DNA of 64,000 nucleotides, from the NCBI RefSeq assembly GCF_014698065.1, contig NZ_JACJSI010000016.1, positions 47,417-111,416 on the forward strand, in the 5' to 3' direction. Within the stretch, counting starts at the first letter, position 1; each line of letters begins with the position of its first letter. The position numbers and the translations under genes are program-made. The notes below the pieces were generated by a model. The model ran no database searches and was not told the DNA's origin. It worked only from the letters and a program-made list of their open reading frames with translations. This DNA comes from Nostoc flagelliforme FACHB-838. GTDB lineage: Bacteria; Cyanobacteriota; Cyanobacteriia; Cyanobacteriales; Nostocaceae. This document shows, one piece after another, positions 1 through 64,000 of the stretch.

Positions 1-1
1 A

Positions 2-3000
2 CGAGATAACGCTGCTGACCAATCGCTGAATACTCACTTACTCAATGGATTATTCCCAGCAAATTTAATTGAGAAACGTTTAGAAAAACTCAATACCACA
101 GTGCAGCGAGTGGTGAAAGAGCGAGAACGCAGATTAGTAATTGCTGGATTTATTTTACATGATTTTGAAAAGTTTCCTGATGTCCCTGAAAACTGCCGCA
201 AGCTACCGCTAACAGAGCATCGTGAAATTATTGATAGAAAAGTTCAGCAGTTAGGACTAGATAACTTTATAAATCCAGAAAATCCTGAAGCTTATCAAGA
301 GTATCTAGATGATTTGTTGTGCATGGCTTATAATGCTCAACGTCGCTGGGATACTAACTGGAATTTTTCTGAATTCGGGTTAAATCCTCTTCTTAAAGAC
401 CGTACCCTTCGCAGTTTATCTGATTTAACTTGTTTAGCTGATTCTCTCGCCTCAATTGTTAAACATCCCCAGGATGCAGAACATCCTAGACTCAAAGAAA
501 TCATCCACAGCCTCAGTGATGGACAATTGAAATTTACCTATCACAGTATTGCTGAAAACCGTGGAGTTTTAACTAATGTGGTGAATAATGCTTTAATTCA
601 GGCTCATACTAGTCTCAATACTAATGAGCATACCTACTATGAACCTTTGTTATATCTGCCAACAGGCGTGATTTACTTGGCTTCGCGCAATGCTCCAGCT
701 ATCTCGCCGGAAGATTTACCAGACCGTGTAGTTAACAGTATTAAATCGCTTTGTGCAGGTCAATTACGCCTCAGACAAACAGGATTTGGTAGAGATGGCA
801 AAGGCATGAAATATGCCGAATATTACAACTTATTTTTTGATGATATAGGCTTGATGAAAGTAGCCTTAGATGCTACATTACGCATCTTAAACCCTAATAA
901 AGGCTCTGTTGCTAAAAGTCGCAGCGAAAATCTCAATAAGTTTCAGCAACAAAATGTTTTATCTGCTGATTATGACTTCAAATTTGAAGACGATATCCGT
1001 ATTGACCAAATAGCAGAGTTTGGTGATTTAGTTAGCCGGAAGATTTGGGAAGAAACAGTTAATCGCGTTGATTCTGCTCGTAAGAAAGATAAAAAGCTGC
1101 CAGCAGTTCCCGATTTTGATTTAACTCATAAAGTTGCAGAATTTTGGAATTTAGCAGAATGTTTACCCCAAATTAGAGAAATTCAACGCATTAACGAAAG
1201 TCTCAAAGAAAACAAGTTAAAGGGAAATACGGGAGGAGTACCTTATGAATGGTACTATCTGGCGGCTAAATATTTAGAACATCATCCAGGAATTGAAGAT
1301 GTACGTGAAGCTTGTCAGCAAGTCATTGGCTATTCGACAGCCTTAATTTCTCCGATAATTTCTCAGTATGAATTACCTGATGGTTGGGATGATTTAAGGC
1401 TTTGGGTAAAACGAGTTGTGATGTTACCAGGCACTAATCAAGAGCCATCTGTTAAAACGCAAGTTGAAACATTTCTAAATGAGTTAGATAATTATAATGC
1501 TGCGAAAAAAGCAGGGCGAGGGAAACAATTAATCTGCTCAATTTCTCATTCTGCTTACACGGTTACTGAGCAAATGGAATCAGCAGTTTTATTTACGCCA
1601 CAAGTTTATACAAACAAGCAAATGTTAGGAGGTTCTAACGCTAAACGCAATATCTCCAGTATTGCAGGTGTGGAGATGATGCTGAGGCAAATCTTGATGA
1701 ATCAAACTCAAGCTGTAGGTAAGCGATTTGAAGATGGTAAATATCGCTATCTCTACTTTTATCCTACTTATTACTTTACTCCAGAGACTAACAAGTTTTT
1801 GCAGAAAGCATACAATGGTATTGCTCAAACTCGCTTTGATACCAGCGTTCGCAATCATTTTATCAGTAAGGATTTACAGGCGAACTTGGGGCGCGATCGC
1901 TACCAAAGTGTAGATAGTTTCTTAATTGATGAAAACCTCCAACGTGATAAGGATCGCACCTTTAAGCTTTCCTATCCTGAAGACCAGCCTTTAACATTTT
2001 ACTTCATGGCACTCCCCCCAGGAAGAGACAGCACCGATACAGAATCTTGGGTAATGCCAACTTGGTTAGCGTTTGCTTTCCCGATGATTTTAGATGTTAA
2101 AACTGTAGTTTCTGAGTCACCAATTCCACCTTTTAATGATGGGGCTGAATTTGAGGAAAGCGTTTTCCTTGATAGTGCGCCTCATGCTTTCCGTGCTTTA
2201 GTAAGGCGCGATCGCTTCCGTCTTGACTACATCCTCGAAGGCTGGAACGAAAACGGCATCCAATACCCGGCACCTTTAAATGTGCTTACCGCCGCTTACG
2301 CCATTCATTTAGATGTGAATGCGCGACAGAGTAAGTCTGGTTACGATGCCAACTGGGGGAGATTTACAGAACTGGCTAAAGATTTTGAAACCAGTCCGTT
2401 GTACGTCTTTTCTTATCTAAATCGCTGGGTACGCAATCAGGGTTCGGAAACAGCGCGAATCGAGAAAATTCGGCTTTATGCCTATCATTTTTATCCTTGT
2501 TTTGACCCTTGTGTGAAATATGACACTAATATGGAGCAATTAATTGTGGGAAAAGCATCAAGTCTGAATCATCCTAAGAAATTAACAGATTTATATCGCA
2601 GATTTTATCGAGCTAATAAACGTTATAATCCTAAGTCTAATGCTGTGTTGAAACCAGTTGATATTGCGGCTGAAACTATACTCAAAGCTGAGTCAAGTGT
2701 GTTTCAGGGAGAAACATTAGTTGTGGCTGTTGCAGCAGAAGTTTTTAAACTCATGGATCGCGTTCATTCTTCTACTGCTGAAGGACGTTGGATTATGAGC
2801 AAACGAGAGGAAGAACGGCAAGCTGTTCTAGATTTCGCCAAGTATTTTGTAGTGGAGGTATTTGATAACGCATTTGCAGGCGATCGCGCTCGTTTGGCAG
2901 GTCGTCAACTCAACTTAATTCGAGATACCTGTGAATTTCTTTATCGTCTTGAAGATGACAAAGAAAATGCAGGAAGAAATGAAAATATTCCTGTAATAGA

Positions 3001-3022
3001 TGATGTTAATGAATCGGAATAA
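2..3022 (+). CDS. cas10d: Cas10d (Csc3), type I-D CRISPR large subunit with HD domain, 5' end cut by window
   Basis: Large subunit and nuclease of the type I-D interference complex. The reading frame is open to the left edge of the window, so the true start lies outside; the first in-window start-like codon is GTG at 101, giving 973 residues. Just after it is an HD motif (H20-D21 in LHDFEKFP, counting from that GTG), as expected for the N-terminal HD nuclease of Csc3. The rest is a long mixed alpha/beta body whose Cas10-like palm is degenerate in this family. Order with csc2 and csc1 directly downstream (50 bp, then a 1-bp overlap) is diagnostic of subtype I-D. cas3' would be expected upstream, outside the window. 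Family call is secure; length matches other Cas10d proteins of about 950-1050 residues. Confidence 0.93.
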   Translation, partial: RDNAADQSLNTHLLNGLFPANLIEKRLEKLNTTVQRVVKERERRLVIAGFILHDFEKFPDVPENCRKLPLTEHREIIDRKVQQLGLDNFINPENPEAYQEYLDDLLCMAYNAQRRWDTNWNFSEFGLNPLLKDRTLRSLSDLTCLADSLASIVKHPQDAEHPRLKEIIHSLSDGQLKFTYHSIAENRGVLTNVVNNALIQAHTSLNTNEHTYYEPLLYLPTGVIYLASRNAPAISPEDLPDRVVNSIKSLCAGQLRLRQTGFGRDGKGMKYAEYYNLFFDDIGLMKVALDATLRILNPNKGSVAKSRSENLNKFQQQNVLSADYDFKFEDDIRIDQIAEFGDLVSRKIWEETVNRVDSARKKDKKLPAVPDFDLTHKVAEFWNLAECLPQIREIQRINESLKENKLKGNTGGVPYEWYYLAAKYLEHHPGIEDVREACQQVIGYSTALISPIISQYELPDGWDDLRLWVKRVVMLPGTNQEPSVKTQVETFLNELDNYNAAKKAGRGKQLICSISHSAYTVTEQMESAVLFTPQVYTNKQMLGGSNAKRNISSIAGVEMMLRQILMNQTQAVGKRFEDGKYRYLYFYPTYYFTPETNKFLQKAYNGIAQTRFDTSVRNHFISKDLQANLGRDRYQSVDSFLIDENLQRDKDRTFKLSYPEDQPLTFYFMALPPGRDSTDTESWVMPTWLAFAFPMILDVKTVVSESPIPPFNDGAEFEESVFLDSAPHAFRALVRRDRFRLDYILEGWNENGIQYPAPLNVLTAAYAIHLDVNARQSKSGYDANWGRFTELAKDFETSPLYVFSYLNRWVRNQGSETARIEKIRLYAYHFYPCFDPCVKYDTNMEQLIVGKASSLNHPKKLTDLYRRFYRANKRYNPKSNAVLKPVDIAAETILKAESSVFQGETLVVAVAAEVFKLMDRVHSSTAEGRWIMSKREEERQAVLDFAKYFVVEVFDNAFAGDRARLAGRQLNLIRDTCEFLYRLEDDKENAGRNENIPVIDDVNESE

Positions 3023-3072
3023 ATTCTTCCTCTAGAAGTAAACAAGTAGTAAACAATTTTTTGGAGAAAATC

Positions 3073-4089
3073 ATGGCAATTTTAAAAACTGTTGAATCCA
3101 AATTCTTTCAAGCTGAGATTCCTTACAAACCAATGGGTAAATATGTTCATTTCTTAACTATTCGCATTACTGAATCTTATCCTCTATTTCAGACAGATGC
3201 AGAACTGAATAAAGCACGGGTAAGAGCAGGAGTTAAAGACAAAACCACAATTAGCCGTTTGTCAATGTTCAAGCGCAAACAGTCTACCCCAGAGCGTTTA
3301 GTTGGTCGGGAATTGCTGCGTAACTATGGCTTAATGACGGCTGAAGAATGCGAATACAACGTGAATTTCGCAATGGATAATCCTGATTGCATCATTTACG
3401 GATTTGCTATTGGTGACTCTGGCTCTGAAAAATCAAAAGTTGTGGTAGACACGGCATTCTCAATTACAGCTTTTGATGAATCACACGAAACATTCACCCT
3501 CAACGCTCCTTATGAAAATGGTACGATGGCTTCCAAGGGTGAAAATGGTTCTAAACCTGGTGAAGTTACCAGTAGAATTAATCAGCAAGACCATATTAGA
3601 CCGCAAGTTTTCTTTCCTAGTATTGTCACATTGAAAGACCCCACTGAAGCTAGCTTCCTTTACGTTTTTAATAACATTCTGCGAACTCGTCACTATGGAG
3701 CGCAAACCACCCGTACAGGGCGCGTCAGAAATGAGTTAATTGGTGTTGTATTTGCGGATGGAGAAATTACTAGTAACCTGCGTTGGACTCAAGCAATATA
3801 TGACCAAATGAAATCTAATAATACTTTAAATGCTCCCGATCCACTAGATGAAGATGATGTAATTACTGCTGCTAAAAATGCTATTGAGGCATTAATGGCT
3901 GATGAGTTTATTGTTCATACAGATTTCATTGGTGATGCTTTTGTATCCTTAATTAATGAAGTTAAAAGTTTAACAGGAAGTGAGAAAGGAATTCAGGCAA
4001 TTTTGCAAAAAGCTGATGCGGAAGCTAAGGATTATGCCAAGAAGCATATCAGCAAGAAGAAAACTGCTGCTAAAGCGGGGAAAGAGTAA
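3073..4089 (+). CDS. csc2: Csc2 (Cas7-type) backbone subunit of type I-D Cascade
   Basis: Repeated backbone subunit that binds the crRNA in the type I-D complex. I chose ATG 3073 (338 residues) because a clear GGAG ribosome site lies 6 bp upstream at 3063-3066; a TTG at 3061 would add four residues but would overlap that site. The sequence has the Csc2 N-terminal block around residues 15-60 (YVHFLTIRITESYPLF) and a glycine/asparagine-rich middle section, and a lysine-rich C-terminal tail. The stop TAA shares one base with the ATG of csc1, showing translational coupling. Identification rests on family resemblance plus position between cas10d and csc1. Confidence 0.92.
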   Translation: MAILKTVESKFFQAEIPYKPMGKYVHFLTIRITESYPLFQTDAELNKARVRAGVKDKTTISRLSMFKRKQSTPERLVGRELLRNYGLMTAEECEYNVNFAMDNPDCIIYGFAIGDSGSEKSKVVVDTAFSITAFDESHETFTLNAPYENGTMASKGENGSKPGEVTSRINQQDHIRPQVFFPSIVTLKDPTEASFLYVFNNILRTRHYGAQTTRTGRVRNELIGVVFADGEITSNLRWTQAIYDQMKSNNTLNAPDPLDEDDVITAAKNAIEALMADEFIVHTDFIGDAFVSLINEVKSLTGSEKGIQAILQKADAEAKDYAKKHISKKKTAAKAGKE

Positions 4090-4796
4090 TGGTGTTTATT
4101 TATCGCTGTCAAATAGAACTTCATGACAGCCTCTATTATGCAACTCGTGAAATCGGGCGATTGTATGAAACAGAGCCAATAATTCACAATTACGCTCTCT
4201 GTTATGCACTCTTATTAGTTGATAGCCAAATCTACTCTACTACCGTTGCTGAAGAACATTCTTATCGATATTTTTGCCCCGAACAAGTGCCAAAATATGA
4301 GGAGCATTTAACGCCACTCAATCAACAAGGAATTTACGTAACTCCGGCGCGATCGCTCAGTCATTCTTCCATTCTCAACACCTGGAAGTATGCTAACAAC
4401 AACTACCACGTTGAAATGGAGAAAACCCAAAAAAACATTCCTAGTTTTGGCAGAGCAAAGGAAATAGCAGCAGAAAGTCTATTTGAGTTTTTTGTCATAT
4501 CTCAAAAAGAACTCAAACTAGCAAAGTGGATTCGCTTGGGTAAATGGATGAGCAAAGCCGAAGTGACGGTTGAACAATTACCGAAACCTAAAATTACTGA
4601 GGGTATATTCACTTGTACACATCCATTGAATCCTTTAGATGTGATGTTTACTAATCAAGTGATTAGCTATGATGTTGTGAATATGCCTCCAGTTAGCTTA
4701 ATTCAGAATGTCCAAATGCGAGGTCAATACTATCAATTTGATGGCATTCAAAACTTAAAAATTCCAGTTCGGATAGAATATCGTTTTCGGAATTAA
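4089..4796 (+). CDS. csc1: Csc1 (Cas5-type) subunit of type I-D Cascade
   Basis: Cas5-like subunit that caps the 5' handle end of crRNA in type I-D complexes. Length (235 residues) is normal for Csc1. Its ATG overlaps the csc2 stop by one base, so it is translated with csc2. The N-terminal RRM-like strand (residues 3-20) and the conserved middle segment around residues 90-110 fit the family. Its stop codon (4794-4796) directly abuts the stop of an opposite-strand gene at 4797, so this half of the cas operon ends here and cas6-cas4-cas1 resume 520 bp later. Confidence 0.9.
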   Translation: MVFIYRCQIELHDSLYYATREIGRLYETEPIIHNYALCYALLLVDSQIYSTTVAEEHSYRYFCPEQVPKYEEHLTPLNQQGIYVTPARSLSHSSILNTWKYANNNYHVEMEKTQKNIPSFGRAKEIAAESLFEFFVISQKELKLAKWIRLGKWMSKAEVTVEQLPKPKITEGIFTCTHPLNPLDVMFTNQVISYDVVNMPPVSLIQNVQMRGQYYQFDGIQNLKIPVRIEYRFRN

Positions 4797-5207
4797 TCAC
4801 TTCCCAAAACCTTTACCACGGCTTTTATTTTTTCGAGGCTCTATCGTCATTAACTCAGCTTGAAAACCTCTGGAGTCTTGCAACATTAACTTACGTATTC
4901 GCTGGCGTTGGTAAGTCTGCACTTCAGCAGCTAGGGGATGATTAGAGTCAATTTTTAGATGAGTAATAGAAGAAACATATTTTTCTTTACTTTCGGGATT
5001 ATTTAGCTCTTTTAGTCCGCACATAATCCCGCCTTCATCTCCTGAATAGCCAACGAAATCAATTTCAAATTCTCTGTCTGGATCGGCGTTTACTCCTTTT
5101 TGCTTTAATGTCTTCAAAAACTCCTTCCCGGCTCGTGCTTTAATAGGTAAGTTCTCTTTAAGTTTTTCAGTTAGTGCCTTTGCTGCATTGTAATCATCAA
5201 TTCTCAT
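4797..5207 (-). CDS. Small basic hypothetical protein embedded antisense in the cas locus
   Basis: A 136-residue protein I do not recognise. It begins MRIDDYNAAKALTEKL, is helical and charged in the first 40 residues, has a central segment EIDFVGYSGDEGGIMCGL (about residues 47-64), and ends in a strongly basic tail (RKNKSRGKGFGK), suggesting nucleic-acid or ribosome contact; no signal peptide or membrane segment. It is convergent with csc1 with no spacer and is read away from the oxygenase gene, so its promoter region (5208-5316) is shared divergently with the second cas operon half. The clean reading frame, good start context and complete coverage of the gap make it a real gene; any CRISPR-related role is only a guess from position. 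Confidence 0.7.
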   Translation of the reverse strand: MRIDDYNAAKALTEKLKENLPIKARAGKEFLKTLKQKGVNADPDREFEIDFVGYSGDEGGIMCGLKELNNPESKEKYVSSITHLKIDSNHPLAAEVQTYQRQRIRKLMLQDSRGFQAELMTIEPRKNKSRGKGFGK

Positions 5208-5316
5208 TAGTCTTTCTCTCTATGTAGTTTTTCTAACTTAAAAGAATACTACTATCATCACTCGACAGTCTTTAAAATTTTAGATACCACATTCAGCGAT
5301 CGCTCCTCTATCCCCA

Positions 5317-5937
5317 GTGAAACACTATCAACAACAATCCAATGCCTTCCCCAGCGATTACCTAAATAACTTGTGGGGAGAAATCCAAGCTTGTCCTTAC
5401 TTTGCTATCAACAACCTCAACCGCGATTTTGTCGCCACCAAAGGATTTTCCGTAGTATTTCAGCGTTCTGGATTAGCAAAGGTAGAACAGCAGTTTCCCT
5501 ACTTCAAGCCTTACCTCGATTTGGCTCTCCAGCCGAATTGTAATGCTTTTTACCTCAATCCTTTACAGCTAAAAGAAGGCTCCCGCGTCGATCCGCATAT
5601 CGATCGCTCCCTGCGTTCCTACAGCAAAACTATTGAACCGCCTGCGGTTGTCAGTGTCCTCTATGTGCGAGTACCTGCGGATATGGAAGGTGGAGAACTG
5701 GTATTGCGATCGCACAAACGCCAACTTGGGCAAATTAAGCCCCAATTCAATACCTTAGTTTACTTTCAAGGTGATTTAACCCATTCGGTTAACGCTGTCA
5801 AAACCCCAGGAAATCGTCTAAGTCTCGTTTGTGAACAGTATAGTTTGAGTGAAACTGAACTTCAGGAAATCCCTGAGTTTACTGTAGAGTCAAGAATCAC
5901 TCAATCTACAACCAAAAAGAGAAAGTATGCCTCATAG
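5317..5937 (+). CDS. 2OG-Fe(II) oxygenase (prolyl-hydroxylase-like) coupled to cas6
   Basis: A 206-residue Fe(II)/2-oxoglutarate dioxygenase. The metal triad is visible as H94-x-D96 (DPHIDRS) and H156 (LTHSVNA), with the 2OG-binding Arg at 167 (PGNRLSL). The start is GTG 5317; no strong ribosome site precedes it. The 3' end overlaps the cas6 ATG (5927) by 11 bp, so the two are translationally coupled. Substrate is unknown; such enzymes hydroxylate proteins, peptides, amino acids or nucleobases. Position inside the cas operon suggests a role linked to type I-D function, or a locus-specific passenger. The catalytic residues are complete, so it should be active. Confidence 0.85.
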   Translation: MKHYQQQSNAFPSDYLNNLWGEIQACPYFAINNLNRDFVATKGFSVVFQRSGLAKVEQQFPYFKPYLDLALQPNCNAFYLNPLQLKEGSRVDPHIDRSLRSYSKTIEPPAVVSVLYVRVPADMEGGELVLRSHKRQLGQIKPQFNTLVYFQGDLTHSVNAVKTPGNRLSLVCEQYSLSETELQEIPEFTVESRITQSTTKKRKYAS

Positions 5938-6784
5938 TTTAGTGTTGAATTTGCTACCTCAATCACCCATTCCACCACAATATCTCACAGGTAGACATCT
6001 CCACGCCCTATTTTTAACCCTTGTTAGTTCTGTAGATAGCACATTAGGTGATCGCTTACACGATTCCACCGCAGATAAAGCTTTCACCCTTTCCCCCCTA
6101 CAAATTAATTCCCCCCTTTTGAAGGGGGGTAAAGGTGGATCTAAATTGCAATATTCACATCAACAACCCATTCCCGCCGGAACTCCTTGTTGGTGGCGCA
6201 TCTCTTTATTAGATGACACTCTATTTGGCAAACTTACTCAACTTTGGCTAAATCTTAATCCCAATCGCCCTTGGCATCTTGGCCCGGCTGACTTGTATAT
6301 TACCAGCATTCAAGGCACACCCCAATCTATTCAACCTTGGGCAAATGCCAGTACTTACGCTCAATTATACGAAGAAGCTAGCGATGTCTGCGACGGGCTA
6401 CGCCTACGCAATTCTTCCATTAACCTTAGCTTTTCCACGCCTACCGCCTTCCGTCAAGGACAGTATGATACTACCCTTCCTACCAGAGAATCTGTGTTTA
6501 ATTCCCTACTTTCGCGGTGGAATAAGTACAGTAGCATAGAATTTTCTCACATTGCGATCGAGTCAATATTTCCCTCATTTGTCAATATTCACACAGAAAT
6601 ATTAGCCGACTCTCGCAGCAAATTTATTGGCATTATTGGCGAAGTTACCTACAAGATTTTAGGGGTAGTTGAACCAATACAAATTAAGCAAATTAACGCT
6701 TTAGCTGACTTTGCTTTGTATGCAGGAATTGGTCGTAAAACCACAATGGGTATGGGAATGACGCGACGGCTGTATTCTCCATAA
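5927..6784 (+). CDS. cas6: Cas6 crRNA-processing endoribonuclease
   Basis: Cleaves the CRISPR precursor transcript within repeats. The C-terminal glycine-rich loop typical of Cas6 is present at about residues 264-277 (AGIGRKTTMGMGM), and the N-terminal ferredoxin-like fold begins at residue 3. 285 residues, a little long: two dispersed repeats are inserted in frame, a CCCCCC/GGGGGG palindrome at 6111-6150 (about residues 62-75) and a 29-bp GCGATGTCTGCGACGGGCTA-type repeat at 6381-6409 (about residues 152-161). Start overlaps the oxygenase gene by 11 bp; cas4 follows 31 bp after the stop. Both inserts keep the frame, so the protein is probably still functional. Confidence 0.9.
   Translation: MPHSLVLNLLPQSPIPPQYLTGRHLHALFLTLVSSVDSTLGDRLHDSTADKAFTLSPLQINSPLLKGGKGGSKLQYSHQQPIPAGTPCWWRISLLDDTLFGKLTQLWLNLNPNRPWHLGPADLYITSIQGTPQSIQPWANASTYAQLYEEASDVCDGLRLRNSSINLSFSTPTAFRQGQYDTTLPTRESVFNSLLSRWNKYSSIEFSHIAIESIFPSFVNIHTEILADSRSKFIGIIGEVTYKILGVVEPIQIKQINALADFALYAGIGRKTTMGMGMTRRLYSP
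6111..6150 (+). repeat. Palindromic small dispersed repeat inside cas6
   Basis: CCCCCCTTTT followed by GAAGGGGGG and GGATC forms a strong hairpin. It belongs to the same family as 7469-7552 and 15690-15727 and adds a Pro/Leu-Lys-Gly-Gly rich stretch to Cas6. Confidence 0.75.
6381..6409 (+). repeat. 29-bp dispersed repeat inside cas6
   Basis: One of three copies in this window of a short repeat starting GCGATG and containing CGACGGGCTACGCCTACGC (others at 12434-12462 and 59002-59029). Here it is in frame within cas6. Confidence 0.75.
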
Positions 6785-6815
6785 TTCTAATAATCATTTA
6801 AAAACCACCTAAGTT

Positions 6816-7409
6816 ATGAATAACATCGAATATATTTCCATTGCGGCATTGAATCAATATGCCTATTGTCCGCATCGCTGTTGGCGGATGTTTTGTGCAG
6901 GAGAGTTTACCGATAATCAATACACAATTGAAGGTACAACTTTACATGATCGCGTCCACACGACAAGCGATATACAGCGAGGAGAAACTTGGCAATTTCG
7001 AGCAATTTGGCTAAAGTCTGAACAATACAAACTTATCGGCAAATCTGACTTAATTGAAGCCGAATCTGGTCAAGTTTATCCAGTGGAATACAAACGAGGG
7101 CGCAAACGCGAATGGGATAACGATGAATTACAAGTTTGTGCCCAAGCTTTATGTTTAGAAGAGATGACAGGAGAACCAGTTAACACTGGATATATCTATT
7201 ATGCCCACTCCCATCAACGGCAATTAGTAGACATTAATGCAGAGTTACGACAAAGTGCGATCGCAACTATTGAAGCTGTCACAAATCTATTAGAAACAGG
7301 AGCAATGCCAAAACCAGTTTACAGCAAACGCTGCCAAGGATGCAGTCTTTATTCGCAATGTTTACCCAAAGCAACCGATAAAGTCAAAAGTTATCAAGAA
7401 GTCAATTAA
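6816..7409 (+). CDS. cas4: Cas4 PD-(D/E)XK nuclease with Fe-S cluster
   Basis: RecB-like exonuclease that trims and selects prespacers during adaptation. Nuclease motifs are visible: D78 (GKSDLIE), E91-x-K93 (VEYKRG) and a following Q-rich helix (ELQVCAQALC). Four cysteines for the 4Fe-4S cluster are C18 near the N-terminus and the C-terminal set C173, C176, C182. 197 residues is typical. It sits between cas6 and cas1 as in other I-D loci; a 212-bp gap with a palindromic repeat separates it from cas1. Confidence 0.93.
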   Translation: MNNIEYISIAALNQYAYCPHRCWRMFCAGEFTDNQYTIEGTTLHDRVHTTSDIQRGETWQFRAIWLKSEQYKLIGKSDLIEAESGQVYPVEYKRGRKREWDNDELQVCAQALCLEEMTGEPVNTGYIYYAHSHQRQLVDINAELRQSAIATIEAVTNLLETGAMPKPVYSKRCQGCSLYSQCLPKATDKVKSYQEVN

Positions 7410-7468
7410 ATCATCCTCTGGTAACTTATAGTTTGAGAATGTATTGACTTTCAACACTGTTCAAATAA

Positions 7469-7552
7469 GATCCCTCCGCCTGTGGCGACCCCCTTAAAAA
7501 GGGGGTAAAGGAGGAAGATAAGCCCCCCTTTTTAAGGGGGGTTGGGGGGATC
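7469..7552 (+). repeat. Double-hairpin dispersed repeat between cas4 and cas1
   Basis: Bounded by GATCC and GGATC. Contains two strong hairpins, CCCCCTTAAAAAGGGGG near 7490-7505 and CCCCCCTTTTTAAGGGGGG near 7523-7541. Same family as the elements inside cas6 and the BchH-like gene. It could attenuate transcription from cas4 into cas1, but no experimental sign of that can be seen in sequence. Confidence 0.75.
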
Positions 7553-7621
7553 TTCGCATAGTAAATAAGCTAACCAAATTGTATTGAGTTTAATAACTTT
7601 CAATTAATTAAGGATTAAATC

Positions 7622-8626
7622 ATGGGAACAGTTTACGTAACACAAGCCGATGCTTTTATCGGTAAAGTTGACGAACGTCTCACCGTCAAAGCTGAACAAA
7701 AAATAATCTTGGATATCCCTTTAATTAAAATAGAGGGAATTGTAGTACTAGGACGGGCTACTATTTCTCCCGCCGTCGTCAATGAACTTTTAGAACGTCA
7801 CATTTGCTTAACATTTCTCACACAAAACGGACGATATTTAGGGCGTTTAGAACCAGAAGCTACTAAAAATATCTTTGTTCGTAAAGCCCAATGGCAAGCT
7901 GTGGGAGAATCACAACCAGCAATCCATTTAGTTAAAGGATTTGTGCGGGGTAAATTAAAAAATTACCGCCATAGCTTACTTCGCACTCAGCGAGAGCATC
8001 CTGATACTGACCTGAATAATAACATTACTCGATTGGAAAACGCGATCGCACCAATCGAAAAAACTAGCAGTATTGATTCACTCAGAGGCTTAGAAGGTGC
8101 TGGTAGTGCAGCCTATTTTGGTTGCTTTCAACAACTAATCAAAACCTCAGAATTTCGATTTGAAGCCAGACGCCGCCGCCCACCAACCGATCCAGTTAAT
8201 GCGTTATTGAGTTTTGGGTATTCATTGCTACGTCATAACGTGCAAAGTGCTTTAAATATTGTTGGCTTCGATCCCTATTTAGGATACTTACACGTCGAGC
8301 GTTATGGTAGACCTTCCCTAGCCTTAGACTTGATGGAGGAATTTCGTCCTTTAATAGTGGATGCTGTAGTGTTGTCGCTGATTAACAAGCGATCGCTAGC
8401 CCTAACTGACTTTACCACCGAACCGCTCAGTGGTGCTGTGTCTTTAACCAAAGAAGGACTGTATACATTTCTTCGCGCCTACCAACAAAAGAAACTATCG
8501 AGTTTCAAACATCCAGTGATGGGAAACAAATGCACCTATCAAGAATCCTTTGAAATCCAAGCGAGATTGTTAAGTAAGTACCTCATGAATGAAATCGATA
8601 AATATCCCCCCTTAATTCTCAAGTAA
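7622..8626 (+). CDS. cas1: Cas1 integrase, type I-D
   Basis: Spacer-integration nuclease. Metal ligands are recognisable as E158 (GLEGAGSAAYF), H224 (GYLHVERYGR) and E239 (DLMEEFRP). 334 residues, normal. Preceded by an AT-rich 70-bp stretch and ATG in good context (AATCATGGG). No cas2 follows: the 108 bp to the next gene contain no reading frame of cas2 size. Fe-S nuclease Cas4 upstream is its usual partner. Confidence 0.94.
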   Translation: MGTVYVTQADAFIGKVDERLTVKAEQKIILDIPLIKIEGIVVLGRATISPAVVNELLERHICLTFLTQNGRYLGRLEPEATKNIFVRKAQWQAVGESQPAIHLVKGFVRGKLKNYRHSLLRTQREHPDTDLNNNITRLENAIAPIEKTSSIDSLRGLEGAGSAAYFGCFQQLIKTSEFRFEARRRRPPTDPVNALLSFGYSLLRHNVQSALNIVGFDPYLGYLHVERYGRPSLALDLMEEFRPLIVDAVVLSLINKRSLALTDFTTEPLSGAVSLTKEGLYTFLRAYQQKKLSSFKHPVMGNKCTYQESFEIQARLLSKYLMNEIDKYPPLILK

Positions 8627-8681
8627 TTGGTCATTTGTCCCACTCGCTAAATTTCCTATGTATAAAGGCAGGAGACAGGAG

Positions 8682-8702
8682 CCACTGAACAGAGTTCAGT
8701 GG
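8682..8702. terminator. Hairpin between convergent cas1 and radical SAM gene
   Basis: Perfect 9-bp inverted repeat CCACTGAAC / GTTCAGTGG with a 3-nt loop, lying between two convergent genes. No strong T-run follows, so a terminator function is only plausible. Confidence 0.4.
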
Positions 8703-8734
8703 AGGTCTTAAACCTTTGCTCTAAGTGCTATGAG

Positions 8735-10336
8735 TTATTTTTTTAAGCTTCCTAATACTTCCATCACTTCTGCTTCCGGTTTTATCCTAGCTTCTGCTTC
8801 TAGAAAATCAGCCACTTGAGCTTCAATTTCATCCCGTACAATTTGGCGATACTCCAAGAAATGCTCAATTTGGGCACAAACAGCTAAGTAGCTACTCACC
8901 CCACCCGGATTATGCTGATACATACTCCACAAGTTAGGCCAGAATTGCCAGCGCGTCTGACGAAGTACACCCTGCCGCCAACAAATAATCAGAAACGCTC
9001 GGAGTACTTTCCAATTCAATGGTTTCTTGGCAGCTTTGCCTTTTTTCGGATAGGTTGCTTCGCCCAAAAGCCGGAAGTGTCTGTATGTACGCTCCAAAAA
9101 CCGCTCTGGCTCATACAAATCACAGAACGCCTGCACATATTCACGAGCAATATCTTCTAATGGTCGAGTTGGGACAAAGTTCATCAACGTGGTTTGGTTG
9201 ATGTTGGCAGATTTATTACGGAGTCGTCCTTCCTTTTCTAATCTATGCCAAAGGGCTGTATCTGGAAGCGCTTGCAACATACTAAATAAGGCCGTGGGAA
9301 TTGCTGTTTGCTCGACAAACTTGACAATTCGTGCGCCGGCTCCTACTTTCTCGCCATCAAACCCAATGATAAACCCTGCCATGACTCGCAACCCTGAGCG
9401 GGTAATTCTATTCACCGCTTCACTGAGCGAGTTTCTGGTATTCTGGTACTTCTGTGTAAAAGTGAGACTTTCTTCGTCGGGGGTTTCGATTCCCAGAAAA
9501 ACGGCTCCAAAATTACACGCTACCATCAAATCCATCAGTTCTTGATCTTGGGCTAAATCAACTGAAGCCTCTGTAGCAAAGGAAAAGGGATAGTTATGTT
9601 CTACCATCCAAGGTAGAAGGGACTTCAAAAATAATTTGACATTCCGCTTGTTGCCGATGAAGTTGTCATCCACCATAAAAATACTGCGCCGCCAACCCAG
9701 TTTATACAGGCAATCAAGTTCTGCTAATAGTTGAGATGGGTCTTTGGTGCGGGGTTTACGACCATATAGCACAATAATGTCGCAAAATTCACACTGAAAG
9801 GGGCATCCACGGGAAAATTGCACCGACATCTCCGCATAAGCTTCAAACTCTAGCAAGTCAAAGCGAGGAATGGGAGTATTAGTTACATCTGGTTTTTCAC
9901 CGTCAGAGCGAAAGATGCCTGTGCGATCGCCCCGTGCCATCGCTGCTACAAATAAAGGTAGGGTGATTTCCCCTTCGTCTAATATTAAGTAGTCTGCTCC
10001 GGCGGATGTCATTTCATTCGGTAGCGCTGTCGGGAAGGGGCCACCCACAGCAACTTGCTTACCTCTGTGTTTTGCTTCCAATATCTGAGAGAGCAAATCC
10101 TCTTTTTGCACAATCATCGCCGACATAATAACCAAATCTGCCCAAGCCCATTCTGCTTCCGTACAGACACGAACATTTCGATCTACTAGCTTATACTCCC
10201 ATTCTTGAGGTAATATCGCGGCTACAGTTACCAAGCCTAAAGGCGGTAGCATTGCTTTACGGTCTAATAAAGCCAGTGTTTTTTCAAAAGACCAAAAACT
10301 TTTTGGAAAACGGGGGTATAGAAGTAAAACGTTCAT
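8735..10336 (-). CDS. B12-binding-domain radical SAM protein (DUF4070-type)
   Basis: 533-residue radical S-adenosylmethionine enzyme. An N-terminal Rossmann-like cobalamin-binding domain spans about residues 1-140 (starts MNVLLLYPRFP), followed by the radical SAM core with the cluster motif C178-x3-C182-x2-C185 (RGCPFQCEFC) and a C-terminal helical region of the DUF4070 kind. Many cyanobacteria carry several such proteins; the hopanoid C-2 methylase HpnP is one member of this architecture, but nothing in the sequence or neighbours lets me assign that substrate. It is monocistronic and convergent with cas1. Confidence 0.85.
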   Translation of the reverse strand: MNVLLLYPRFPKSFWSFEKTLALLDRKAMLPPLGLVTVAAILPQEWEYKLVDRNVRVCTEAEWAWADLVIMSAMIVQKEDLLSQILEAKHRGKQVAVGGPFPTALPNEMTSAGADYLILDEGEITLPLFVAAMARGDRTGIFRSDGEKPDVTNTPIPRFDLLEFEAYAEMSVQFSRGCPFQCEFCDIIVLYGRKPRTKDPSQLLAELDCLYKLGWRRSIFMVDDNFIGNKRNVKLFLKSLLPWMVEHNYPFSFATEASVDLAQDQELMDLMVACNFGAVFLGIETPDEESLTFTQKYQNTRNSLSEAVNRITRSGLRVMAGFIIGFDGEKVGAGARIVKFVEQTAIPTALFSMLQALPDTALWHRLEKEGRLRNKSANINQTTLMNFVPTRPLEDIAREYVQAFCDLYEPERFLERTYRHFRLLGEATYPKKGKAAKKPLNWKVLRAFLIICWRQGVLRQTRWQFWPNLWSMYQHNPGGVSSYLAVCAQIEHFLEYRQIVRDEIEAQVADFLEAEARIKPEAEVMEVLGSLKK

Positions 10337-10769
10337 ATTTGATGCTTATAACCCTTGATGTTTGCTGCTGGATGAGTTCATGTCAAACTAAACCAGTTGT
10401 GATAACACATTAGAGGAGCTTCTGTATCCAGTTGCTGTAAACTCTACTATGACTGATTTAGACAAAGCAATATCTTGTTGGGGCAATTATTACTGTTTTC
10501 AGCCCAGAAAATAGCTGAAAATTGCTAAATAAGTGTGAAGAATTGAATTGCAATTTTCGCAAATCCTCAAATAGACATGGGTAAAATATTTAGCCGGAAA
10601 TACCACGATATCGGTTGTTTTTATAAATTGGCAAATTGGCAACTCTGAGAAAATTAACTGTGTTATTTTCAACAGTATACAAGGTGTATTTGCACTTTCA
10701 AGCTATTTAGACGGGCTGCTACCCGTCTTTATTTATCTTTCCTAGTCTGCGACTAAAAGACTGTGATTG
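10337..10769. other. Intergenic stretch, one hairpin
   Basis: No convincing gene. A hairpin GACGGG-N6-CCCGTC at 10710-10727 followed by TTTATTTAT could act as a weak terminator on the plus strand. Confidence 0.5.
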
Positions 10770-10957
10770 GAATGGCACTAAGAAAAGGCGAAAGGCTTGT
10801 TTAACCTCGTTCCTAGCCTGAAGACTGGGAATATATTCCAAATGGGCTGCTGCCTCCTCTTTCTTGACCAGAGGCGGAGCCTCCCAGAATGCGTTCCCAG
10901 GCTCCAGCCTGGGAACGAGGCAACACAAGACTTTGAACTTATCTTTGTAACGCATTC
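10770..10957. mobile_element. MITE-like palindromic element, copy 1
   Basis: Left end GAATGGCACTAAGAAAAG matches the inverted right end of a second copy near 40222 (ACTTATCTTAGTGCCATTC). Internal inverted segment CCTCGTTCC(T/C)AG ... CTGGGAACGAGG is shared by both copies, with about 130 bp of clear similarity. No transposase inside. The right end runs into and supplies the last codons of the AAA-like ATPase gene. Confidence 0.65.
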
Positions 10958-12243
10958 CCCCGCAACAGGCGTGACTCATCTTGAAAGTCTGATGCTACCC
11001 AAGCATTGAATGACTGTGAGTAAGGGCGCAAATTGTTTAACTGCCTTAACACCCATTCAGCATTGAAAATACTGCGGTAGATCGGATTTTTAATTCTGAG
11101 ATAGCCGTTGTGCTTCTCGACTAATCCCGATAATAAAAGCTCCGTCTGTTCTCGACTATCATCGGTAGGCACGAGAGATTGAAGAAGAGGCGAAGACTGG
11201 GAGACAGAAAGACAGCAAGAATTACTAATGTCTTCCCTTTTTGCGTCCCCCCCTTTGCCCATAACCCCTTCCTCTGCTTGCAATACTTGCTGATAAAGAC
11301 TCAACAACCGTCCAGCTTGTTGTTGATCGAAAAGTAGGCGATCGCGAATAGTGCGGAGGTGTTCGGGTTCATCTTGTGATTCCCAGTGTTGGATAATGTG
11401 CGATCGCACTAATTGTTCTACCCAATACGCCTCAGTTTTGGGGGATAGGACAATATTCCGCTCTGATGTCTTTAAAGCAGTTTGCAGAACTAATTGACAG
11501 AGTTTTTGAGTTAGAAACGGTTGTCCCCCTGTCCAATAGATTACCTCTTGCAGCACAACTTCTGGTTGGCTGATTGTTCCCTTTAACCCATTTAGCAAGG
11601 GGCTAGCTTCATGCGATCGAAAGCCGTATAACTCTATAGCCATACCAATATTAAAAAGTGTCCGGTGTTTGTCAGCAATTAAATCAGATGGACTGGCTAC
11701 TCCAAACAATGCAAATCCCAGGCGTTGGAAATTCGGGTCGTATGCCTGCTGATTGTAGCAATGACGAATCCAGGCAAAAAAGTCATTCGCAGGAAAATTC
11801 AAACTCAGTAAGCTATCAATTTCATCAATGAAGATGAAAACGCCTTTAGCTTTGCTGACATTTGGCAGCAATACTTCTTTAACAAACTGGTGTAGTTTTT
11901 TTACAGGAGAAAGACCTGATTGCATATCCCACCATTGCTTAAAGTTGACTTTTTCCGCCAGATTTAAGCCGTAGAACATACTGACAATAATTCCTTTATA
12001 CCATTGTGCTGATGTGGTATCCTCGCTACCCAATTGAGTCACGTCTAAGTAAACACATTTATAGCCTTCTGACTTGAAACGACGACTTATTCGCTGTAGT
12101 AGGGATGACTTACCCATTTGACGAGAGTTGAAAACGTAGCAAAAATCACCACCTTTCAGACTGGTATAAAGTTTTTCGTCTGCCTGACGCACAACATAAG
12201 TGGGGTCGTCACTATGGAGGCTACCGCCAACTTGGTATCTCAT
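10939..12243 (-). CDS. AAA-like (AAA_35-type) ATPase
   Basis: 434-residue P-loop ATPase of a family expanded in filamentous cyanobacteria. Walker A is at 40-47 (SRQMGKSS), Walker B at about 135-141 (VFIFIDE). The N-terminus MRYQVGGSLHSDDPTYVVRQAD is typical. Family members are often fused to WD40 or other signalling domains; this one has only the ATPase and a C-terminal winged-helix-like region, with a low-complexity linker around residues 330-365. The final codons come from the MITE-like element at 10770-10957, so the native C-terminus may have been altered. Function unknown, probably STAND-like signalling. Confidence 0.8.
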   Translation of the reverse strand: MRYQVGGSLHSDDPTYVVRQADEKLYTSLKGGDFCYVFNSRQMGKSSLLQRISRRFKSEGYKCVYLDVTQLGSEDTTSAQWYKGIIVSMFYGLNLAEKVNFKQWWDMQSGLSPVKKLHQFVKEVLLPNVSKAKGVFIFIDEIDSLLSLNFPANDFFAWIRHCYNQQAYDPNFQRLGFALFGVASPSDLIADKHRTLFNIGMAIELYGFRSHEASPLLNGLKGTISQPEVVLQEVIYWTGGQPFLTQKLCQLVLQTALKTSERNIVLSPKTEAYWVEQLVRSHIIQHWESQDEPEHLRTIRDRLLFDQQQAGRLLSLYQQVLQAEEGVMGKGGDAKREDISNSCCLSVSQSSPLLQSLVPTDDSREQTELLLSGLVEKHNGYLRIKNPIYRSIFNAEWVLRQLNNLRPYSQSFNAWVASDFQDESRLLRGNALQR

Positions 12244-12433
12244 GTGGAATTATGATTAGAAAAGAAAGATATAAAGAAGGAGTCAGAATACTCTACCTAT
12301 GAAGGGATAAAGCAATCACTGGAAAAATATTTAAATTTATTTTCGCCCACGAGGGGACGTTAGCGTAGCGAGACGAAGTAAAATTTTAACCTACACTTAG
12401 ACGAGAAATCCTGGAAATTGGTATATAGAAGAT

Positions 12434-12462
12434 GCGATGCCTACGGCGGGCTACGCCTACGC
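12434..12462 (+). repeat. 29-bp dispersed repeat
   Basis: GCGATGCCTACGGCGGGCTA-type copy, nearly identical to those at 6381-6409 (inside cas6) and 59002-59029. Confidence 0.75.
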
Positions 12463-12600
12463 AGATGGAAAAATGGCACAATAGTTTGCCTTTGGCAAAG
12501 ACTATGATTTACTGATTTTAGATTAGATGTTATATCATGTCCGCTTAATTAGTTATTATTCCGGGCATCTATGCAAAAATCTTAAAACTCTCTTTCTCCT

Positions 12601-12648
12601 TGCCCCCTGCTCCCTGCTCCCTGCTCCCTACCCCCTGCTCCCTTTCGT
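12601..12648 (+). repeat. Tandem TGCTCCC heptamer repeat
   Basis: Successive CCCTGCTCCCTGCTCCCTGC units, i.e. a degenerate 7-bp short tandem repeat of the kind frequent in filamentous cyanobacteria. Confidence 0.75.
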
Positions 12649-12684
12649 CTTTGTCCAACCATACCTAACCTTGACCCGGAAAAC

Positions 12685-13266
12685 ATGGCAGATTACTTGA
12701 ATAAGTACCAAAAGTCTGACAGGAAAACCATACTAATGAGAATTTGGACTACTGCTGTGCTAGCTTCTTTTTGGCTAATATCTGGAGTTATAGGTTCTGA
12801 CGCAATCAACGCCACTGCTGTTTTGGTAGAAAATCCCATATTATCTCCTGGGTCAACAAATGCAAAACAGATTACTGTCAGTAACGCCGAGTTTGGGCTG
12901 AAGAGAGTTGACTCCAAAGGAAACGTTACCATTTTCCAGACTACGAGAGTGCCACTTCAGGAAGGAAACGTCTACGGATGGCGAATAAAACTCAAAGATT
13001 ACCAAGGTGAAGTGAAATGGCGCGAAGTCTTGCGTTTACCAAAACCTCCAGAAACTTGGAGTACAGATAACGGTGAAAACTTCTCAATGTCAGCAGACGG
13101 CATGACATCTATAACACGGCGCACACAGTCGGCTCCAGAGGGTGTGATTGAGAATTTTTGGACGATCACTCCTGGCGATCCTATTGGTAAACATAGAATA
13201 CAGGTCTATATTGATGACCGTTTAATCAGTACTTTCGAGTTTGAAATTATTCCAGTTAATAAGTAG
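12685..13266 (+). CDS. Exported or membrane-anchored hypothetical protein
   Basis: 193 residues, not assigned to a family. A hydrophobic segment at about residues 20-38 (WTTAVLASFWLISGVIG) looks like a signal peptide or anchor; the rest is beta-rich and hydrophilic, with a segment GEVKWREVLRLPKPPETW near 110-130 and a final strand-rich domain ending IIPVNK, suggesting a periplasmic domain. ATG 12736, preceded by AGGAAAA, would give a 176-residue protein with a tidier signal peptide and may be the true start. Monocistronic. Confidence 0.7.
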   Translation: MADYLNKYQKSDRKTILMRIWTTAVLASFWLISGVIGSDAINATAVLVENPILSPGSTNAKQITVSNAEFGLKRVDSKGNVTIFQTTRVPLQEGNVYGWRIKLKDYQGEVKWREVLRLPKPPETWSTDNGENFSMSADGMTSITRRTQSAPEGVIENFWTITPGDPIGKHRIQVYIDDRLISTFEFEIIPVNK

Positions 13267-13384
13267 ATGTCAAAGAGATTGGGAATTGGGAATTGAAAAG
13301 AGGCAGAGGGGAAGAGTGTAAAGGGCAAGAAAGCTCTTCTCCCCTGCTCCCTTCCCCAGTCTCTAATCCCTAATCCCTATCAGC

Positions 13385-14326
13385 CTAAGCAATTAATTTC
13401 TGCCAGCTAGCAGGCCCGATAATGCCATCGGCTTCTAAACCATTTTGCTTTTGAAAGTTCTTAACTACAACCTCTGTTTGCGGGCCGTAAATTCCATCAT
13501 TATCAACACCTAAACGGTATTGCAAGTATCTGACAACTACACCACCAGCATGGTTTGGTCTGATAATTCGTTTTGCCAAAATTAGATTTATGGCATTCCA
13601 TGTAGCTTCGTTAGCAATTCCAGTCGGCTGAACTCCGACAATAGTCTGAAATTTTTCTACGGCAGATTTTGTATTAGCCCCGGTGAAGCCATCTTCTACT
13701 AACGCCCTACCATTTCTATCAGTTATTTTGAGTCGATTTAAGGATTTTTGCAGTCTGAGAATAGTGGCATCTGCATTATCTTCTTCATCTTGTACAGGGT
13801 TAACAGGAGCACTTGGCAATTTACCAGTTAAGCCTTTGACAATCGCATTAGCCATTGCTTCAGGATTATAAAGATTCATATCCTTTTGCGAATCAATGAA
13901 GCAACATTCTATCAAGATAGCAGGCATATCTGTATTTTTCAGAACATACAAGTGGGAACCACTCTTAACACCGCGATTAAAAAATCCCAACTTGACGATT
14001 TCATCTAATACAGGTTTAGCGATTTTTCTGCCTGTATCACTAGTTGCGAAAACTTCTGTGCCATTAGCTTGTCTGTTAAAAGCATTAAAATGAATTGAAA
14101 CAAAAATATCTACTCTACTAGCATTAGCTATAGAACATCTTTTTGAGAGTGAGTCACGGACTGTACTAGCACTACTTGGTTTACATACTACGACTTCATT
14201 TCCTAAAGCTCTTAACTTGGCTATAACTCTATTACCTACATCTAGAGTTAAATTATCCTCAACTTTGATGCCCCTAGCTCCTGTATCTGGTGGACAATTG
14301 TGCCCGCTATCAATTCCAAATTTCAT
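13385..14326 (-). CDS. N-acetylmuramoyl-L-alanine amidase with two peptidoglycan-binding domains
   Basis: Zinc amidase (Amidase_3) that cuts the stem peptide from muramic acid. Catalytic and zinc residues are visible: H9 (DSGHN), E23 (KVED), H79 (SIHFNA) and E140 (LIECCFID). The C-terminal half carries two PG_binding_1 repeats (about residues 188-250 and 255-312; GFTGANTKSAVEKFQ and GIYGPQTEVVVKNFQ). There is no signal peptide, unusual for a housekeeping AmiC and more like phage- or secretion-associated or cytoplasmically stored lysins. Monocistronic. Confidence 0.9.
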   Translation of the reverse strand: MKFGIDSGHNCPPDTGARGIKVEDNLTLDVGNRVIAKLRALGNEVVVCKPSSASTVRDSLSKRCSIANASRVDIFVSIHFNAFNRQANGTEVFATSDTGRKIAKPVLDEIVKLGFFNRGVKSGSHLYVLKNTDMPAILIECCFIDSQKDMNLYNPEAMANAIVKGLTGKLPSAPVNPVQDEEDNADATILRLQKSLNRLKITDRNGRALVEDGFTGANTKSAVEKFQTIVGVQPTGIANEATWNAINLILAKRIIRPNHAGGVVVRYLQYRLGVDNDGIYGPQTEVVVKNFQKQNGLEADGIIGPASWQKLIA

Positions 14327-15019
14327 GATTTTATCCTCAATTTACTTATTTTGATACTGATTCAAAACTTTTCAACTTTGAGATAAAAAGTTTTGCTACT
14401 ACGTTTGTTTAGCTACTTTTTGGCAATGTCTACATTACTATTTTAACCATTAATATACTGACAAAAAAGTAAGTTCTTGGCAAACTTTTTAAGCAGATTT
14501 TATGTAGCAAAAGCCACTTTTTGGAAGAAAGAACACAATTCTCATAATTTATCAAAATCGGCAATAATCCGGTGATTGTTGCAATAAATTGAAATGCAGC
14601 AATTACCCTCATCTTTAAAATAATAACGCTTCCTAAAAGTAGAAAGCTATGACAATTGTACCTAGTGCAAGAAGGTAGAGTGGCAATACGCTTCGGTTAA
14701 AAGGGGAAAGGTTTTGAATACATCCTTTACCCAATACCTGCAATCCCATTCCCCAGACCACAAGGAAAATGAAAAATGCTTATCCGAAGCGTATTGGGTA
14801 GAGTGGTACAAGTGCAGAGAAGCAGAAGGCCACAAAAGCAGAGGGGTAAAAGCAAGAAAACCGATAATACAGGCTTTTCAGCCCGATAAAATGGAATGTT
14901 TATTTCCTCTATCCTGTACTAGTACGGCTAAATGACCGAAATCTGTTGGTAGATATTTAACAATCAGCCTGAAAGCAGGTTTAAGATCAAGGTAAAGAAA
15001 TATTTCGTAGCTTACAGGC
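14327..15019. other. Intergenic region with an inverted repeat
   Basis: Upstream of the chelatase gene. Contains a 13-bp inverted repeat CAATACGCTTCGG (14684-14696) / CCGAAGCGTATTG (14784-14796), each next to a GTAGAGTGG word. A 73-codon frame at 14714-14935 overlaps this and is not convincing. No riboswitch fold recognised. Confidence 0.5.
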
Positions 15020-18000
15020 ATGAAACGCATCGTCTTGGTTGCTGGGTTTGAATCGTTCAACGCTGATTTGTATAGAAAAGCAGCTTTTTTGGCTAACTCT
15101 CGCTGTCCTGAGTTGGATATTCGGGTGTTTAGCGATCGCAATCTTACCAGTCAACGCACCGAGGTAGAAGCAGCACTGGATGGCGCTGATGTGTTTTTCG
15201 GTAGCCTACTATTTGATTATGACCAGGTTGTGTGGCTGCGCGATCGCATTTCCCAAATTCCCATCCGTTTGGTGTTTGAGTCAGCCTTAGAATTGATGAG
15301 TTTAACCAAGCTGGGTGACTTTGCCATTGGCGACAAACCCAAAGGAATGCCCAAACCAGTTAAATTCATCCTCGACAAATTTAGCAACGGACGAGAAGAA
15401 GACAAACTCGCTGGTTACATTAGCTTCTTAAAGATTGGCCCCAAACTACTGAAATATGTGCCAGTGCAAAAAGTCCAAGACTTACGCAACTGGTTAATTA
15501 TCTATGGTTACTGGAATGCTGGCGGCCCAGAAAACGTAGCCTCATTATTCTGGACACTGGCAGAAAAATACTTGGGTTTAAAAGTCGGTGACATTCCCCC
15601 GTTAATTGAAACCCCCAACATAGGATTACTCCATCCCGACTATCAAGGGTTTTTTGAATCGCCAAAAGCATACCTGGAATGGTATCAGAAGATCCCCCCT
15701 AGCCCCCCTTATAAAGGGGGATCTAAAGCCACAAAACCTGTTGTAGGAATTCTCCTCTACCGTAAACACGTCATCACCAAACAACCCTACATTCCTCAAC
15801 TAATTCGCAGTTTTGAAAAAGCTGGCTTAACTCCTTTACCCATCTTCATCAACGGCGTAGAAGGACATGTGGCGGTACGAGATTTAATGACAACCGACTA
15901 TGAAATTCAGCAACGACAACTAGGTAATATAGAAACTCCCTCACTATCAAGTGAAGCAGTAAAAGTAGATGCGATCGTTTCAACAATTGGCTTTCCTGTG
16001 GTGGGTGGCCCGGCTGGTTCAATGGAAGCTGGCCGTCAGGTAGAAGTAGCAAAGCGCATCCTCACTGCCAAAAATGTACCTTATATTGTTGCTGCACCAT
16101 TATTAATTCAAGATATTTCCTCGTGGACGCGCCAAGGTGTCGGCGGATTGCAAAGTGTGGTATTGTACGCATTACCAGAATTGGATGGGGCTATTGATAC
16201 CGTTCCCCTCGGTGGTTTGGTGGGCGAAAATATTTATCTGGTTCCCGAACGGGTGCAGCGATTAATTGGTAGGGTAAAAACTTGGGTGGCTTTGCGGCAA
16301 AAACCTGCTTCGGAACGCAAGATTGCCATCATTTTATATGGGTTTCCTCCTGGTTATGGTGCTGTGGGTACAGCTGCATTATTAAATGTGCCGCGTAGTT
16401 TGCTGAAGTTTCTCCACGCACTTAAAGAACAAGGTTACACCGTGGGAGATTTACCAGATGATGGGGAAGAATTGATTCGCTGGGTAAAAGAAGCGGATGA
16501 ATCTTTAGATGATACAAAAAATATCCCCGCGTCCGTTAGCGCCCGTACCCTAGAAAAATGGTTGGGATATCTGCAAACCTCCCGCATCGAAAAACAATGG
16601 AAATCTCTCACTGGAACTGGAATTAAAACATCCGGCGATGAATTTCAGATTGGCGGTGTGCAATTAGGAAATGTATGGATAGGTGTACAACCACCATTAG
16701 GGATACAAGGCGATCCCATGCGCTTAATGTTTGAACGAGATTTAACGCCCCATCCTCAATATGCAGCTTATTATAAATGGCTGCAAAATGAGTTTCAAGC
16801 TGATGCTATAGTTCACTTTGGGATGCATGGGACGGTGGAATGGTTGCCTGGTTCTCCTTTGGGGAATACGGGTTATTCTTGGTCAGATATTCTGTTAGGA
16901 AATTTGCCTAATCTATATATATATGCGGCGAATAATCCCTCTGAATCGATGTTGGCAAAACGTCGCGGTTATGGTGTATTAATTTCCCATAATGTACCGC
17001 CTTATGGTCGCGCAGGTTTATATAAAGAATTGGTGGCGTTGCGGGATTTGATTGCGGAGTATCGTGAAGATCCACAAAAGAATTATGTTTTGAAGGAAGG
17101 CATTTGTAAAAAAATTGTGGACTCTGGTTTAGATGCAGATTGCCCGTTTGAAGATGCTAAACGGTTAGGTATTGCGTTTACTCCCGAAAATGTGCGGATG
17201 TTTAGCAGTCATGCTTTTGATGATTATTTGGTGGAGTTGTACGAATATTTACAAGTTTTAGAAAATCGGTTGTTTTCTTCTGGGTTGCATACTTTGGGGG
17301 AAGCACCGAATGAGGAGGAGTTGGAGTCGTATTTGGAGGCTTATTTTGGGGGGGAGGAAGATGTAAACGAACCGCAGAGGCGCAGAGAACACAGAGAAGA
17401 GGAGGAAAAGCAAATAAGGAATTTGTTAATGCAATCTACGGATGAGTTAACGAATTTGTTAAGGGGATTGAATGGGGAGTATATTCCGCCTGCGCCTGGG
17501 GGGGATTTGTTAAGGGATGGGGCTGGTGTTTTGCCGACTGGGAGAAATATTCATGCTTTAGATCCTTATCGGATGCCTTCGCCTGCGGCGTATGAACGGG
17601 GACGAGAAATTGCTCAAAAAATTATCGCCCAGCATTTGGATGAACATGGCACATATCCAGAAACGGTGGCAGTGATGTTGTGGGGATTGGATGCGATTAA
17701 AACTAAGGGTGAATCTTTGGGGATTCTGTTGGAATTGGTGGGGGCTGAACCTGTTAAGGAAGGAACTGGTAGAATTGTTCGTTATGAATTAAAGCCGTTG
17801 GCTGAGGTTGGACATCCCCGCATTGATGTGTTGGGTAATTTGTCTGGGATTTTCCGGGATAGTTTTGTAAATATCATCGAATTATTAGATGATTTATTTC
17901 AACGGGCGGCTGATGCTGATGAACCGGATGATCAAAATTTTATTAGAAGACACGCTTTGGCTTTAAAAGCACAAGGTGTAGAGAATGCATCTGCGAGATT

Positions 18001-18712
18001 GTTTTCTAATCCGGCGGGTGATTTTGGTTCTTTGGTGAACGATCGCGTGGTTGATGGTAACTGGGAATCTGGCGAGGAGTTGGGGAATACTTGGCAAAGT
18101 CGCAATGTATTCAGCTACGGGAGAGAAGATAAAGGTCAAGCTAGACCGGAAATTTTGAATACGTTATTAAAAACTAGCGATCGCATTGTTCAAGAAATCG
18201 ATTCGGTAGAATATGGTTTAACGGATATTCAAGAATATTACGCCAATACTGGCGGTTTGAAAAAGGCAGCAGAAAAACAAAGCGGTAAGAAGGTTACAAC
18301 CAGCTTTGTAGAAAGTTTCTCGAAAGATACTACACCCCGCAATTTAGATGATTTGCTGCGAATGGAGTATCGCACCAAGTTGGTAAATCCCAAATGGGCG
18401 CAAGCGATGGCGAATCAAGGTTCTGGTGGTGCTTTTGAAATTTCCCAACGGATGACGGCGCTGATTGGTTGGGGTGGTACTGCCGATTTTACCGATGATT
18501 GGGTTTATGACCAAGCGGTTGATACTTATGCCTTAGATGCAGAGATGGCGGATAAATTACGCAAGGCAAATCCTGAAGCTTTTCGCAATATTTTAGGGAG
18601 AATGTTGGAGGCGCATGGACGCGGTTTTTGGGAAGCTGATGCTGGCAAGTTAGATAAATTGCGTCAGTTGTATGAGTTGACAGATGAGGAGTTGGAGGGA
18701 GTGACAGTTTAG
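15020..18712 (+). CDS. bchH: Magnesium/cobalt chelatase large subunit, BchH/ChlH family
   Basis: 1230-residue large subunit of a class I tetrapyrrole chelatase, which binds the porphyrin or corrin and receives the metal using an AAA+ I/D partner. The N-terminal domain (about 1-160) is the ChlH-type one (DUF3479-like), followed by the CobN/Mg-chelatase body with VHFGMHGTVEWLPG (about 595-608) and PPYGRAGLYKE, and the C-terminal AHGRGFWEAD block. It is about 100 residues shorter than the main cyanobacterial ChlH, so it is probably the second paralog, which is variously named BchH or CobN; substrate (Mg-protoporphyrin or Co-hydrogenobyrinate) cannot be decided. Two dispersed repeats are inserted in frame: 15690-15727 and about 17363-17400 (NEPQRRREHREEEEK). 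Confidence 0.82.
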   Translation: MKRIVLVAGFESFNADLYRKAAFLANSRCPELDIRVFSDRNLTSQRTEVEAALDGADVFFGSLLFDYDQVVWLRDRISQIPIRLVFESALELMSLTKLGDFAIGDKPKGMPKPVKFILDKFSNGREEDKLAGYISFLKIGPKLLKYVPVQKVQDLRNWLIIYGYWNAGGPENVASLFWTLAEKYLGLKVGDIPPLIETPNIGLLHPDYQGFFESPKAYLEWYQKIPPSPPYKGGSKATKPVVGILLYRKHVITKQPYIPQLIRSFEKAGLTPLPIFINGVEGHVAVRDLMTTDYEIQQRQLGNIETPSLSSEAVKVDAIVSTIGFPVVGGPAGSMEAGRQVEVAKRILTAKNVPYIVAAPLLIQDISSWTRQGVGGLQSVVLYALPELDGAIDTVPLGGLVGENIYLVPERVQRLIGRVKTWVALRQKPASERKIAIILYGFPPGYGAVGTAALLNVPRSLLKFLHALKEQGYTVGDLPDDGEELIRWVKEADESLDDTKNIPASVSARTLEKWLGYLQTSRIEKQWKSLTGTGIKTSGDEFQIGGVQLGNVWIGVQPPLGIQGDPMRLMFERDLTPHPQYAAYYKWLQNEFQADAIVHFGMHGTVEWLPGSPLGNTGYSWSDILLGNLPNLYIYAANNPSESMLAKRRGYGVLISHNVPPYGRAGLYKELVALRDLIAEYREDPQKNYVLKEGICKKIVDSGLDADCPFEDAKRLGIAFTPENVRMFSSHAFDDYLVELYEYLQVLENRLFSSGLHTLGEAPNEEELESYLEAYFGGEEDVNEPQRRREHREEEEKQIRNLLMQSTDELTNLLRGLNGEYIPPAPGGDLLRDGAGVLPTGRNIHALDPYRMPSPAAYERGREIAQKIIAQHLDEHGTYPETVAVMLWGLDAIKTKGESLGILLELVGAEPVKEGTGRIVRYELKPLAEVGHPRIDVLGNLSGIFRDSFVNIIELLDDLFQRAADADEPDDQNFIRRHALALKAQGVENASARLFSNPAGDFGSLVNDRVVDGNWESGEELGNTWQSRNVFSYGREDKGQARPEILNTLLKTSDRIVQEIDSVEYGLTDIQEYYANTGGLKKAAEKQSGKKVTTSFVESFSKDTTPRNLDDLLRMEYRTKLVNPKWAQAMANQGSGGAFEISQRMTALIGWGGTADFTDDWVYDQAVDTYALDAEMADKLRKANPEAFRNILGRMLEAHGRGFWEADAGKLDKLRQLYELTDEELEGVTV
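15690..15727 (+). repeat. Palindromic dispersed repeat inside the BchH-like gene
   Basis: GATCCCCCCTAGCCCCCCTT then ATAAAGGGGGATC. Reads as KIPPSPPYKGGS in frame; same family as the elements in cas6 and between cas4 and cas1. Confidence 0.8.
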
Positions 18713-18716
18713 CAAA

Positions 18717-18835
18717 ACAAATGTTTTAGACTTGCTGCGATCGCAGTGAGAGTAATCGGCAACAGTGACTCTGTTATAAGTCTGAAGTTAGCACTCCTTG
18801 ATTACTCTAATCAGAGCAAAGTATAAAACATTTGT
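18717..18835. repeat. Long imperfect inverted repeat after the chelatase gene
   Basis: Arms ACAAATGTTTTA (18717-18728) and TAAAACATTTGT (18824-18835), with inner arms AGAGTAATC / GATTACTCT. Could be a MITE-like remnant or part of the transcript end. Confidence 0.6.
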
Positions 18836-19610
18836 CAAGATAGACTTTTTTATTAAGATTTGTTTCGACCATTTCTGTGGTTATGCATAGGCGTAGCCAT
18901 AGAAATCGTTAATTTTTTAATCTCAAGTAACTATATAAAAATTATGTAAAGGTTAAGTTTTATTCAGCGCAAAAATTTTTAACTTAGTACATAAGTTTAA
19001 GTTATGTCTTTTATAATACATTTTTTAATCTAAAATTATTTTTAATAAAATAATTTTATTTAACAAAAAAATCTAGTAGGGAAACTTAATTGAACGAGGA
19101 TACTGCATTAAGCTAAAAAGACTAGTAATATTAAGTAAAAAAATTAATAGATTTAAAAAAATATTTAATTAAGTTTTATAAATATATAATATTAATGCAT
19201 TATGAATCGTATTTGTGAAGATTTTAAAGATTTGTTAAATAATGTATGTAGCTTTGTAGTTCATGCTAATTAAATAATTACAGATGAGTTCAAAACCTTG
19301 GAAAAAAGAACCAAAATATTTGACCTAATTACTTAATTATTTATTCGCGTAATCAGTTATAAGGATTTTCAGAAAATAAATTATCTAATTTTCTAGAGTG
19401 GACATCTCACTCGTTCACAAGCAAAGGCGGGCTTTTCGGGTCAGCCCACAATAAATAGTTGGATATTTTTAATTTATAAATTCCTAGCCAAATAATTAAT
19501 GTTTTCCAACATTAGATTACGCAAATGACAAGTAATTTTCATTGAATTAAGGAATAGTTCTTTAACTAAGGCTGAACTTACTTATTTAGTGAGAAATTCA
19601 GGAAAGCAAT
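18836..19610. other. Long AT-rich intergenic region
   Basis: About 775 bp, very AT-rich. A short hairpin GGGCTTTTCGGGTCAGCCC lies near 19431-19449. No gene; it probably carries the promoter of the following RTX-type gene. Confidence 0.5.
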
Positions 19611-21410
19611 ATGGCGTTAATTTTCGGTACTACAGGCGCTGACACGAGAAATGGAACTTCGGGAAATGACACGATAGTTGGTTGGGCTAGTAGTGGTAAT
19701 GCCAATAGTACCTCCGGTAACGATACCTTGAACGGTTTAGCTGGTAACGATTCCCTCGCAGGTGGGACGGGGAACGATAGTCTAAACGGTGGAGAAGGCA
19801 ATGACACACTTGATGGTGGCACAGGAAACGACACTCTCGCAGGTGGTGCAGGCAGTGACACCTTCATTGGCGGTCAGGGTAACGACAGCATTAATGGCGG
19901 AGATGGTACTGATACCGCAGACTACAGTCAACTAGGTCAAATCACCTTGTCAGGTGTCGGAACCATTCAAAAAGCTGGGGGATTTGGTCAAGACCAACTC
20001 TTTAAAGTAGAAAAGATTATTGTAAATAAGAATATTGCCAATAACACCATAGATGCATCCCAATCTTTGGCTGGGGTATTTATCACCGTTAACCTGCAAA
20101 CTCAAAGGTTGGCTGCCAATAACGTTCCTGGTTTGGGAATCTTGCCATTCACTGTAGTCAACTTTGATGATGTCATCGGCACAAATGCAAACGACAGCAT
20201 TGTTGGCGACAACCAAAACAACCAATTATCCGGTAATGGTGGCAATGACACACTTGATGGAGGCGGAGGAAACGACACTTTAAAGGGTGGTGCAGGCGAC
20301 GACAATTACATCATTGACAGCGCTGGTGATATCATTACGGAAGCTGCAAATTCCGGCATAGATACCGTCCGTCCTTCTTTCAGCTACACACTAGGCGCGA
20401 ATTTAGAGAACTTAAGGCTGAGGGAAGTTCCTGGTATCAATGGGACAGGTAACAGTCTTAACAACTTCCTCTTTGGTAATATTTTAAATAACACTCTCAA
20501 TGGCAGAGCAGGCAATGACACGGTAGACGGTTCTGCTGGCAATGATATCCTTAATGGTGACGACGGCAATGACACTGTACAAGGTGGGGGTGGCAATGAC
20601 AAACTCAATGGGGGGTCTGGAGACGACATCCTCATCGGTAATTTTCCCCGTGATTTGCTTCCACCTGGATTAGAGGAAACTGATACTTTAACTGGTGGGG
20701 CTGGGGTAGATAGATTTATCTTGGGGGATGCTCTAAATATTTTCTACGACGATAACAACATTGCCAATCCTGGTTTTGGAGACTTTGCTACTATTACTGA
20801 TTTCAACTCTAGCGAAGATCGAATTGAACTCAAAGGAGCTTTACAGGACTACCGTCTGCAAGTTGTTGGAACCAACACACGAATATTCTCAGACAAACCC
20901 GGAGGAGAGCCAGATGAGATCATAGGTATTGCTCTGGGGAGAAACAATCTTAGACTTGATAGTGATGACTTCCTTTTCTATGAGCGAGAAAATGCTGGAG
21001 AAGCTACAAACAACACACTGAGCAGCGCTGAAGGGTTAGGTTCCTTATCATCAGGCTCAAACGTTAATCTTTCAGCCCAGATTGCAACAGTTCAACCGGG
21101 GGATAATCCCGATTTCGACTTTTTTACATTTTCTTTAGCAAATACAAGAAGTGTCACTATCAGTACAGCGACATCTGGAGATACAATTCTTGGACTGTTT
21201 AACGATGCTGGCACTTTACTGGAAAATAACGACGATAGTGGCGTTGAACGTGATTTGGGGTCATCAATCACCACTTCACTGGGTGCAGGTACGTACTCTA
21301 TTTCAGTGAGTAAATTTGCTTTCTCGCCTGAAGATGGCGGAATTTTCTCTAATGTGGATAGCATCTCTAAGGATGATTTATCTTATACGCTAGGAGTCAG
21401 TGTTGCATAA
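19611..21410 (+). CDS. RTX-type calcium-binding protein with C-terminal PPC domain
   Basis: 599-residue extracellular-type protein. Residues about 10-105 and 205-345 contain many GGxGxDxLx nonapeptides (for example LNGLAGNDSLAGGTGNDS), which fold into a calcium-bound parallel beta roll and usually go with type I secretion. A following LTGGAGVDRFILGD / TDFNSSEDRIELKG block (about 355-405) is the usual C-terminal cap of such rolls. The last 130 residues form a bacterial pre-peptidase C-terminal (PPC) domain (DFDFFTFSL ... DTILGLFNDAGTLLENNDD). No protease or lipase domain is present, so it is probably a surface or matrix protein. No signal peptide, as expected for type I export. Confidence 0.88.
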   Translation: MALIFGTTGADTRNGTSGNDTIVGWASSGNANSTSGNDTLNGLAGNDSLAGGTGNDSLNGGEGNDTLDGGTGNDTLAGGAGSDTFIGGQGNDSINGGDGTDTADYSQLGQITLSGVGTIQKAGGFGQDQLFKVEKIIVNKNIANNTIDASQSLAGVFITVNLQTQRLAANNVPGLGILPFTVVNFDDVIGTNANDSIVGDNQNNQLSGNGGNDTLDGGGGNDTLKGGAGDDNYIIDSAGDIITEAANSGIDTVRPSFSYTLGANLENLRLREVPGINGTGNSLNNFLFGNILNNTLNGRAGNDTVDGSAGNDILNGDDGNDTVQGGGGNDKLNGGSGDDILIGNFPRDLLPPGLEETDTLTGGAGVDRFILGDALNIFYDDNNIANPGFGDFATITDFNSSEDRIELKGALQDYRLQVVGTNTRIFSDKPGGEPDEIIGIALGRNNLRLDSDDFLFYERENAGEATNNTLSSAEGLGSLSSGSNVNLSAQIATVQPGDNPDFDFFTFSLANTRSVTISTATSGDTILGLFNDAGTLLENNDDSGVERDLGSSITTSLGAGTYSISVSKFAFSPEDGGIFSNVDSISKDDLSYTLGVSVA

Positions 21411-21856
21411 TGACTTGACTTCGTAACTGTAGGCATCATAATAGACTTCTTGCAGAAGTGGGGAAAAGGGTAAGGGGGAAAGGGAAAATTCTATCCCTTT
21501 TCTGCTTTCCCTGCCTTTGGAAGTCCCTAGTTATTATCCGAACTCCACCATCAGAAGCAGGGATAAACCTACGTCGTTAAACAAGGCTCTAAGTGCTGTA
21601 TGCTCGATTTACTTGTTGGACTGACGCAAGTAGGTGAATTCCCCACTTATTTAGCACAGCTAAACTTACGACTAATACGTAGAAAAACAATCTGCACACA
21701 CTAGATGAAAAAGTTTATAGTCATTGCGTGGTGGTAAAGATCCGCCTAGGCTAATTTTCCTTAATTAGCATTTGAAGAGTTAACTTGACTTGAATTCTGG
21801 GAACTATCATAAGAACTACCAAAATCTATTAGTAAACAAAATTCAGACAAGTATTA
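21411..21856. other. Intergenic region
   Basis: Contains a G/A-rich run and its imperfect inverse (AAGGGGGAAAGGG near 21473-21485, CCCTTTTCTGCTTTCCC near 21496-21512). No gene seen. Confidence 0.45.
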
Positions 21857-24800
21857 ATGTTTAAATTAATTGCTCACATCTCTGACTATAGTATTACAAG
21901 TTTAATTTATGAAGCTGCTGCCACAGTAATTTATCGAGCATACTCCAAGGCTAACGGACACTCAGTTGTTATCAAACTGCTCAAAGCAGAGTATCCCAGT
22001 ATCAAAGAGATTGCTCAACTCAAGCACGAATACGAAATTATCCAAAATCTGAATATTGCAGGTGTAATTAAAGCCCATGAATTAATCAGTTATGACAACG
22101 GCTACAATAATGGTCTAGCACTGGTTTTAGAAGACTTTGGTGGAGAAACTTTAAAATATCAGATATCTACTACAGGGATTGAACTTAAAAAATTTCTTAA
22201 CATTGCCAATCAAATTACTGAAACATTGGGAGAGTTACATACCCACCACATTATCCATAAGGATCTTAAACCCGAAAACATTCTTTATAACCCCAATACC
22301 GAAAAAATAAAATTGATTGACTTCAGCATCGCTTCGCTGCTGTCAAAAGAAAGCCCAGAAATTAGTAGTCTCAACCTTCTAGAAGGAACACTGGCTTATA
22401 TGTCGCCAGAGCAAACCGGACGTATCAACCGAACCTTAGATTATCGTACAGATTTTTACTCATTAGGTGTCAGTTTCTACGAAATGCTGACGGGTCAGCT
22501 TCCCTTCCACAATGCTCAAGACTCAATGGAGTTAGTGCATTGTCACATTGCAAAAATTCCTGTAGCTCCGCATGAGATTAATCCTAATGTACCATTGGGA
22601 ATCTCTGCGATCGCTATGAAACTTCTGAGGAAAACTGCTGAAGACCGTTATCAAAGTGCTTACGGGTTAAAGGCTGATTTAGAGCAAACAACGATACAAC
22701 TGCAAACAAAAGGCAGCATTGACCTTTTTAGCCTAGGTCAGCAGGATTTTTCACATCAATTCCAAATAGCTCAAAAACTTTACGGTCGGGAAGTAGAAGT
22801 AGCAACTCTAATGTCTGCCTTCGATAAAGTTAGCCTTGGCTCGAGCGAAGTTGTGTTGGTAGGAGGATACTCAGGTATCGGCAAATCCTCATTAGTTAAC
22901 GAAGTCCACAAACCGATTGTCCGGCAACGAGGTTACTTTATCGGTGGCAAATTTGACCAACTCAAGCGAGATATTCCTTATGCTTCTTTGATTCAAGCAT
23001 TTCGAGAATTGATGCGACAACTGTTAGCTGAAAGCCAAGCCAGAGTTGAAATTTGGAAAAATAAATTACTACGAGCATTGGGAATTAACGGTCAAGTTAT
23101 TATTGATGTCATCCCGGAAGTAGAACTGATTATTGGACAGCAAGCGCCTGTACCACAGTTGGGAGTTGCTGAGTCTCAAAACCGTTTCAATCGGGTGTTT
23201 AAGCAATTTATCCATGCCTTTACTGCTGCTGAACATCCTTTGGTATTGTTTTTAGATGACCTCCAATGGGCAGATGCCGCCTCTGTGAACCTGGTCGAGA
23301 ATCTGATGACTGACCCAGAAAGTCAGTATCTCTTGCTGATTGGGGCTTACCGAGATAACGAAGTTAGTCCCACCCATCCACTGATGCTAATGCTAGAGAC
23401 AATTCAAGCATTTGGGGCAACCGTTGAAGAGTTACTTTTGAAGCCATTAGCAGCACCTCATATTACTCAACTGGTTACTGACACATTCAATTGCGAATCA
23501 TCTCAGGCAGTACCTTTAGCTGATTTGCTATTTCAAAAAACCCAAGGTAATCCCTTTTTCTTGACTCAGTTACTAAAAGTAGTGCATCAAGATAATCTTT
23601 TGACATTTGATTATCGTTCGGGTTTCTGGAAGTGGGATCTCAACAAAATTCAGGAACAAGCCATTACCGATAATGTTGTCGATTTAATGGTGAATAAAAT
23701 TCAGAGGCTGTCAGAACCGACGCAGCAAGTTTTACAGTTAGCTGCTTGTGTTGGCAACCGATTTAATTTAGAAATTCTAGCTGTAGTAAACGAAAAATCT
23801 CCATCAGCAACAGCAGTTGATTTATGGGAAGCTTTGCGGGCGGGATTAATTCTTCCCTTAAGCGATACTTACAAAATTCCTCAGTTGTTGAATCAGTCAG
23901 AATTGGCAACATACTGTGATACTGCCGTACAAGTTGACTATAAGTTTTTGCACGATCGCGTTCAGCAAGCTGCCTATTCTTTAATTCCAACCGATCAGCA
24001 AAAACAAGTACACCTGAAGATAGGCAAATTACTATTACACAATACTGAAAAAGCCCAGTTAGAAGAACATCTTTTTGATATCGTCAACCATCTCAATGCT
24101 GGTAGCTCATTGATTGTGGAACCAGCAGAAAGATATGAACTGGCAGAATTAAATCTGAAAGCAGGCCAGCGAGCAAAATCATCTTCGGCGTTTGTCACTG
24201 CACTAAAATTGCTGAAAACAGGGATGAGTTATCTACCTGAAAATAGCTGGCAAGATAATTATTTACTCACCTTAACATTATATTTACAAGTTGGAGAAGC
24301 AAAATTTTTAAATGGTAAATATGAGAAAGCTTTGCTGATTTTTGAGCAGACTTTCAGTAAAGTTAAAACTACTCTTGATATGTGCCGAGTAAATGAATAT
24401 CGGATTATGTGTTATCGCATGGAGAATGATTTAAACTCCGCATATAAAATTGGGCTAAATACCTTAGAGCTTTTAGGCTTGGAGTTTACAGCTTATCCCG
24501 ATGATGCATATTTGTTAGAAAAACTTAATCATACCAAAAAAGTTATTGGCGATCGCACAACTTTTAGTCTCGCAGAACTACCGCCAATGCAAGACGAAGA
24601 GAAGCTAATGGCTCAACGCATCTTAAAAGAAGTCTGGCCCATTGCCTACTTTTTAGGATCGAAAGCGTTGCATATCACATCGATGAATATAACTCAACTT
24701 TCAGTTCAGTATGGCAACTCACCAATTTCAGTATTTGGTTATATGCTGTATTCATTCAACCTAGTATTTCAATATGGTGAGGTAGATTCAGGTTATGAGT

Positions 24801-27310
24801 TTGGTGAGCTATCTCTGCGTTTACATGAAATTTTAAGAACGAAAGAATTAGAAGCAAATATTTTGAATATGTGGGGAGGTTTAATCTGTCATTACAAAGA
24901 CCATATTAGCCAGGGTAAGCCTTATTTATTGAAAGGATTTAATAGTGGTTTAGAAACAGGTTCTTATCAATGGTCTGGCTATTGTTCAGTTAATTTTTTA
25001 TGGCAATGCTTATTTGGAAATGAATCTTTAGAAAAAACCGCAGAAGTAGCCGAAGATTTTATTCCTAGCCTCCGCAAGATTGACAAAAATATGTTGAACT
25101 ACCATCTGCTGGCTATGGAAGCGATCGCTAACCTGACTAAGCCAGCAGAAAAGATTGACGAACTTGTTGGAACTTGGGCAGATGAACGGCAAGTGCTAAA
25201 GTTTGCATTGGCATCTTCGGATATGTTGAGTGCATTTGTAGTTTACATCTATAAGCTTGCGCTCTGTAACTGGTATGGAGAGTCTACCAAAGCTGTTGAG
25301 TATGCAGAGAATGCCGAAAAATTTGTTGGCGGAGCGCGAGGAATTTTTATTAATCCTGTTTTCTATTTTCACCAAAGTATTGCTTTAGCGGGCGCTTATG
25401 CGGAGGCAGATACCGCAACTCAAGCCATTTATCTGCATAAACTAAATACCAACTTAGAAAAATTCCAGCAATGGGCAATACACTGCCCAACCAATTATCA
25501 ACACAAGTTCCTGCTGATTCAAGCTGAAATTGCTCGGATTTACCAACAAGATTATCAGGCAATGGAGCTGTATGACCTTGCGATCGCTTCTGCTGCCGAA
25601 AACGGTTATTTACAAAATGAAGCCTTAGCAAATGAACTCGCATTTCGATTCTACTTGGCCAAGGATAGAAAAAACTTTGCCAAAGTTTATTTTAAAGAAG
25701 CTCGCTATCGCTATCTCAAGTGGGAAGCTACAGGTAAAGTCCGGCAACTGGATGAACAATATTCCCAACTTTTTAGAGATCCAGTCGGGGAGGTAAATGG
25801 ACGGAGTACGGCTACAAAGCAGATTAGGGATATTTCTGAAGCTAAAACCCAAACTCTAGATTTAAGCACAGCAATTAAAGCATCGCAGGCACTCTCAAGC
25901 GAGATGGAGTTAAATCGGCTGCTGGAGAAGATGATGACGATCGCGATCGAGAATGCTGGGGCCCAAATGGGTTATCTACTTGTAAAACGAGAGAACCAGT
26001 GGGTGATTGAAGCCGAAGGAAGCATTGATCGAGATCAAGTGACAGTGCGATCGTCTAGTCTGTTTCAAGTAAAGCATAAGCTACCAGTTTTGCTGATTAA
26101 CTATGTTGAAAGAACAAAAGAAAATTTGGTTTTAGACGATGCTAGCCACACAGAGCGTTTTGTAAGTGACAACTATATTGTTGCCAATCAACCCAAATCA
26201 GTTTTGTGTTTGCCTTTCGCTCATCAGGGTAAACTAACTGGAGTTCTTTACCTGGAAAATAACCTCACCACCGGAGTCTTTACCGCAGAGCGATTAGAGG
26301 TACTTAACTTATTGACTTCGCAAGTTTCCATCTCTATAGAAAATGCTCGGCTCTACACAAATTTGCACATATACTCCCAGGAGTTAGAGATTTCGGAAAC
26401 CCAAGCGCGTGAGAAAGCAAAGCAGCTAGAACACACGCTCGATGAATTGAAGCTTACCCAGTCCCAAATGGTGCAAAGCGAAAAAATGTCTAGCTTGGGG
26501 CAGTTGGTGGCAGGCATTGCTCACGAAATCAATAACCCAGTCAGCTTTATCTACGGCAACCTGACTTACGTAAATAATTATGTCAAAGACTTGATGAGTG
26601 TAGTACAAATTTATCAGCAGCAAAACCAGAATTTACCACCTAAAGTTCAGAATGAGATAGATGCGGTTGACTTAGATTTTTTGATGGAAGACTTACCGAA
26701 GCTGTTGGCTTCAATGAAAGTGGGAACCGATCGCATTCGCCAAATTGTATTATCTTTACGAAACTTTTCCCGCCTAGACGAAGCTGAAGTTAAAGCCGTT
26801 AATATCCATGAGGGCATTGATAGCACCCTAATGATTTTGCAAAATCGGCTCAAACCCCAGCCAGATCATCCGGGAATTCAGGTAATACAGGAGTACGGCA
26901 ACCTGCCACCTGTAGAGTGCTACCCTGGGCAACTGAATCAGGTATTTATGAATCTCCTCGCAAATGCGATCGACTCTTTAGAGGAATTTAACGAACATCG
27001 GACTTATGCCGATATTGCACGTCAGCCAAGTATCATTACAATTCGTACTACTGTTGAAGGCGATGTCGCCGTCATTCGCATTGCTGACAACGGTTCTGGT
27101 ATCAGTGAAAATGTGCGATCGCAACTCTTCACACCCTTTTTTACTACCAAAGCTGTTGGTAAAGGCACTGGTTTAGGGCTATCTATTAGTTACCAGATTG
27201 TGACTAAAAAGCATCGAGGAAGGTTGGAATGTGTATCCGTTTTAGGACAAGGGGCTGAATTTATTGTTTCTATCCCCCTTCAGGCAAGGCTAGAACCAAG
27301 AAGTATCTAA
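21857..27310 (+). CDS. Hybrid serine/threonine kinase - AAA ATPase - GAF - histidine kinase
   Basis: 1817-residue multidomain signalling protein of the HstK type found in heterocystous cyanobacteria. Order: Ser/Thr kinase (about 5-285; lysine K40, HKD catalytic loop D136, DFS at 155-157); large STAND-like ATPase (Walker [11 protein letters not shown] 336-345, Walker [13 protein letters not shown] near 466) with a long helical TPR-like region; GAF domain (about 1345-1490, ending [12 protein letters not shown]); and histidine kinase with H-box [10 protein letters not shown] (His about 1556), N-box NLLANAID and G-box GTGLGLSIS. The DFG aspartate-glycine motif is DFS here. Cytoplasmic, no membrane segments. 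Monocistronic with no adjacent response regulator. Confidence 0.93.
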
Positions 27311-27542
27311 TCATTACAGCAGAAATATCGCCAGGGTAATGTCTGCCCGTCAATGTCTTATATCAAGTTCAGGTGATTAGTTATAATAAAATTTATCAAT
27401 ATAAGTTAAGTTGTAGCTTGCTTCCCGGCAGGGGTATTTTTTAACTCCAGTTACAACAGACATCCTGCTTAAGTTATTACTATTTTTGAGACGTATCTGT
27501 AACTATTAGACCTCTAGGTGCGATCGCAATTAATATAGATAC

Positions 27543-28094
27543 ATGAGCCGTTTTTTTGTCGCCCTCCTACCACCGCAAGATATTCAAGATTACGCCAACC
27601 AGATTAAGCAGTACTTTGCCGATCACTATGCTAGTAGTAAGGCGCTAAAGTCTCCGCCGCATATTACCTTGCAACCGCCCTTTGAATGGGAAAATACCAA
27701 CTTGCCACTGTTAGAAACATCCTTGGAAGAGTTTGCTAGTAGACAACAGCCAGTATTCATTACACTCAGGGGGTTTGATGCCTTTGCACCTCGTGTTATA
27801 CACATTAATGTTGTCAGAAGTCAAGAGCTTTTAACTTTGCAAGCTGATTTAATGACTTATATAGAAAGTAACTTAGGAGTTGTTGACAAGGTTTCTAAAA
27901 CTCGCCCTTTCGCGCCCCATATAACGGTTGCCTTTGGGGATTTAAAAAAGCAAAACTTTAAAGCTGCTTGGCCTGAGTTTGAAAAGCGTCAGTTACATTT
28001 TGAGTTTAGTGCTAACAAATTAACCTTACTACTTCACGACGGTAAGCGCTGGAATATTAAACGAGAGTTTGATTTTTTCTCTGGTAATAATTGA
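27543..28094 (+). CDS. 2'-5' RNA ligase / cyclic phosphodiesterase family protein
   Basis: 183-residue 2H phosphoesterase. Both catalytic HxT motifs are present: H40-I-T42 (PPHITLQPP) and H126-I-T128 (FAPHITVAFG). Family members hydrolyse cyclic nucleotide phosphates or act on 2'-5' RNA linkages; the true substrate is unknown. Single gene, ATG start preceded by an AT-rich region with a HIP1 site. Confidence 0.88.
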   Translation: MSRFFVALLPPQDIQDYANQIKQYFADHYASSKALKSPPHITLQPPFEWENTNLPLLETSLEEFASRQQPVFITLRGFDAFAPRVIHINVVRSQELLTLQADLMTYIESNLGVVDKVSKTRPFAPHITVAFGDLKKQNFKAAWPEFEKRQLHFEFSANKLTLLLHDGKRWNIKREFDFFSGNN

Positions 28095-28100
28095 GCGATG

Positions 28101-28214
28101 TTATAGCGGTTCCCATTCAGATGCGGTACAAGATTATTATATTGCAAGGTGTAAGGGCACGGCAGTGCCGTGCCCTTACGGGTGTGCCTCACGTAAACGA
28201 GAACCGCTATAATA
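28101..28214. mobile_element. MITE-like nested palindrome
   Basis: Terminal inverted repeats TTATAGCGGTTC (28101-28112) and GAACCGCTATAA-type (28203-28214), plus an internal near-perfect palindrome GTAAGGGCACGG / CCGTGCCCTTAC (about 28151-28179). 114 bp, no coding capacity. Confidence 0.75.
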
Positions 28215-28768
28215 ATGATGTTTTCTGTATTTGATAATCGGTTAAAATACTCTTTTAAAAACTGGCTAATCTGTTTCTTAGTTAACGGCACTTCTAAGAA
28301 GATTACAGTTGATTTCCAAAATCCAGATACAGCACTTTGCAACTAAATGAGGTAAGAATCAAGGATTCACAAATCAAATTATTCTTCTTCCTTCAGTCAA
28401 AACGAGTGACTTTGTACCTCATGCAAAAGAAAACTACTGTATTTACCCTTTACTTTACTTCCTGCTGAATTGCAGTTGCCAGGGAAGAACAAACCACTCG
28501 TTTTCTTACCTAAAAATGGTAATGAGTTTTTATACGTTGTCAATGCCAAACAGTTACCTAGCTAGTACTCCACCACATTAATTTTGATAAGTTCGTAGTG
28601 GGTAGTACAGCTAGTTGTGCTACCTTACTGCGTAGTATCATCAATAGTTGAGAATAAGCGATCGCTCTTTCTTTTTGACGCTGTGTACTTATCTACGCCG
28701 AACGTCTGCTAGAAAAGCAGCTTGTCGTTACACATCGCTTAACTTTTAGAACGCCTTGCAAAGAAGAA
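28215..28768. other. Intergenic region
   Basis: AT-rich stretch with one HIP1 site near 28659. I see no gene or RNA in it. Confidence 0.45.
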
Positions 28769-29599
28769 ATGTTAGATTTATTTATTCCTACTTACCCAAT
28801 TTTTGTAAAACCGGATACATTAAATGGTAGTTTAGTAGCAAAGGAACCAAAAAGTATGGCCGTTAGTAGCCCTGAAGTCATCCGTCATATATTGATCGGA
28901 CTGGGATATTTAACTCCTGAGATTGATCCTAAGCCGGATCTCACTAAATTTGCTCCCTGGAAACGGAATAACAACTCCTTGACAGATGATGCTACAGAAG
29001 AAGCCATTAAAAAGTTTCAAAAACAGTATCCACAAAAACTTAAGGTTAATGGTAACGCTGATGCGGAAACTCGAACTGTAATGGAAGATACAGTCAAAGG
29101 GCTTCAGAATAGATTGAAGTTTCACGGTTTTGCAACCAATGCCGAAATTCCAAAAGACTTGCCTTTTTATGGGCCAGCCACTTATACAGCAGTCAAGAAA
29201 TTTCAGAAATCTCAGGGTTTAACTGAAAATGGCATTGCCACTATTGAACAGCGTCAACTTCTACAGCAACCTAGCCTAACAGGTAAACCTCAGCCTCAGC
29301 CCCAGTCACAACTCAAGCTGATAGATTTGTGCTTTCAATTCAAAAACAATCCTAAAAATCCTTCTTACATCGCAGCCTTAACTAACTTACAACAAAATTT
29401 ACCCAAGGACGTTTTACACAAAGTTACTAACAAATGGAGAGGAACAAACGATCAAAATCCTGAAATTGTCAAGCTGACGAATGTGTTTACTTATTATGAT
29501 GACAACAATCAAAACCATCGTGATGCATTAAATCACTTACAAAGTCAGATTACCCCAGCCATATCTCAACCATTTTTAAGTCTCTGGAATAAGAAATAA
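28769..29599 (+). CDS. Protein with two peptidoglycan-binding domains
   Basis: 276 residues. Two PG_binding_1-like modules are visible: about 30-110 (a diverged one, with ATEEAIKKFQKQYPQKLKVNG) and about 110-168 (GPATYTAVKKFQKSQGLTENG). A Pro/Gln linker (QPQPQPQSQ, about 173-181) leads to a C-terminal helical domain of about 90 residues that I do not recognise. No catalytic domain and no signal peptide. ATG 28856 (MAVSSPE) is an alternative start. Likely a wall-associated or regulatory binding protein. Confidence 0.75.
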   Translation: MLDLFIPTYPIFVKPDTLNGSLVAKEPKSMAVSSPEVIRHILIGLGYLTPEIDPKPDLTKFAPWKRNNNSLTDDATEEAIKKFQKQYPQKLKVNGNADAETRTVMEDTVKGLQNRLKFHGFATNAEIPKDLPFYGPATYTAVKKFQKSQGLTENGIATIEQRQLLQQPSLTGKPQPQPQSQLKLIDLCFQFKNNPKNPSYIAALTNLQQNLPKDVLHKVTNKWRGTNDQNPEIVKLTNVFTYYDDNNQNHRDALNHLQSQITPAISQPFLSLWNKK

Positions 29600-29732
29600 A
29601 CAAATGGGACGTAGCAATCCACTCTGACTTTTACTCCCCTTCCCTTGCAGGGAAGGGGCTGGGGGTTAGGTCTTTATTGAATTCAACAAAAAAGCAAAAT
29701 ATATTTTTTCACTTTTGAAGCTGTATCATCTG

Positions 29733-29861
29733 ATATCATGTTCGACTTAATACTTATGTCATTGCGAGCGTAGCGCGGCAATCCCAAACCTTTGCAATTG
29801 CTTCATTCCACTTCGTTGCATTCGCAATGACATATTATAAGTGATTTGCCGAACATGATAT
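29733..29861. mobile_element. 129-bp MITE, copy 1
   Basis: Nearly identical, and equal in length, to 34597-34725. Terminal inverted repeats ATATCATGTTCG(A) and (G)CGAACATGATAT; inner TATGTCATTG / CAATGACATA arms. No coding capacity. Confidence 0.85.
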
Positions 29862-29959
29862 GAGACATATTTTTTGATATTCTTTAGATATCACCCTGTA
29901 GCTAATTTTATTTTCGATTGAGTAGGAAACCTGGTTTTTTAACAATTCTGAATTCTGAT

Positions 29960-30640
29960 TTAATACTCAATTCCAGGTTGTGCTTTGACACCTTGATCGC
30001 GGAAAGGGTGCTTAATTAGGGTCATTTCTGTTACTAAGTCAGCACGCTCAATTAAAGCCTGTGGTGCGCCTCTACCTGTGAGAATAACGTGTTTATTGGC
30101 TGGTTTTTGTGCTAAACCCGCTAAAACGTCTTCTACTGGTAAGTAACCCATTTTGAGGGCAATATTGATTTCGTCTAATAACACCAGATGAAAATCTGGA
30201 TTGCGGATGTATTCTAATGATTTTTCCCAAGCGGCGCTAGCTTTGTCAAGATCGCGATCGCGGTCTTGAGTTTCCCAGGTAAAGCCTTCACCCATTGCGT
30301 GGAATTCTATCTGGTCTTCCCAAGAACTGAAAACCCTTTTCTCGGAAGGTTCCCAGCTACCTTTGATGAATTGGACGATCGCTACTTTATACCCATGACC
30401 TAGCGATCGTAACACCATCCCCAAAGCCGCAGTGGTTTTACCTTTCCCATTACCAGTATTTACAATAATTAATCCTTTTTCAGGTACAGCTTGTGCTATG
30501 CGTTGATCCTGCACTTCTTTGCGTCGCTGCATCTTTTTGCGATACTGTTCATCAGTCAGAGATGAAGACATGACTTCATCAATCAAGCGTCCAATCTCTT
30601 TGTCTGGGTTTAATTCTTCTGGTGTATCGTTTTTCATCAA
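29960..30640 (-). CDS. cobO: Cob(I)yrinic acid a,c-diamide adenosyltransferase CobO/BtuR
   Basis: 226-residue P-loop enzyme that attaches the adenosyl group to cobalt in corrinoid biosynthesis or salvage. Walker A GNGKGKTT is at 63-70, with the following conserved blocks VAIVQFIKG and LLDEINIALKMGY, and C-terminal HPFRDQGVKAQPGIEY, which is diagnostic for CobO/BtuR. Start ATG at 30640. Not adjacent to other cobalamin genes, although a BchH/CobN-like chelatase subunit lies 11 kb upstream. Confidence 0.93.
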   Translation of the reverse strand: MMKNDTPEELNPDKEIGRLIDEVMSSSLTDEQYRKKMQRRKEVQDQRIAQAVPEKGLIIVNTGNGKGKTTAALGMVLRSLGHGYKVAIVQFIKGSWEPSEKRVFSSWEDQIEFHAMGEGFTWETQDRDRDLDKASAAWEKSLEYIRNPDFHLVLLDEINIALKMGYLPVEDVLAGLAQKPANKHVILTGRGAPQALIERADLVTEMTLIKHPFRDQGVKAQPGIEY

Positions 30641-31073
30641 CCTTGTTTAGAAATTAACTGTTAAAAATGTTGAAAATGAACCAAAATATTTTTTTATCAA
30701 ATTTTACTTAAACAAATTGATTGAAAACGTCCAAGAATTCTCATAAAAAATATTAATAGTGTGTAAGCTTTTTTTAACATGATTTGCAAACAAGTATAGA
30801 AAATCCTATGATATACAAACTGAAATTATAATTTGAGTTTATTATTACTATTTTAAATAATTTAACATGTTCATTAAGGCACTTACCAGAAAAATTTTGT
30901 CATTATCTTGTTTAGTACAGTCATGAGTTATATTACCAACCAAGGGTACTCGCCTGAGTTGGGTGGGTACGCGATCGCAGCCTTGGGAATGCGTTACCTG
31001 TGCTATTTAGTTTAACTATTTATAGAATATTGTCTTAGGAGTTGTCGGGGTAGTGCTGTAGGGTGTTATGGGT
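30641..31073. other. AT-rich intergenic region
   Basis: Nothing recognised apart from a HIP1 site near 30971. Both flanking genes are on the minus strand, so this includes the promoter region of cobO. Confidence 0.45.
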
Positions 31074-31538
31074 TTATGGATGCTGTTGTGTCCATTTTTC
31101 CCACAGAGGGCGCATATCCTCTGGCTGCCCATCATAATTGAGCAATTGGTCTGAAATTATCACCCATGATTGGGCATTGCGTGTCCAAACGTTCCCAACT
31201 GGGTGTAACCAACTTGTATTATCTAAGGTTCCGGGTTTAACGTTGATAGTATTTGGGTTATAAGTCCGTTCATGGAACAATCGCGTTCCGCAATCACCGC
31301 AGAACAAATTATTTATTTCGCGTCCGCTATCAGCTTTGCGAGTCCAAGCTTTCGGTTGTCCCTGAACAATTACAACAGCATCTCGTGGTACTGTAAAAGA
31401 CATTCCAAAGGCACTAGATGATTGTTTTTGACACTCTTTACAGTGGCATACGTAGATAGTTAACGGTTCGGCATGAATTTCGTAACGAATGTGTCCACAT
31501 TGACAACCTCCAGTATATGGAAGACTCACAGATTTCAT
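31074..31538 (-). CDS. GFA (glutathione-dependent formaldehyde-activating enzyme-like) family protein
   Basis: 154 residues with the family zinc-binding pattern: C12/C14 (GGCQCG), C31/C33/C36 (CHCKEC) and C80/C83 (CGDCG). Members include CENP-V-like and formaldehyde-activating proteins; most bacterial members have no proven substrate. Single gene. Confidence 0.88.
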   Translation of the reverse strand: MKSVSLPYTGGCQCGHIRYEIHAEPLTIYVCHCKECQKQSSSAFGMSFTVPRDAVVIVQGQPKAWTRKADSGREINNLFCGDCGTRLFHERTYNPNTINVKPGTLDNTSWLHPVGNVWTRNAQSWVIISDQLLNYDGQPEDMRPLWEKWTQQHP

Positions 31539-31599
31539 CTCCTTTATAATTTGGTGTTGCCTGATTATAACTAATGCTATCTCATCCCATTATTTCCTC

Positions 31600-31765
31600 A
31601 TTCTTCATCTTTATCTGATTCATCATCTTCACTCCAATACTGTTGAGGTGCATTTCCGTGAACTTCTAAAATCTTTGGTTTTTTAATTTTATTATCAGGT
31701 GGATTAATTGTTTCTAACTGCACATCAAATTTCCAGTTGTCATCAAAATTATGACTATCAACACC
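31600..31765 (-). pseudogene. C-terminal remnant of a pRiA4b ORF-3-like protein (tentative)
   Basis: The minus strand has an open stretch encoding a 50-odd residue tail with NFDDNWKFDVQLETINPP and ending SEDDESDKDEE, preceded immediately by an in-frame stop and without a start codon. The FDDNW...LE pattern resembles the end of plasmid pRiA4b ORF-3-like proteins. Probably a truncated gene. Confidence 0.35.
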
Positions 31766-31830
31766 GTAAATTTAATGAAATGTGAATGATAATATTTTCA
31801 CCTTCTACTTGACAATCACAGAAATTTGAT

Positions 31831-32367
31831 ATGAATAGTAACACTCGCCTACAGATGATTTTAACTGATACACGTATTGATACAGTATTACGTGCGATCG
31901 CTGAACTAAATCTACCTAACTGGTGGTTAGCCGGTGGTGCAGTCCGAAATACCGTTTGGTCTTCAATTTTTGGCAATGAATGTAGGTTAGGTATTAAAGA
32001 TTTTGATATTGCATTTTTTGATATAGAGGGGAACCGTTCTCAAGAACAAGCAGCAAAGACAACCCTCACAGAACAATTCCCTAATGACCTGTTTGATGTC
32101 AAAAATCAAGCTAGTTTTGCTCGTTGGCGTACTGGTAGTAGACCTTACGCTAATACCGAGGAAGCCATTGCAGATTGGCTGCATACTGCTACTGCTGTGG
32201 GAGTTCGACTAGATGTCCAAGGACAATGGCAATTTTTCACACCCTACGGGTTAGATGACCTATTTAGTGGCGTTATTCGACCTACTCCAACACATACTCA
32301 TAACTTAGATGCCGATAACAAAGCATCAGGGTTTTTGCAAAAGTGTCCTTATTTGCGGTTGGCTTAA
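31831..32367 (+). CDS. Nucleotidyltransferase family protein (NTP_transf_6)
   Basis: 178 residues. The nucleotidyltransferase signature GG is at 35-36 (WLAGGAVRNT) with metal Asp D57/D59 (IKDFDIAFFD). The family (COG3575-like) is uncharacterised. The protein ends a little short: the last 10 residues (GFLQKCPYLRLA) are followed by more of the usual family sequence only out of frame, so the C-terminus may be shortened slightly. Confidence 0.8.
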   Translation: MNSNTRLQMILTDTRIDTVLRAIAELNLPNWWLAGGAVRNTVWSSIFGNECRLGIKDFDIAFFDIEGNRSQEQAAKTTLTEQFPNDLFDVKNQASFARWRTGSRPYANTEEAIADWLHTATAVGVRLDVQGQWQFFTPYGLDDLFSGVIRPTPTHTHNLDADNKASGFLQKCPYLRLA

Positions 32368-32389
32368 AAGTTACGGTCAGATTTTAGCC

Positions 32390-32481
32390 ACTAGTACCGC
32401 AAGGCGGAAGTCAAAAGCTTTATGGAATAATCTCTTTAGGGATTTTAAATGGTTGTCCTATTTCCGCCGTGGCGTACTAGT
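32390..32481. repeat. 92-bp imperfect inverted repeat
   Basis: ACTAGTACCGCAAGGCGGAA (32390-32409) is inverted as TTCCGCCGTGGCGTACTAGT (32462-32481). Looks like a MITE-type palindrome just downstream of the nucleotidyltransferase gene. Confidence 0.6.
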
Positions 32482-32538
32482 TTTCGTTACAAGGGAATAA
32501 CCACTTTTTAATTTATAACTCTTGGGTGTAGGTATCCT

Positions 32539-32673
32539 GTGGAAAAAAGAAGAGAGAAAGGGCGAATAGTTGCAAATACTATCTCCTTTTTGTTAAATCG
32601 AATAACTTTGGTTGTGATTGCAGTCGCTCTTGTGCTGTTTATTGGAGGTAGGTTTGAACTATCTCACCGTTAG
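32539..32673 (+). CDS. Possible 44-residue single-pass membrane protein
   Basis: GTG-started frame of 44 codons: a basic N-terminus (EKRREKGR) then a hydrophobic segment (ITLVVIAVALVLFIGG) and a short polar tail. The positive-inside layout is what a real small membrane protein would show, but there is no clear ribosome site and nothing to compare with. Confidence 0.3.
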   Translation: MEKRREKGRIVANTISFLLNRITLVVIAVALVLFIGGRFELSHR

Positions 32674-32686
32674 TAAAGCTTTGAAC

Positions 32687-33106
32687 TCAGGCTTTATTTT
32701 GTTTAATGTATGAGTAGAGAAGTTCGCGATCGCTCTGGGGATTTACAATTAAACATGGACTATTCCCGTGACTTCCGTTACTTACAACAACAACAGTAAT
32801 ACCTATCCGTGGACAAACCCCTAAACAGCTGGTGTTAACGACCCGAAATTCACCCCATAATCCCTCAAACTTTAAACGACATTTCAACCAATTCTCTAAG
32901 TCTTCAGAAGCTGTTGAGCCTGACTGCTCGTTTGCACATTGTGAACACACCAGCACCAAACCAGATTCCCATCGGGGAGAAACACTAGGAAGAGAAGTTT
33001 CTAATAGTCGATAATTTATTAGGGGCGATGGTTGCTGACAATTGGATGTAGACCTCTTGAGGATACGTTGGAGTAATGCTTTAATACGCTGGATCAGTTT
33101 TTTCAT
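32687..33106 (-). CDS. Thioredoxin-like (2Fe-2S) ferredoxin domain protein
   Basis: 139 residues. Cysteines C54, C57 and C94, C98 (VCSQC ... NTSCLGVC) fit a thioredoxin-fold 2Fe-2S ferredoxin; a basic N-terminal 25 residues precede it. Such proteins occur widely in cyanobacteria as possible electron carriers. ATG start in reasonable context. Single gene. Confidence 0.78.
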   Translation of the reverse strand: MKKLIQRIKALLQRILKRSTSNCQQPSPLINYRLLETSLPSVSPRWESGLVLVCSQCANEQSGSTASEDLENWLKCRLKFEGLWGEFRVVNTSCLGVCPRIGITVVVVSNGSHGNSPCLIVNPQSDRELLYSYIKQNKA

Positions 33107-33324
33107 GGACGACCCTACCTGTTTCTCTGACAGAATAGTGTAAATTTACTGTTTAGTCTGTTCTAGTAGAACACCCAACAAATAGCTAGCCTATACCAAG
33201 TCGTTTGTGGGCAGAGGAGAGCAAAAGTTTCAACCTTAAAGACTCAAGTTATTATCTTTAATTGCAACTCAGTATTACAATCTAGGGGTTCCCACTCGCT
33301 GGGGAAACTATATGGAATTAAAAC

Positions 33325-33717
33325 ATGACTAAGCTGATTGAATACGAAGAAGCCAGCGACGAAGTACGTGCAGTGTATGATGACATCTGCGTTACACGTC
33401 AGAATGACTACATCAATAACTTTTGGAAAGCCATAGCCAACCATCCACCTACCCTGCAACGAACGTGGCAAGCTGTAAAGGAAGTGATGACCAGCCCTGG
33501 TGAAATTGATCCACTCATGCGCGAACTGATTTATATCGCCGTGAGTGCAACTAATGGCTGTGAGTACTGCATTGCCTCGCACACAGCGTCGGCGCGTGCC
33601 AAGGGTATGAATGATACTATGTTCGGGGAACTAATGGCGATCGCAGCTACAGCCAATATGACCAATCGCCTCGCCAACGGCTATCAAATTCCGGTGGATG
33701 AGAAATTCAAAACATAG
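33325..33717 (+). CDS. Carboxymuconolactone decarboxylase / AhpD-like protein
   Basis: 130 residues, with the redox motif C79-x2-C82-x3-H86 (GCEYCIASH) of the AhpD-type branch. Probably a peroxide- or thiol-related alkylhydroperoxidase-like protein. It is followed 55 bp later by an alpha/beta hydrolase gene on the same strand, so the two may be co-transcribed. Confidence 0.88.
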   Translation: MTKLIEYEEASDEVRAVYDDICVTRQNDYINNFWKAIANHPPTLQRTWQAVKEVMTSPGEIDPLMRELIYIAVSATNGCEYCIASHTASARAKGMNDTMFGELMAIAATANMTNRLANGYQIPVDEKFKT

Positions 33718-33772
33718 GAGTTTAGCCTTGTCTATCCCTTTTTAAAAATAAGATTTAACAGAATTATTTACT

Positions 33773-34591
33773 ATGCCCAAGGTTCAGATTAGCGGGATTG
33801 ATTTGTTCTACGATGTTAAGGGAAGGGGTGAGCCTTTGCTATTAATAGCTGGCTTCCTTTGTGATCATGCCTATTGGTCGCTGATCATGCCATCGCTGGT
33901 TTCGCAGTATCAAGTCATTCGCTTAGATAACCGAGGTATGGGGAGAAGTTCTGCTCCCGAAAACCCCTATAGTCTCAAACAAATGGCTAGTGACGTTGCA
34001 GCATTGCTCGATCACATTGGGATTAATCAGGTGCATCTAGCAGGTCATTCAATGGGTAGTCAGATAGCCCAAGAGTTAGTGTTAGCACACCCTGAAAAGG
34101 TAAAAAGTCTGATGCTACTCTCATCTTTGGCAAAGGGTGATGCATTATTCAACAGCATCATTGAGACTTGGGGCGAACTTCCTAGCAATGTAGACTTAAA
34201 GCTTTATGAAAAAGTTGTATTGCCTTGGATATTTACAGACACTTTCTACTCGATTCCTGGAATGATCGAAAGTCTGATTGAATTTGCCATCAGATATCCT
34301 TTCCCGCCTGCAACTCATTCACTCTATCATCACAGCCAAGCCATCCTTAGCAGTGACACAACAGACCGCCTCCAACAAATTCATTGTCCAACCTTGGTTT
34401 TGGTTGGTAAACAAGATATTCTCACTCCGCTAAAGTTTTCCCAGCAACTTACTCAAGGTATTCCTAATGCTGAACTTGTAGTTATAGACCGTGGTGGTCA
34501 TGGCTTCTTGATTGAGTCACCGGAGGCTGTGGTTTCAGCTATGCTTAACTTCCTAGGAAAGTTGAAGAAGAATTCAGGAGCCAGAATTTAG
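33773..34591 (+). CDS. Alpha/beta hydrolase
   Basis: 272 residues with a full triad: nucleophile S93 (AGHSMGSQ), D215 (GKQDILTP) and H243 (GGHGFLIE). The sequence order and RLDNRGMGRSS oxyanion region match the 3-oxoadipate enol-lactonase-like branch, and the neighbour upstream is a carboxymuconolactone-decarboxylase-like gene, but the other beta-ketoadipate genes are absent, so substrate is unknown. Confidence 0.87.
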   Translation: MPKVQISGIDLFYDVKGRGEPLLLIAGFLCDHAYWSLIMPSLVSQYQVIRLDNRGMGRSSAPENPYSLKQMASDVAALLDHIGINQVHLAGHSMGSQIAQELVLAHPEKVKSLMLLSSLAKGDALFNSIIETWGELPSNVDLKLYEKVVLPWIFTDTFYSIPGMIESLIEFAIRYPFPPATHSLYHHSQAILSSDTTDRLQQIHCPTLVLVGKQDILTPLKFSQQLTQGIPNAELVVIDRGGHGFLIESPEAVVSAMLNFLGKLKKNSGARI

Positions 34592-34999
34592 GAGTCATAT
34601 CATGTTCGACTTAATACTTATGTCATTGTGAGCGTAGCGCGGCAATCCCAAACCTTTGCGATTACTTCATTCCACTTCGTTGCATTCGCAATGACATATT
34701 ATAAGTGATTTGCCGAACATGATATCAGAATGAATTTTGTACAATTTGCGGATAGCGCAGCATTAGCAAGTCTGCGAACGTCTGAATAGATAGGTTTAGG
34801 AAGTTCCAAATAAAAAACTCCTTCCTCCTTATTCCTCTGTGTCGCGCCAGTCGCTACAACGGGGGGAACCCCCGCAACGCGCTGGCTTCTCTGTGTCTCT
34901 GTGGTAGCCTGCGGCAAGCCGTTCGCGTAGTGTCTCGTAGAGAAGCCTCTACGTTTATTTGCGTTGATTTTGACTCTTGAATTCTGACTTCTTCTTTAA
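34592..34999. other. Intergenic region with MITE and dispersed repeats
   Basis: Holds MITE copy 2 and, at about 34800-34960, a patchwork of cyanobacterial dispersed repeats (CTCTGTGTCGCGCCAGTCGC, GCGTAGTGTCTCGTAGAGAA). No gene. Confidence 0.55.
34597..34725. mobile_element. 129-bp MITE, copy 2
   Basis: Differs from the copy at 29733-29861 at only a few positions and has the same ATATCATGTTCG terminal inverted repeats. Confidence 0.85.
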
Positions 35000-36565
35000 T
35001 TAAGAAAACTTACCAAATCCACCACCGCCAGGAGTTTCTATCACAAAAACATCCCCAGTTTTCATCTCTACTGTTGCTGTACTGTCTAAATTCTCTTCAA
35101 TTCCATCCTGACGTTGTAGCCAGTTTCGTCCTACTTTTCCTGCTTCGCCATCATTTAATCCAAAGGGAGGAACAACCCGATGACTAGAGAGAATATTAGC
35201 TGTCATGGGTTCTAGAAATCGAATGCGGCGGATAACTCCATTACCACCCGAATATTTTCCTTTGCCACCGCTATCAAGACGAAGACTAAAACTTTCTAAA
35301 AGTACAGGATAACGGGTTTCTAAAACTTCTGGGTCGGTCAAGCGGGAGTTAGTCATGTGGGAATGAACACCATCAGTTCCATCAAAATCAATTCCTGCTC
35401 CAGAGCCGCCGCAGATAGTTTCATAATATTGGTATTGCTCATTACCAAAAGTAAAATTATTCATCGTTCCTTGAGAAGCGGCTATCACACCCAAAGCACC
35501 ATATAAAGTATCAACAATAGTTTGAGAAGTTTCTACATTACCCGCAACTACTGCGGCTGGATAGGTTGGGTTGAGCATACAGCCAACTGGGATAATAATT
35601 TCTAGAGGATTAAGACACCCAGCATTGAGAGGAATATTATCATCAACTAAAGTACGGAAGACATATAAAACTGCTGCTTGAGTCACAGCTTTAGGAGCAT
35701 TAAAATTACTATTTAGTTGTGGATAAGTCCCCGTAAAATCAATCGTAGCACTGCGGTTTTCTGGGTGAATGGTTACTTTAACTTGAATTTGTGCGCCATT
35801 ATCCATTTTATAAGTAAATGAGCCATCCTTGAGAACTGCGATCGCTCGTCTAACCGATTCCTCAGCATTAGCTTGCACAAAGCTCATATAAGCTTGAACA
35901 GTATCGAGCTTATATTGTGAAACCATTTTACGAAGTTCTTGAACTCCCTTTTCATTTGCGGCAATTTGTGCTTTAAAATCAGCGATATTTTGTTCAGGGT
36001 TACGAGCAGGATAAGTATGATTTGAGAGGTGCTGTTTTACTGCGGTTTCTCGAAAATTCCCCTCTTCAACCAAGAGAAAATTATCAAAAATAATTCCTTC
36101 TTCTTCTACTGTAGTACTGTGGGGAGGCATTGAGCCGGGAGTAATTCCCCCGATATCTGCTTGGTGTCCACGAGAAGCAACAAAAAATAGGGGGATTTGG
36201 CATGGATTATTTTCACTATTTTCCAAAAAAACTGGGGTAATTGCAGTTACATCAGGTAGGTGGGTTCCGCCGTTATAGGGGTTATTAGATAGATAGACAT
36301 TTCTCGGTTTGAAGGTATGGCCTTTATCATTAATTAAACTGCGGACACTTTCACTCATTGAACCTAAATGTACAGGAATGTGTGGAGCATTTGCTACTAA
36401 TAATCCTGAAGAATCAAAAATAGCGCAGGAGAAATCCAGCCTTTCTTTGATATTCACTGATGTTGCTGTATTTTGTAACACAATTCCCATTTGTTCGGCG
36501 ATAAATTGATAGAGATTTTTAAATATTTCTAAGCGGACAGGATCTGGTTGAGTTGTTGTGTACAT
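35000..36565 (-). CDS. hyuB: Hydantoinase B / 5-oxoprolinase beta-type subunit
   Basis: 521 residues, HyuB family. The N-terminal block RLEIFKNLYQFIAEQMG and RLDFSCAIFD, then VHLGSM and NNPYNGGTHLPDV, and a glycine-rich C-terminus ETPGGGGFGKFS are diagnostic. Works with HyuA to open hydantoin or 5-oxoproline rings with ATP. HyuA lies on the same strand 540 bp upstream, with an antisense acetyltransferase gene between them, so they may not share one transcript. Confidence 0.92.
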   Translation of the reverse strand: MYTTTQPDPVRLEIFKNLYQFIAEQMGIVLQNTATSVNIKERLDFSCAIFDSSGLLVANAPHIPVHLGSMSESVRSLINDKGHTFKPRNVYLSNNPYNGGTHLPDVTAITPVFLENSENNPCQIPLFFVASRGHQADIGGITPGSMPPHSTTVEEEGIIFDNFLLVEEGNFRETAVKQHLSNHTYPARNPEQNIADFKAQIAANEKGVQELRKMVSQYKLDTVQAYMSFVQANAEESVRRAIAVLKDGSFTYKMDNGAQIQVKVTIHPENRSATIDFTGTYPQLNSNFNAPKAVTQAAVLYVFRTLVDDNIPLNAGCLNPLEIIIPVGCMLNPTYPAAVVAGNVETSQTIVDTLYGALGVIAASQGTMNNFTFGNEQYQYYETICGGSGAGIDFDGTDGVHSHMTNSRLTDPEVLETRYPVLLESFSLRLDSGGKGKYSGGNGVIRRIRFLEPMTANILSSHRVVPPFGLNDGEAGKVGRNWLQRQDGIEENLDSTATVEMKTGDVFVIETPGGGGFGKFS

Positions 36566-36620
36566 ATTTGATTCCTATTCTTTGGTAAAATTATCTACGA
36601 AAGTGATTAAAAGTAGTTCA

Positions 36621-37103
36621 ATGAATATTCGCTCTGCTACACCTGATGACGTATTACTAATTCTTTCTTTTATCCAAAAAAAGTCTGAGTTTGATAGAAA
36701 GATTGGTGCTTATTCTGGTGTAATTAAAGTTACTGAGGATAAAATACGTAAAACAATGTTTGGATCAGTACCTTTTTCTTACGTTTTATTTGCAGAAACT
36801 TCAGAGTGTGTGGTTGGGTTTGCTTTATATGGATTTAGATACTCATCTTTTATAGGGCAACCAAGTATTTGGCTTGATGATTTGTATGTGGATGAAGATA
36901 TGAGAAGCCAGGGAGCAGGAGCCATGTTAATGAATTATTTAGCTCAAGTTGCAAAGGACAATGACTGTACCCATCTTGCTTGGAATGCTGATGTTCGCAA
37001 CAGTCGCGGACTTAATTTTTATGATCGGCTAGGTGCAAAAGTTACAGAGCAGAAAGGTAATCGCTGTTTTTTAACCTGGACACCACAAATACTTACTGTA
37101 TAA
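36621..37103 (+). CDS. GNAT family N-acetyltransferase
   Basis: 160 residues from ATG 36621 (MNIRSATPDDVLLIL), the usual GNAT start; an upstream ATG at 36558 would overlap the divergent hyuB start. Acetyl-CoA-binding motif A is at about residues 92-110 (LDDLYVDEDMRSQGAGAML) and motif B near 130-145. Reads antisense to hyuA and hyuB and sits exactly between them. Confidence 0.88.
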   Translation: MNIRSATPDDVLLILSFIQKKSEFDRKIGAYSGVIKVTEDKIRKTMFGSVPFSYVLFAETSECVVGFALYGFRYSSFIGQPSIWLDDLYVDEDMRSQGAGAMLMNYLAQVAKDNDCTHLAWNADVRNSRGLNFYDRLGAKVTEQKGNRCFLTWTPQILTV

Positions 37104-37108
37104 GCAGT

Positions 37109-39199
37109 TTATAGACGCTGTAAAATTAAATGATTGTCCGCAGTTAACCTTGCTTGCCAGTTAAGTTCCACTACAATTGTGCTAATTTTTTCGACAACGA
37201 TCGCAGGCCCATTAATACTATCTTCTGGTTGTAAATCTTCTCGTCGGTAAACCAGAGTATCATACCATCTATCGCTACTAAACATCCTTACTGTCTCAAG
37301 AAATGCAGGAGCTTCATCTATAGGGCGAGTACGAGTAATTAAAGGTTCTTCAGGAGTATCCATCTTCTGAATTACTTCTACTGAAGCTGATTCGACAATT
37401 AAAGTTTTATCTAATTGAATGAAACCATAACGGGATTTATGTTCAGCCTCAAATTCTTGTCGCATAACTACTACACCATCGGCAAAATTAACTGTCAATG
37501 TAGAGTTAGTTCCTGCATATTTTAAACTGACTTTTTGGACTGTTTCTGTTTGAATATTAACCTTATTTATTTCACTTCTAGCTTGAGCTTCTAAAGATTC
37601 CATTAACTGCTTTAATTTCGGGATTAATGCTTGATTTAAAGGCTGTTCTACACCCCCTTCTCTAATTGCCCGTACATCAGCTAATCCCATTCCGTAAGCA
37701 GAGAGAACACCAGCATAAGGATGTAAAAATATTTTTTTAATTCCCAACGTATCGGCAATTAAACAAGCGACTTGCCCACCTGCACCACCCAAACAACAAA
37801 GCACATATTGGGTAACATCATAACCACGTTGCAAACTGATTTGTTTAATTGCGTTCGCCATATTTTCTACTGCGATCGCAATAAATCCTGCGGCTACTTG
37901 TTCAGGAGTACAATCATTTAATATAGTGCCTTGAATGTCTTGGGCTAATTGTGTAAATTTCTGAATGACAATATCTTTGTCTAAAGGTAAATTGCCCTCA
38001 ATTCCAAAAACTGAAGGAAAATATTGTGGGTGAATTTTGCCTAACATCACATTGGCATCAGTAACTGCTAATGGGCCGCCACGTCGATAACAAGCAGGCC
38101 CAGGATTTGACCCAGCAGATTTCGGACCGACACGATAACTAGAACCATCAAAAAAGAGAACTGAACCACCGCCAGCAGCAATAGTATTAATTGCTAATAC
38201 AGGAACTCGCATCCGTGCCCCAGCAATTTCTGAATCTAGTTGTCGTTCATATTCTCCTTTAAAGTGGGCAACATCTGTACTTGTTCCACCCATATCAAAG
38301 GTGATAACTAACTCGAAGCCTGCTCTTTTACTAGTTTGAACTGCGCCAACAATACCGCCAGCCGGGCCACTTAAAATACTATCTTTTCCTTGAAATTGTT
38401 CGGCTGCGATTAAACCGCCATCAGATTTCATGAACATTAATTTGACTCCGGGCAACTGACTCGCTATTTTGTTGACGTAGCGACGCAGAATAGGAGTTAA
38501 ATAAGCATCAACTACTGTTGTATCTCCTCGGCTAACTAACTTCATTAAGGGACTAACTTGATGGGATACGGATATTTGGCTAAAGCCGATTTCTAAAGCA
38601 AGCTGGGCTATTTGTTGTTCGTGATTGGGATAGCGATCGCTGTGCATAAAAACAATAGCGCAACTCCGAATTCCTGTCTGGTAAACTGCTTCTAAGTCAC
38701 TTTTTACTTGTTCAATATTTATAGGTATTAATTCATTTCCGCTGGCATCGTAGCGTTCATCTATCTCAACCACTTGCTCATAAAGCATGGTTGGTAATAT
38801 GATCTGCCGGGCAAAAATATTAGGACGGTTTTGGTAGCCAATTCTTAAGGCATCTTTAAAGCCTTTGGTAATGAGAAGAACAAGGCGATCGCCTTTCCTT
38901 TCTAACAGCGCATTTGTGGCTACTGTTGTGCCCATTTTTGCTACTTCTATCGCTTCATTAGGAATGGGTTCATTATTAGAAATACCCATGATATCCCGAA
39001 TACCTTGGATAGCTGCATCTTGATATTGTTCGGGATTTTCTGAAAGTAGCTTATAGACTATAATCCATTGCTGATTAGGCAAAGTCACAATTAAAAAACG
39101 TTCAGAATGCTTTGAAAGTCTATCTATAATTACTTGATTATTAGTAACAGCGACAATATCTGTGAATGTACCACCACGGTCAGCAAAAACTTTCAACAT
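37109..39199 (-). CDS. hyuA: Hydantoinase A / 5-oxoprolinase alpha-type subunit
   Basis: 696 residues, HyuA family (actin-like ATPase fold). Motifs: N-terminal DRGGTFTD (7-14), MGTTVATNALLERKG, the phosphate motif FDMGGTSTDVA and LGGAGGQVAC. ATP-dependent ring opening of 5-oxoproline or hydantoins with HyuB. In many organisms hyuA and hyuB are adjacent or fused; here they are separated by an opposite-strand GNAT gene. Confidence 0.92.
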   Translation of the reverse strand: MLKVFADRGGTFTDIVAVTNNQVIIDRLSKHSERFLIVTLPNQQWIIVYKLLSENPEQYQDAAIQGIRDIMGISNNEPIPNEAIEVAKMGTTVATNALLERKGDRLVLLITKGFKDALRIGYQNRPNIFARQIILPTMLYEQVVEIDERYDASGNELIPINIEQVKSDLEAVYQTGIRSCAIVFMHSDRYPNHEQQIAQLALEIGFSQISVSHQVSPLMKLVSRGDTTVVDAYLTPILRRYVNKIASQLPGVKLMFMKSDGGLIAAEQFQGKDSILSGPAGGIVGAVQTSKRAGFELVITFDMGGTSTDVAHFKGEYERQLDSEIAGARMRVPVLAINTIAAGGGSVLFFDGSSYRVGPKSAGSNPGPACYRRGGPLAVTDANVMLGKIHPQYFPSVFGIEGNLPLDKDIVIQKFTQLAQDIQGTILNDCTPEQVAAGFIAIAVENMANAIKQISLQRGYDVTQYVLCCLGGAGGQVACLIADTLGIKKIFLHPYAGVLSAYGMGLADVRAIREGGVEQPLNQALIPKLKQLMESLEAQARSEINKVNIQTETVQKVSLKYAGTNSTLTVNFADGVVVMRQEFEAEHKSRYGFIQLDKTLIVESASVEVIQKMDTPEEPLITRTRPIDEAPAFLETVRMFSSDRWYDTLVYRREDLQPEDSINGPAIVVEKISTIVVELNWQARLTADNHLILQRL

Positions 39200-39308
39200 T
39201 ACTCTGTTTACTCGACACTATAGAGGTAGCATAACAATAGGATTTGAAATGTTTATACTTAGCACTCAATGTTTCATAAACCACACTCAATAACCCGCAG
39301 GAATCAAT

Positions 39309-40046
39309 ATGTCTGAGATTCAAAACCAAGTGGTAATCATTACCGGAGCCAGCAGTGGTTTAGGTGAGGCAACCGCGAAGAGACTTGCTGCTAGTGGAGC
39401 CAAGCTGATGCTGGCTGCCCGGCGCGAAGATCGGTTGAAAGAACTGGTTGCAGCGATCGCTAAATCAGGAGGGACTGCAACCTATCGAGTGACAGATGTG
39501 GCAGATCGCGCACAAGTGGAAGCCTTGGCAAAGGAAACTTTGAGTACATACAGCCGTATCGATGTGCTAATCAATAATGCGGGTTTGATGCCGCTCTCTC
39601 CCCTCGATCAAGTAAAGGTGGAGGAGTGGGATCAGATGATCGATGTCAATATCAAGGGCGTTCTCTATGGGATTGCTGCCGTATTGCCGATTATGCGTCA
39701 GCAAAAGTCTGGTCATGTTATTAACCTATCATCAGTGGCCGGACATAAGGTGTTTCCGGGGGCAGCAGTCTACTGTGCTACCAAGTACGCAGTGCGAGCG
39801 ATTTCTGAAGGGTTGCGGCTAGAGTCAAACGGCGAAATCCGTTCGACTAATATCTCACCAGGAGCCGTTGCCACTGAGTTGACTTCCACGATTACCGATA
39901 AAGACACAGCAGCGGGAATGGATCAACTTTATGCGATCGCTATTGATGCAGATGCCATTGCCCGGGCGATCGCCTACGCCATTGAGCAGCCTGCTGATGT
40001 TGATGTGAATGAAATGATTATCCGTCCCACACGTCAAGAACTTTAG
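39309..40046 (+). CDS. Classical SDR family oxidoreductase
   Basis: 245 residues, classical short-chain dehydrogenase. Cofactor motif TGASSGLG (12-19), NNAG (89-92), active-site S142, Y155 and K159 (YCATK). ARRED after beta-2 suggests NADP preference. Substrate unknown. RBS-like CAGGAAT precedes the ATG. Confidence 0.9.
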
Positions 40047-40077
40047 ATTTGAGCTAACAAAAGTCGTAACACACAAC

Positions 40078-40222
40078 TTTTAACCTCGTTCCCAGTTTGA
40101 AGACTGGGAATGTATTCTAAGAGGCTCTGCCTCCTCTGTCTTGACCAGACCCAGAATGCGTTCCCAGGCTGGAGCCTGGGAACGAGGCAACACAAGAGTT
40201 TGGACTTATCTTAGTGCCATTC
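40078..40222. mobile_element. MITE-like palindromic element, copy 2
   Basis: Shares the CCTCGTTCCCAG ... CTGGGAACGAGG core and the flanking CAACACAAGA(G/C)TTTG(G/A)ACTTATCTT segment with copy 1 (10770-10957). Right end ACTTATCTTAGTGCCATTC is the inverse of copy 1's left end. The left end here is degraded. Confidence 0.65.
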
Positions 40223-40226
40223 GTTT

Positions 40227-41408
40227 TTAGCCTTTTACACACACAACTTGTTTCAAGGTAGCAACTATTTCAACAAGGTCTGTTTGTTGATTAATCACCT
40301 CATCTATAGACTTATAAGCACCAGGAATTTCATCTAATACACCCTCATCTTTGCGGCATTCTACGCCATTTGTTTGCTCTATCAAATCATCAAGTGTGTA
40401 AACGTTTTTTGCCTTATTTCTAGACATTAAACGCCCTGCACCATGACTACAAGAACAGAAGCTGTGGGCATTACCTTTACCCTTAACGATGAAAGACTTT
40501 GCCCCCATTGAACCAGGAATAATCCCATAATCTTCAATTTGAGCGCGAACTGCACCTTTGCGAGTTACATATACATCTTCGTCAAAATGCACTTCTTTTT
40601 CAGCGTAATTGTGATGACAATTAACCTGCAATAAAGGTTTAGTTGCCTTCCCACCTGCCAGATGCTTCTCAACTATGTGCTTAAAACGCGCCATCATCAC
40701 ATCACGGTTGACACGCGCATAGTTTTGTGACCATTGCAAATCGTGCCAATATGCTTGAAATTCTGGCGTACCAGCGACAAAGTGAGCCAAATCAGGGTCA
40801 GGCAATTTATTACCTGCCATTTTTGCTAATTCCCTGGCTGTGTGAATATGGCACTGGGCTAGTTTATTGCCGATGTTGCGCGAACCAGAATGTAGCATCA
40901 GCCAAACTTGGTTCTCTGTATCGAGGCACACTTCAATAAAGTGGTTTCCTCCACCGAGAGAACCCATCTGTTTCATGGCTTTACTTTGTAGGTCTTGCAC
41001 GCCGCGATGCAAGTCTTTAAAATCATCCCAGTGTTGCCAGTTGCTAACAGATTTTTCAACGTCTTTATTTTCATTAAATCCAGTTGGAATTGCTGCTTCA
41101 ATATCCAGGCGGATTTTCTTCAGTTTACCTTCTAGTTGTTCAGCGGTAAATACTGTTTTGATCGCGCTCATACCACAACCAATATCCACACCGACAGCCG
41201 CTGGTATAATTGCTTCTTTGGTTGCAATTACAGAACCTACTAAAGCACCTTTTCCTAAGTGAACATCTGGCATTAAGGCGACGTGCTTAAATACAAATGG
41301 TAATGATGCCACATTCTTTGCCATCTTAGTTTCTTCTGGCCCCAAAGAATGATTTGCCCAAGATAAGACGGGTGCTGGTGTGGTAATTTCTAATTTTTCG
41401 TAGGGCAT
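40227..41408 (-). CDS. rtcB: RtcB-family RNA ligase
   Basis: 393 residues, short form of the RtcB family, which joins 3'-phosphate and 5'-OH RNA ends using GTP and Mn. Metal and active-site residues: D75/C78 (VGVDIGCGM), N155-H156 (GGGNHFIE), H173 (LHSGSR), H265/H266 (CHHNYAE) and the guanylylated His H322 (CSHGAGR). Start ATG at 41408. No RtcA or archease gene adjacent. Confidence 0.92.
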   Translation of the reverse strand: MPYEKLEITTPAPVLSWANHSLGPEETKMAKNVASLPFVFKHVALMPDVHLGKGALVGSVIATKEAIIPAAVGVDIGCGMSAIKTVFTAEQLEGKLKKIRLDIEAAIPTGFNENKDVEKSVSNWQHWDDFKDLHRGVQDLQSKAMKQMGSLGGGNHFIEVCLDTENQVWLMLHSGSRNIGNKLAQCHIHTARELAKMAGNKLPDPDLAHFVAGTPEFQAYWHDLQWSQNYARVNRDVMMARFKHIVEKHLAGGKATKPLLQVNCHHNYAEKEVHFDEDVYVTRKGAVRAQIEDYGIIPGSMGAKSFIVKGKGNAHSFCSCSHGAGRLMSRNKAKNVYTLDDLIEQTNGVECRKDEGVLDEIPGAYKSIDEVINQQTDLVEIVATLKQVVCVKG

Positions 41409-41812
41409 AATTTTTCTATTTTGGATTTTAAATTTTAGATTTCGGATTAGGCTGATGGCACTGATAATTATCAGTATGATTTACAACTCATTATTGAGGT
41501 ACTTTTCAAGCTATTTTTTCAGGTTTGTAGTCAGGATTTTAGTGCGTTTTACAAACTTGTTTACTCATCAATTTAAACTTGACAGCCTACTACTTAGTTG
41601 TAACAATTTAAATGCTGTATTGTCTTTCATTTGCCTAGCTCAATTTTCGTGAAGCTGAAGAATTACTTTTAGGACGTAACACTTTGTATTACAAATGTAA
41701 CAAAGTAAATTACAAAAGTCAAGCCGATCGCCATAGAACGAAAAGATGTATTAAAATTTGTAAAGAAAAAACTCTGATTGAAAAAACTCTAACAACTTCT
41801 GAAACAACACCT
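41409..41812. other. Intergenic region
   Basis: No convincing gene. Contains frames for a hydrophobic 65-residue peptide (41455-41652) without supporting signals, and serves as the divergent promoter region of rtcB and the methyltransferase. Confidence 0.45.
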
Positions 41813-42697
41813 ATGGCAGTGCGTCAAGATACAATCTGGGAACGTTTTTTATCCCCTGTAGTGCGTCTTTTGATTGATGAGGAAGGGTTACGGCGTTACG
41901 CTGATAGTATCGATTGGGAGAAAGAGTGCGATCGCTATCGACGAGGTGATGTGATAATTCCGGCGTACTACAGCAGTCAAAACTTTCACGGTGTTACAGG
42001 CGGATATCTGAATTACGGTGCAGCAGTTAGTTACGATCCGATTACTCAATATGTTGTACCGCCGAATGAAACTATTGTCCGTCAGGCTTTAGTTGATGCC
42101 GTCAAGGTAAAACCACGACGCATACTTGATTTAGGCTGCGGTACAGGTTCCACTACTTTAATGTTAAAGCAGGCTTTCCCTGAAGCGGAAGTTATTGGTT
42201 TGGATTTATCACCCTACATGCTGGTAAGGGCAGAAGATAAAGCTAGAAATGCTGGTTTAGAGATACTCTGGCGACACGGGAATGCTGAAAAAACCAGCTT
42301 TAGAAATGCAACATTTGACTTAGTGACAGCTTCTTTGCTATTCCACGAAACACCAGATGCGGCATCCCTAGCAATTTTGCGGGAAAGCTTTCGGTTGCTG
42401 GTAGCTGGAGGGCAAGTATTAATACTCGATGGTAATCAGAAGACTCTGCGTCAGTTAGAATGGCTTAATGATGTTTTTGAAGAGCCATATATTCGTGAGT
42501 ATGCTGCTGGTAGCGTAGAGGCGAATATGGGTGCAGCCGGATTTGAAGCTGTGCGATCGCACGATGTATGGTGGATCAATCAGGTAACTAGCGGCATTAA
42601 ACCAATAGCAACCGAAAATATCCGTCGGTATATTCCCACATCAATAGATAATGATTTGGAGGGACTTGGATCTCCAGCATTTGGCATAAGGGCATGA
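41813..42697 (+). CDS. Class I SAM-dependent methyltransferase
   Basis: 294 residues from ATG 41813 (MAVRQDTIWERF), chosen because the 43 codons upstream of it in the open frame are lysine-rich and unlike the family. Motif I ILDLGCGTGST (about 103-113), motif II EVIGLDLS, and a DGNQKTL segment. Substrate unknown. Its stop overlaps the next gene's start by four bases (ATGA), so the two are coupled. Confidence 0.85.
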   Translation: MAVRQDTIWERFLSPVVRLLIDEEGLRRYADSIDWEKECDRYRRGDVIIPAYYSSQNFHGVTGGYLNYGAAVSYDPITQYVVPPNETIVRQALVDAVKVKPRRILDLGCGTGSTTLMLKQAFPEAEVIGLDLSPYMLVRAEDKARNAGLEILWRHGNAEKTSFRNATFDLVTASLLFHETPDAASLAILRESFRLLVAGGQVLILDGNQKTLRQLEWLNDVFEEPYIREYAAGSVEANMGAAGFEAVRSHDVWWINQVTSGIKPIATENIRRYIPTSIDNDLEGLGSPAFGIRA

Positions 42698-43422
42698 GTT
42701 TAAAGGCAGTTCTTTTTGATTTTAATGGTGTCATCATTAACGATGAGCCAATCCACCTGCAACTGATAGATGAGATTCTCATTGAAGAAAATCTCCAACC
42801 CCAACGGGTGAGTGAGCGTCAAGCTTCTCTTGGACGCAGCGATCGCGCTTGTTTTCAGCAACTACTCGCTAATCGTGGTAGAGTCGCTAACGAAAGCTAT
42901 TTAACTCAGTTGCTGTACCGCAAAGCCCAAGCCTATGTGGTAGAACTAGAGAAAATCGAGAAACTGCCTTTATATCCAGGTGTAGAAGATTTAATTTTTC
43001 AGGTGCGATCGCAGAATCTAAAACTAGGATTAGTTAGTGGTGCTATTCGCCAAGAAATAGAATTGGTACTCCATCGAGCTAAACTGGCCGAACATTTTAA
43101 AATTATCGTCGCGGGTGATGACATTACCACCAGTAAACCAGAACCCGATGGTTATCTACTGGCAGTGAAACGCCTAAATAAAGAATATCCTGAATTGAAT
43201 CTTCAACCACACGAGTGTCTGGCAATTGAAGATACTCCAGCAGGTATCGAAGCGGCAAAGCGATCGCACATGCAAGTTGTAGGTGTAGCGAATACTTACC
43301 CATTCCACATGCTCCAGCGCTGCTGTAACTGGACTGTTGATTATCTCAGTGATTTGGAACTCGAACGCGTGCAGAAAGTTTATTCTCAAAAACAGCCTCA
43401 GCCATCGGCAACTGAATGTTAG
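42694..43422 (+). CDS. HAD hydrolase, beta-phosphoglucomutase-like, with DFN in place of DxD
   Basis: 242 residues. Nucleophile D9 is in FDFNGVI; the usual second Asp (general acid/base) is Asn11. Motif II LVSGA (about 111-115), Lys in motif III TSKPEPDGY and acidic motif IV AIEDTPAGI are intact. The DFN change is seen in some HAD subfamilies but alters the usual chemistry. Translationally coupled to the methyltransferase upstream. Confidence 0.87.
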   Translation: MSLKAVLFDFNGVIINDEPIHLQLIDEILIEENLQPQRVSERQASLGRSDRACFQQLLANRGRVANESYLTQLLYRKAQAYVVELEKIEKLPLYPGVEDLIFQVRSQNLKLGLVSGAIRQEIELVLHRAKLAEHFKIIVAGDDITTSKPEPDGYLLAVKRLNKEYPELNLQPHECLAIEDTPAGIEAAKRSHMQVVGVANTYPFHMLQRCCNWTVDYLSDLELERVQKVYSQKQPQPSATEC

Positions 43423-43487
43423 AATACTCTATGGTGATAGTGTATTAAGTTAATAAGTAATATTACTCTTGACTTAGCAACGATTAA

Positions 43488-43560
43488 GGGGAATTAGCTC
43501 AGTTGGTAGAGCGCTGCGATCGCACCGCAGAGGCCATCGGTTCAAATCCGTTATTCTCCA
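43488..43560 (+). tRNA. tRNA-Ala (anticodon CGC)
   Basis: 73-nt cloverleaf without encoded CCA. Acceptor GGGGAAT pairs with ATTCTCC, with the G3-U70 alanine identity pair. D-arm GCTC...GAGC, anticodon stem CTGCG/CGCAG with loop ATCGCAC (anticodon CGC at 43521-43523), T-arm with TTCAAAT loop and one U-U mismatch. A HIP1 palindrome GCGATCGC spans the anticodon loop. A V-K CAST-type transposon end begins 2 bp after its 3' end. Confidence 0.93.
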
Positions 43561-43562
43561 TT

Positions 43563-43719
43563 TGTACATTAAATAATTATTGTCAGTTTTAAAGAATTAA
43601 TGTCCAGTTTTTCCAAGTTCAGGGGCATAATTTACGTAGTTTCGCGGCTTTTAGCAATTAAATCAATTTTAAAGAATTATTGTCCAGAGTTGAAACCAGT
43701 TTTAAAGAATTATTGTCCA
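43563..43719 (+). mobile_element. Transposon end of Tn7-like/CAST type with TnsB-type repeats
   Basis: Starts TGTACA (43563-43568), as Tn7/Tn5090-like ends of cyanobacterial V-K CASTs do. A partial site ATAATTATTGTCA follows directly, then three full 20-bp sites TTTTAAAGAATTAWTGTCCA at 43587-43606, 43667-43686 and 43700-43719; the last two are identical. All are in the same orientation. The A+T-rich core with TGTC resembles TnsB sites of known V-K elements, such as the ShCAST end as I remember it. Confidence 0.78.
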
Positions 43720-43910
43720 AAATCAGCCTGTAAAACTCGGCTAAATATATGGTTGCTAATTTAATTTATTACAGCAAGCCCAAGGCTCTTAAATAACAAG
43801 AGTAGCTTTAAAGCCCTTTTTTTTGCAGTCTAATTAAAAAAATATACTACCTCTTGTTTTGCTGTTTTCACGCAAACAGAGGCTTCGCTACTATATCGCT
43901 GCGTTTCTAC
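43720..43910. other. Non-coding stretch between transposon end and homing guide
   Basis: No gene. Contains GGGCTT/AAGCCC hairpin material and a T-run (near 43818-43825) that could end or start the minus-strand guide transcript. Confidence 0.4.
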
Positions 43911-43927
43911 GTGCGATCGCAGCGCTC
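43911..43927 (-). CRISPR. Delocalised homing spacer matching the adjacent tRNA-Ala
   Basis: On the minus strand this reads GAGCGCTGCGATCGCAC, identical over 17 nt to 43509-43525 in the tRNA-Ala gene. The match is preceded in the tRNA by GGTA (43505-43508), an NGTN PAM as used by Cas12k. It directly follows a repeat-like sequence ending GGTTTGAAAG. The match stops after 17 nt, as is usual for V-K homing guides. Confidence 0.8.
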
Positions 43928-43947
43928 CTTTCAAACCATTCTAAAAC
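43928..43947 (-). CRISPR. Short atypical CRISPR repeat before the homing spacer
   Basis: Minus-strand GTTTTAGAATGGTTTGAAAG. It keeps both ends of a V-K repeat (GTTT... and ...GGTTTGAAAG) but lacks the central C-rich part, matching the truncated repeats described for delocalised V-K guides. Confidence 0.65.
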
Positions 43948-43985
43948 AGGATTATACAGCCAAAGTGGCTCTTCAATAATGAAAA

Positions 43986-44022
43986 CTTTCTGCTTACCAC
44001 CTAAAGGGAAGACTTTGGAAAC
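43986..44022 (-). CRISPR. Second, degenerate 37-nt CRISPR-repeat-like unit
   Basis: Minus strand: begins GTTTCCAAAGTCTTCCC and ends GGTGGTAAGCAGAAAG. Aligns with the unit at 44067-44100. 38 nt separate it from the short repeat before the homing spacer. Confidence 0.5.
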
Positions 44023-44066
44023 CCCACGCTCCCGTTGCAGGTAAAACGTGGGACAACTTTAATTGT

Positions 44067-44100
44067 CTTTCAACCCACCAAGCGGGAGGGCTTTAGAAAC
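44067..44100 (-). CRISPR. CRISPR-repeat-like unit of V-K type
   Basis: Minus strand: begins GTTTCTAAAGCCCTCCCG and ends GGTGGGTTGAAAG. This strongly resembles the V-K CAST repeat (GTTTCAAC...CCATCCC...GGTGGGTTGAAAG in ShCAST as I recall it). 44 nt separate it from the next unit. Confidence 0.6.
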
Positions 44101-44290
44101 ATTGTACATTTGTTAAAGCTAGTTGTCGTTCTGGCGATCGCGGTGGGTATTTTTGAGCAGAAATGGCCAGTTGTAATAAATATGAATCTAGTTCATCTTG
44201 TTCGGGATGATACATCTGAAACTCCAAAAGCGACGAAAACGAATCTCTATTTTTTTCTCCCTGTGCAGCCCGAAGTTTTATGCCAAACAA
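44093..44290 (-). pseudogene. Fragment of an unrecognised protein gene
   Basis: A minus-strand frame encodes a segment containing DELDSYLLQLAISAQKYPP and SPERQLALTN, which looks like the start of a helical protein but runs into the CRISPR-repeat-like unit and stops. Probably a truncated gene; identity unknown. Confidence 0.3.
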
Positions 44291-44811
44291 CTATTTTAGT
44301 TACGAATCTTTACATTGATCAATGCAAAAAACTAGCTTCTGATGGGCAATCCCAAGGAAAAATCTAACTTTTGCTTAAAAAACTAAGTGAACTTTTGTAA
44401 CTAAAATCCGATATTTGCATAAAAAAAGTTGCAGTAGACAAGAGAAACAATAAAAGCTGTATCGAAACTATATAGGTTATGACTATAAAAAACTCTACCC
44501 ACAAGGGAATGAAATTTTTGGGCATGGGGAATCGGGAATAGGGCATGGGTAAGAATTACCAATGCCCTATGCCCAATACCTCAAGCGGTGGCTATCCCTT
44601 TCCATCCACAAAAAAATAGAGTTTACCGACGCTTTCGATGAATTCGAGAAAACAAAGCCTGACTTAAAGGATTGAAATGCTTTCATAAGTTTGCAGAAAG
44701 CGGTAATTCTGATTCGATTCGACAAAAGTCGTATTAAACCAGATGCAACCGCAGCTTAGTGATGAAAAGTCATTTTTAAAAGCTTATTCAGTAATTGCAG
44801 TGAATTGAACT
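44291..44811. other. Intergenic region
   Basis: No gene. Contains an imperfect palindrome GGGCATGGGGAATCGGGAAT / GCCCTATGCCCAATACC around 44520-44580, a common cyanobacterial intergenic repeat. This is where cas12k and a tracrRNA would be expected if a complete V-K element were present, but neither is seen. Confidence 0.5.
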
Positions 44812-46224
44812 ATGGTTATTAGCAACCGCATTTTAGAGCAAAACAACTTTCCAATCAAACTGCTACTAGAAAAGGAGTTACAGCATACTAAATCTGTAAT
44901 TGTTGATATGGAAGATGCAGTTTTCTGGGTAAAGCCAGATGCGGGGTTTCTCTACGCCAATGATGCAGCGTGTAGTTTGGTGAAATATTCTCGTGAAGAA
45001 TTACTCTCTATGACTATGCACGACATCAAACCAGGCTTTTCGCCAGCAGTCTGGTCAAAGTATTGGAGAACTATTAAAGAGCAGGGCTACCTATACTTTG
45101 AATCTTTATATGGAACTAAAGAAGATCAGATTTTTCCCGTAGAACTTACTATTATTTATTTGGAATACAACTCTAGCGAATATGGCTGTATCTTGATTCG
45201 CAATATCAGTCAACGCCAGCAGACATCTATCGTCTTACAAAAGGTTAATGAAGTATTAGAGTGTAAAGTTCAACAGCTTACAGCTGAATTAAGAGACGCT
45301 AATCAGCAGTTATGCCGAGAGAAAGTTTTGCGCCAGCAGATAGAGACGGCTTTAGAACAAGAAAAACTACTCACTGAACACAAAGCGCACTTTTTCTCTA
45401 TGCTTTCTCATGAATTTCGCACTCCGTTAAATATTATCTCACTGTCCGCTAGTCTACTAAAACGTCATCTTCATCGGTGGACTGAAGATAAAAAATTACA
45501 ATACTTGCAACGCTTGGAAATGGGAGTTGAACAAATCAGCCAATTGATGGATGAAATTTTCCTCAACGGGAGAGCAGAAACAGAAAAGCTCAAGTTTGAG
45601 CCAAAACCACTTAATTTGTTCGAATTGTGCAGTGACATATTGGCAGAAATGAATTTAAACGAAAGCAACACCACTTGCTTAGTGCCGGGAGAACATAATG
45701 ACAGTTCCTCGTGGAAAGAATCACACCAGTTACCACTACCGAGGGAATCTCCCCGTAAGGGAGAAGTTTCGAGCAAAGAAAGCCTCTGCTCAAACAACTC
45801 TGTACAACACGATCGCTTCTCAATATCTGCGTCACCGGAGACTCCTGACTACGCAGTTACCTTAATTAGTCAAGGTGATTGTACAGTTTGTGTAGATCAA
45901 AAATTGCTACAGTCTATTCTCAGAAATTTGCTCTCAAATGCGGTCAAATATTCTCCAAGCGGCAGCACGATTGATTTGATAGTTTCTCGCCGGGATGAAC
46001 AAGTCATCTTTCAGATTAAGGATCGAGGAATTGGCATTTCTGTAGGAGATCAACCACGACTATTTAAGCCATTTCATCGCGGTACGAATATCGGCAATAT
46101 CCCCGGTAATGGATTAGGATTAGCACTTGTCAAAAAGCTTGTAGACCTGCATGGTGGTGAAATTTCAGTTGCCAGCGAGGTTGGAATAGGTACTACATTC
46201 ACAATTGCCCTACCGGTGCAGTGA
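44812..46224 (+). CDS. PAS-domain sensor histidine kinase
   Basis: 470 residues, soluble. PAS domain at about 24-135 (VDMEDAVFWVKPDAGFLYAND), a coiled-coil linker (about 140-190), H-box with H200 (MLSHEFRTPLN), N-box NLLSNAVKYSPSG, and G-box GNGLGLALVKK. A hydrophilic, probably repeat-derived segment (about 290-345; PRESPRKGEVSSKES) is inserted between the dimerisation and ATPase domains. The AraC-type response regulator gene follows 73 bp downstream and is the likely partner. Confidence 0.9.
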   Translation: MVISNRILEQNNFPIKLLLEKELQHTKSVIVDMEDAVFWVKPDAGFLYANDAACSLVKYSREELLSMTMHDIKPGFSPAVWSKYWRTIKEQGYLYFESLYGTKEDQIFPVELTIIYLEYNSSEYGCILIRNISQRQQTSIVLQKVNEVLECKVQQLTAELRDANQQLCREKVLRQQIETALEQEKLLTEHKAHFFSMLSHEFRTPLNIISLSASLLKRHLHRWTEDKKLQYLQRLEMGVEQISQLMDEIFLNGRAETEKLKFEPKPLNLFELCSDILAEMNLNESNTTCLVPGEHNDSSSWKESHQLPLPRESPRKGEVSSKESLCSNNSVQHDRFSISASPETPDYAVTLISQGDCTVCVDQKLLQSILRNLLSNAVKYSPSGSTIDLIVSRRDEQVIFQIKDRGIGISVGDQPRLFKPFHRGTNIGNIPGNGLGLALVKKLVDLHGGEISVASEVGIGTTFTIALPVQ

Positions 46225-46297
46225 CTATCTCTGCAACAGGACAGCCAAAAAGTCTATGTAAAACTCATAATTCATCTGACGCTTACAAGGGGACACT

Positions 46298-47086
46298 ATG
46301 ATTAAAATTCTAGTGATTGAAGATGAGCCAGAAAGCCGAGATATATTTTTAGACAGTTTAGAAGCAGAAGGGTTTGAAGCGATCGCAGCCGAAAATGGTC
46401 TTGTTGGTATTCAGCAAGCACAAGAACACTTGCCTGATTTGGTACTGTGCGACATTATGATGCCAGAACTAGATGGTTATGGTGTTCTGCATACATTGCG
46501 CCAAAACCCTTTAACAGCAACAATTCCCTTCATTTTTCTCAGTGCAAAATCTACTAAAACTGAGGTTCGTCAAGGGATGAATTTGGGAGCTGACGACTAT
46601 CTTACCAAGCCCTCGACAGTAGAGGAATTATTGGAAGCGATCGCTACCCGATTAGAAAAACAAGCAACCATGCGCCAGTGCTATGTTGCTCAGTTCCAGC
46701 CAGTTCCAGAACCCCAAAGTACTGACGCAGACACATCAGCAAATTCCCAATCACTCTTGCCTACTTGCCCTCAACTTAAAGATGTTTTTGACTTTATCGA
46801 AGCCAATTATCATCAATCCATTACCCTGTGCGATGTCGCCCAAGCAGTAGGTTATTCCGCAGCTTACTTAACTGACTTAGTGCGACGCCAGACAGGAAAA
46901 CCAGTGAATCATTGGATTGTCGAACGCCGAATGGCAGCAGTGCGTACCTTACTTTTGGAAACCGACCAATCTGTAAATCAGATTGCTGAGGCTGTGGGTT
47001 ATCAGAATGAGGGGCATTTCTACCGCCAGTTTCGCCAATATCATGGGACTACCCCCCAAGTTTGGCGGAAGGCGCAGCGCATTTAA
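46298..47086 (+). CDS. Response regulator with AraC-type DNA-binding domain
   Basis: 262 residues. Receiver domain 1-120 with phospho-acceptor D52 (LCDIMMPELDG), acidic pair E8-D9 and K104 (YLTKPS). Linker about 125-155, then an AraC/XylS double helix-turn-helix (about 160-260; VAQAVGYSAAYLTDLVRRQTG and IAEAVGYQNEGHFYRQFRQ). Likely phosphorylated by the kinase encoded just upstream. Start ATG after AAGGGGA. Confidence 0.92.
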   Translation: MIKILVIEDEPESRDIFLDSLEAEGFEAIAAENGLVGIQQAQEHLPDLVLCDIMMPELDGYGVLHTLRQNPLTATIPFIFLSAKSTKTEVRQGMNLGADDYLTKPSTVEELLEAIATRLEKQATMRQCYVAQFQPVPEPQSTDADTSANSQSLLPTCPQLKDVFDFIEANYHQSITLCDVAQAVGYSAAYLTDLVRRQTGKPVNHWIVERRMAAVRTLLLETDQSVNQIAEAVGYQNEGHFYRQFRQYHGTTPQVWRKAQRI

Positions 47087-47202
47087 TCCAGCATAAATTA
47101 GAACCGAAAAAATTGTTAGTTTTCTCAAAATATTAGGCATTGTTATCTAATTTAAAATTTTTTAGGTTGTTAGGAGGTAAAATAGTTTATGAATAATTAG
47201 AC

Positions 47203-48477
47203 ATGAACGATTTCAATAGATTGCTCCAGCCAAAGGAGCTAGCTACTTCTTTTGAAGAGGTTCAGGAACCATCTACAAAAGATTTTGATATTGATAGATT
47301 GCTTCAACCGATGGAGCAATCTACATTCTTTAGTGAATATTGGGAGCAACGCCCCCTCATCCTTTCGAGAAGAAAAGCAAATTATTATTCCAGCTTATTC
47401 TCAATGCAAGATGTCGATTCTGTCATCTATTTTACAAAGCCTACTAATACTCATATTAGATTATTGAATAATGGTCAATTGAAGCCTAATAATTACGTTA
47501 ATCGTAATGGGATTCTGAATATTAACCAACTGTACGATGGGTATCATCAAGGTAATACAATCATATTAGAAGGACTTCATGAGCGCTGGAAATCGATATC
47601 AATTTTTAGCAGACATTTAGAAAGTTTTTTCAATCATCCCGTGAATGTCAACATGTACCTGACACCCAGAAATTCGCAAGGATTCTCACCACATTTCGAC
47701 ACCCATGATGTTTTCATTCTGCAAGTTGAAGGAAAAAAGCACTGGCGTATTTATGATTCTTTCTTATGTTTACCTTCGCCAATGATGGATGAAAGTCAAC
47801 AGTTCATACCTCAGGACAAACTCAGTAATCCTTTATATGAAGTCGTCCTGAATGCTGGCGAACTGCTATATATTCCTCGCGGCTATGTTCACGAGGCATT
47901 AACTTCTGACTGTTCCTCTCTCCATCTGACTGTGGGCATTGCGACCTTCAGCTGGGCTGACCTGATTTCTAATGCACTTAGGTCAGTAAATGAGCAGAAT
48001 GTTTGCTTTCGCAAATCTTTGCCGATTGGTTTCTTAAACTATGATGAGATGATAGAGTCTCTCAAACATCAATTTAAAGAACTGCTCGAACTACTATCAA
48101 ATACTGCGATTGAGGACGCGGTTAATCGACTTGCAAAGAAGTTCTTTAGGCAGATGCCACCACTTCCCGACGGTCACTTTACCCAGATTGATGACCTCAG
48201 CCAGATTGACCTAGATACTATTGTCGAAAAAAGAAAGGGCATGATCTGTCGCATCATTAGAGAAGAAGGTTCGATAAGCATTCAATTCCCTGGAAACCAA
48301 GTCAGGGGCCCAAATTATATAGAGCCAGCACTTCGCTTTATTGCTGCTTCAGGAGCATTCCCTGTTAGAGCTATATCTGAGACTCTCAGTGATAATGGAA
48401 AGTTGGTTTTAGTGCGTCGCTTGCTAAAAGAAGGACTGTTAACTAGGGCGCAAGAAAAGACTCTCTACTCGACCTAG
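47203..48477 (+). CDS. JmjC/cupin-like 2OG-Fe(II) oxygenase of a RiPP locus
   Basis: 424-residue cupin_4/ROX-like oxygenase. Metal ligands H164-x-D166 (FSPHFDTHDVF) and H230 (RGYVHEAL) are clear, with K/R residues for 2OG in between, and a C-terminal winged-helix-like half. The N-terminus has an internal duplication: NRLLQPKELATSFEE (5-19) repeats as DRLLQPMEQSTFFSE (31-45). It is followed by a terminator, then the precursor peptide, so it may hydroxylate the peptide; this is inferred from position. The C-terminal 18 codons are duplicated again at 49566-49620. Confidence 0.85.
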   Translation: MNDFNRLLQPKELATSFEEVQEPSTKDFDIDRLLQPMEQSTFFSEYWEQRPLILSRRKANYYSSLFSMQDVDSVIYFTKPTNTHIRLLNNGQLKPNNYVNRNGILNINQLYDGYHQGNTIILEGLHERWKSISIFSRHLESFFNHPVNVNMYLTPRNSQGFSPHFDTHDVFILQVEGKKHWRIYDSFLCLPSPMMDESQQFIPQDKLSNPLYEVVLNAGELLYIPRGYVHEALTSDCSSLHLTVGIATFSWADLISNALRSVNEQNVCFRKSLPIGFLNYDEMIESLKHQFKELLELLSNTAIEDAVNRLAKKFFRQMPPLPDGHFTQIDDLSQIDLDTIVEKRKGMICRIIREEGSISIQFPGNQVRGPNYIEPALRFIAASGAFPVRAISETLSDNGKLVLVRRLLKEGLLTRAQEKTLYST

Positions 48478-48569
48478 AAGTTGAGCAAACTTTAGGCTAA
48501 AACCACCATAAAGCATTAGATGTTCGCTCTAGCATTGAGTAGCGAGTTCTGCTATTAACACAATTTGTA

Positions 48570-48612
48570 AAGACCTACAAGTATATCAAGAAACGCTTGT
48601 CAGGTCTTTTTG
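48570..48612 (+). terminator. Intrinsic terminator after the oxygenase gene
   Basis: AAGACCTACAAG ... CTTGTCAGGTCTTTTT: stem then T-run. Duplicated at 49715-49757. Confidence 0.75.
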
Positions 48613-48797
48613 CTTATAGTTATTTGCTTGCAATTATAGGCTTTAAGCTGACAATAAATTCAAATAAATATGCTGTTGTGAAGCAATATCTAATTCAAAT
48701 AATCAAGCAAACTAACGCAATCACCGAGAGTTTTAGACTTAGCTTTATTCTCATTGAAAATTAAATAAGCAGGAGCGAAAAAAACGTGAGTCTTAGC

Positions 48798-48816
48798 GAA
48801 AAATTGTGGATTGTGA
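48798..48816 (+). promoter_or_regulatory. Shared 19-bp motif upstream of precursor 1
   Basis: GAAAAATTGTGGATTGTGA, a direct repeat of ATTGTGR. Identical to 49948-49966 and two mismatches from 52922-52940 before the Nif11 operon. Confidence 0.6.
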
Positions 48817-48872
48817 ATGCAGATTACATCTTGTAAATTGATAGTTGTAAAGCCTTTATAGGAAATTTAAAA

Positions 48873-49190
48873 ATGGCTGAACAACAGAAAATGACTAGAA
48901 ACGAATTGGAAGCCAAATTAGTTGCCCATGCTTGGCAGGACGAAGCGTTTAAGCAAGAACTAATTAGCAATCCTAGAGCAGCGGTTGAAAGAGAAATTGG
49001 ACAAAAGGTTCCAGAAAGTACAGACATTCGGGTGTTGGAGGAAACGGGTAACACCATCTATTTTGTGCTTCCCAAGAAGCCCAGCATTGACGAATTGTCT
49101 GAGGAACAGTTGGAGGCTGTTGCAGGAGGTGACGGTGGGGATATTCTACCCGATAGCGTTTCAGTTCTTACTGTTTCATGGGACCTTTAA
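48873..49190 (+). CDS. NHLP-type RiPP precursor peptide 1
   Basis: 105 residues. The leader (about 1-86) resembles the nitrile-hydratase-alpha-like NHLP leader, with an acidic ELSEEQLEAVAGG end and a GG site at 85-86. The remaining 19-residue core, DGGDILPDSVSVLTVSWDL, has Ser and Thr but no Cys, so any azolines would be oxazolines. A ribosome site (AGGAA) lies 8 bp upstream. Terminator follows. A nearly identical copy lies 1150 bp downstream, and a fused cyclodehydratase follows that. Confidence 0.88.
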   Translation: MAEQQKMTRNELEAKLVAHAWQDEAFKQELISNPRAAVEREIGQKVPESTDIRVLEETGNTIYFVLPKKPSIDELSEEQLEAVAGGDGGDILPDSVSVLTVSWDL

Positions 49191-49281
49191 TCAACTATCG
49201 TCCTTTAGATATAACAAATCTGGAACCACAGATGATAATCTACGGACTTAGTAACTAGCAGAATTTGCAACTTCATTTGTG

Positions 49282-49323
49282 AAGACCCGCAAGTGTTTTT
49301 AAAAAAGCACTTCGGGTCTTTTA
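49282..49323 (+). terminator. Intrinsic terminator after precursor 1
   Basis: AAGACCCGCAAGTG ... GCACTTCGGGTCTTTT. Duplicated at 50432-50471. Confidence 0.75.
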
Positions 49324-49413
49324 CTTCACATAAAAACTCAATAATATGTAAAAAAGTAGAAAAAACCAGATTGAAATTTATGGAATATTGAGTGAGAAAC
49401 AAAGGTAAAAATA

Positions 49414-49572
49414 ATGATTAATCAACCAAGATTTAAAGCTTGCTTTCGTATCGAAACCTTAGAGTCAGATAGCGTATTTTTGCTGTCTGAGAAAGGTAAT
49501 TTTTTTCTCAGAGGTCGCCTCTATTACCTATTAGCAGCGTTGCTTGATGGTTGCCATAACGTTGATTGCTAA
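49414..49572 (+). pseudogene. Truncated 5' fragment of the cyclodehydratase gene
   Basis: Encodes 52 residues (starts MINQPRFKACFRIETLES) identical in most positions to the N-terminus of the full cyclodehydratase at 50563, then stops at TAA where the sequence joins the duplicated tail of the oxygenase gene (TTGCTAAAAGAAGGACTG). A by-product of the tandem duplication. Confidence 0.85.
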
Positions 49573-49714
49573 AAGAAGGACTGTTAACTAGGGCGCAAGA
49601 AAAGACTCTCTACTCGACCTAGAAGTTGAACGAACTTTAGGCTAAAACCACCATGAAGCATTAGATGTTCGCTTTAGCATTGAGTAGCGAGTTCTACTAT
49701 CAACACAATTTGTA

Positions 49715-49757
49715 AAGACCTACAAGTATATCAAGAAACGCTTGTCAGGTCTTTTTG
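49715..49757 (+). terminator. Duplicated terminator (oxygenase type)
   Basis: Copy of 48570-48612 within the second duplication unit. Confidence 0.7.
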
Positions 49758-49947
49758 CTTATTTATAATCATTCGCTTGCAATGATAGCCTTTAACCTGA
49801 CAATAAATTCAAATAAATATGCTGTTGTGAAGCAATATATGATTCAAACAATCAAGCAAACTAACGCAATCACCGAGAGTTTTAGGTTTAGCTTTATTCT
49901 CATTTAAACCTTAAATAAGCAGGAGCAAAAAAAACGTGAGTCTTAGC

Positions 49948-49966
49948 GAAAAATTGTGGATTGTGA
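49948..49966 (+). promoter_or_regulatory. Shared 19-bp motif upstream of precursor 2
   Basis: GAAAAATTGTGGATTGTGA, identical to 48798-48816. Confidence 0.6.
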
Positions 49967-50022
49967 ATGCAGCTTACATCTTATAAATTGATAGTTGTAA
50001 AGCCTTTATAGGAGATTTAAAA

Positions 50023-50340
50023 ATGGCTGAACAACAGAAAATAACTAAAAACGAATTGGAAGCCAAATTAGTTGCCCATGCTTGGCAGGACGAAGCGTTT
50101 AAGCAAGAACTAATCAGCAATCCCAGAGCAGCGGTTGAAAGAGAAATTGGACAAAAGGTTCCAGAAAGCACAGACATTCGAGTGCTTGAAGAAACTGGTA
50201 ATACCATCTATTTTGTGCTTCCTAAGAAGCCCAGCATTGACGAATTGTCTGAGGAACAGTTGGAGGCTGTTGCAGGTGGTGACGGTGGGGATATTCTACC
50301 CGAAAGCGTTTCAGTTCTTACTGTTTCATGGGACCTTTAA
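50023..50340 (+). CDS. NHLP-type RiPP precursor peptide 2
   Basis: 105 residues, differing from precursor 1 at only a few positions; in the core one Asp is Glu (DILPESV instead of DILPDSV). Same leader, GG site and Ser/Thr-only core. A better ribosome site (AGGAG) precedes it. This copy directly precedes the intact cyclodehydratase gene. Confidence 0.88.
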   Translation: MAEQQKITKNELEAKLVAHAWQDEAFKQELISNPRAAVEREIGQKVPESTDIRVLEETGNTIYFVLPKKPSIDELSEEQLEAVAGGDGGDILPESVSVLTVSWDL

Positions 50341-50431
50341 TCAACTATCGTCCTTTAGATATAACAAATCTGGAACCACAGATGATAATCTACGGGCTTA
50401 GTAACTAGCAGAATTTGCAACTTCATTTGTG

Positions 50432-50471
50432 AAGACCCGCAAGTGTGCTTAAAAAACAATTCGGGTCTTTT
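50432..50471 (+). terminator. Intrinsic terminator after precursor 2
   Basis: AAGACCCGCAAGTGTGC ... AATTCGGGTCTTTT; weaker stem than the copy at 49282. Confidence 0.65.
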
Positions 50472-50562
50472 ACTGCACATAAAAACTCAAGAATATGCAA
50501 AAAAGCAGAAAAAACTAAATTGAAATTTATGAAATATTGAGTGAGAAACAAAGGTAAAAATA

Positions 50563-52821
50563 ATGATTAATCAACCAAGATTTAAAGCTTGCTTTCGTGT
50601 CGAAACTTTAGAGCCAGATAGTGTATTTTTGCTATCTGAGAAAGATAATTTTTTTCTCAAAGGTCGCCTCTATTACCTGTTAGCAGCGTTGCTAGATGGT
50701 TGTCATAACGTTGATAGTATAGTTAACAAGCTTCAAGGGCAAGCTTCTACTGCTGAAATTTACTACGCTTTGACATCCTTAGAAAACAAGGGATACATCA
50801 TTGAAACCGATGACATGATATCTGATGAAAATGCCGCTTTTTGGAATTTTCTTGACGTTGACCCAAAGGTAGCGACAAGCCGATTGCAAACAACTAAAGT
50901 TGCTGTAACTTCATTTGGTACAGTCACACCAGAACCATTTCTTTCCATGCTAGAGTCGCTGAATATTCAAGTCGGTGATGATGGAGATATTTCGGTAGTG
51001 TTTACCGATGACTACCTTCGAGCTGACTTGGATGCGTTTAACCAGAAAGCTTTGAAATTTCAACGCCCTTGGATGCTGGTCAAACCCATAGGAACCATTG
51101 TTTGGGTTGGGCCGATATTTCACCCTGGTAAAACAGGTTGTTGGGCGTGTTTGGCTCAACGCCTCCAAACACAGCGCCGAGTTGAAACTTTTGTACAGAG
51201 AAAAAAGGGCATCGCAGCGCCTTTAACAACTTCCCTGGCTGGACTGCCTTCGACATTCCAAACAGTGCTAGCTATGGCGGCAACGGAAGCCGTTAAATGG
51301 ATTGTTAATAGAGAGAATAAACAGCTTGACAACACTATGGTTACCTTTGATGTCACATCTCTGGAGATACAAAACCACACTTTAACTCGGCGTCCTCAGT
51401 GTCCTTATTGTGGCGAACCAAAATATCTTTTAAACAAAAAACAACAACCCCTTGTTCTTGAAAGTCGGAAGAAAACTTTCACTGCGGATGGGGGACATCG
51501 CTATTCTTCACCTGAAGCAACCTTCAAGGAATATCAACACCACATTAGTCCTATTACGGGCATTGTTAATGGATTAAAGCGATTGCGCCGAACAGAAAAT
51601 GGTTTGATCCACATTTATTCTGGTGGGCAAAATTTGGCTTTAACATACGATAGTTTTCATTCCTTACGCCGAAGTTTGCGAAGCAGAAGTGCAGGCAAGG
51701 GGATGACCGAGTACCAAGCCAAGGTAAGTTGTCTTTGTGAATCGCTTGAGAGATATTCTGGTGTCTTCCAGGGAGACGAAATTAGAAAAAAAGCTAGTTA
51801 CAAAGAAATGGGAGAAGCCGCAATCTACCCCAATGCCTGCATGAATTTCAGCGAAGTACAATACAAAAACCGTAAGGAATGGAACGCAAAATTAACGACT
51901 AGTTTTCACTGGGTTCCAAATCCCTTTGATGAGGAAGTAGAAATTGAGTGGACACCAGTCTGGTCTTTGACATACAAAGAATTTAAATACTTGCCAACCG
52001 CTTACTGCTATTTCAGTTATCCTCTTCTCAATAGAGAAAACGCTTTCTGCAATCCTTGTTCAAACGGCAATGCTGCTGGTAACACAATAGAGGAAGCTAT
52101 CCTTCAGGGATTTATGGAATTGGTAGAACGGGATAGTGTCTGTTTGTGGTGGTACAACCGCGTCAGGAGACCAGTGGTCGATTTAGACACTTTTAATGAG
52201 CCGTATTTCCAATCATTGAAAGATTATTACAAAACAATTCAACGTGATATTTGGGTTCTTGATATAACTAGCGATTTAAATATTCCTACTTTCATTGCTG
52301 TTTCAAGGAGAACTGATAAAGAGATAGAGGATATTATCTTAGGTTGTGGTACCCATTTTGACCCTAGAATTGCCATCCTTCGGGCATTGACCGAGGCGAA
52401 TCAGTCTCTTCCTGCTGTTTTCCCAATTGCTGTTGATGAAAGTGGTGAATATGCCATAGATGATAGTGACACCATAAATTGGTGGAAAACAGCAACGTTA
52501 GAAAATCAGCCTTATCTAGTTCCAGACGAAAGCGTTGCACCAAGAGTTTGTTCTGATTATGCCCAGCTTTGGAGTGATGATTTGCTGAAGGATGTCATGA
52601 CTTGTGTAGACATTGCAGAGAAAAATGGTATGGAAACGTTGGTTCTAGACCAAACCCGTCCTGATGTAGGACTGAGTGTTGTAAAAGTTATTGTTCCTGG
52701 AATGCGTCATTTCTGGGCTAGGTTTGGTCCTGGGCGGCTTTACGATGTTCCCGTCAAGTTAGGTTGGATAAAAGAATCGCAGAGGGAAGATAAACTGAAT
52801 CCTATCCCATTTTTTTATTAA
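50563..52821 (+). CDS. Fused E1-like / YcaO cyclodehydratase (TOMM type)
   Basis: 752 residues. The N-terminal half carries a winged-helix leader-binding domain (about 1-90) and an E1-like fold with zinc cysteines CWAC (about 192-195) and CPYC (about 280-283). The C-terminal half is YcaO: SNGNAAGNTIEEAILQGFME and LVERDSVCLWWYNR are the ATP-binding helix motifs. It ends NPIPFFY rather than the PxPxP tail of some family members. Such enzymes turn Ser/Thr/Cys in precursor peptides into azolines, with the leader held by the first domain. No FMN dehydrogenase gene follows, so products would stay at the azoline stage. Very likely acts on the two NHLP precursors upstream. Confidence 0.92.
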   Translation: MINQPRFKACFRVETLEPDSVFLLSEKDNFFLKGRLYYLLAALLDGCHNVDSIVNKLQGQASTAEIYYALTSLENKGYIIETDDMISDENAAFWNFLDVDPKVATSRLQTTKVAVTSFGTVTPEPFLSMLESLNIQVGDDGDISVVFTDDYLRADLDAFNQKALKFQRPWMLVKPIGTIVWVGPIFHPGKTGCWACLAQRLQTQRRVETFVQRKKGIAAPLTTSLAGLPSTFQTVLAMAATEAVKWIVNRENKQLDNTMVTFDVTSLEIQNHTLTRRPQCPYCGEPKYLLNKKQQPLVLESRKKTFTADGGHRYSSPEATFKEYQHHISPITGIVNGLKRLRRTENGLIHIYSGGQNLALTYDSFHSLRRSLRSRSAGKGMTEYQAKVSCLCESLERYSGVFQGDEIRKKASYKEMGEAAIYPNACMNFSEVQYKNRKEWNAKLTTSFHWVPNPFDEEVEIEWTPVWSLTYKEFKYLPTAYCYFSYPLLNRENAFCNPCSNGNAAGNTIEEAILQGFMELVERDSVCLWWYNRVRRPVVDLDTFNEPYFQSLKDYYKTIQRDIWVLDITSDLNIPTFIAVSRRTDKEIEDIILGCGTHFDPRIAILRALTEANQSLPAVFPIAVDESGEYAIDDSDTINWWKTATLENQPYLVPDESVAPRVCSDYAQLWSDDLLKDVMTCVDIAEKNGMETLVLDQTRPDVGLSVVKVIVPGMRHFWARFGPGRLYDVPVKLGWIKESQREDKLNPIPFFY

Positions 52822-52921
52822 AACTAATCAAAAAAACTCTAGTTTTTTAGAGACTAGCAAAATACGCTATTACAGTAGGTTTAACATATCTTACAAAAGC
52901 GAAAAATTCGTTAGTCTGACT

Positions 52922-52940
52922 GAAAGATTGTGCATTGTGA
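52922..52940 (+). promoter_or_regulatory. Shared 19-bp motif upstream of the Nif11 operon
   Basis: GAAAGATTGTGCATTGTGA, two mismatches from the motif before both NHLP precursors, 151 bp before the broken Nif11 gene's ATG. Confidence 0.55.
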
Positions 52941-53090
52941 GCAGAAGTAGCATTCTCTAAGCTAAGTAATATAGCAGAAAGAACGGACTCCCCTATCCCC
53001 AAAATAGTGAGCGGTTATGAGGGTTTTTCATAAAGATTGTCTGCTTTTTTAATTTTTCCCTTTTTAGAGAGATATTAATAGGAGAAATCT

Positions 53091-53439
53091 ATGTCTATTG
53101 AAAGTGCAAAGGCATTCTATTCCAGGATGACCACAGATGAAACGTTCCGAACGCAATTAGAGCAGGCAGGAATTTAGGAAGAACGTGAGCAAATCCTGCA
53201 AGCTGCTGGTTATGATTGATTTCACACAATCAGAATGGCAAGCCGCCATAGCCGAAATTCAAGCATCAACTGCTGGTGATAGTGAACTCACTGACGCGGA
53301 GCTAACAGCAGTTAGCGGTGGCATAACCATAGGAGGATGCTTCCCACCGAAACAATTGCCAAGCGATCGCATCCAGTGGTCAGATAGCTGGCAGAATGAA
53401 CCCAAATCTACTTACGCCCTAGCAAGAGGTGTAATATGA
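53091..53439 (+). pseudogene. Broken Nif11-type RiPP precursor
   Basis: Starts with a good ribosome site (AGGAG, 53080-53084) and MSIESAKAFYSRMTTDETF, close to the Nif11 leader of the next big gene. A TAG stop interrupts at codon 29 (53175-53177) and a TGAT duplication near 53214-53221 shifts the frame; the rest (from about FTQSEWQAAIAEIQAST to ELTAVSGG and a 34-residue core with GCFPP) is intact in the +1 frame, which is open from a GTG at 53185. One Cys in the core. Confidence 0.7.
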
Positions 53440-53630
53440 GCCAAACAAGTAATTCTCCTGCTTCAGAGAAAGAATCACTTCCCAACCAAGGAATCGACAA
53501 TGTTTCAGATGCTCGTTCTCCTATCCTACCGCGTTCTGGTTGGCAAAATCGGCGAGCCTTTTTAAAGGTTCTTGTTAAGGCGAAGCAGTCCCTAGACATG
53601 GCAGAAATTACTGCAACTCTTTGGGATTGA
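53436..53630 (+). CDS. Small hypothetical protein in the Nif11 operon
   Basis: 64 residues, no recognised family. Its ATG overlaps the stop of the broken Nif11 gene (ATGA), implying coupling. The first half is Ser/Asn-rich, the second half (RRAFLKVLVKAKQSLDMAEI) an amphipathic helix. Could be a small leader-like or regulatory peptide. Confidence 0.45.
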   Translation: MSQTSNSPASEKESLPNQGIDNVSDARSPILPRSGWQNRRAFLKVLVKAKQSLDMAEITATLWD

Positions 53631-53660
53631 GGCAACTGATTTAATAGCCTCTTAAAATGT

Positions 53661-55358
53661 ATGTCTGTTGAAAGCGCACGAGCCTTTTATGAGCGGATAG
53701 CCACGGATGAAGCCTTCCAAAAGGAACTCCGAAATGCTGCCAGTGATAATCAACGCCTAGAGATTGCACTAGCTGCTGGCTACAATTTTACACAACAAGA
53801 ATTAGCTCAAATCTCAAAGTCAGGTGATAGTATCAGTGATGCAGAGCTAGATGCGATCGCAGGTGGGCTAAAGGCCGTCCCTTATCAGCCACCCACCAAG
53901 GTATGGTCGGGTTTAGAGCAAATCGGCTCAATTAAACTCTTGCGTCGGTTCTTTAACTCCTCTGCCTGGTCTATCAGAACGAAACTCTCGGTAGCACTGC
54001 TTACAGTTGCCCTCATACCGATGAGCTTCACCACGTATCACAACCTCCAAGAAAGTCTTAAGAGTGCAGAGGACAGCGAATACCGCAAACTGGAACTCTT
54101 AGCCACCAGTAATGCTAGTCGCCTCGACCAGCTAATTATCGATATCCAGCGTGTTGCCGTCCAAGTCAGCACTGATAAGGATGTAGTGGGTTTTCTGGCT
54201 GCTACTAATCCTCAGAAGCAAACAGCCTTCCGCTCCTCGATGCAACGAACGTTAGATAACGTCTTTCGCTCCAACCCCGACTATGATGTTGTCTACATCA
54301 TAGATACAAAGGGGCGCTGCCTTGCTGCCACCGACCCCACATTCATTGCTCAAAACTACGCTTTTCGTGAATACTTCCGCTTGAGCATCCAGGGTCGTCC
54401 TTACGTCTCTGGCATTATAGTTGGTACAACGAGTGGACGACCAGGCATTTACTTCTCCAACCCTGTACGGTCTGAGGGCGGCAAGATTGTCGGAGTAGCG
54501 GTCTTAAAAATTAAGGGAGAAGACATCTGGGCGATTGTAAATGCGTTGCAGGCTGGATCTCAAAGTTATGCCTTCTTGGTTGACGAGCATGGCGTAATCA
54601 TCAGCCATCCTGATAAATCGCTGCTTTATCATAGCCTAGTCCCCTTGCCAGCTAATAAACAACAGCAGAGCGAAACCGATAGGCTTTATGGTGTCGATCA
54701 AATCAAAAGCTTGGACGTTCCAGAGTTAGCAGCTGCGATCGTGGGAGCTAAACAGACAAGTCACACCAGCTATTATTCTCCAATTGAGCAGACACGGCAG
54801 ATGGTCGGCTTTGCTCCTTTACAAGAGCAACCTTGGGTGTTAGGGGTGAACAAAGTCCACGCACAGTTTGATGCTCCCTTGAATGAACTCATTTGGCAGA
54901 ATAGCTACAGCTTACTGGCAGTAGGAGCGATCGCAACAATCATCGCCTTGATTTTAGCGCAAAGTATTGCCAAACCGATTCGTGCGCTAACAAAAGCAGC
55001 ACAATCACTGGTAGAGCAGGATGATTTTGATACTCATCAGTTAGCTAAGGTGTCTGACGCAAATGATGATATTGGTCAATTGGTGCGTGTTTTCCTGCAA
55101 ATGGCCCAAGAGGTGAAGGCGCGAGAGCAAAAGCTGCAACAGCAAGTGATGGAATTAAACGTTGAAATTGACGAAGCGAAAAAGGCACGTCAGGTAGCTG
55201 ACATCACACAGACAGATTATTTCCAGGAACTGCAACAAAAAGCGCAAAAAATCAAGGGGCGAATGCCCAAAAATGATGAAACAAAAACCGACTATTTCCA
55301 ACAGTTACACCAAAAAGCACAAAATCTTAAAGATCGCGTTGTAAAAATAGCTGATTGA
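53661..55358 (+). CDS. Nif11 leader fused to a transmembrane dCache/HAMP-like sensor
   Basis: 565 residues. Residues 1-69 form a Nif11-type RiPP leader ending in a double-glycine site (LDAIAGG). Then comes a membrane segment (about 107-126), an extracytoplasmic dCache-like sensor domain (about 130-410; DYDVVYIIDTKGRCLAATDP), a second membrane segment (about 416-438), a HAMP-like region (about 438-490), a coiled coil, and two C-terminal copies of TDYFQxLxQKAQxxKxR (about 522-563). There is no methyl-accepting, kinase or cyclase output. The fusion of a RiPP leader to a sensor is unusual. Heads the operon with the ATPase and HExxH genes. Confidence 0.85.
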   Translation: MSVESARAFYERIATDEAFQKELRNAASDNQRLEIALAAGYNFTQQELAQISKSGDSISDAELDAIAGGLKAVPYQPPTKVWSGLEQIGSIKLLRRFFNSSAWSIRTKLSVALLTVALIPMSFTTYHNLQESLKSAEDSEYRKLELLATSNASRLDQLIIDIQRVAVQVSTDKDVVGFLAATNPQKQTAFRSSMQRTLDNVFRSNPDYDVVYIIDTKGRCLAATDPTFIAQNYAFREYFRLSIQGRPYVSGIIVGTTSGRPGIYFSNPVRSEGGKIVGVAVLKIKGEDIWAIVNALQAGSQSYAFLVDEHGVIISHPDKSLLYHSLVPLPANKQQQSETDRLYGVDQIKSLDVPELAAAIVGAKQTSHTSYYSPIEQTRQMVGFAPLQEQPWVLGVNKVHAQFDAPLNELIWQNSYSLLAVGAIATIIALILAQSIAKPIRALTKAAQSLVEQDDFDTHQLAKVSDANDDIGQLVRVFLQMAQEVKAREQKLQQQVMELNVEIDEAKKARQVADITQTDYFQELQQKAQKIKGRMPKNDETKTDYFQQLHQKAQNLKDRVVKIAD

Positions 55359-55414
55359 ACAAATCCCCAGATAGCAACTATATCAAAGTTTTCACATAGC
55401 TAGGGTATGGCATT

Positions 55415-56227
55415 ATGTCCAAAATTGTATCTATTCATTCGTTTCGTGGTGGTACGGGAAAATCAAATTTAACTGCTAACTTAGCAGCTACTATTGCCCG
55501 TCTTGGAAAACGTGTAGGTGTTATTGACACCGATATTCAATCACCAGGAATTCATATCATTTTCGGTCTAGACGAGGAAAAGATGAATCGCTCCCTCAAT
55601 GACTACTTGTGGGGTCGCTGTATGATTAAAGATGCTGCCTACGATGTCAGTCATACTTTAAATGCAGAAGGTGAAACATCTAGAGCAAATGGCAGCCTCT
55701 ACCTGATTCCTTCCAGTATTAAAGCAGGTGAAATTTCCCGTATCTTGCGCGAGGGTTATGACGTAGGCAAACTCAACGACGGCTTTGAGGATTTAATCCG
55801 CTATCTCAACCTGGACTATTTGTTGATTGATACTCACCCTGGTTTAAATGAAGAAACCTTACTAGCGATCGCTATTTCTGATATCTTAGTCGTCATCCTG
55901 CGTCCAGACCGCCAAGACTTCCAGGGTACTGCGGTAACAGTGGAGGTAGCGAAAAAATTAAAAGTGGACAAAATGCTTTTGGTAATTAATAAGGTGCTAC
56001 CAGCAATGGATTTCAACGCTCTCCAACAACAAATGGAAACAATCTACAACACTCCAGTGGCTGGTATTGTGCCTCTTTCTGAAGAGATAATTCAGTTAGC
56101 CAGCAGTGGTTTGTTTTGCTTGCGTTACGCTGACCATCCATTTAGCCAAACGGTGCAAGAAATTGCTCGGCAGATTATGGATCGGGTTGAGTTAAAGGAG
56201 GTATTAATGGGAGGCGATCGCACTTGA
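55415..56227 (+). CDS. MinD/ParA-type ATPase
   Basis: 270 residues. Deviant Walker A is RGGTGKS at 11-17; the signature lysine that normally starts KGGxGKT is Arg here. Walker A' DTDIQSPG follows, and LLIDTHPGL is the B motif. It is of the type that positions complexes on membranes or DNA. No ParB or MinC gene is nearby. Overlaps the next gene's TTG start. Likely partners are the sensor protein upstream or the HExxH protein downstream. Confidence 0.85.
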   Translation: MSKIVSIHSFRGGTGKSNLTANLAATIARLGKRVGVIDTDIQSPGIHIIFGLDEEKMNRSLNDYLWGRCMIKDAAYDVSHTLNAEGETSRANGSLYLIPSSIKAGEISRILREGYDVGKLNDGFEDLIRYLNLDYLLIDTHPGLNEETLLAIAISDILVVILRPDRQDFQGTAVTVEVAKKLKVDKMLLVINKVLPAMDFNALQQQMETIYNTPVAGIVPLSEEIIQLASSGLFCLRYADHPFSQTVQEIARQIMDRVELKEVLMGGDRT

Positions 56228-57432
56228 ACAATCAACACCAACTTCGTGCTAATGTACTTGCCTCCTATGGTGCTACCGCAAGGGAGACAGAAGAATTGCT
56301 TGCTTACAATCAAAACATCTTTGATCGCAGTTTTTCAAAACTCCCTGCCAAGTTTCCGCTTCCACCCGAACCCCATGTAGCCGCTTGGGAAGAATATGCC
56401 ACTTTTGCTCAAGAGGTGGGAGTTTTTCAAGCTTTATCAAGCAAGTTGGTACAGTTAAAATTCCCCATACTCGAAGGCATCAGTCAAACTGAGGCATACC
56501 GCTTTGCTACTCGTAAGGGTGTTTCAGTGGATGGCATGATTGAGGCGACTGGTTTGATTTTGCAGCAACCCGAACAACTCCAGTTGATGCTACATCAAAG
56601 CTTGGCTGGAGTCATCCCGGTTTTGCTCACCAGAAACCGAGATGACTTTGTTTCTTTGGTACAGGCGCTAACAATGCGGAATGAACCACTACCAGTCCCT
56701 GCTTCTATGGGAGCTTGCATGGTTACTGGTTTCAACAACTGGGATCGGGTTCGCCAGTATCGCCAACAATGGTCAGTGAAAAATTTTGGTAACTGCTCCG
56801 AAAGTAGTTGGTTAGAAGAATTTGGGCGACTAATCCCGCAAAAGCAGCTCTATCAAGATCGGTTGATTATTTTGAGTGACGGTTTTTATAGCAATGTTTC
56901 AGCCAGCGACATCGGACTTTCGGAAGTAGAATGGCGGCGTATTTCCCTTAATATTCGCCTAGAACATGAATCTACTCACTACTTCACACACCGCTTATTT
57001 GGCTCCATGCGGAATAATCTACTCGACGAACTGATTGCCGACTACAGAGGTATTGTGGCAGCTATCGGACACTATCGGGCTGATTGGTTTTTGCGTTTTC
57101 TGGGGCTGGAGGCATTTCCAGATTACCGAGAAGGAGGCAGATTGCAAAATTACCGGGGTCAACCGCCGCTTTCAGAGGGCGCATTTAAGATTCTGCAAGC
57201 ATTGGTGAAGTCTGCTGCTGAGAATTTGGAACGCTTTGATGCTGAACATGGAGGCGAGTTAAGAACTCTCAATAGTCAACCAATTATGTTAATAGTTTTG
57301 ACTTATTTGACATTAGAAGAATTGGCTGACTCTCAGGCGCATTCCTATATCCAAAAAATTTTATACCAATTGCCGACAACTCTCACAGAGGGGCAAGCGG
57401 AGCATCCAGAAACTGAACTTAAATTTATATGA
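56224..57432 (+). CDS. Uncharacterised 402-residue protein with HExxH motif
   Basis: No family that I can name with certainty. Contains H248-E249-S-T-H252 and, 16 residues later, E269 (LLDELIADYRG), the layout of a gluzincin/metallopeptidase active site. The rest is helical and lacks a signal peptide or membrane segment. Start TTG at 56224 overlaps the ATPase stop. If it is a peptidase it could cleave the leader of the Nif11-type protein, but that is inference. Confidence 0.6.
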   Translation: MNNQHQLRANVLASYGATARETEELLAYNQNIFDRSFSKLPAKFPLPPEPHVAAWEEYATFAQEVGVFQALSSKLVQLKFPILEGISQTEAYRFATRKGVSVDGMIEATGLILQQPEQLQLMLHQSLAGVIPVLLTRNRDDFVSLVQALTMRNEPLPVPASMGACMVTGFNNWDRVRQYRQQWSVKNFGNCSESSWLEEFGRLIPQKQLYQDRLIILSDGFYSNVSASDIGLSEVEWRRISLNIRLEHESTHYFTHRLFGSMRNNLLDELIADYRGIVAAIGHYRADWFLRFLGLEAFPDYREGGRLQNYRGQPPLSEGAFKILQALVKSAAENLERFDAEHGGELRTLNSQPIMLIVLTYLTLEELADSQAHSYIQKILYQLPTTLTEGQAEHPETELKFI

Positions 57433-57435
57433 GTT

Positions 57436-58518
57436 ATGACTGAAGTTTTACTTAAGGAATTGAATAATAGCGACATCAATTGGATGATAGCTACAGGTCA
57501 AAAAAAGGAAATACCTGCTGGCACTATCCTTGTGCAGCAAGGAAAAGCCCTAGATATCCTACACATCATACTGGATGGAACATTCACAATTACTGTTTCG
57601 CAAGCTACAAACAATCCTCTCGATCGAGCTTTTGCAGCTATGGAGGATAGCGAAACATTAGGACGAGAGATTGCGCGGGTTTCAAGTGGTGAGATAATAG
57701 GAGAAATCCCGTTTATTAATGTCCGCCCAGCTGCTACCACTGTTGAAGCTGCTGAAAATTCGTTGGTAATATCTATTTCTCGGCAGCAATTGACCGCAAA
57801 ATTGCAGCAGGATATTGGTTTTGCATCTCGATTTTATCGAGCGATCGCTATTCTACTTGCAAACAGAATCGCTCAACTTGGCCATAGCAAACTTGTTAAG
57901 AGCAATACGCTCAGAGATATGCTGTTTGTTTTGGAACAATTGCATGATAGTGACATCGATTGGCTGATTGCTACAGGTACTAGTCAAAAAATTGCCGCTA
58001 ACAAAGTACTCATCCGTGAGGGAGGGCCTGTGGATGCGCTTTATATACTACTGGATGGAACAATGACAGTTTCTGTTTCTGAGGATGAACGCAATCCCCT
58101 AACTCGCGCCTTTGCAGCTTTAGAGGGTGAAGAAACTACAAGCAGAGAGATAGCAAAATTATCAAAGGGCGAAATCGTTGGAGAAACAGCTTTCATTGAT
58201 ACCCGTTTGCCTTTTGCCACTATCAGGGCTATTGGAGACTCGCTTGTATTATCAATTCCTCGACAACAATTAGCAGCGAAATTACAACAGGATATAGGTT
58301 TTGCTTCTCGATTTTATCGGGTGATTGCTACCTTGCTTGCAAATCGATTACAGGAAATGTTCAGTCGGCTTGGTTATGGCAGACGTATTTATAGCAAAGG
58401 TCAATCACTGGATGAAAATGTTGAATATGAAGATGAACTGGATTCTAATATTTTAGATAACATGGCACTGGCTGGAACAAGATTTGATTGGATGTTAAGC
58501 CGTTTAAGAAAAAATTAG
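57436..58518 (+). CDS. Protein with two cyclic-nucleotide-binding domains
   Basis: 360 residues, two tandem copies (about 10-155 and 170-320) of a cNMP-binding beta barrel, each with LHIILDGTFTITVS / LYILLDGTMTVSVS and GEIIGEIPFI / GEIVGETAFI phosphate-binding cassettes. No DNA-binding HTH. The last 40 residues are acidic. Starts 3 bp after the HExxH gene. Probably senses cAMP or cGMP, or is a structural/regulatory scaffold; an Arg in the cassette is not obvious, so ligand binding is not certain. Confidence 0.82.
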   Translation: MTEVLLKELNNSDINWMIATGQKKEIPAGTILVQQGKALDILHIILDGTFTITVSQATNNPLDRAFAAMEDSETLGREIARVSSGEIIGEIPFINVRPAATTVEAAENSLVISISRQQLTAKLQQDIGFASRFYRAIAILLANRIAQLGHSKLVKSNTLRDMLFVLEQLHDSDIDWLIATGTSQKIAANKVLIREGGPVDALYILLDGTMTVSVSEDERNPLTRAFAALEGEETTSREIAKLSKGEIVGETAFIDTRLPFATIRAIGDSLVLSIPRQQLAAKLQQDIGFASRFYRVIATLLANRLQEMFSRLGYGRRIYSKGQSLDENVEYEDELDSNILDNMALAGTRFDWMLSRLRKN

Positions 58519-58594
58519 ATTTATTTCGATACTGATAACTAATATAATTGATAACTGTTTTAACAGTGCTGTCTGTTCGTCCCATCTCCTCAAG

Positions 58595-59035
58595 ATGCAC
58601 ACTATGAAAATTGACCGATTGCAGGAACTTAAGCAAAAACTGACGGACATTGCAGACTTGTCCGATATTTGGTCATTTTATATGGATCATTTTGCGGATA
58701 AGCTAGAATTCACTGACCTGGGTAAGCCTGTTTATAATCAATATTTAGATACTGTCCTCCACAAAATTTGTCAGCAGATGTTTGACAGGGCAGTCAAGAT
58801 TACTGACTTCTTCCTGATCTGTATAGCTGCGTATCATTTATTTCATGGAGCTTTCCAAGTTGAAGGGCGTATTGGGGGTGTGATTTATTTCCAGGATATA
58901 AAAATTGGGTTACTTGCGGTGTCGGCAGATTATCCCCCTACCGACGCAGTTAAGTATTCACGTTTTTCTGAGATAATTCAACTGCCGACACCTAATCGCA
59001 ACGATGTCTACGACGGGCTACGCCTATGCAATTGA
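58595..59035 (+). CDS. Small hypothetical protein with repeat-derived C-terminus
   Basis: 146 residues, no recognised family. Alpha/beta composition with KLEFTDLGKPVYN and GAFQVEGRIGGVIYFQDIKIG. The last 11 residues (NDVYDGLRLCN) come from a 29-bp dispersed repeat (59002-59029) and so are probably not native. Same strand and spacing as the operon above. Confidence 0.6.
   Translation: MHTMKIDRLQELKQKLTDIADLSDIWSFYMDHFADKLEFTDLGKPVYNQYLDTVLHKICQQMFDRAVKITDFFLICIAAYHLFHGAFQVEGRIGGVIYFQDIKIGLLAVSADYPPTDAVKYSRFSEIIQLPTPNRNDVYDGLRLCN
59002..59029 (+). repeat. 29-bp dispersed repeat at the 3' end of a gene
   Basis: Third copy of the GATGTCTACGACGGGCTACG-type repeat; it supplies the last codons of the 146-residue gene. 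Confidence 0.7.
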
Positions 59036-59176
59036 GATTCAGTCTTTAATGTATGGTCAAAGGAATCCCGTTATCTTTGGGTTTTAATTTGAGAATAAAT
59101 GGCACAGCTTTTAATACCCAATCGGACACGGGTGTATAATTAGCAGCTTCTTCAATATTTTAAATAGTAGAAAAAT

Positions 59177-59596
59177 ATGGAAAAAACAGCTATTATTACC
59201 GCAAATACAACCAATAAAAATGTTATTAAGCGGATCTTAGTTTGTGATGATATAGCTGATAACTCTTTCTTGATGAAAACCATTTTAGAAGCAGAGAACT
59301 GTTTGGTTGAAAGTGTTGATTCGGGTGCAGCAGTGCTAACCTTTCTTGAAACCGACCCTAACCCACCTGACTTGCTAATATTAGATATTCAAATGCCTGT
59401 AATGGATGGATTTGAAGTTGTTCAACGCTTGAGAGAATTAACTAAATTCCAATTTCTACCAATTCTTTTGGTCACAAGTTTTGATTATAATCTTAATAAG
59501 ATGAATGGTATAAAATGTGATGGATTTATCCAGAAGCCCATTGACATTGATACAGTCACCTCTAAAGTGCGAGAGATTTTAGACCGAAATTCTTAA
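59177..59596 (+). CDS. CheY-like single-domain response regulator
   Basis: 139 residues. Acidic pair D24-D25, phospho-acceptor D70 (LLILDIQMPVMDG), and a conserved Lys in FIQKP. No output domain. End of the Nif11-sensor operon by spacing (141 bp after the previous gene), likely the signal carrier of that group. Confidence 0.88.
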   Translation: MEKTAIITANTTNKNVIKRILVCDDIADNSFLMKTILEAENCLVESVDSGAAVLTFLETDPNPPDLLILDIQMPVMDGFEVVQRLRELTKFQFLPILLVTSFDYNLNKMNGIKCDGFIQKPIDIDTVTSKVREILDRNS

Positions 59597-60007
59597 AGAT
59601 TCCCTCATAAATGCTAGCTACTTCATTGATACATTAGGGTTATGAATGATGCGATTGCTGTAAGGTTGCTTGAACATATCTTATTAATGCATCCGGCTCA
59701 AAGGGCTTTCGGCTAACGGGAGCATCTCAGTTTTTGAAGTGGCTCAAACCGACAATAATCCATTGAGGTAAGCACAGCGATGAGCCAGGACTTGAACATC
59801 TGTGAGAGGTTAAGATAAAACGCATTTTGTCAATCAGTTAAAATACTCAAAATAATTTAAATAAGAATGATAATCAAGATGCTTTTGAATAGCTGAAATA
59901 TTAATTCAAAAACTATTGTAACGACTCAATACCTTGATAAAAATTGGGGAACATTATTCGGTAAATTCAATTACTAAACGAGTTCACAAAAAGTTTGGTT
60001 TACCGCC
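59597..60007. other. Intergenic region
   Basis: AT-rich, no gene or hairpin of note. Marks the border between the intact operon and the IS-fragment zone. Confidence 0.5.
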
Positions 60008-60559
60008 ATGCCCAAGCGACCAAAACACAACTCTGACCACACACAAAAACATCATACTCCTACTATAGATAATGAAGCGATTGCTGCTTACTTAGAAGCT
60101 TTATTAACTCCGGCTATCTTTAATAAACAAAAATATTACAAGCAATTAGGATTACGAGATAGAATTATCAATCTATCCCTGATGGTGGCAGCAGTATTAA
60201 CTTTATTGTGGCGGCAAGTTCCTGGAGTCCAAGAATTAAATCGCTTATTAGCAAGAGAAGATTTATTATGGTGTCGTGCCACAACAGTAGCTCAACAATC
60301 TCTTGCACAAAGATTTTTAGTATTTCCGGCTGAATTATTTGAGCGAGTATTTAAAGATTTACTACCTCGGTTACAACTCAATTGGCAGCAAAGACTGAGG
60401 CGACCATTACCAGATAGTGTTAAGTTTGCATTGCATAATTTTGAGCGAATTTGGATTGCTGACGGGTCGACTCTAGAAGTCTGCCAACCCAAAGATGCGC
60501 TTGTGAGGTCTGGGAAAAGGGGAAAGGGGAAAGGGGAAAGGGGAAAGGGGAAAGGGTAA
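60008..60559 (+). pseudogene. Truncated IS4-family transposase
   Basis: N-terminal 150 residues of an IS4-type transposase, up to the first catalytic Asp (IADGSTLE). After that a low-complexity tail (GKRGKGKGERGKG) encoded by a GGGGAAA repeat replaces the rest; no DDE D2 or E. Non-functional. Confidence 0.85.
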
Positions 60560-60588
60560 GGAGGCGAGCGACGCTCGCCTCCTTACCC
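60554..60588. repeat. Perfect hairpin after the IS4 fragment
   Basis: GGGTAAGGAGGCGAGCG inverted as CGCTCGCCTCCTTACCC: 17-bp arms around a single A. Confidence 0.75.
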
Positions 60589-60651
60589 TCCCCCGCACAC
60601 GATTATCATTTTTATTTAAGTTGCTTTGCGCTTTATTTTAACCTCTCACTG

Positions 60652-60810
60652 ATGGCAAAACAGTCTGTTGGTTTGCCTACGGTAAAAGAACTTAAGATTT
60701 TACGTGACCGTGTTTTATCGGAACTGAAGTTAGGTACGCAAGCATCTGGGTATAAAACTGCCCAGAAGGTTCTCAATCGTTTCATTGCTGAACTAATCGG
60801 TTTAGTTTAG
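60652..60810 (+). CDS. Small 52-residue hypothetical protein
   Basis: ATG frame encoding a Lys/Leu-rich helical peptide (VKELKILRDRVLSELKLG) of 52 residues. No family. The codon use and clean frame fit a small real gene, but there is no ribosome site. Confidence 0.4.
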   Translation: MAKQSVGLPTVKELKILRDRVLSELKLGTQASGYKTAQKVLNRFIAELIGLV

Positions 60811-60979
60811 CTGTTTGGGGAATTCGCCAACGGTATCCCTTGGGGGTCGCTTCGCCTCAGACTGTCGAGAGCTTGTCAGAGAAGGGGGAAGACTTGCCTG
60901 TGGCAATGGACTGCACGACGCTGGCGCTTGTGGACGCTAAACACCAGGGCTTGTAGAACAGGCTTCCCCTACTTCGTTA

Positions 60980-61279
60980 TTGGTTGAAAATTCAGTTTCA
61001 TCTGGAGAAATGAAAGCGGATCATAAAGGCGAAGGTTCCGCCGTATCTACGCTAAATTCTGAAAAATGGTCGCATGAGGCGATTGTTGCGCGGTCAAATA
61101 TGCGACCCGAGCGGATGCAGAAACTGAAAGTTGCGGCGAATTCGGGGCAGAATCCGGGTTTTGACTTCTTGCAACAGTGTTGGAATGGCGATCCGGCTTT
61201 GCAGATTGTGATTAAAAAGGTGCTAGTTAAGTTTCCGCAGTGGGGAATTGCTTGCGTGGATGGGGCGTTGGTGGATTAG
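60980..61279 (+). pseudogene. Fragment of an unknown gene, copy 1
   Basis: Frame of 99 codons. Its second half (KLKVAANSGQNPGFDFLQQC to DGALVD) is closely similar to the end of the fragment at 62200-62550. It starts without a ribosome site and is probably the tail of a once-longer gene. Confidence 0.55.
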
Positions 61280-61668
61280 GACAAGTAGCGATCGCAAAAC
61301 TCAACTGCATCGTACCAGGATACTTGCTCTACAGGTCGTTGATCCCCTTTGAATTCCGATGGATCAGCTTGTAGCTTTCTGTTGACTTGCGGTAGTGCTG
61401 CTACGGCTTTCCACTGTGCTTGGGTAACTGGATATTTGCCCATGCAAAATTGCTGAATGTTTACTAAATGCTGAGGGCTTTCTGAGCCACTAGCCTCTGT
61501 TTTATTCTCTGGTGAACCCATCATAAAACTACCACTCTTGATCAGCACCATTTCAAGAGTGATAGTGTTGTCCAAGTCTTCGGTGAAATATTCGGCTTGA
61601 CGCTGTTGACGTTTGCTTTCTTGACCTTGAGTGTTTAGTATTATTACATCAAATTCCAATAGCTTCAC
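61276..61668 (-). pseudogene. Truncated formylglycine-generating-enzyme-like (SUMF1) protein
   Basis: 130 residues: a short N-terminal part, then the FGE-sulfatase start (LEMVLIKSGSFMMGSPE ... QQFCMGKYPVTQAQWKAV) ending at FCDRYLS, where the family normally continues for another 120-150 residues including the catalytic cysteines. Ends against fragment copy 1. Confidence 0.78.
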
Positions 61669-61735
61669 TTAATTATACCTTTAAATCAGATTTGTATTCA
61701 CTAGCCCCAATCAGTAATGCTACTTTAACCATCCC

Positions 61736-62134
61736 CTACTTGGAAACTGCGGCATTCCACCATTTTTGCCCCGGTGACTCTAGCATTGGTAGTTCCAGGT
61801 AATGATCACGCCATGCCTTTGGCTTCCATTGCTGTTGTAATGCACTAATCAAAATTGCGTTCGAGAAATATTGCTTTTCATGCTTTTGCAACCACAGCAC
61901 ATAGTCAATCGTGCTTCTAAACGCATCCTCTAGCCCGGATGTACAGTCTTCTAGAGACATTTGAACTTCTTGCGAAAAGTTTACCCCAATGGCAACCAAA
62001 GCACGTTCATATTGCTTGAATATCTCGTATTCAACTGAGTCTTGTGACCAAAACCACACGCTTAATACATCTCCCAAATAATCAGCAATTTCTAGATGAT
62101 CAAATTCTACCAAGTCACTTGGTAAGCTCAACAT
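61736..62134 (-). CDS. Hypothetical protein of 132 residues
   Basis: Acidic, helical, Trp-rich; ends LPMLESPGQKWWNAAVSK. No family recognised. A degenerate second copy of its C-terminal part exists at 62725-62850 on the same strand, so it belongs to a duplicated local module. Confidence 0.55.
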   Translation of the reverse strand: MLSLPSDLVEFDHLEIADYLGDVLSVWFWSQDSVEYEIFKQYERALVAIGVNFSQEVQMSLEDCTSGLEDAFRSTIDYVLWLQKHEKQYFSNAILISALQQQWKPKAWRDHYLELPMLESPGQKWWNAAVSK

Positions 62135-62199
62135 TCCTTCATGAAGGTACTTGTTCCGCCGCGCCCATCGCTGAAAATGAAAAATCTTTAAATTCTGCG

Positions 62200-62550
62200 A
62201 TCGCTAATCAAACTCAGGGGCAGGTAGAACAAGGTTATTCTGCTACGTTGTTGGTTGAAAATTCAATTTCGGGTGTAGAAGTCAAAGCAGTTGATGAGGG
62301 TGAAAGTTCCGCCGCGCCTGTCAATTGTTACGTGGTCAAATATGCGGCCTCTACGTATGCTAAATACTGAAAGATGGTCGCATGAGGCGAGAAACTCAAG
62401 GTTGCGGCGAATTCCGAGAATAATCCGGGCTTTGAGTTCTTGCAGGAGTGTTGGGAGGATGACCCGGCTTTGCAGATTGTGATCAAGAAACTACTGGCGA
62501 AGTTTCCGCAGTGGGGTATCGTTTGTGTTGAGGGGGTGTTGATGAAGTGA
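62200..62550 (+). pseudogene. Fragment of an unknown gene, copy 2 (frameshifted)
   Basis: Similar to 60937-61279: LLVENSIS and then, in another frame after a deletion near 62365-62395, KLKVAANSENNPGFEFLQEC to the stop at 62548. Degenerate. Confidence 0.6.
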
Positions 62551-62724
62551 AATGAGTAACGATTCACCATTTCAACTACTAGCGTATTGTAGTACTCGTT
62601 TCCATTAAGAGCGCCAAGCCGTCTCTAGCAACATTTCCTTGCCATTGGTGAACTGCATGAATTCTTGCCCAAAGGCAATAAAATACATCAGCAACTAGGC
62701 GATTACGCACATCCATACCCCCGG

Positions 62725-62850
62725 AGACTGCGGCATTCGGCTACCAACCTATGCGGATTGCAGCACTGGTAATTCTATGTATTCATCGCGTCACTCCACA
62801 GGTTGCCATAGACGAATGCAAAACTCGAATCAAAATGACGTTTGGGAATA
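62725..62850 (-). pseudogene. Degenerate copy of the 132-residue protein's C-terminus
   Basis: The minus strand reads WQPVE-stop-RDEYIELPVLQS, matching WKPKAWRDHYLELPMLES of the gene at 61736-62134, with stops and frameshifts. Confidence 0.55.
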
Positions 62851-63216
62851 TCTGAGAAGCGTAACAATACCCCTCCTGGTGATACGGGTTTGGGGGAAAT
62901 TGAAGCCATGTATGCTCCTGGTGATTCGGGTGGTCCAACATTCATAAATCGATTGATTACTGGTATTGCATCCTTTCGTAATAATAGATTAAACCCACGT
63001 CAGGATGTCAATGACAGAGTTGATTCTTCTTTTGGAGAGATTGCTTATAGTACTTGCGTGTCATACTATGCCAACTTTATAGATGATGTTTTAGCAGGCA
63101 AGATTGTTGCTAGCCGCACGGTTCCAGAACCCTCTACTGTATTAGGCACTGTATTCACTCTCAGTGCTTTGATTATCAGTTCACATTTTAAAAAGAAAGT
63201 AAGTAGAACAAGGTGA
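62842..63216 (+). pseudogene. C-terminal fragment of a trypsin-like protease with PEP-CTERM
   Basis: 124 codons: the catalytic-Ser block APGDSGGPTF and the end of an S1-type fold, then a PEP-CTERM sorting signal (VPEPSTVLGT, hydrophobic segment, basic tail HFKKKVSRTR). The His and Asp part is missing, so the fragment cannot be active. Confidence 0.8.
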
Positions 63217-63299
63217 AAAAATCAAACTATGTAAAGATAAGTAAATACATAAATGTGTTACCAAGGTAACAGGGTTATGGGCAGCCGTTTAATACCAAT

Positions 63300-64000
63300 T
63301 TAATATGAAGCTGCATAGAATAGAGCTTCCAGGATAAAGTTATAAGAAGAGATAGAAATTACCTGCTCAAATGTGAGTTGGTCGAAGATTTCTTGAATGC
63401 GCTCGCGTAAAGCTTGTAAAGAAGAAAAAAGTTGATTTTTAAGTGGTTTCTTGAGAAGTTGCCAAAGTCTCTCAATCGGGTTGAGTTCAGGGGCTGATGC
63501 TGGTTGAAACACAGGAATAATAAACTCTTGCCAACGAATCGCTGAACTTGTATGAGCAGGTGCTTGATCAACCTGTAAAATAGCGTAATCGCTACCTAAT
63601 TGCATAGATAGCCAGTCCAAGAACTGTTGAAAACACTTGCCATCTAATTTTGGATATTCATAATGTTATGATCTCCACTCAACGGTTCAATTGCACCATA
63701 TATCCAAAAGTTCTCTCTGGGTCACCATATATCCAAAAGTTCTCTCTGGGTCATTTCACCTCAACAGTAGGTTTAACGCCTGAAGCTGTAATCACTTTGC
63801 CTGTGAGAGTTTTGAGTCCAACTCTAGTTTCATCCTGGCATAGGTAGCGAACACACTTGTTTTGTGCCAAAAGTTGTTTCAAGGTTACTAGAATTATGCC
63901 GAGTTTTTTTTAAATTCCGATACCAACTCTTCGTCCTGTTGACAACTTTGAGGGCGGGGGACTTTCAGTTTTGCTTTGAATCTATATCTCACCCAAACAT
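63300..64000 (-). pseudogene. IS630-family transposase, frameshifted, cut by window edge
   Basis: Minus-strand IS630 DDE transposase. The first catalytic block QDETRVGLKTLTG lies near 63800-63845; the C-terminal block QVDQAPAHTSS and PELNPIERLWQ is in the 106-codon frame at 63300-63620. A 29-bp tandem duplication (63694-63722 and 63723-63751) and another frameshift near 63655 break the reading frame. Confidence 0.82.
63694..63751. repeat. 29-bp tandem duplication inside the IS630 transposase
   Basis: Two identical 29-bp units starting CACCATATATCCAAAAGTTC. Not a multiple of three, so it destroys the frame. Confidence 0.85.

Follow-up and report, generated by a model that had tools for sequence, protein, structure and literature searches.

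The stretch of DNA that we analysed (64,000 nucleotides, hereafter the window) carries a tRNA-Ala gene with the anticodon CGC that is unbroken despite an insertion behind it, followed by the left end of a transposon, a short guide on the opposite strand, the remains of a CRISPR array and, from position 44109 onwards, unrelated chromosomal sequence (Table 1). An earlier note on the window had reported that a minus-strand segment is identical to a piece of the tRNA gene, that this piece is preceded by an NGTN PAM (GGTA), that a repeat-like unit is located directly ahead of the spacer and that a TGTACA transposon end follows 54 bp after the PAM. Upon inspection, all of these were recovered: the identity holds over all 17 nt, the PAM and the TGTACA are found where they were described, and the unit ahead of the spacer reads AATGGTTTGAAAG.

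Table 1. Features of the V-K element remnant and its surroundings in the window.
Feature	Position	Strand	Basis or remark
tRNA-Ala (anticodon CGC), target gene	43488-43560	+	ARAGORN; Rfam RF00005, 64.9 bits
PAM GGTA (GTN type), abutting the protospacer	43505-43508	+	read from sequence
Protospacer GAGCGCTGCGATCGCAC, 17 nt, within tRNA-Ala	43509-43525	+	same letters as the guide
Left-end terminus TGTACA, 54 nt past the PAM	43563-43568	+	starts two bases after tRNA-Ala
Left end with four transposase-binding-type repeats (putatively bound by TnsB)	43563-43717	+	88-89% identity to the V-K left ends of G016 and G031
Left-end repeats	43569-43584, 43589-43604, 43669-43684, 43702-43717	+	TTAAAGAATTATTGTC-like
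Homing (anchor) spacer, 17 nt	43911-43927	-	exact match to tRNA-Ala 43509-43525
Truncated repeat R*, AATGGTTTGAAAG, immediately ahead of the spacer (43940-43928 on the minus strand)	43928-43940	-	read from sequence
Degenerate CRISPR repeat, 37 nt	43986-44022	-	aligned to the G016/G031 repeat
CRISPR repeat, 34 nt, 3 nt short of the relatives' 37-nt repeat	44067-44100	-	sequence alignment
ATTGTACA, up to the break	44101-44108		second TGTACA at 44103-44108, no end repeats adjoining
Unrelated chromosomal sequence sets in: front of an ORF with weak resemblance to sigma factors	44109-44316	-	82-83% over 208 bases from exactly 44109

The TGTACA is uninformative by itself, as 13 copies were found in the window and 13.6 are expected. 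The repeats behind it are a different matter: TTAAAGAATTATTGTC has 8 matches in the window at up to 3 mismatches (1.89 expected), four of which lie on the plus strand, at 43569, 43589, 43669 and 43702. What was found behind the tRNA gene is a V-K left end, with a TGTACA terminus and end repeats. The spacing of 54 nt between the PAM GGTA and the TGTACA is close to that of AcCAST, which integrates about 49-56 bp from its PAM.

A search of 59 genomes (its own included) yielded the best matches to this piece in two relatives, G016 and G031, at the same tRNA-Ala and with 88-89% identity across about 460 bases. In G031 (contig C107) the array is followed by a tracr anti-repeat and by a Cas12k (808 bits to NF038191) that is related to the ShCas12k chains of ShCAST in the PDB, and TnsB-, TnsC- and TniQ-type proteins adjoin the right end, whereas for G016 (C127) Cas12k plus TnsB- and TnsC-type proteins were found, TniQ having been looked for in G031 only. 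The G016 element is flanked by CCATG on both sides; the G031 element shows no duplication, with CCATG before and AGGGG after it. Both CASTs keep the PAM distance of 54 nt seen in the window, but they possess the Cas12k, the Tns proteins and the right ends that were not found for the window piece. The guide of G016 is one base off its own tRNA, in contrast to the exact guide of the window. In relatives of the same family R* equals GGTGGTTTGAAAG or is close to GGTGGTTTGAAAG, and the two altered repeats in the window (37 and 34 nt) are of the kind that makes up the arrays of G016 and G031.

That V-K CASTs have anchor spacers against tRNA genes is already established according to PMC9938897, which gives the order tRNA, left end, R* and its 17-nt anchor spacer, array, tracrRNA and cas12k, and describes an R* of about 12 nt, a GTN PAM and a distance of 46-82 nt to the left end (Fig. 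1 therein). The window shares with the CASTs described there a tRNA that points towards the left end, the GTN PAM, the 17-nt spacer, a truncated repeat of about that length and a PAM-to-end distance inside the 46-82 nt; that is, a truncated repeat and a 17-nt spacer match a GTN-flanked tRNA protospacer at the distance given there. It differs from them in that a tracrRNA, cas12k, tnsB, tnsC, tniQ and a right end were not found in the window, and in that the array, reversed and with repeats of about 37 nt in such CASTs, is down to two altered minus-strand repeats of 37 and 34 nt.

The same layout was observed for three CASTs elsewhere in this genome, located at tRNA-Thr(CGT), tRNA-Met(CAT) and tRNA-Cys(GCA); their PAM and end are 66, 63 and 62 nt apart and their guides have 2, 1 and 0 mismatches, respectively. 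Their R* vary among themselves at the same positions, and the tracr anti-repeat CTTTCTGACCC is common to these three CASTs, G016 and G031. The genome has five cas12k matches (two open full-length genes, one gene split in two pieces and one fragment); the two open full-length genes belong to CASTs at other tRNAs. A search for PF18516 in this genome gave one weak match, on C534.

Since the 17-mer includes GCGATCGC and the window has 53 HIP1 sites, a chance coincidence, in which the tRNA gene and random sequence merely have this HIP1-containing palindrome in common, had to be weighed. The 53 sites amount to 106 readings over both orientations, and among these only the tRNA-Ala and the guide come within 2 mismatches of the 17-mer. 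At up to one mismatch GAGYGCTGCGATCGCAC is found at 9 places in the genome of 10,844,745 bases, two of them exact (the tRNA-Ala and the guide themselves) and seven with one mismatch; a third exact copy of the 17-mer is lacking. The match is therefore not part of HIP1-rich sequence repeated at many unlinked sites; it is such repetition that would, by the earlier note, have refuted its reading. In addition, the guide together with the short repeat (27 nt) was found in nine stretches among 84,980 species genomes, a set that is not independent of the relatives, as four of the nine apparently correspond to G014, G016, G024 and G031. In eight of the nine the PAM and protospacer of a tRNA-Ala begin 298-412 nt before the 27-nt pattern and the end follows 54-55 nt after the PAM; in the ninth (L210) the contig stops 89 nt upstream of the pattern. 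The guide matches its own tRNA exactly in five of these eight loci and is one base (C/T) off in the remaining three. Given the genome copy count, the HIP1 readings and the recurrence in the database, a chance match has practically no probability and was rejected.

The surviving piece of the element measures about 540 bp. The contig of the window (C68) has none of the genome's five cas12k matches, and the end of the window is the end of that contig. No exact match to the anti-repeat word of the tracrRNA, GGGTCAGAAAG, was found in the window, and its match with one mismatch at 61478 is at chance level (1.03 expected). No Tns family was detected in ten scanned ORFs out of the 26 of at least 80 aa to the right of 44000, the ten including every ORF of more than 200 aa. 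Those scanned encode a histidine kinase, a response regulator, a JmjC-type protein, a nitrile-hydratase-alpha-like leader peptide, a YcaO/ThiF-type protein, a Cache-domain protein with a Nif11 start, a ParA-like ATPase, a DUF7005 protein, a cyclic-nucleotide-binding protein and one protein without a family. The region 48873-52821 is likely a peptide-maturation cluster, comprising the YcaO/ThiF-type protein and two near-identical nitrile-hydratase-alpha-like leader peptide ORFs (at 48873, the one scanned, and at 50023). A right end was found in the window neither with six end words at up to 4 mismatches nor as a minus-strand end with two repeats and, because there is no right end, no target-site duplication is visible.

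The earlier note had interpreted the locus as the homing system of a V-K element with its effector outside the window. The first half of this interpretation stands: the identification, from sequence comparison, as a delocalised homing guide and a V-K CAST left end is strongly supported by the relatives and by the three CASTs located elsewhere in this genome. The other half, an effector that is merely beyond the window, does not, as the window stops where its cas12k-free contig stops. A complete element with its effector just past the window was consequently discarded: there is no cas12k on the contig, the window shows no exact tracr anti-repeat, no right end of the families searched and no Tns family in the ten scanned ORFs, and foreign sequence starts at 44109.

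The ORF whose front part lies there (Pfam Sigma70_r4_2 under the cut-off, E 0.0081) runs unbroken past the break point in G031 (C60) and in G017 (C9), elsewhere in the chromosome. A second TGTACA (44103-44108) is placed exactly where the homology to this ORF starts, a position that the reading as a remnant does not account for. A search of this genome with the 1.7 kb or so past the break gave a 67% match on C207 plus short matches only. The former right neighbour of the tRNA-Ala, as present in G031, matches contig C90 (88%), over 35 kb of which the six end words are absent, and on C390, the opposite side of the broken gene, an element end was not found either. Of 74 plasmid records, the 20 listed have a match that covers the tRNA part only. 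Because its flanks map to different places, the window piece marks either the breakpoint of a rearrangement or a false assembly join.

If the join at 44108/44109 were a misassembly, a complete V-K CAST could continue from the array in the cell. The genome is a draft in 726 contigs, the break is without a match in any of 33 flanks from relatives, and array-type repeats are easy sites for false joins. Nevertheless, no cas12k is homeless, as those seen sit on C1, C190 and C401, and the three cas12k loci with a left end in view are at other tRNAs; outside the window, the end word of its family comes close to a match only once in the assembly (C407, 2 mismatches), and what the window retains of the array is already degenerate. 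We consider a misassembly improbable on these grounds. It could also be argued that 43563-44108 is a complete, non-autonomous mini-element with two TGTACA ends, for which a resident CAST supplied the transposition proteins in trans. The second TGTACA is well placed for this, at the very start of the homology to the broken ORF, and short two-ended derivatives exist, e.g. the CCATT-flanked one of 123 bp that G017 has at the same tRNA. Against it, no end repeats adjoin 44103, the bases bordering it do not form a duplication (CCATT ahead of the left end, TTTGT past 44108), TGTACA occurs in the window about as often as expected, and the two flanks map to different chromosomal places in relatives, so that a mini-element seems highly improbable.

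We are thus confident that the window holds the truncated left end of a V-K CAST at tRNA-Ala(CGC), along with the guide that likely directed its insertion, and that the rest of the element, absent from the contig, was probably lost by a later rearrangement. Without a right end the piece would now be immobile, and we take it for what is most likely the dead relic of an element at a favoured landing site and not a working system. By analogy with tested V-K systems, R* and the 17-nt spacer would have given a short minus-strand crRNA that would pair with the tracrRNA and load Cas12k; Cas12k would bind GTA and GAGCGCTGCGATCGCAC within the tRNA gene, with TnsC, TniQ and TnsB joining the TGTACA ends to the DNA 54 nt past the PAM, right behind the intact tRNA. 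Folding of the repeat with a V-K tracrRNA, proposed by the earlier note, did not support this picture: R* formed a duplex with the tracr anti-repeat no better than shuffled sequences did, with 119-167 of 1000 shuffles equally good over 13 nt and an energy weaker than the mean of the shuffles over 30 nt. A promoter scan gave 5 hits (2.3 expected), one of them at 44129-44101 on the minus strand, and carries no evidential weight. The orphan guide might still be used in trans, if it were taken up by the Cas12k of a different resident CAST and brought that CAST or a newly arriving element to tRNA-Ala(CGC); we regard such use as unlikely.

Transposon-type ends recur behind this tRNA-Ala in the genus. 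At least two end-type repeats were found in the 300 nt after the tRNA-Ala in 20 of 34 loci (33 genus relatives and the window, without G028, where only part of the neighbour gene is present), as against 14 of 1268 other 300-nt segments from the same loci, with a rule that overlooks some visible ends (e.g. those of G017 and G023). The PAM GGTA was found in all 34, and by eye three kinds of ends, of the TTAAATAATTA, TTCGCAAATTA and GCGACAAATTA type, can be distinguished after the tRNA. Ten of the 34 loci have the guide at up to one mismatch with CTTTCAA after it (three exact, seven with one mismatch), and in G012, G015, G026 and G027 only guide matches with 3-4 mismatches and without R* were observed. 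The one-base differences in three of the eight database loci and in seven of these ten indicate that the match between guide and tRNA is not under strict co-variation.

Several other arrangements were noticed in these genomes. Tandem V-K insertions were seen in two of them: the right end of the complete element is immediately followed by a piece of an older left end in G031 (C107; L113 13600-14110) and by an end of another family in G016 (C127; L125). The 123-bp element of G017 (C7; L114, around 23898-24020) stands exactly at the tRNA-Ala insertion point, is made up of two V-K-type ends and nothing else, and is followed by a fragment of an older right end. G026 (C1; L180 3255-5932) carries at its tRNA-Ala a 2.7-kb element with left and right ends, the guide region of which stops within the spacer after GTGCGATCGCAG. 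Short elements were also seen as a 145-bp element with two like ends and the duplication ACAGC in G028 (C970; L179 877-1021), in a stretch without a tRNA, and as a two-ended element of 124 bp without duplication in G031 (C121). Ends of the TGTCCATTAAAGAATTATTTGTCA type delimit a related family of about 490-650 bp in several genus genomes (L183 1829-2477, L188 1609-2094 and L003 from 1501, the latter on C413 of G000); no tRNA was found in L183 and L188. A mobile family of short V-K derivatives was considered, but the exact pattern occurs in none of 291 genomes of the order, a set that includes four genomes of the genus (the present one among them) and not G017, and hence has no positive control, and the G017 element is equally explained by deletion in place. 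Among titles and abstracts in the literature we found no V-K-derived miniature elements or tandem V-K insertions, which is not proof of their absence in print.

The presence of a V-K homing guide beside a tRNA gene was thus confirmed from raw sequence, and the window piece belongs to a known kind of element, in decayed form and at a landing site that was used recurrently. One tRNA-Ala gene of the genus has been struck repeatedly, by elements with differing end sequences, and the hits have left remnants, tandem insertions and one two-ended derivative of 123 bp. If guides of this kind were indeed used in trans, dead CASTs would leave guides behind, the landing site would stay open and elements would pile up in tandem. 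V-K CASTs move replicatively, and whether they are able to handle cointegrates in their native hosts is unknown according to PMC11406308. Where many remnants accompany live CASTs, as at this site, the effects of CASTs on a chromosome are naturally recorded.
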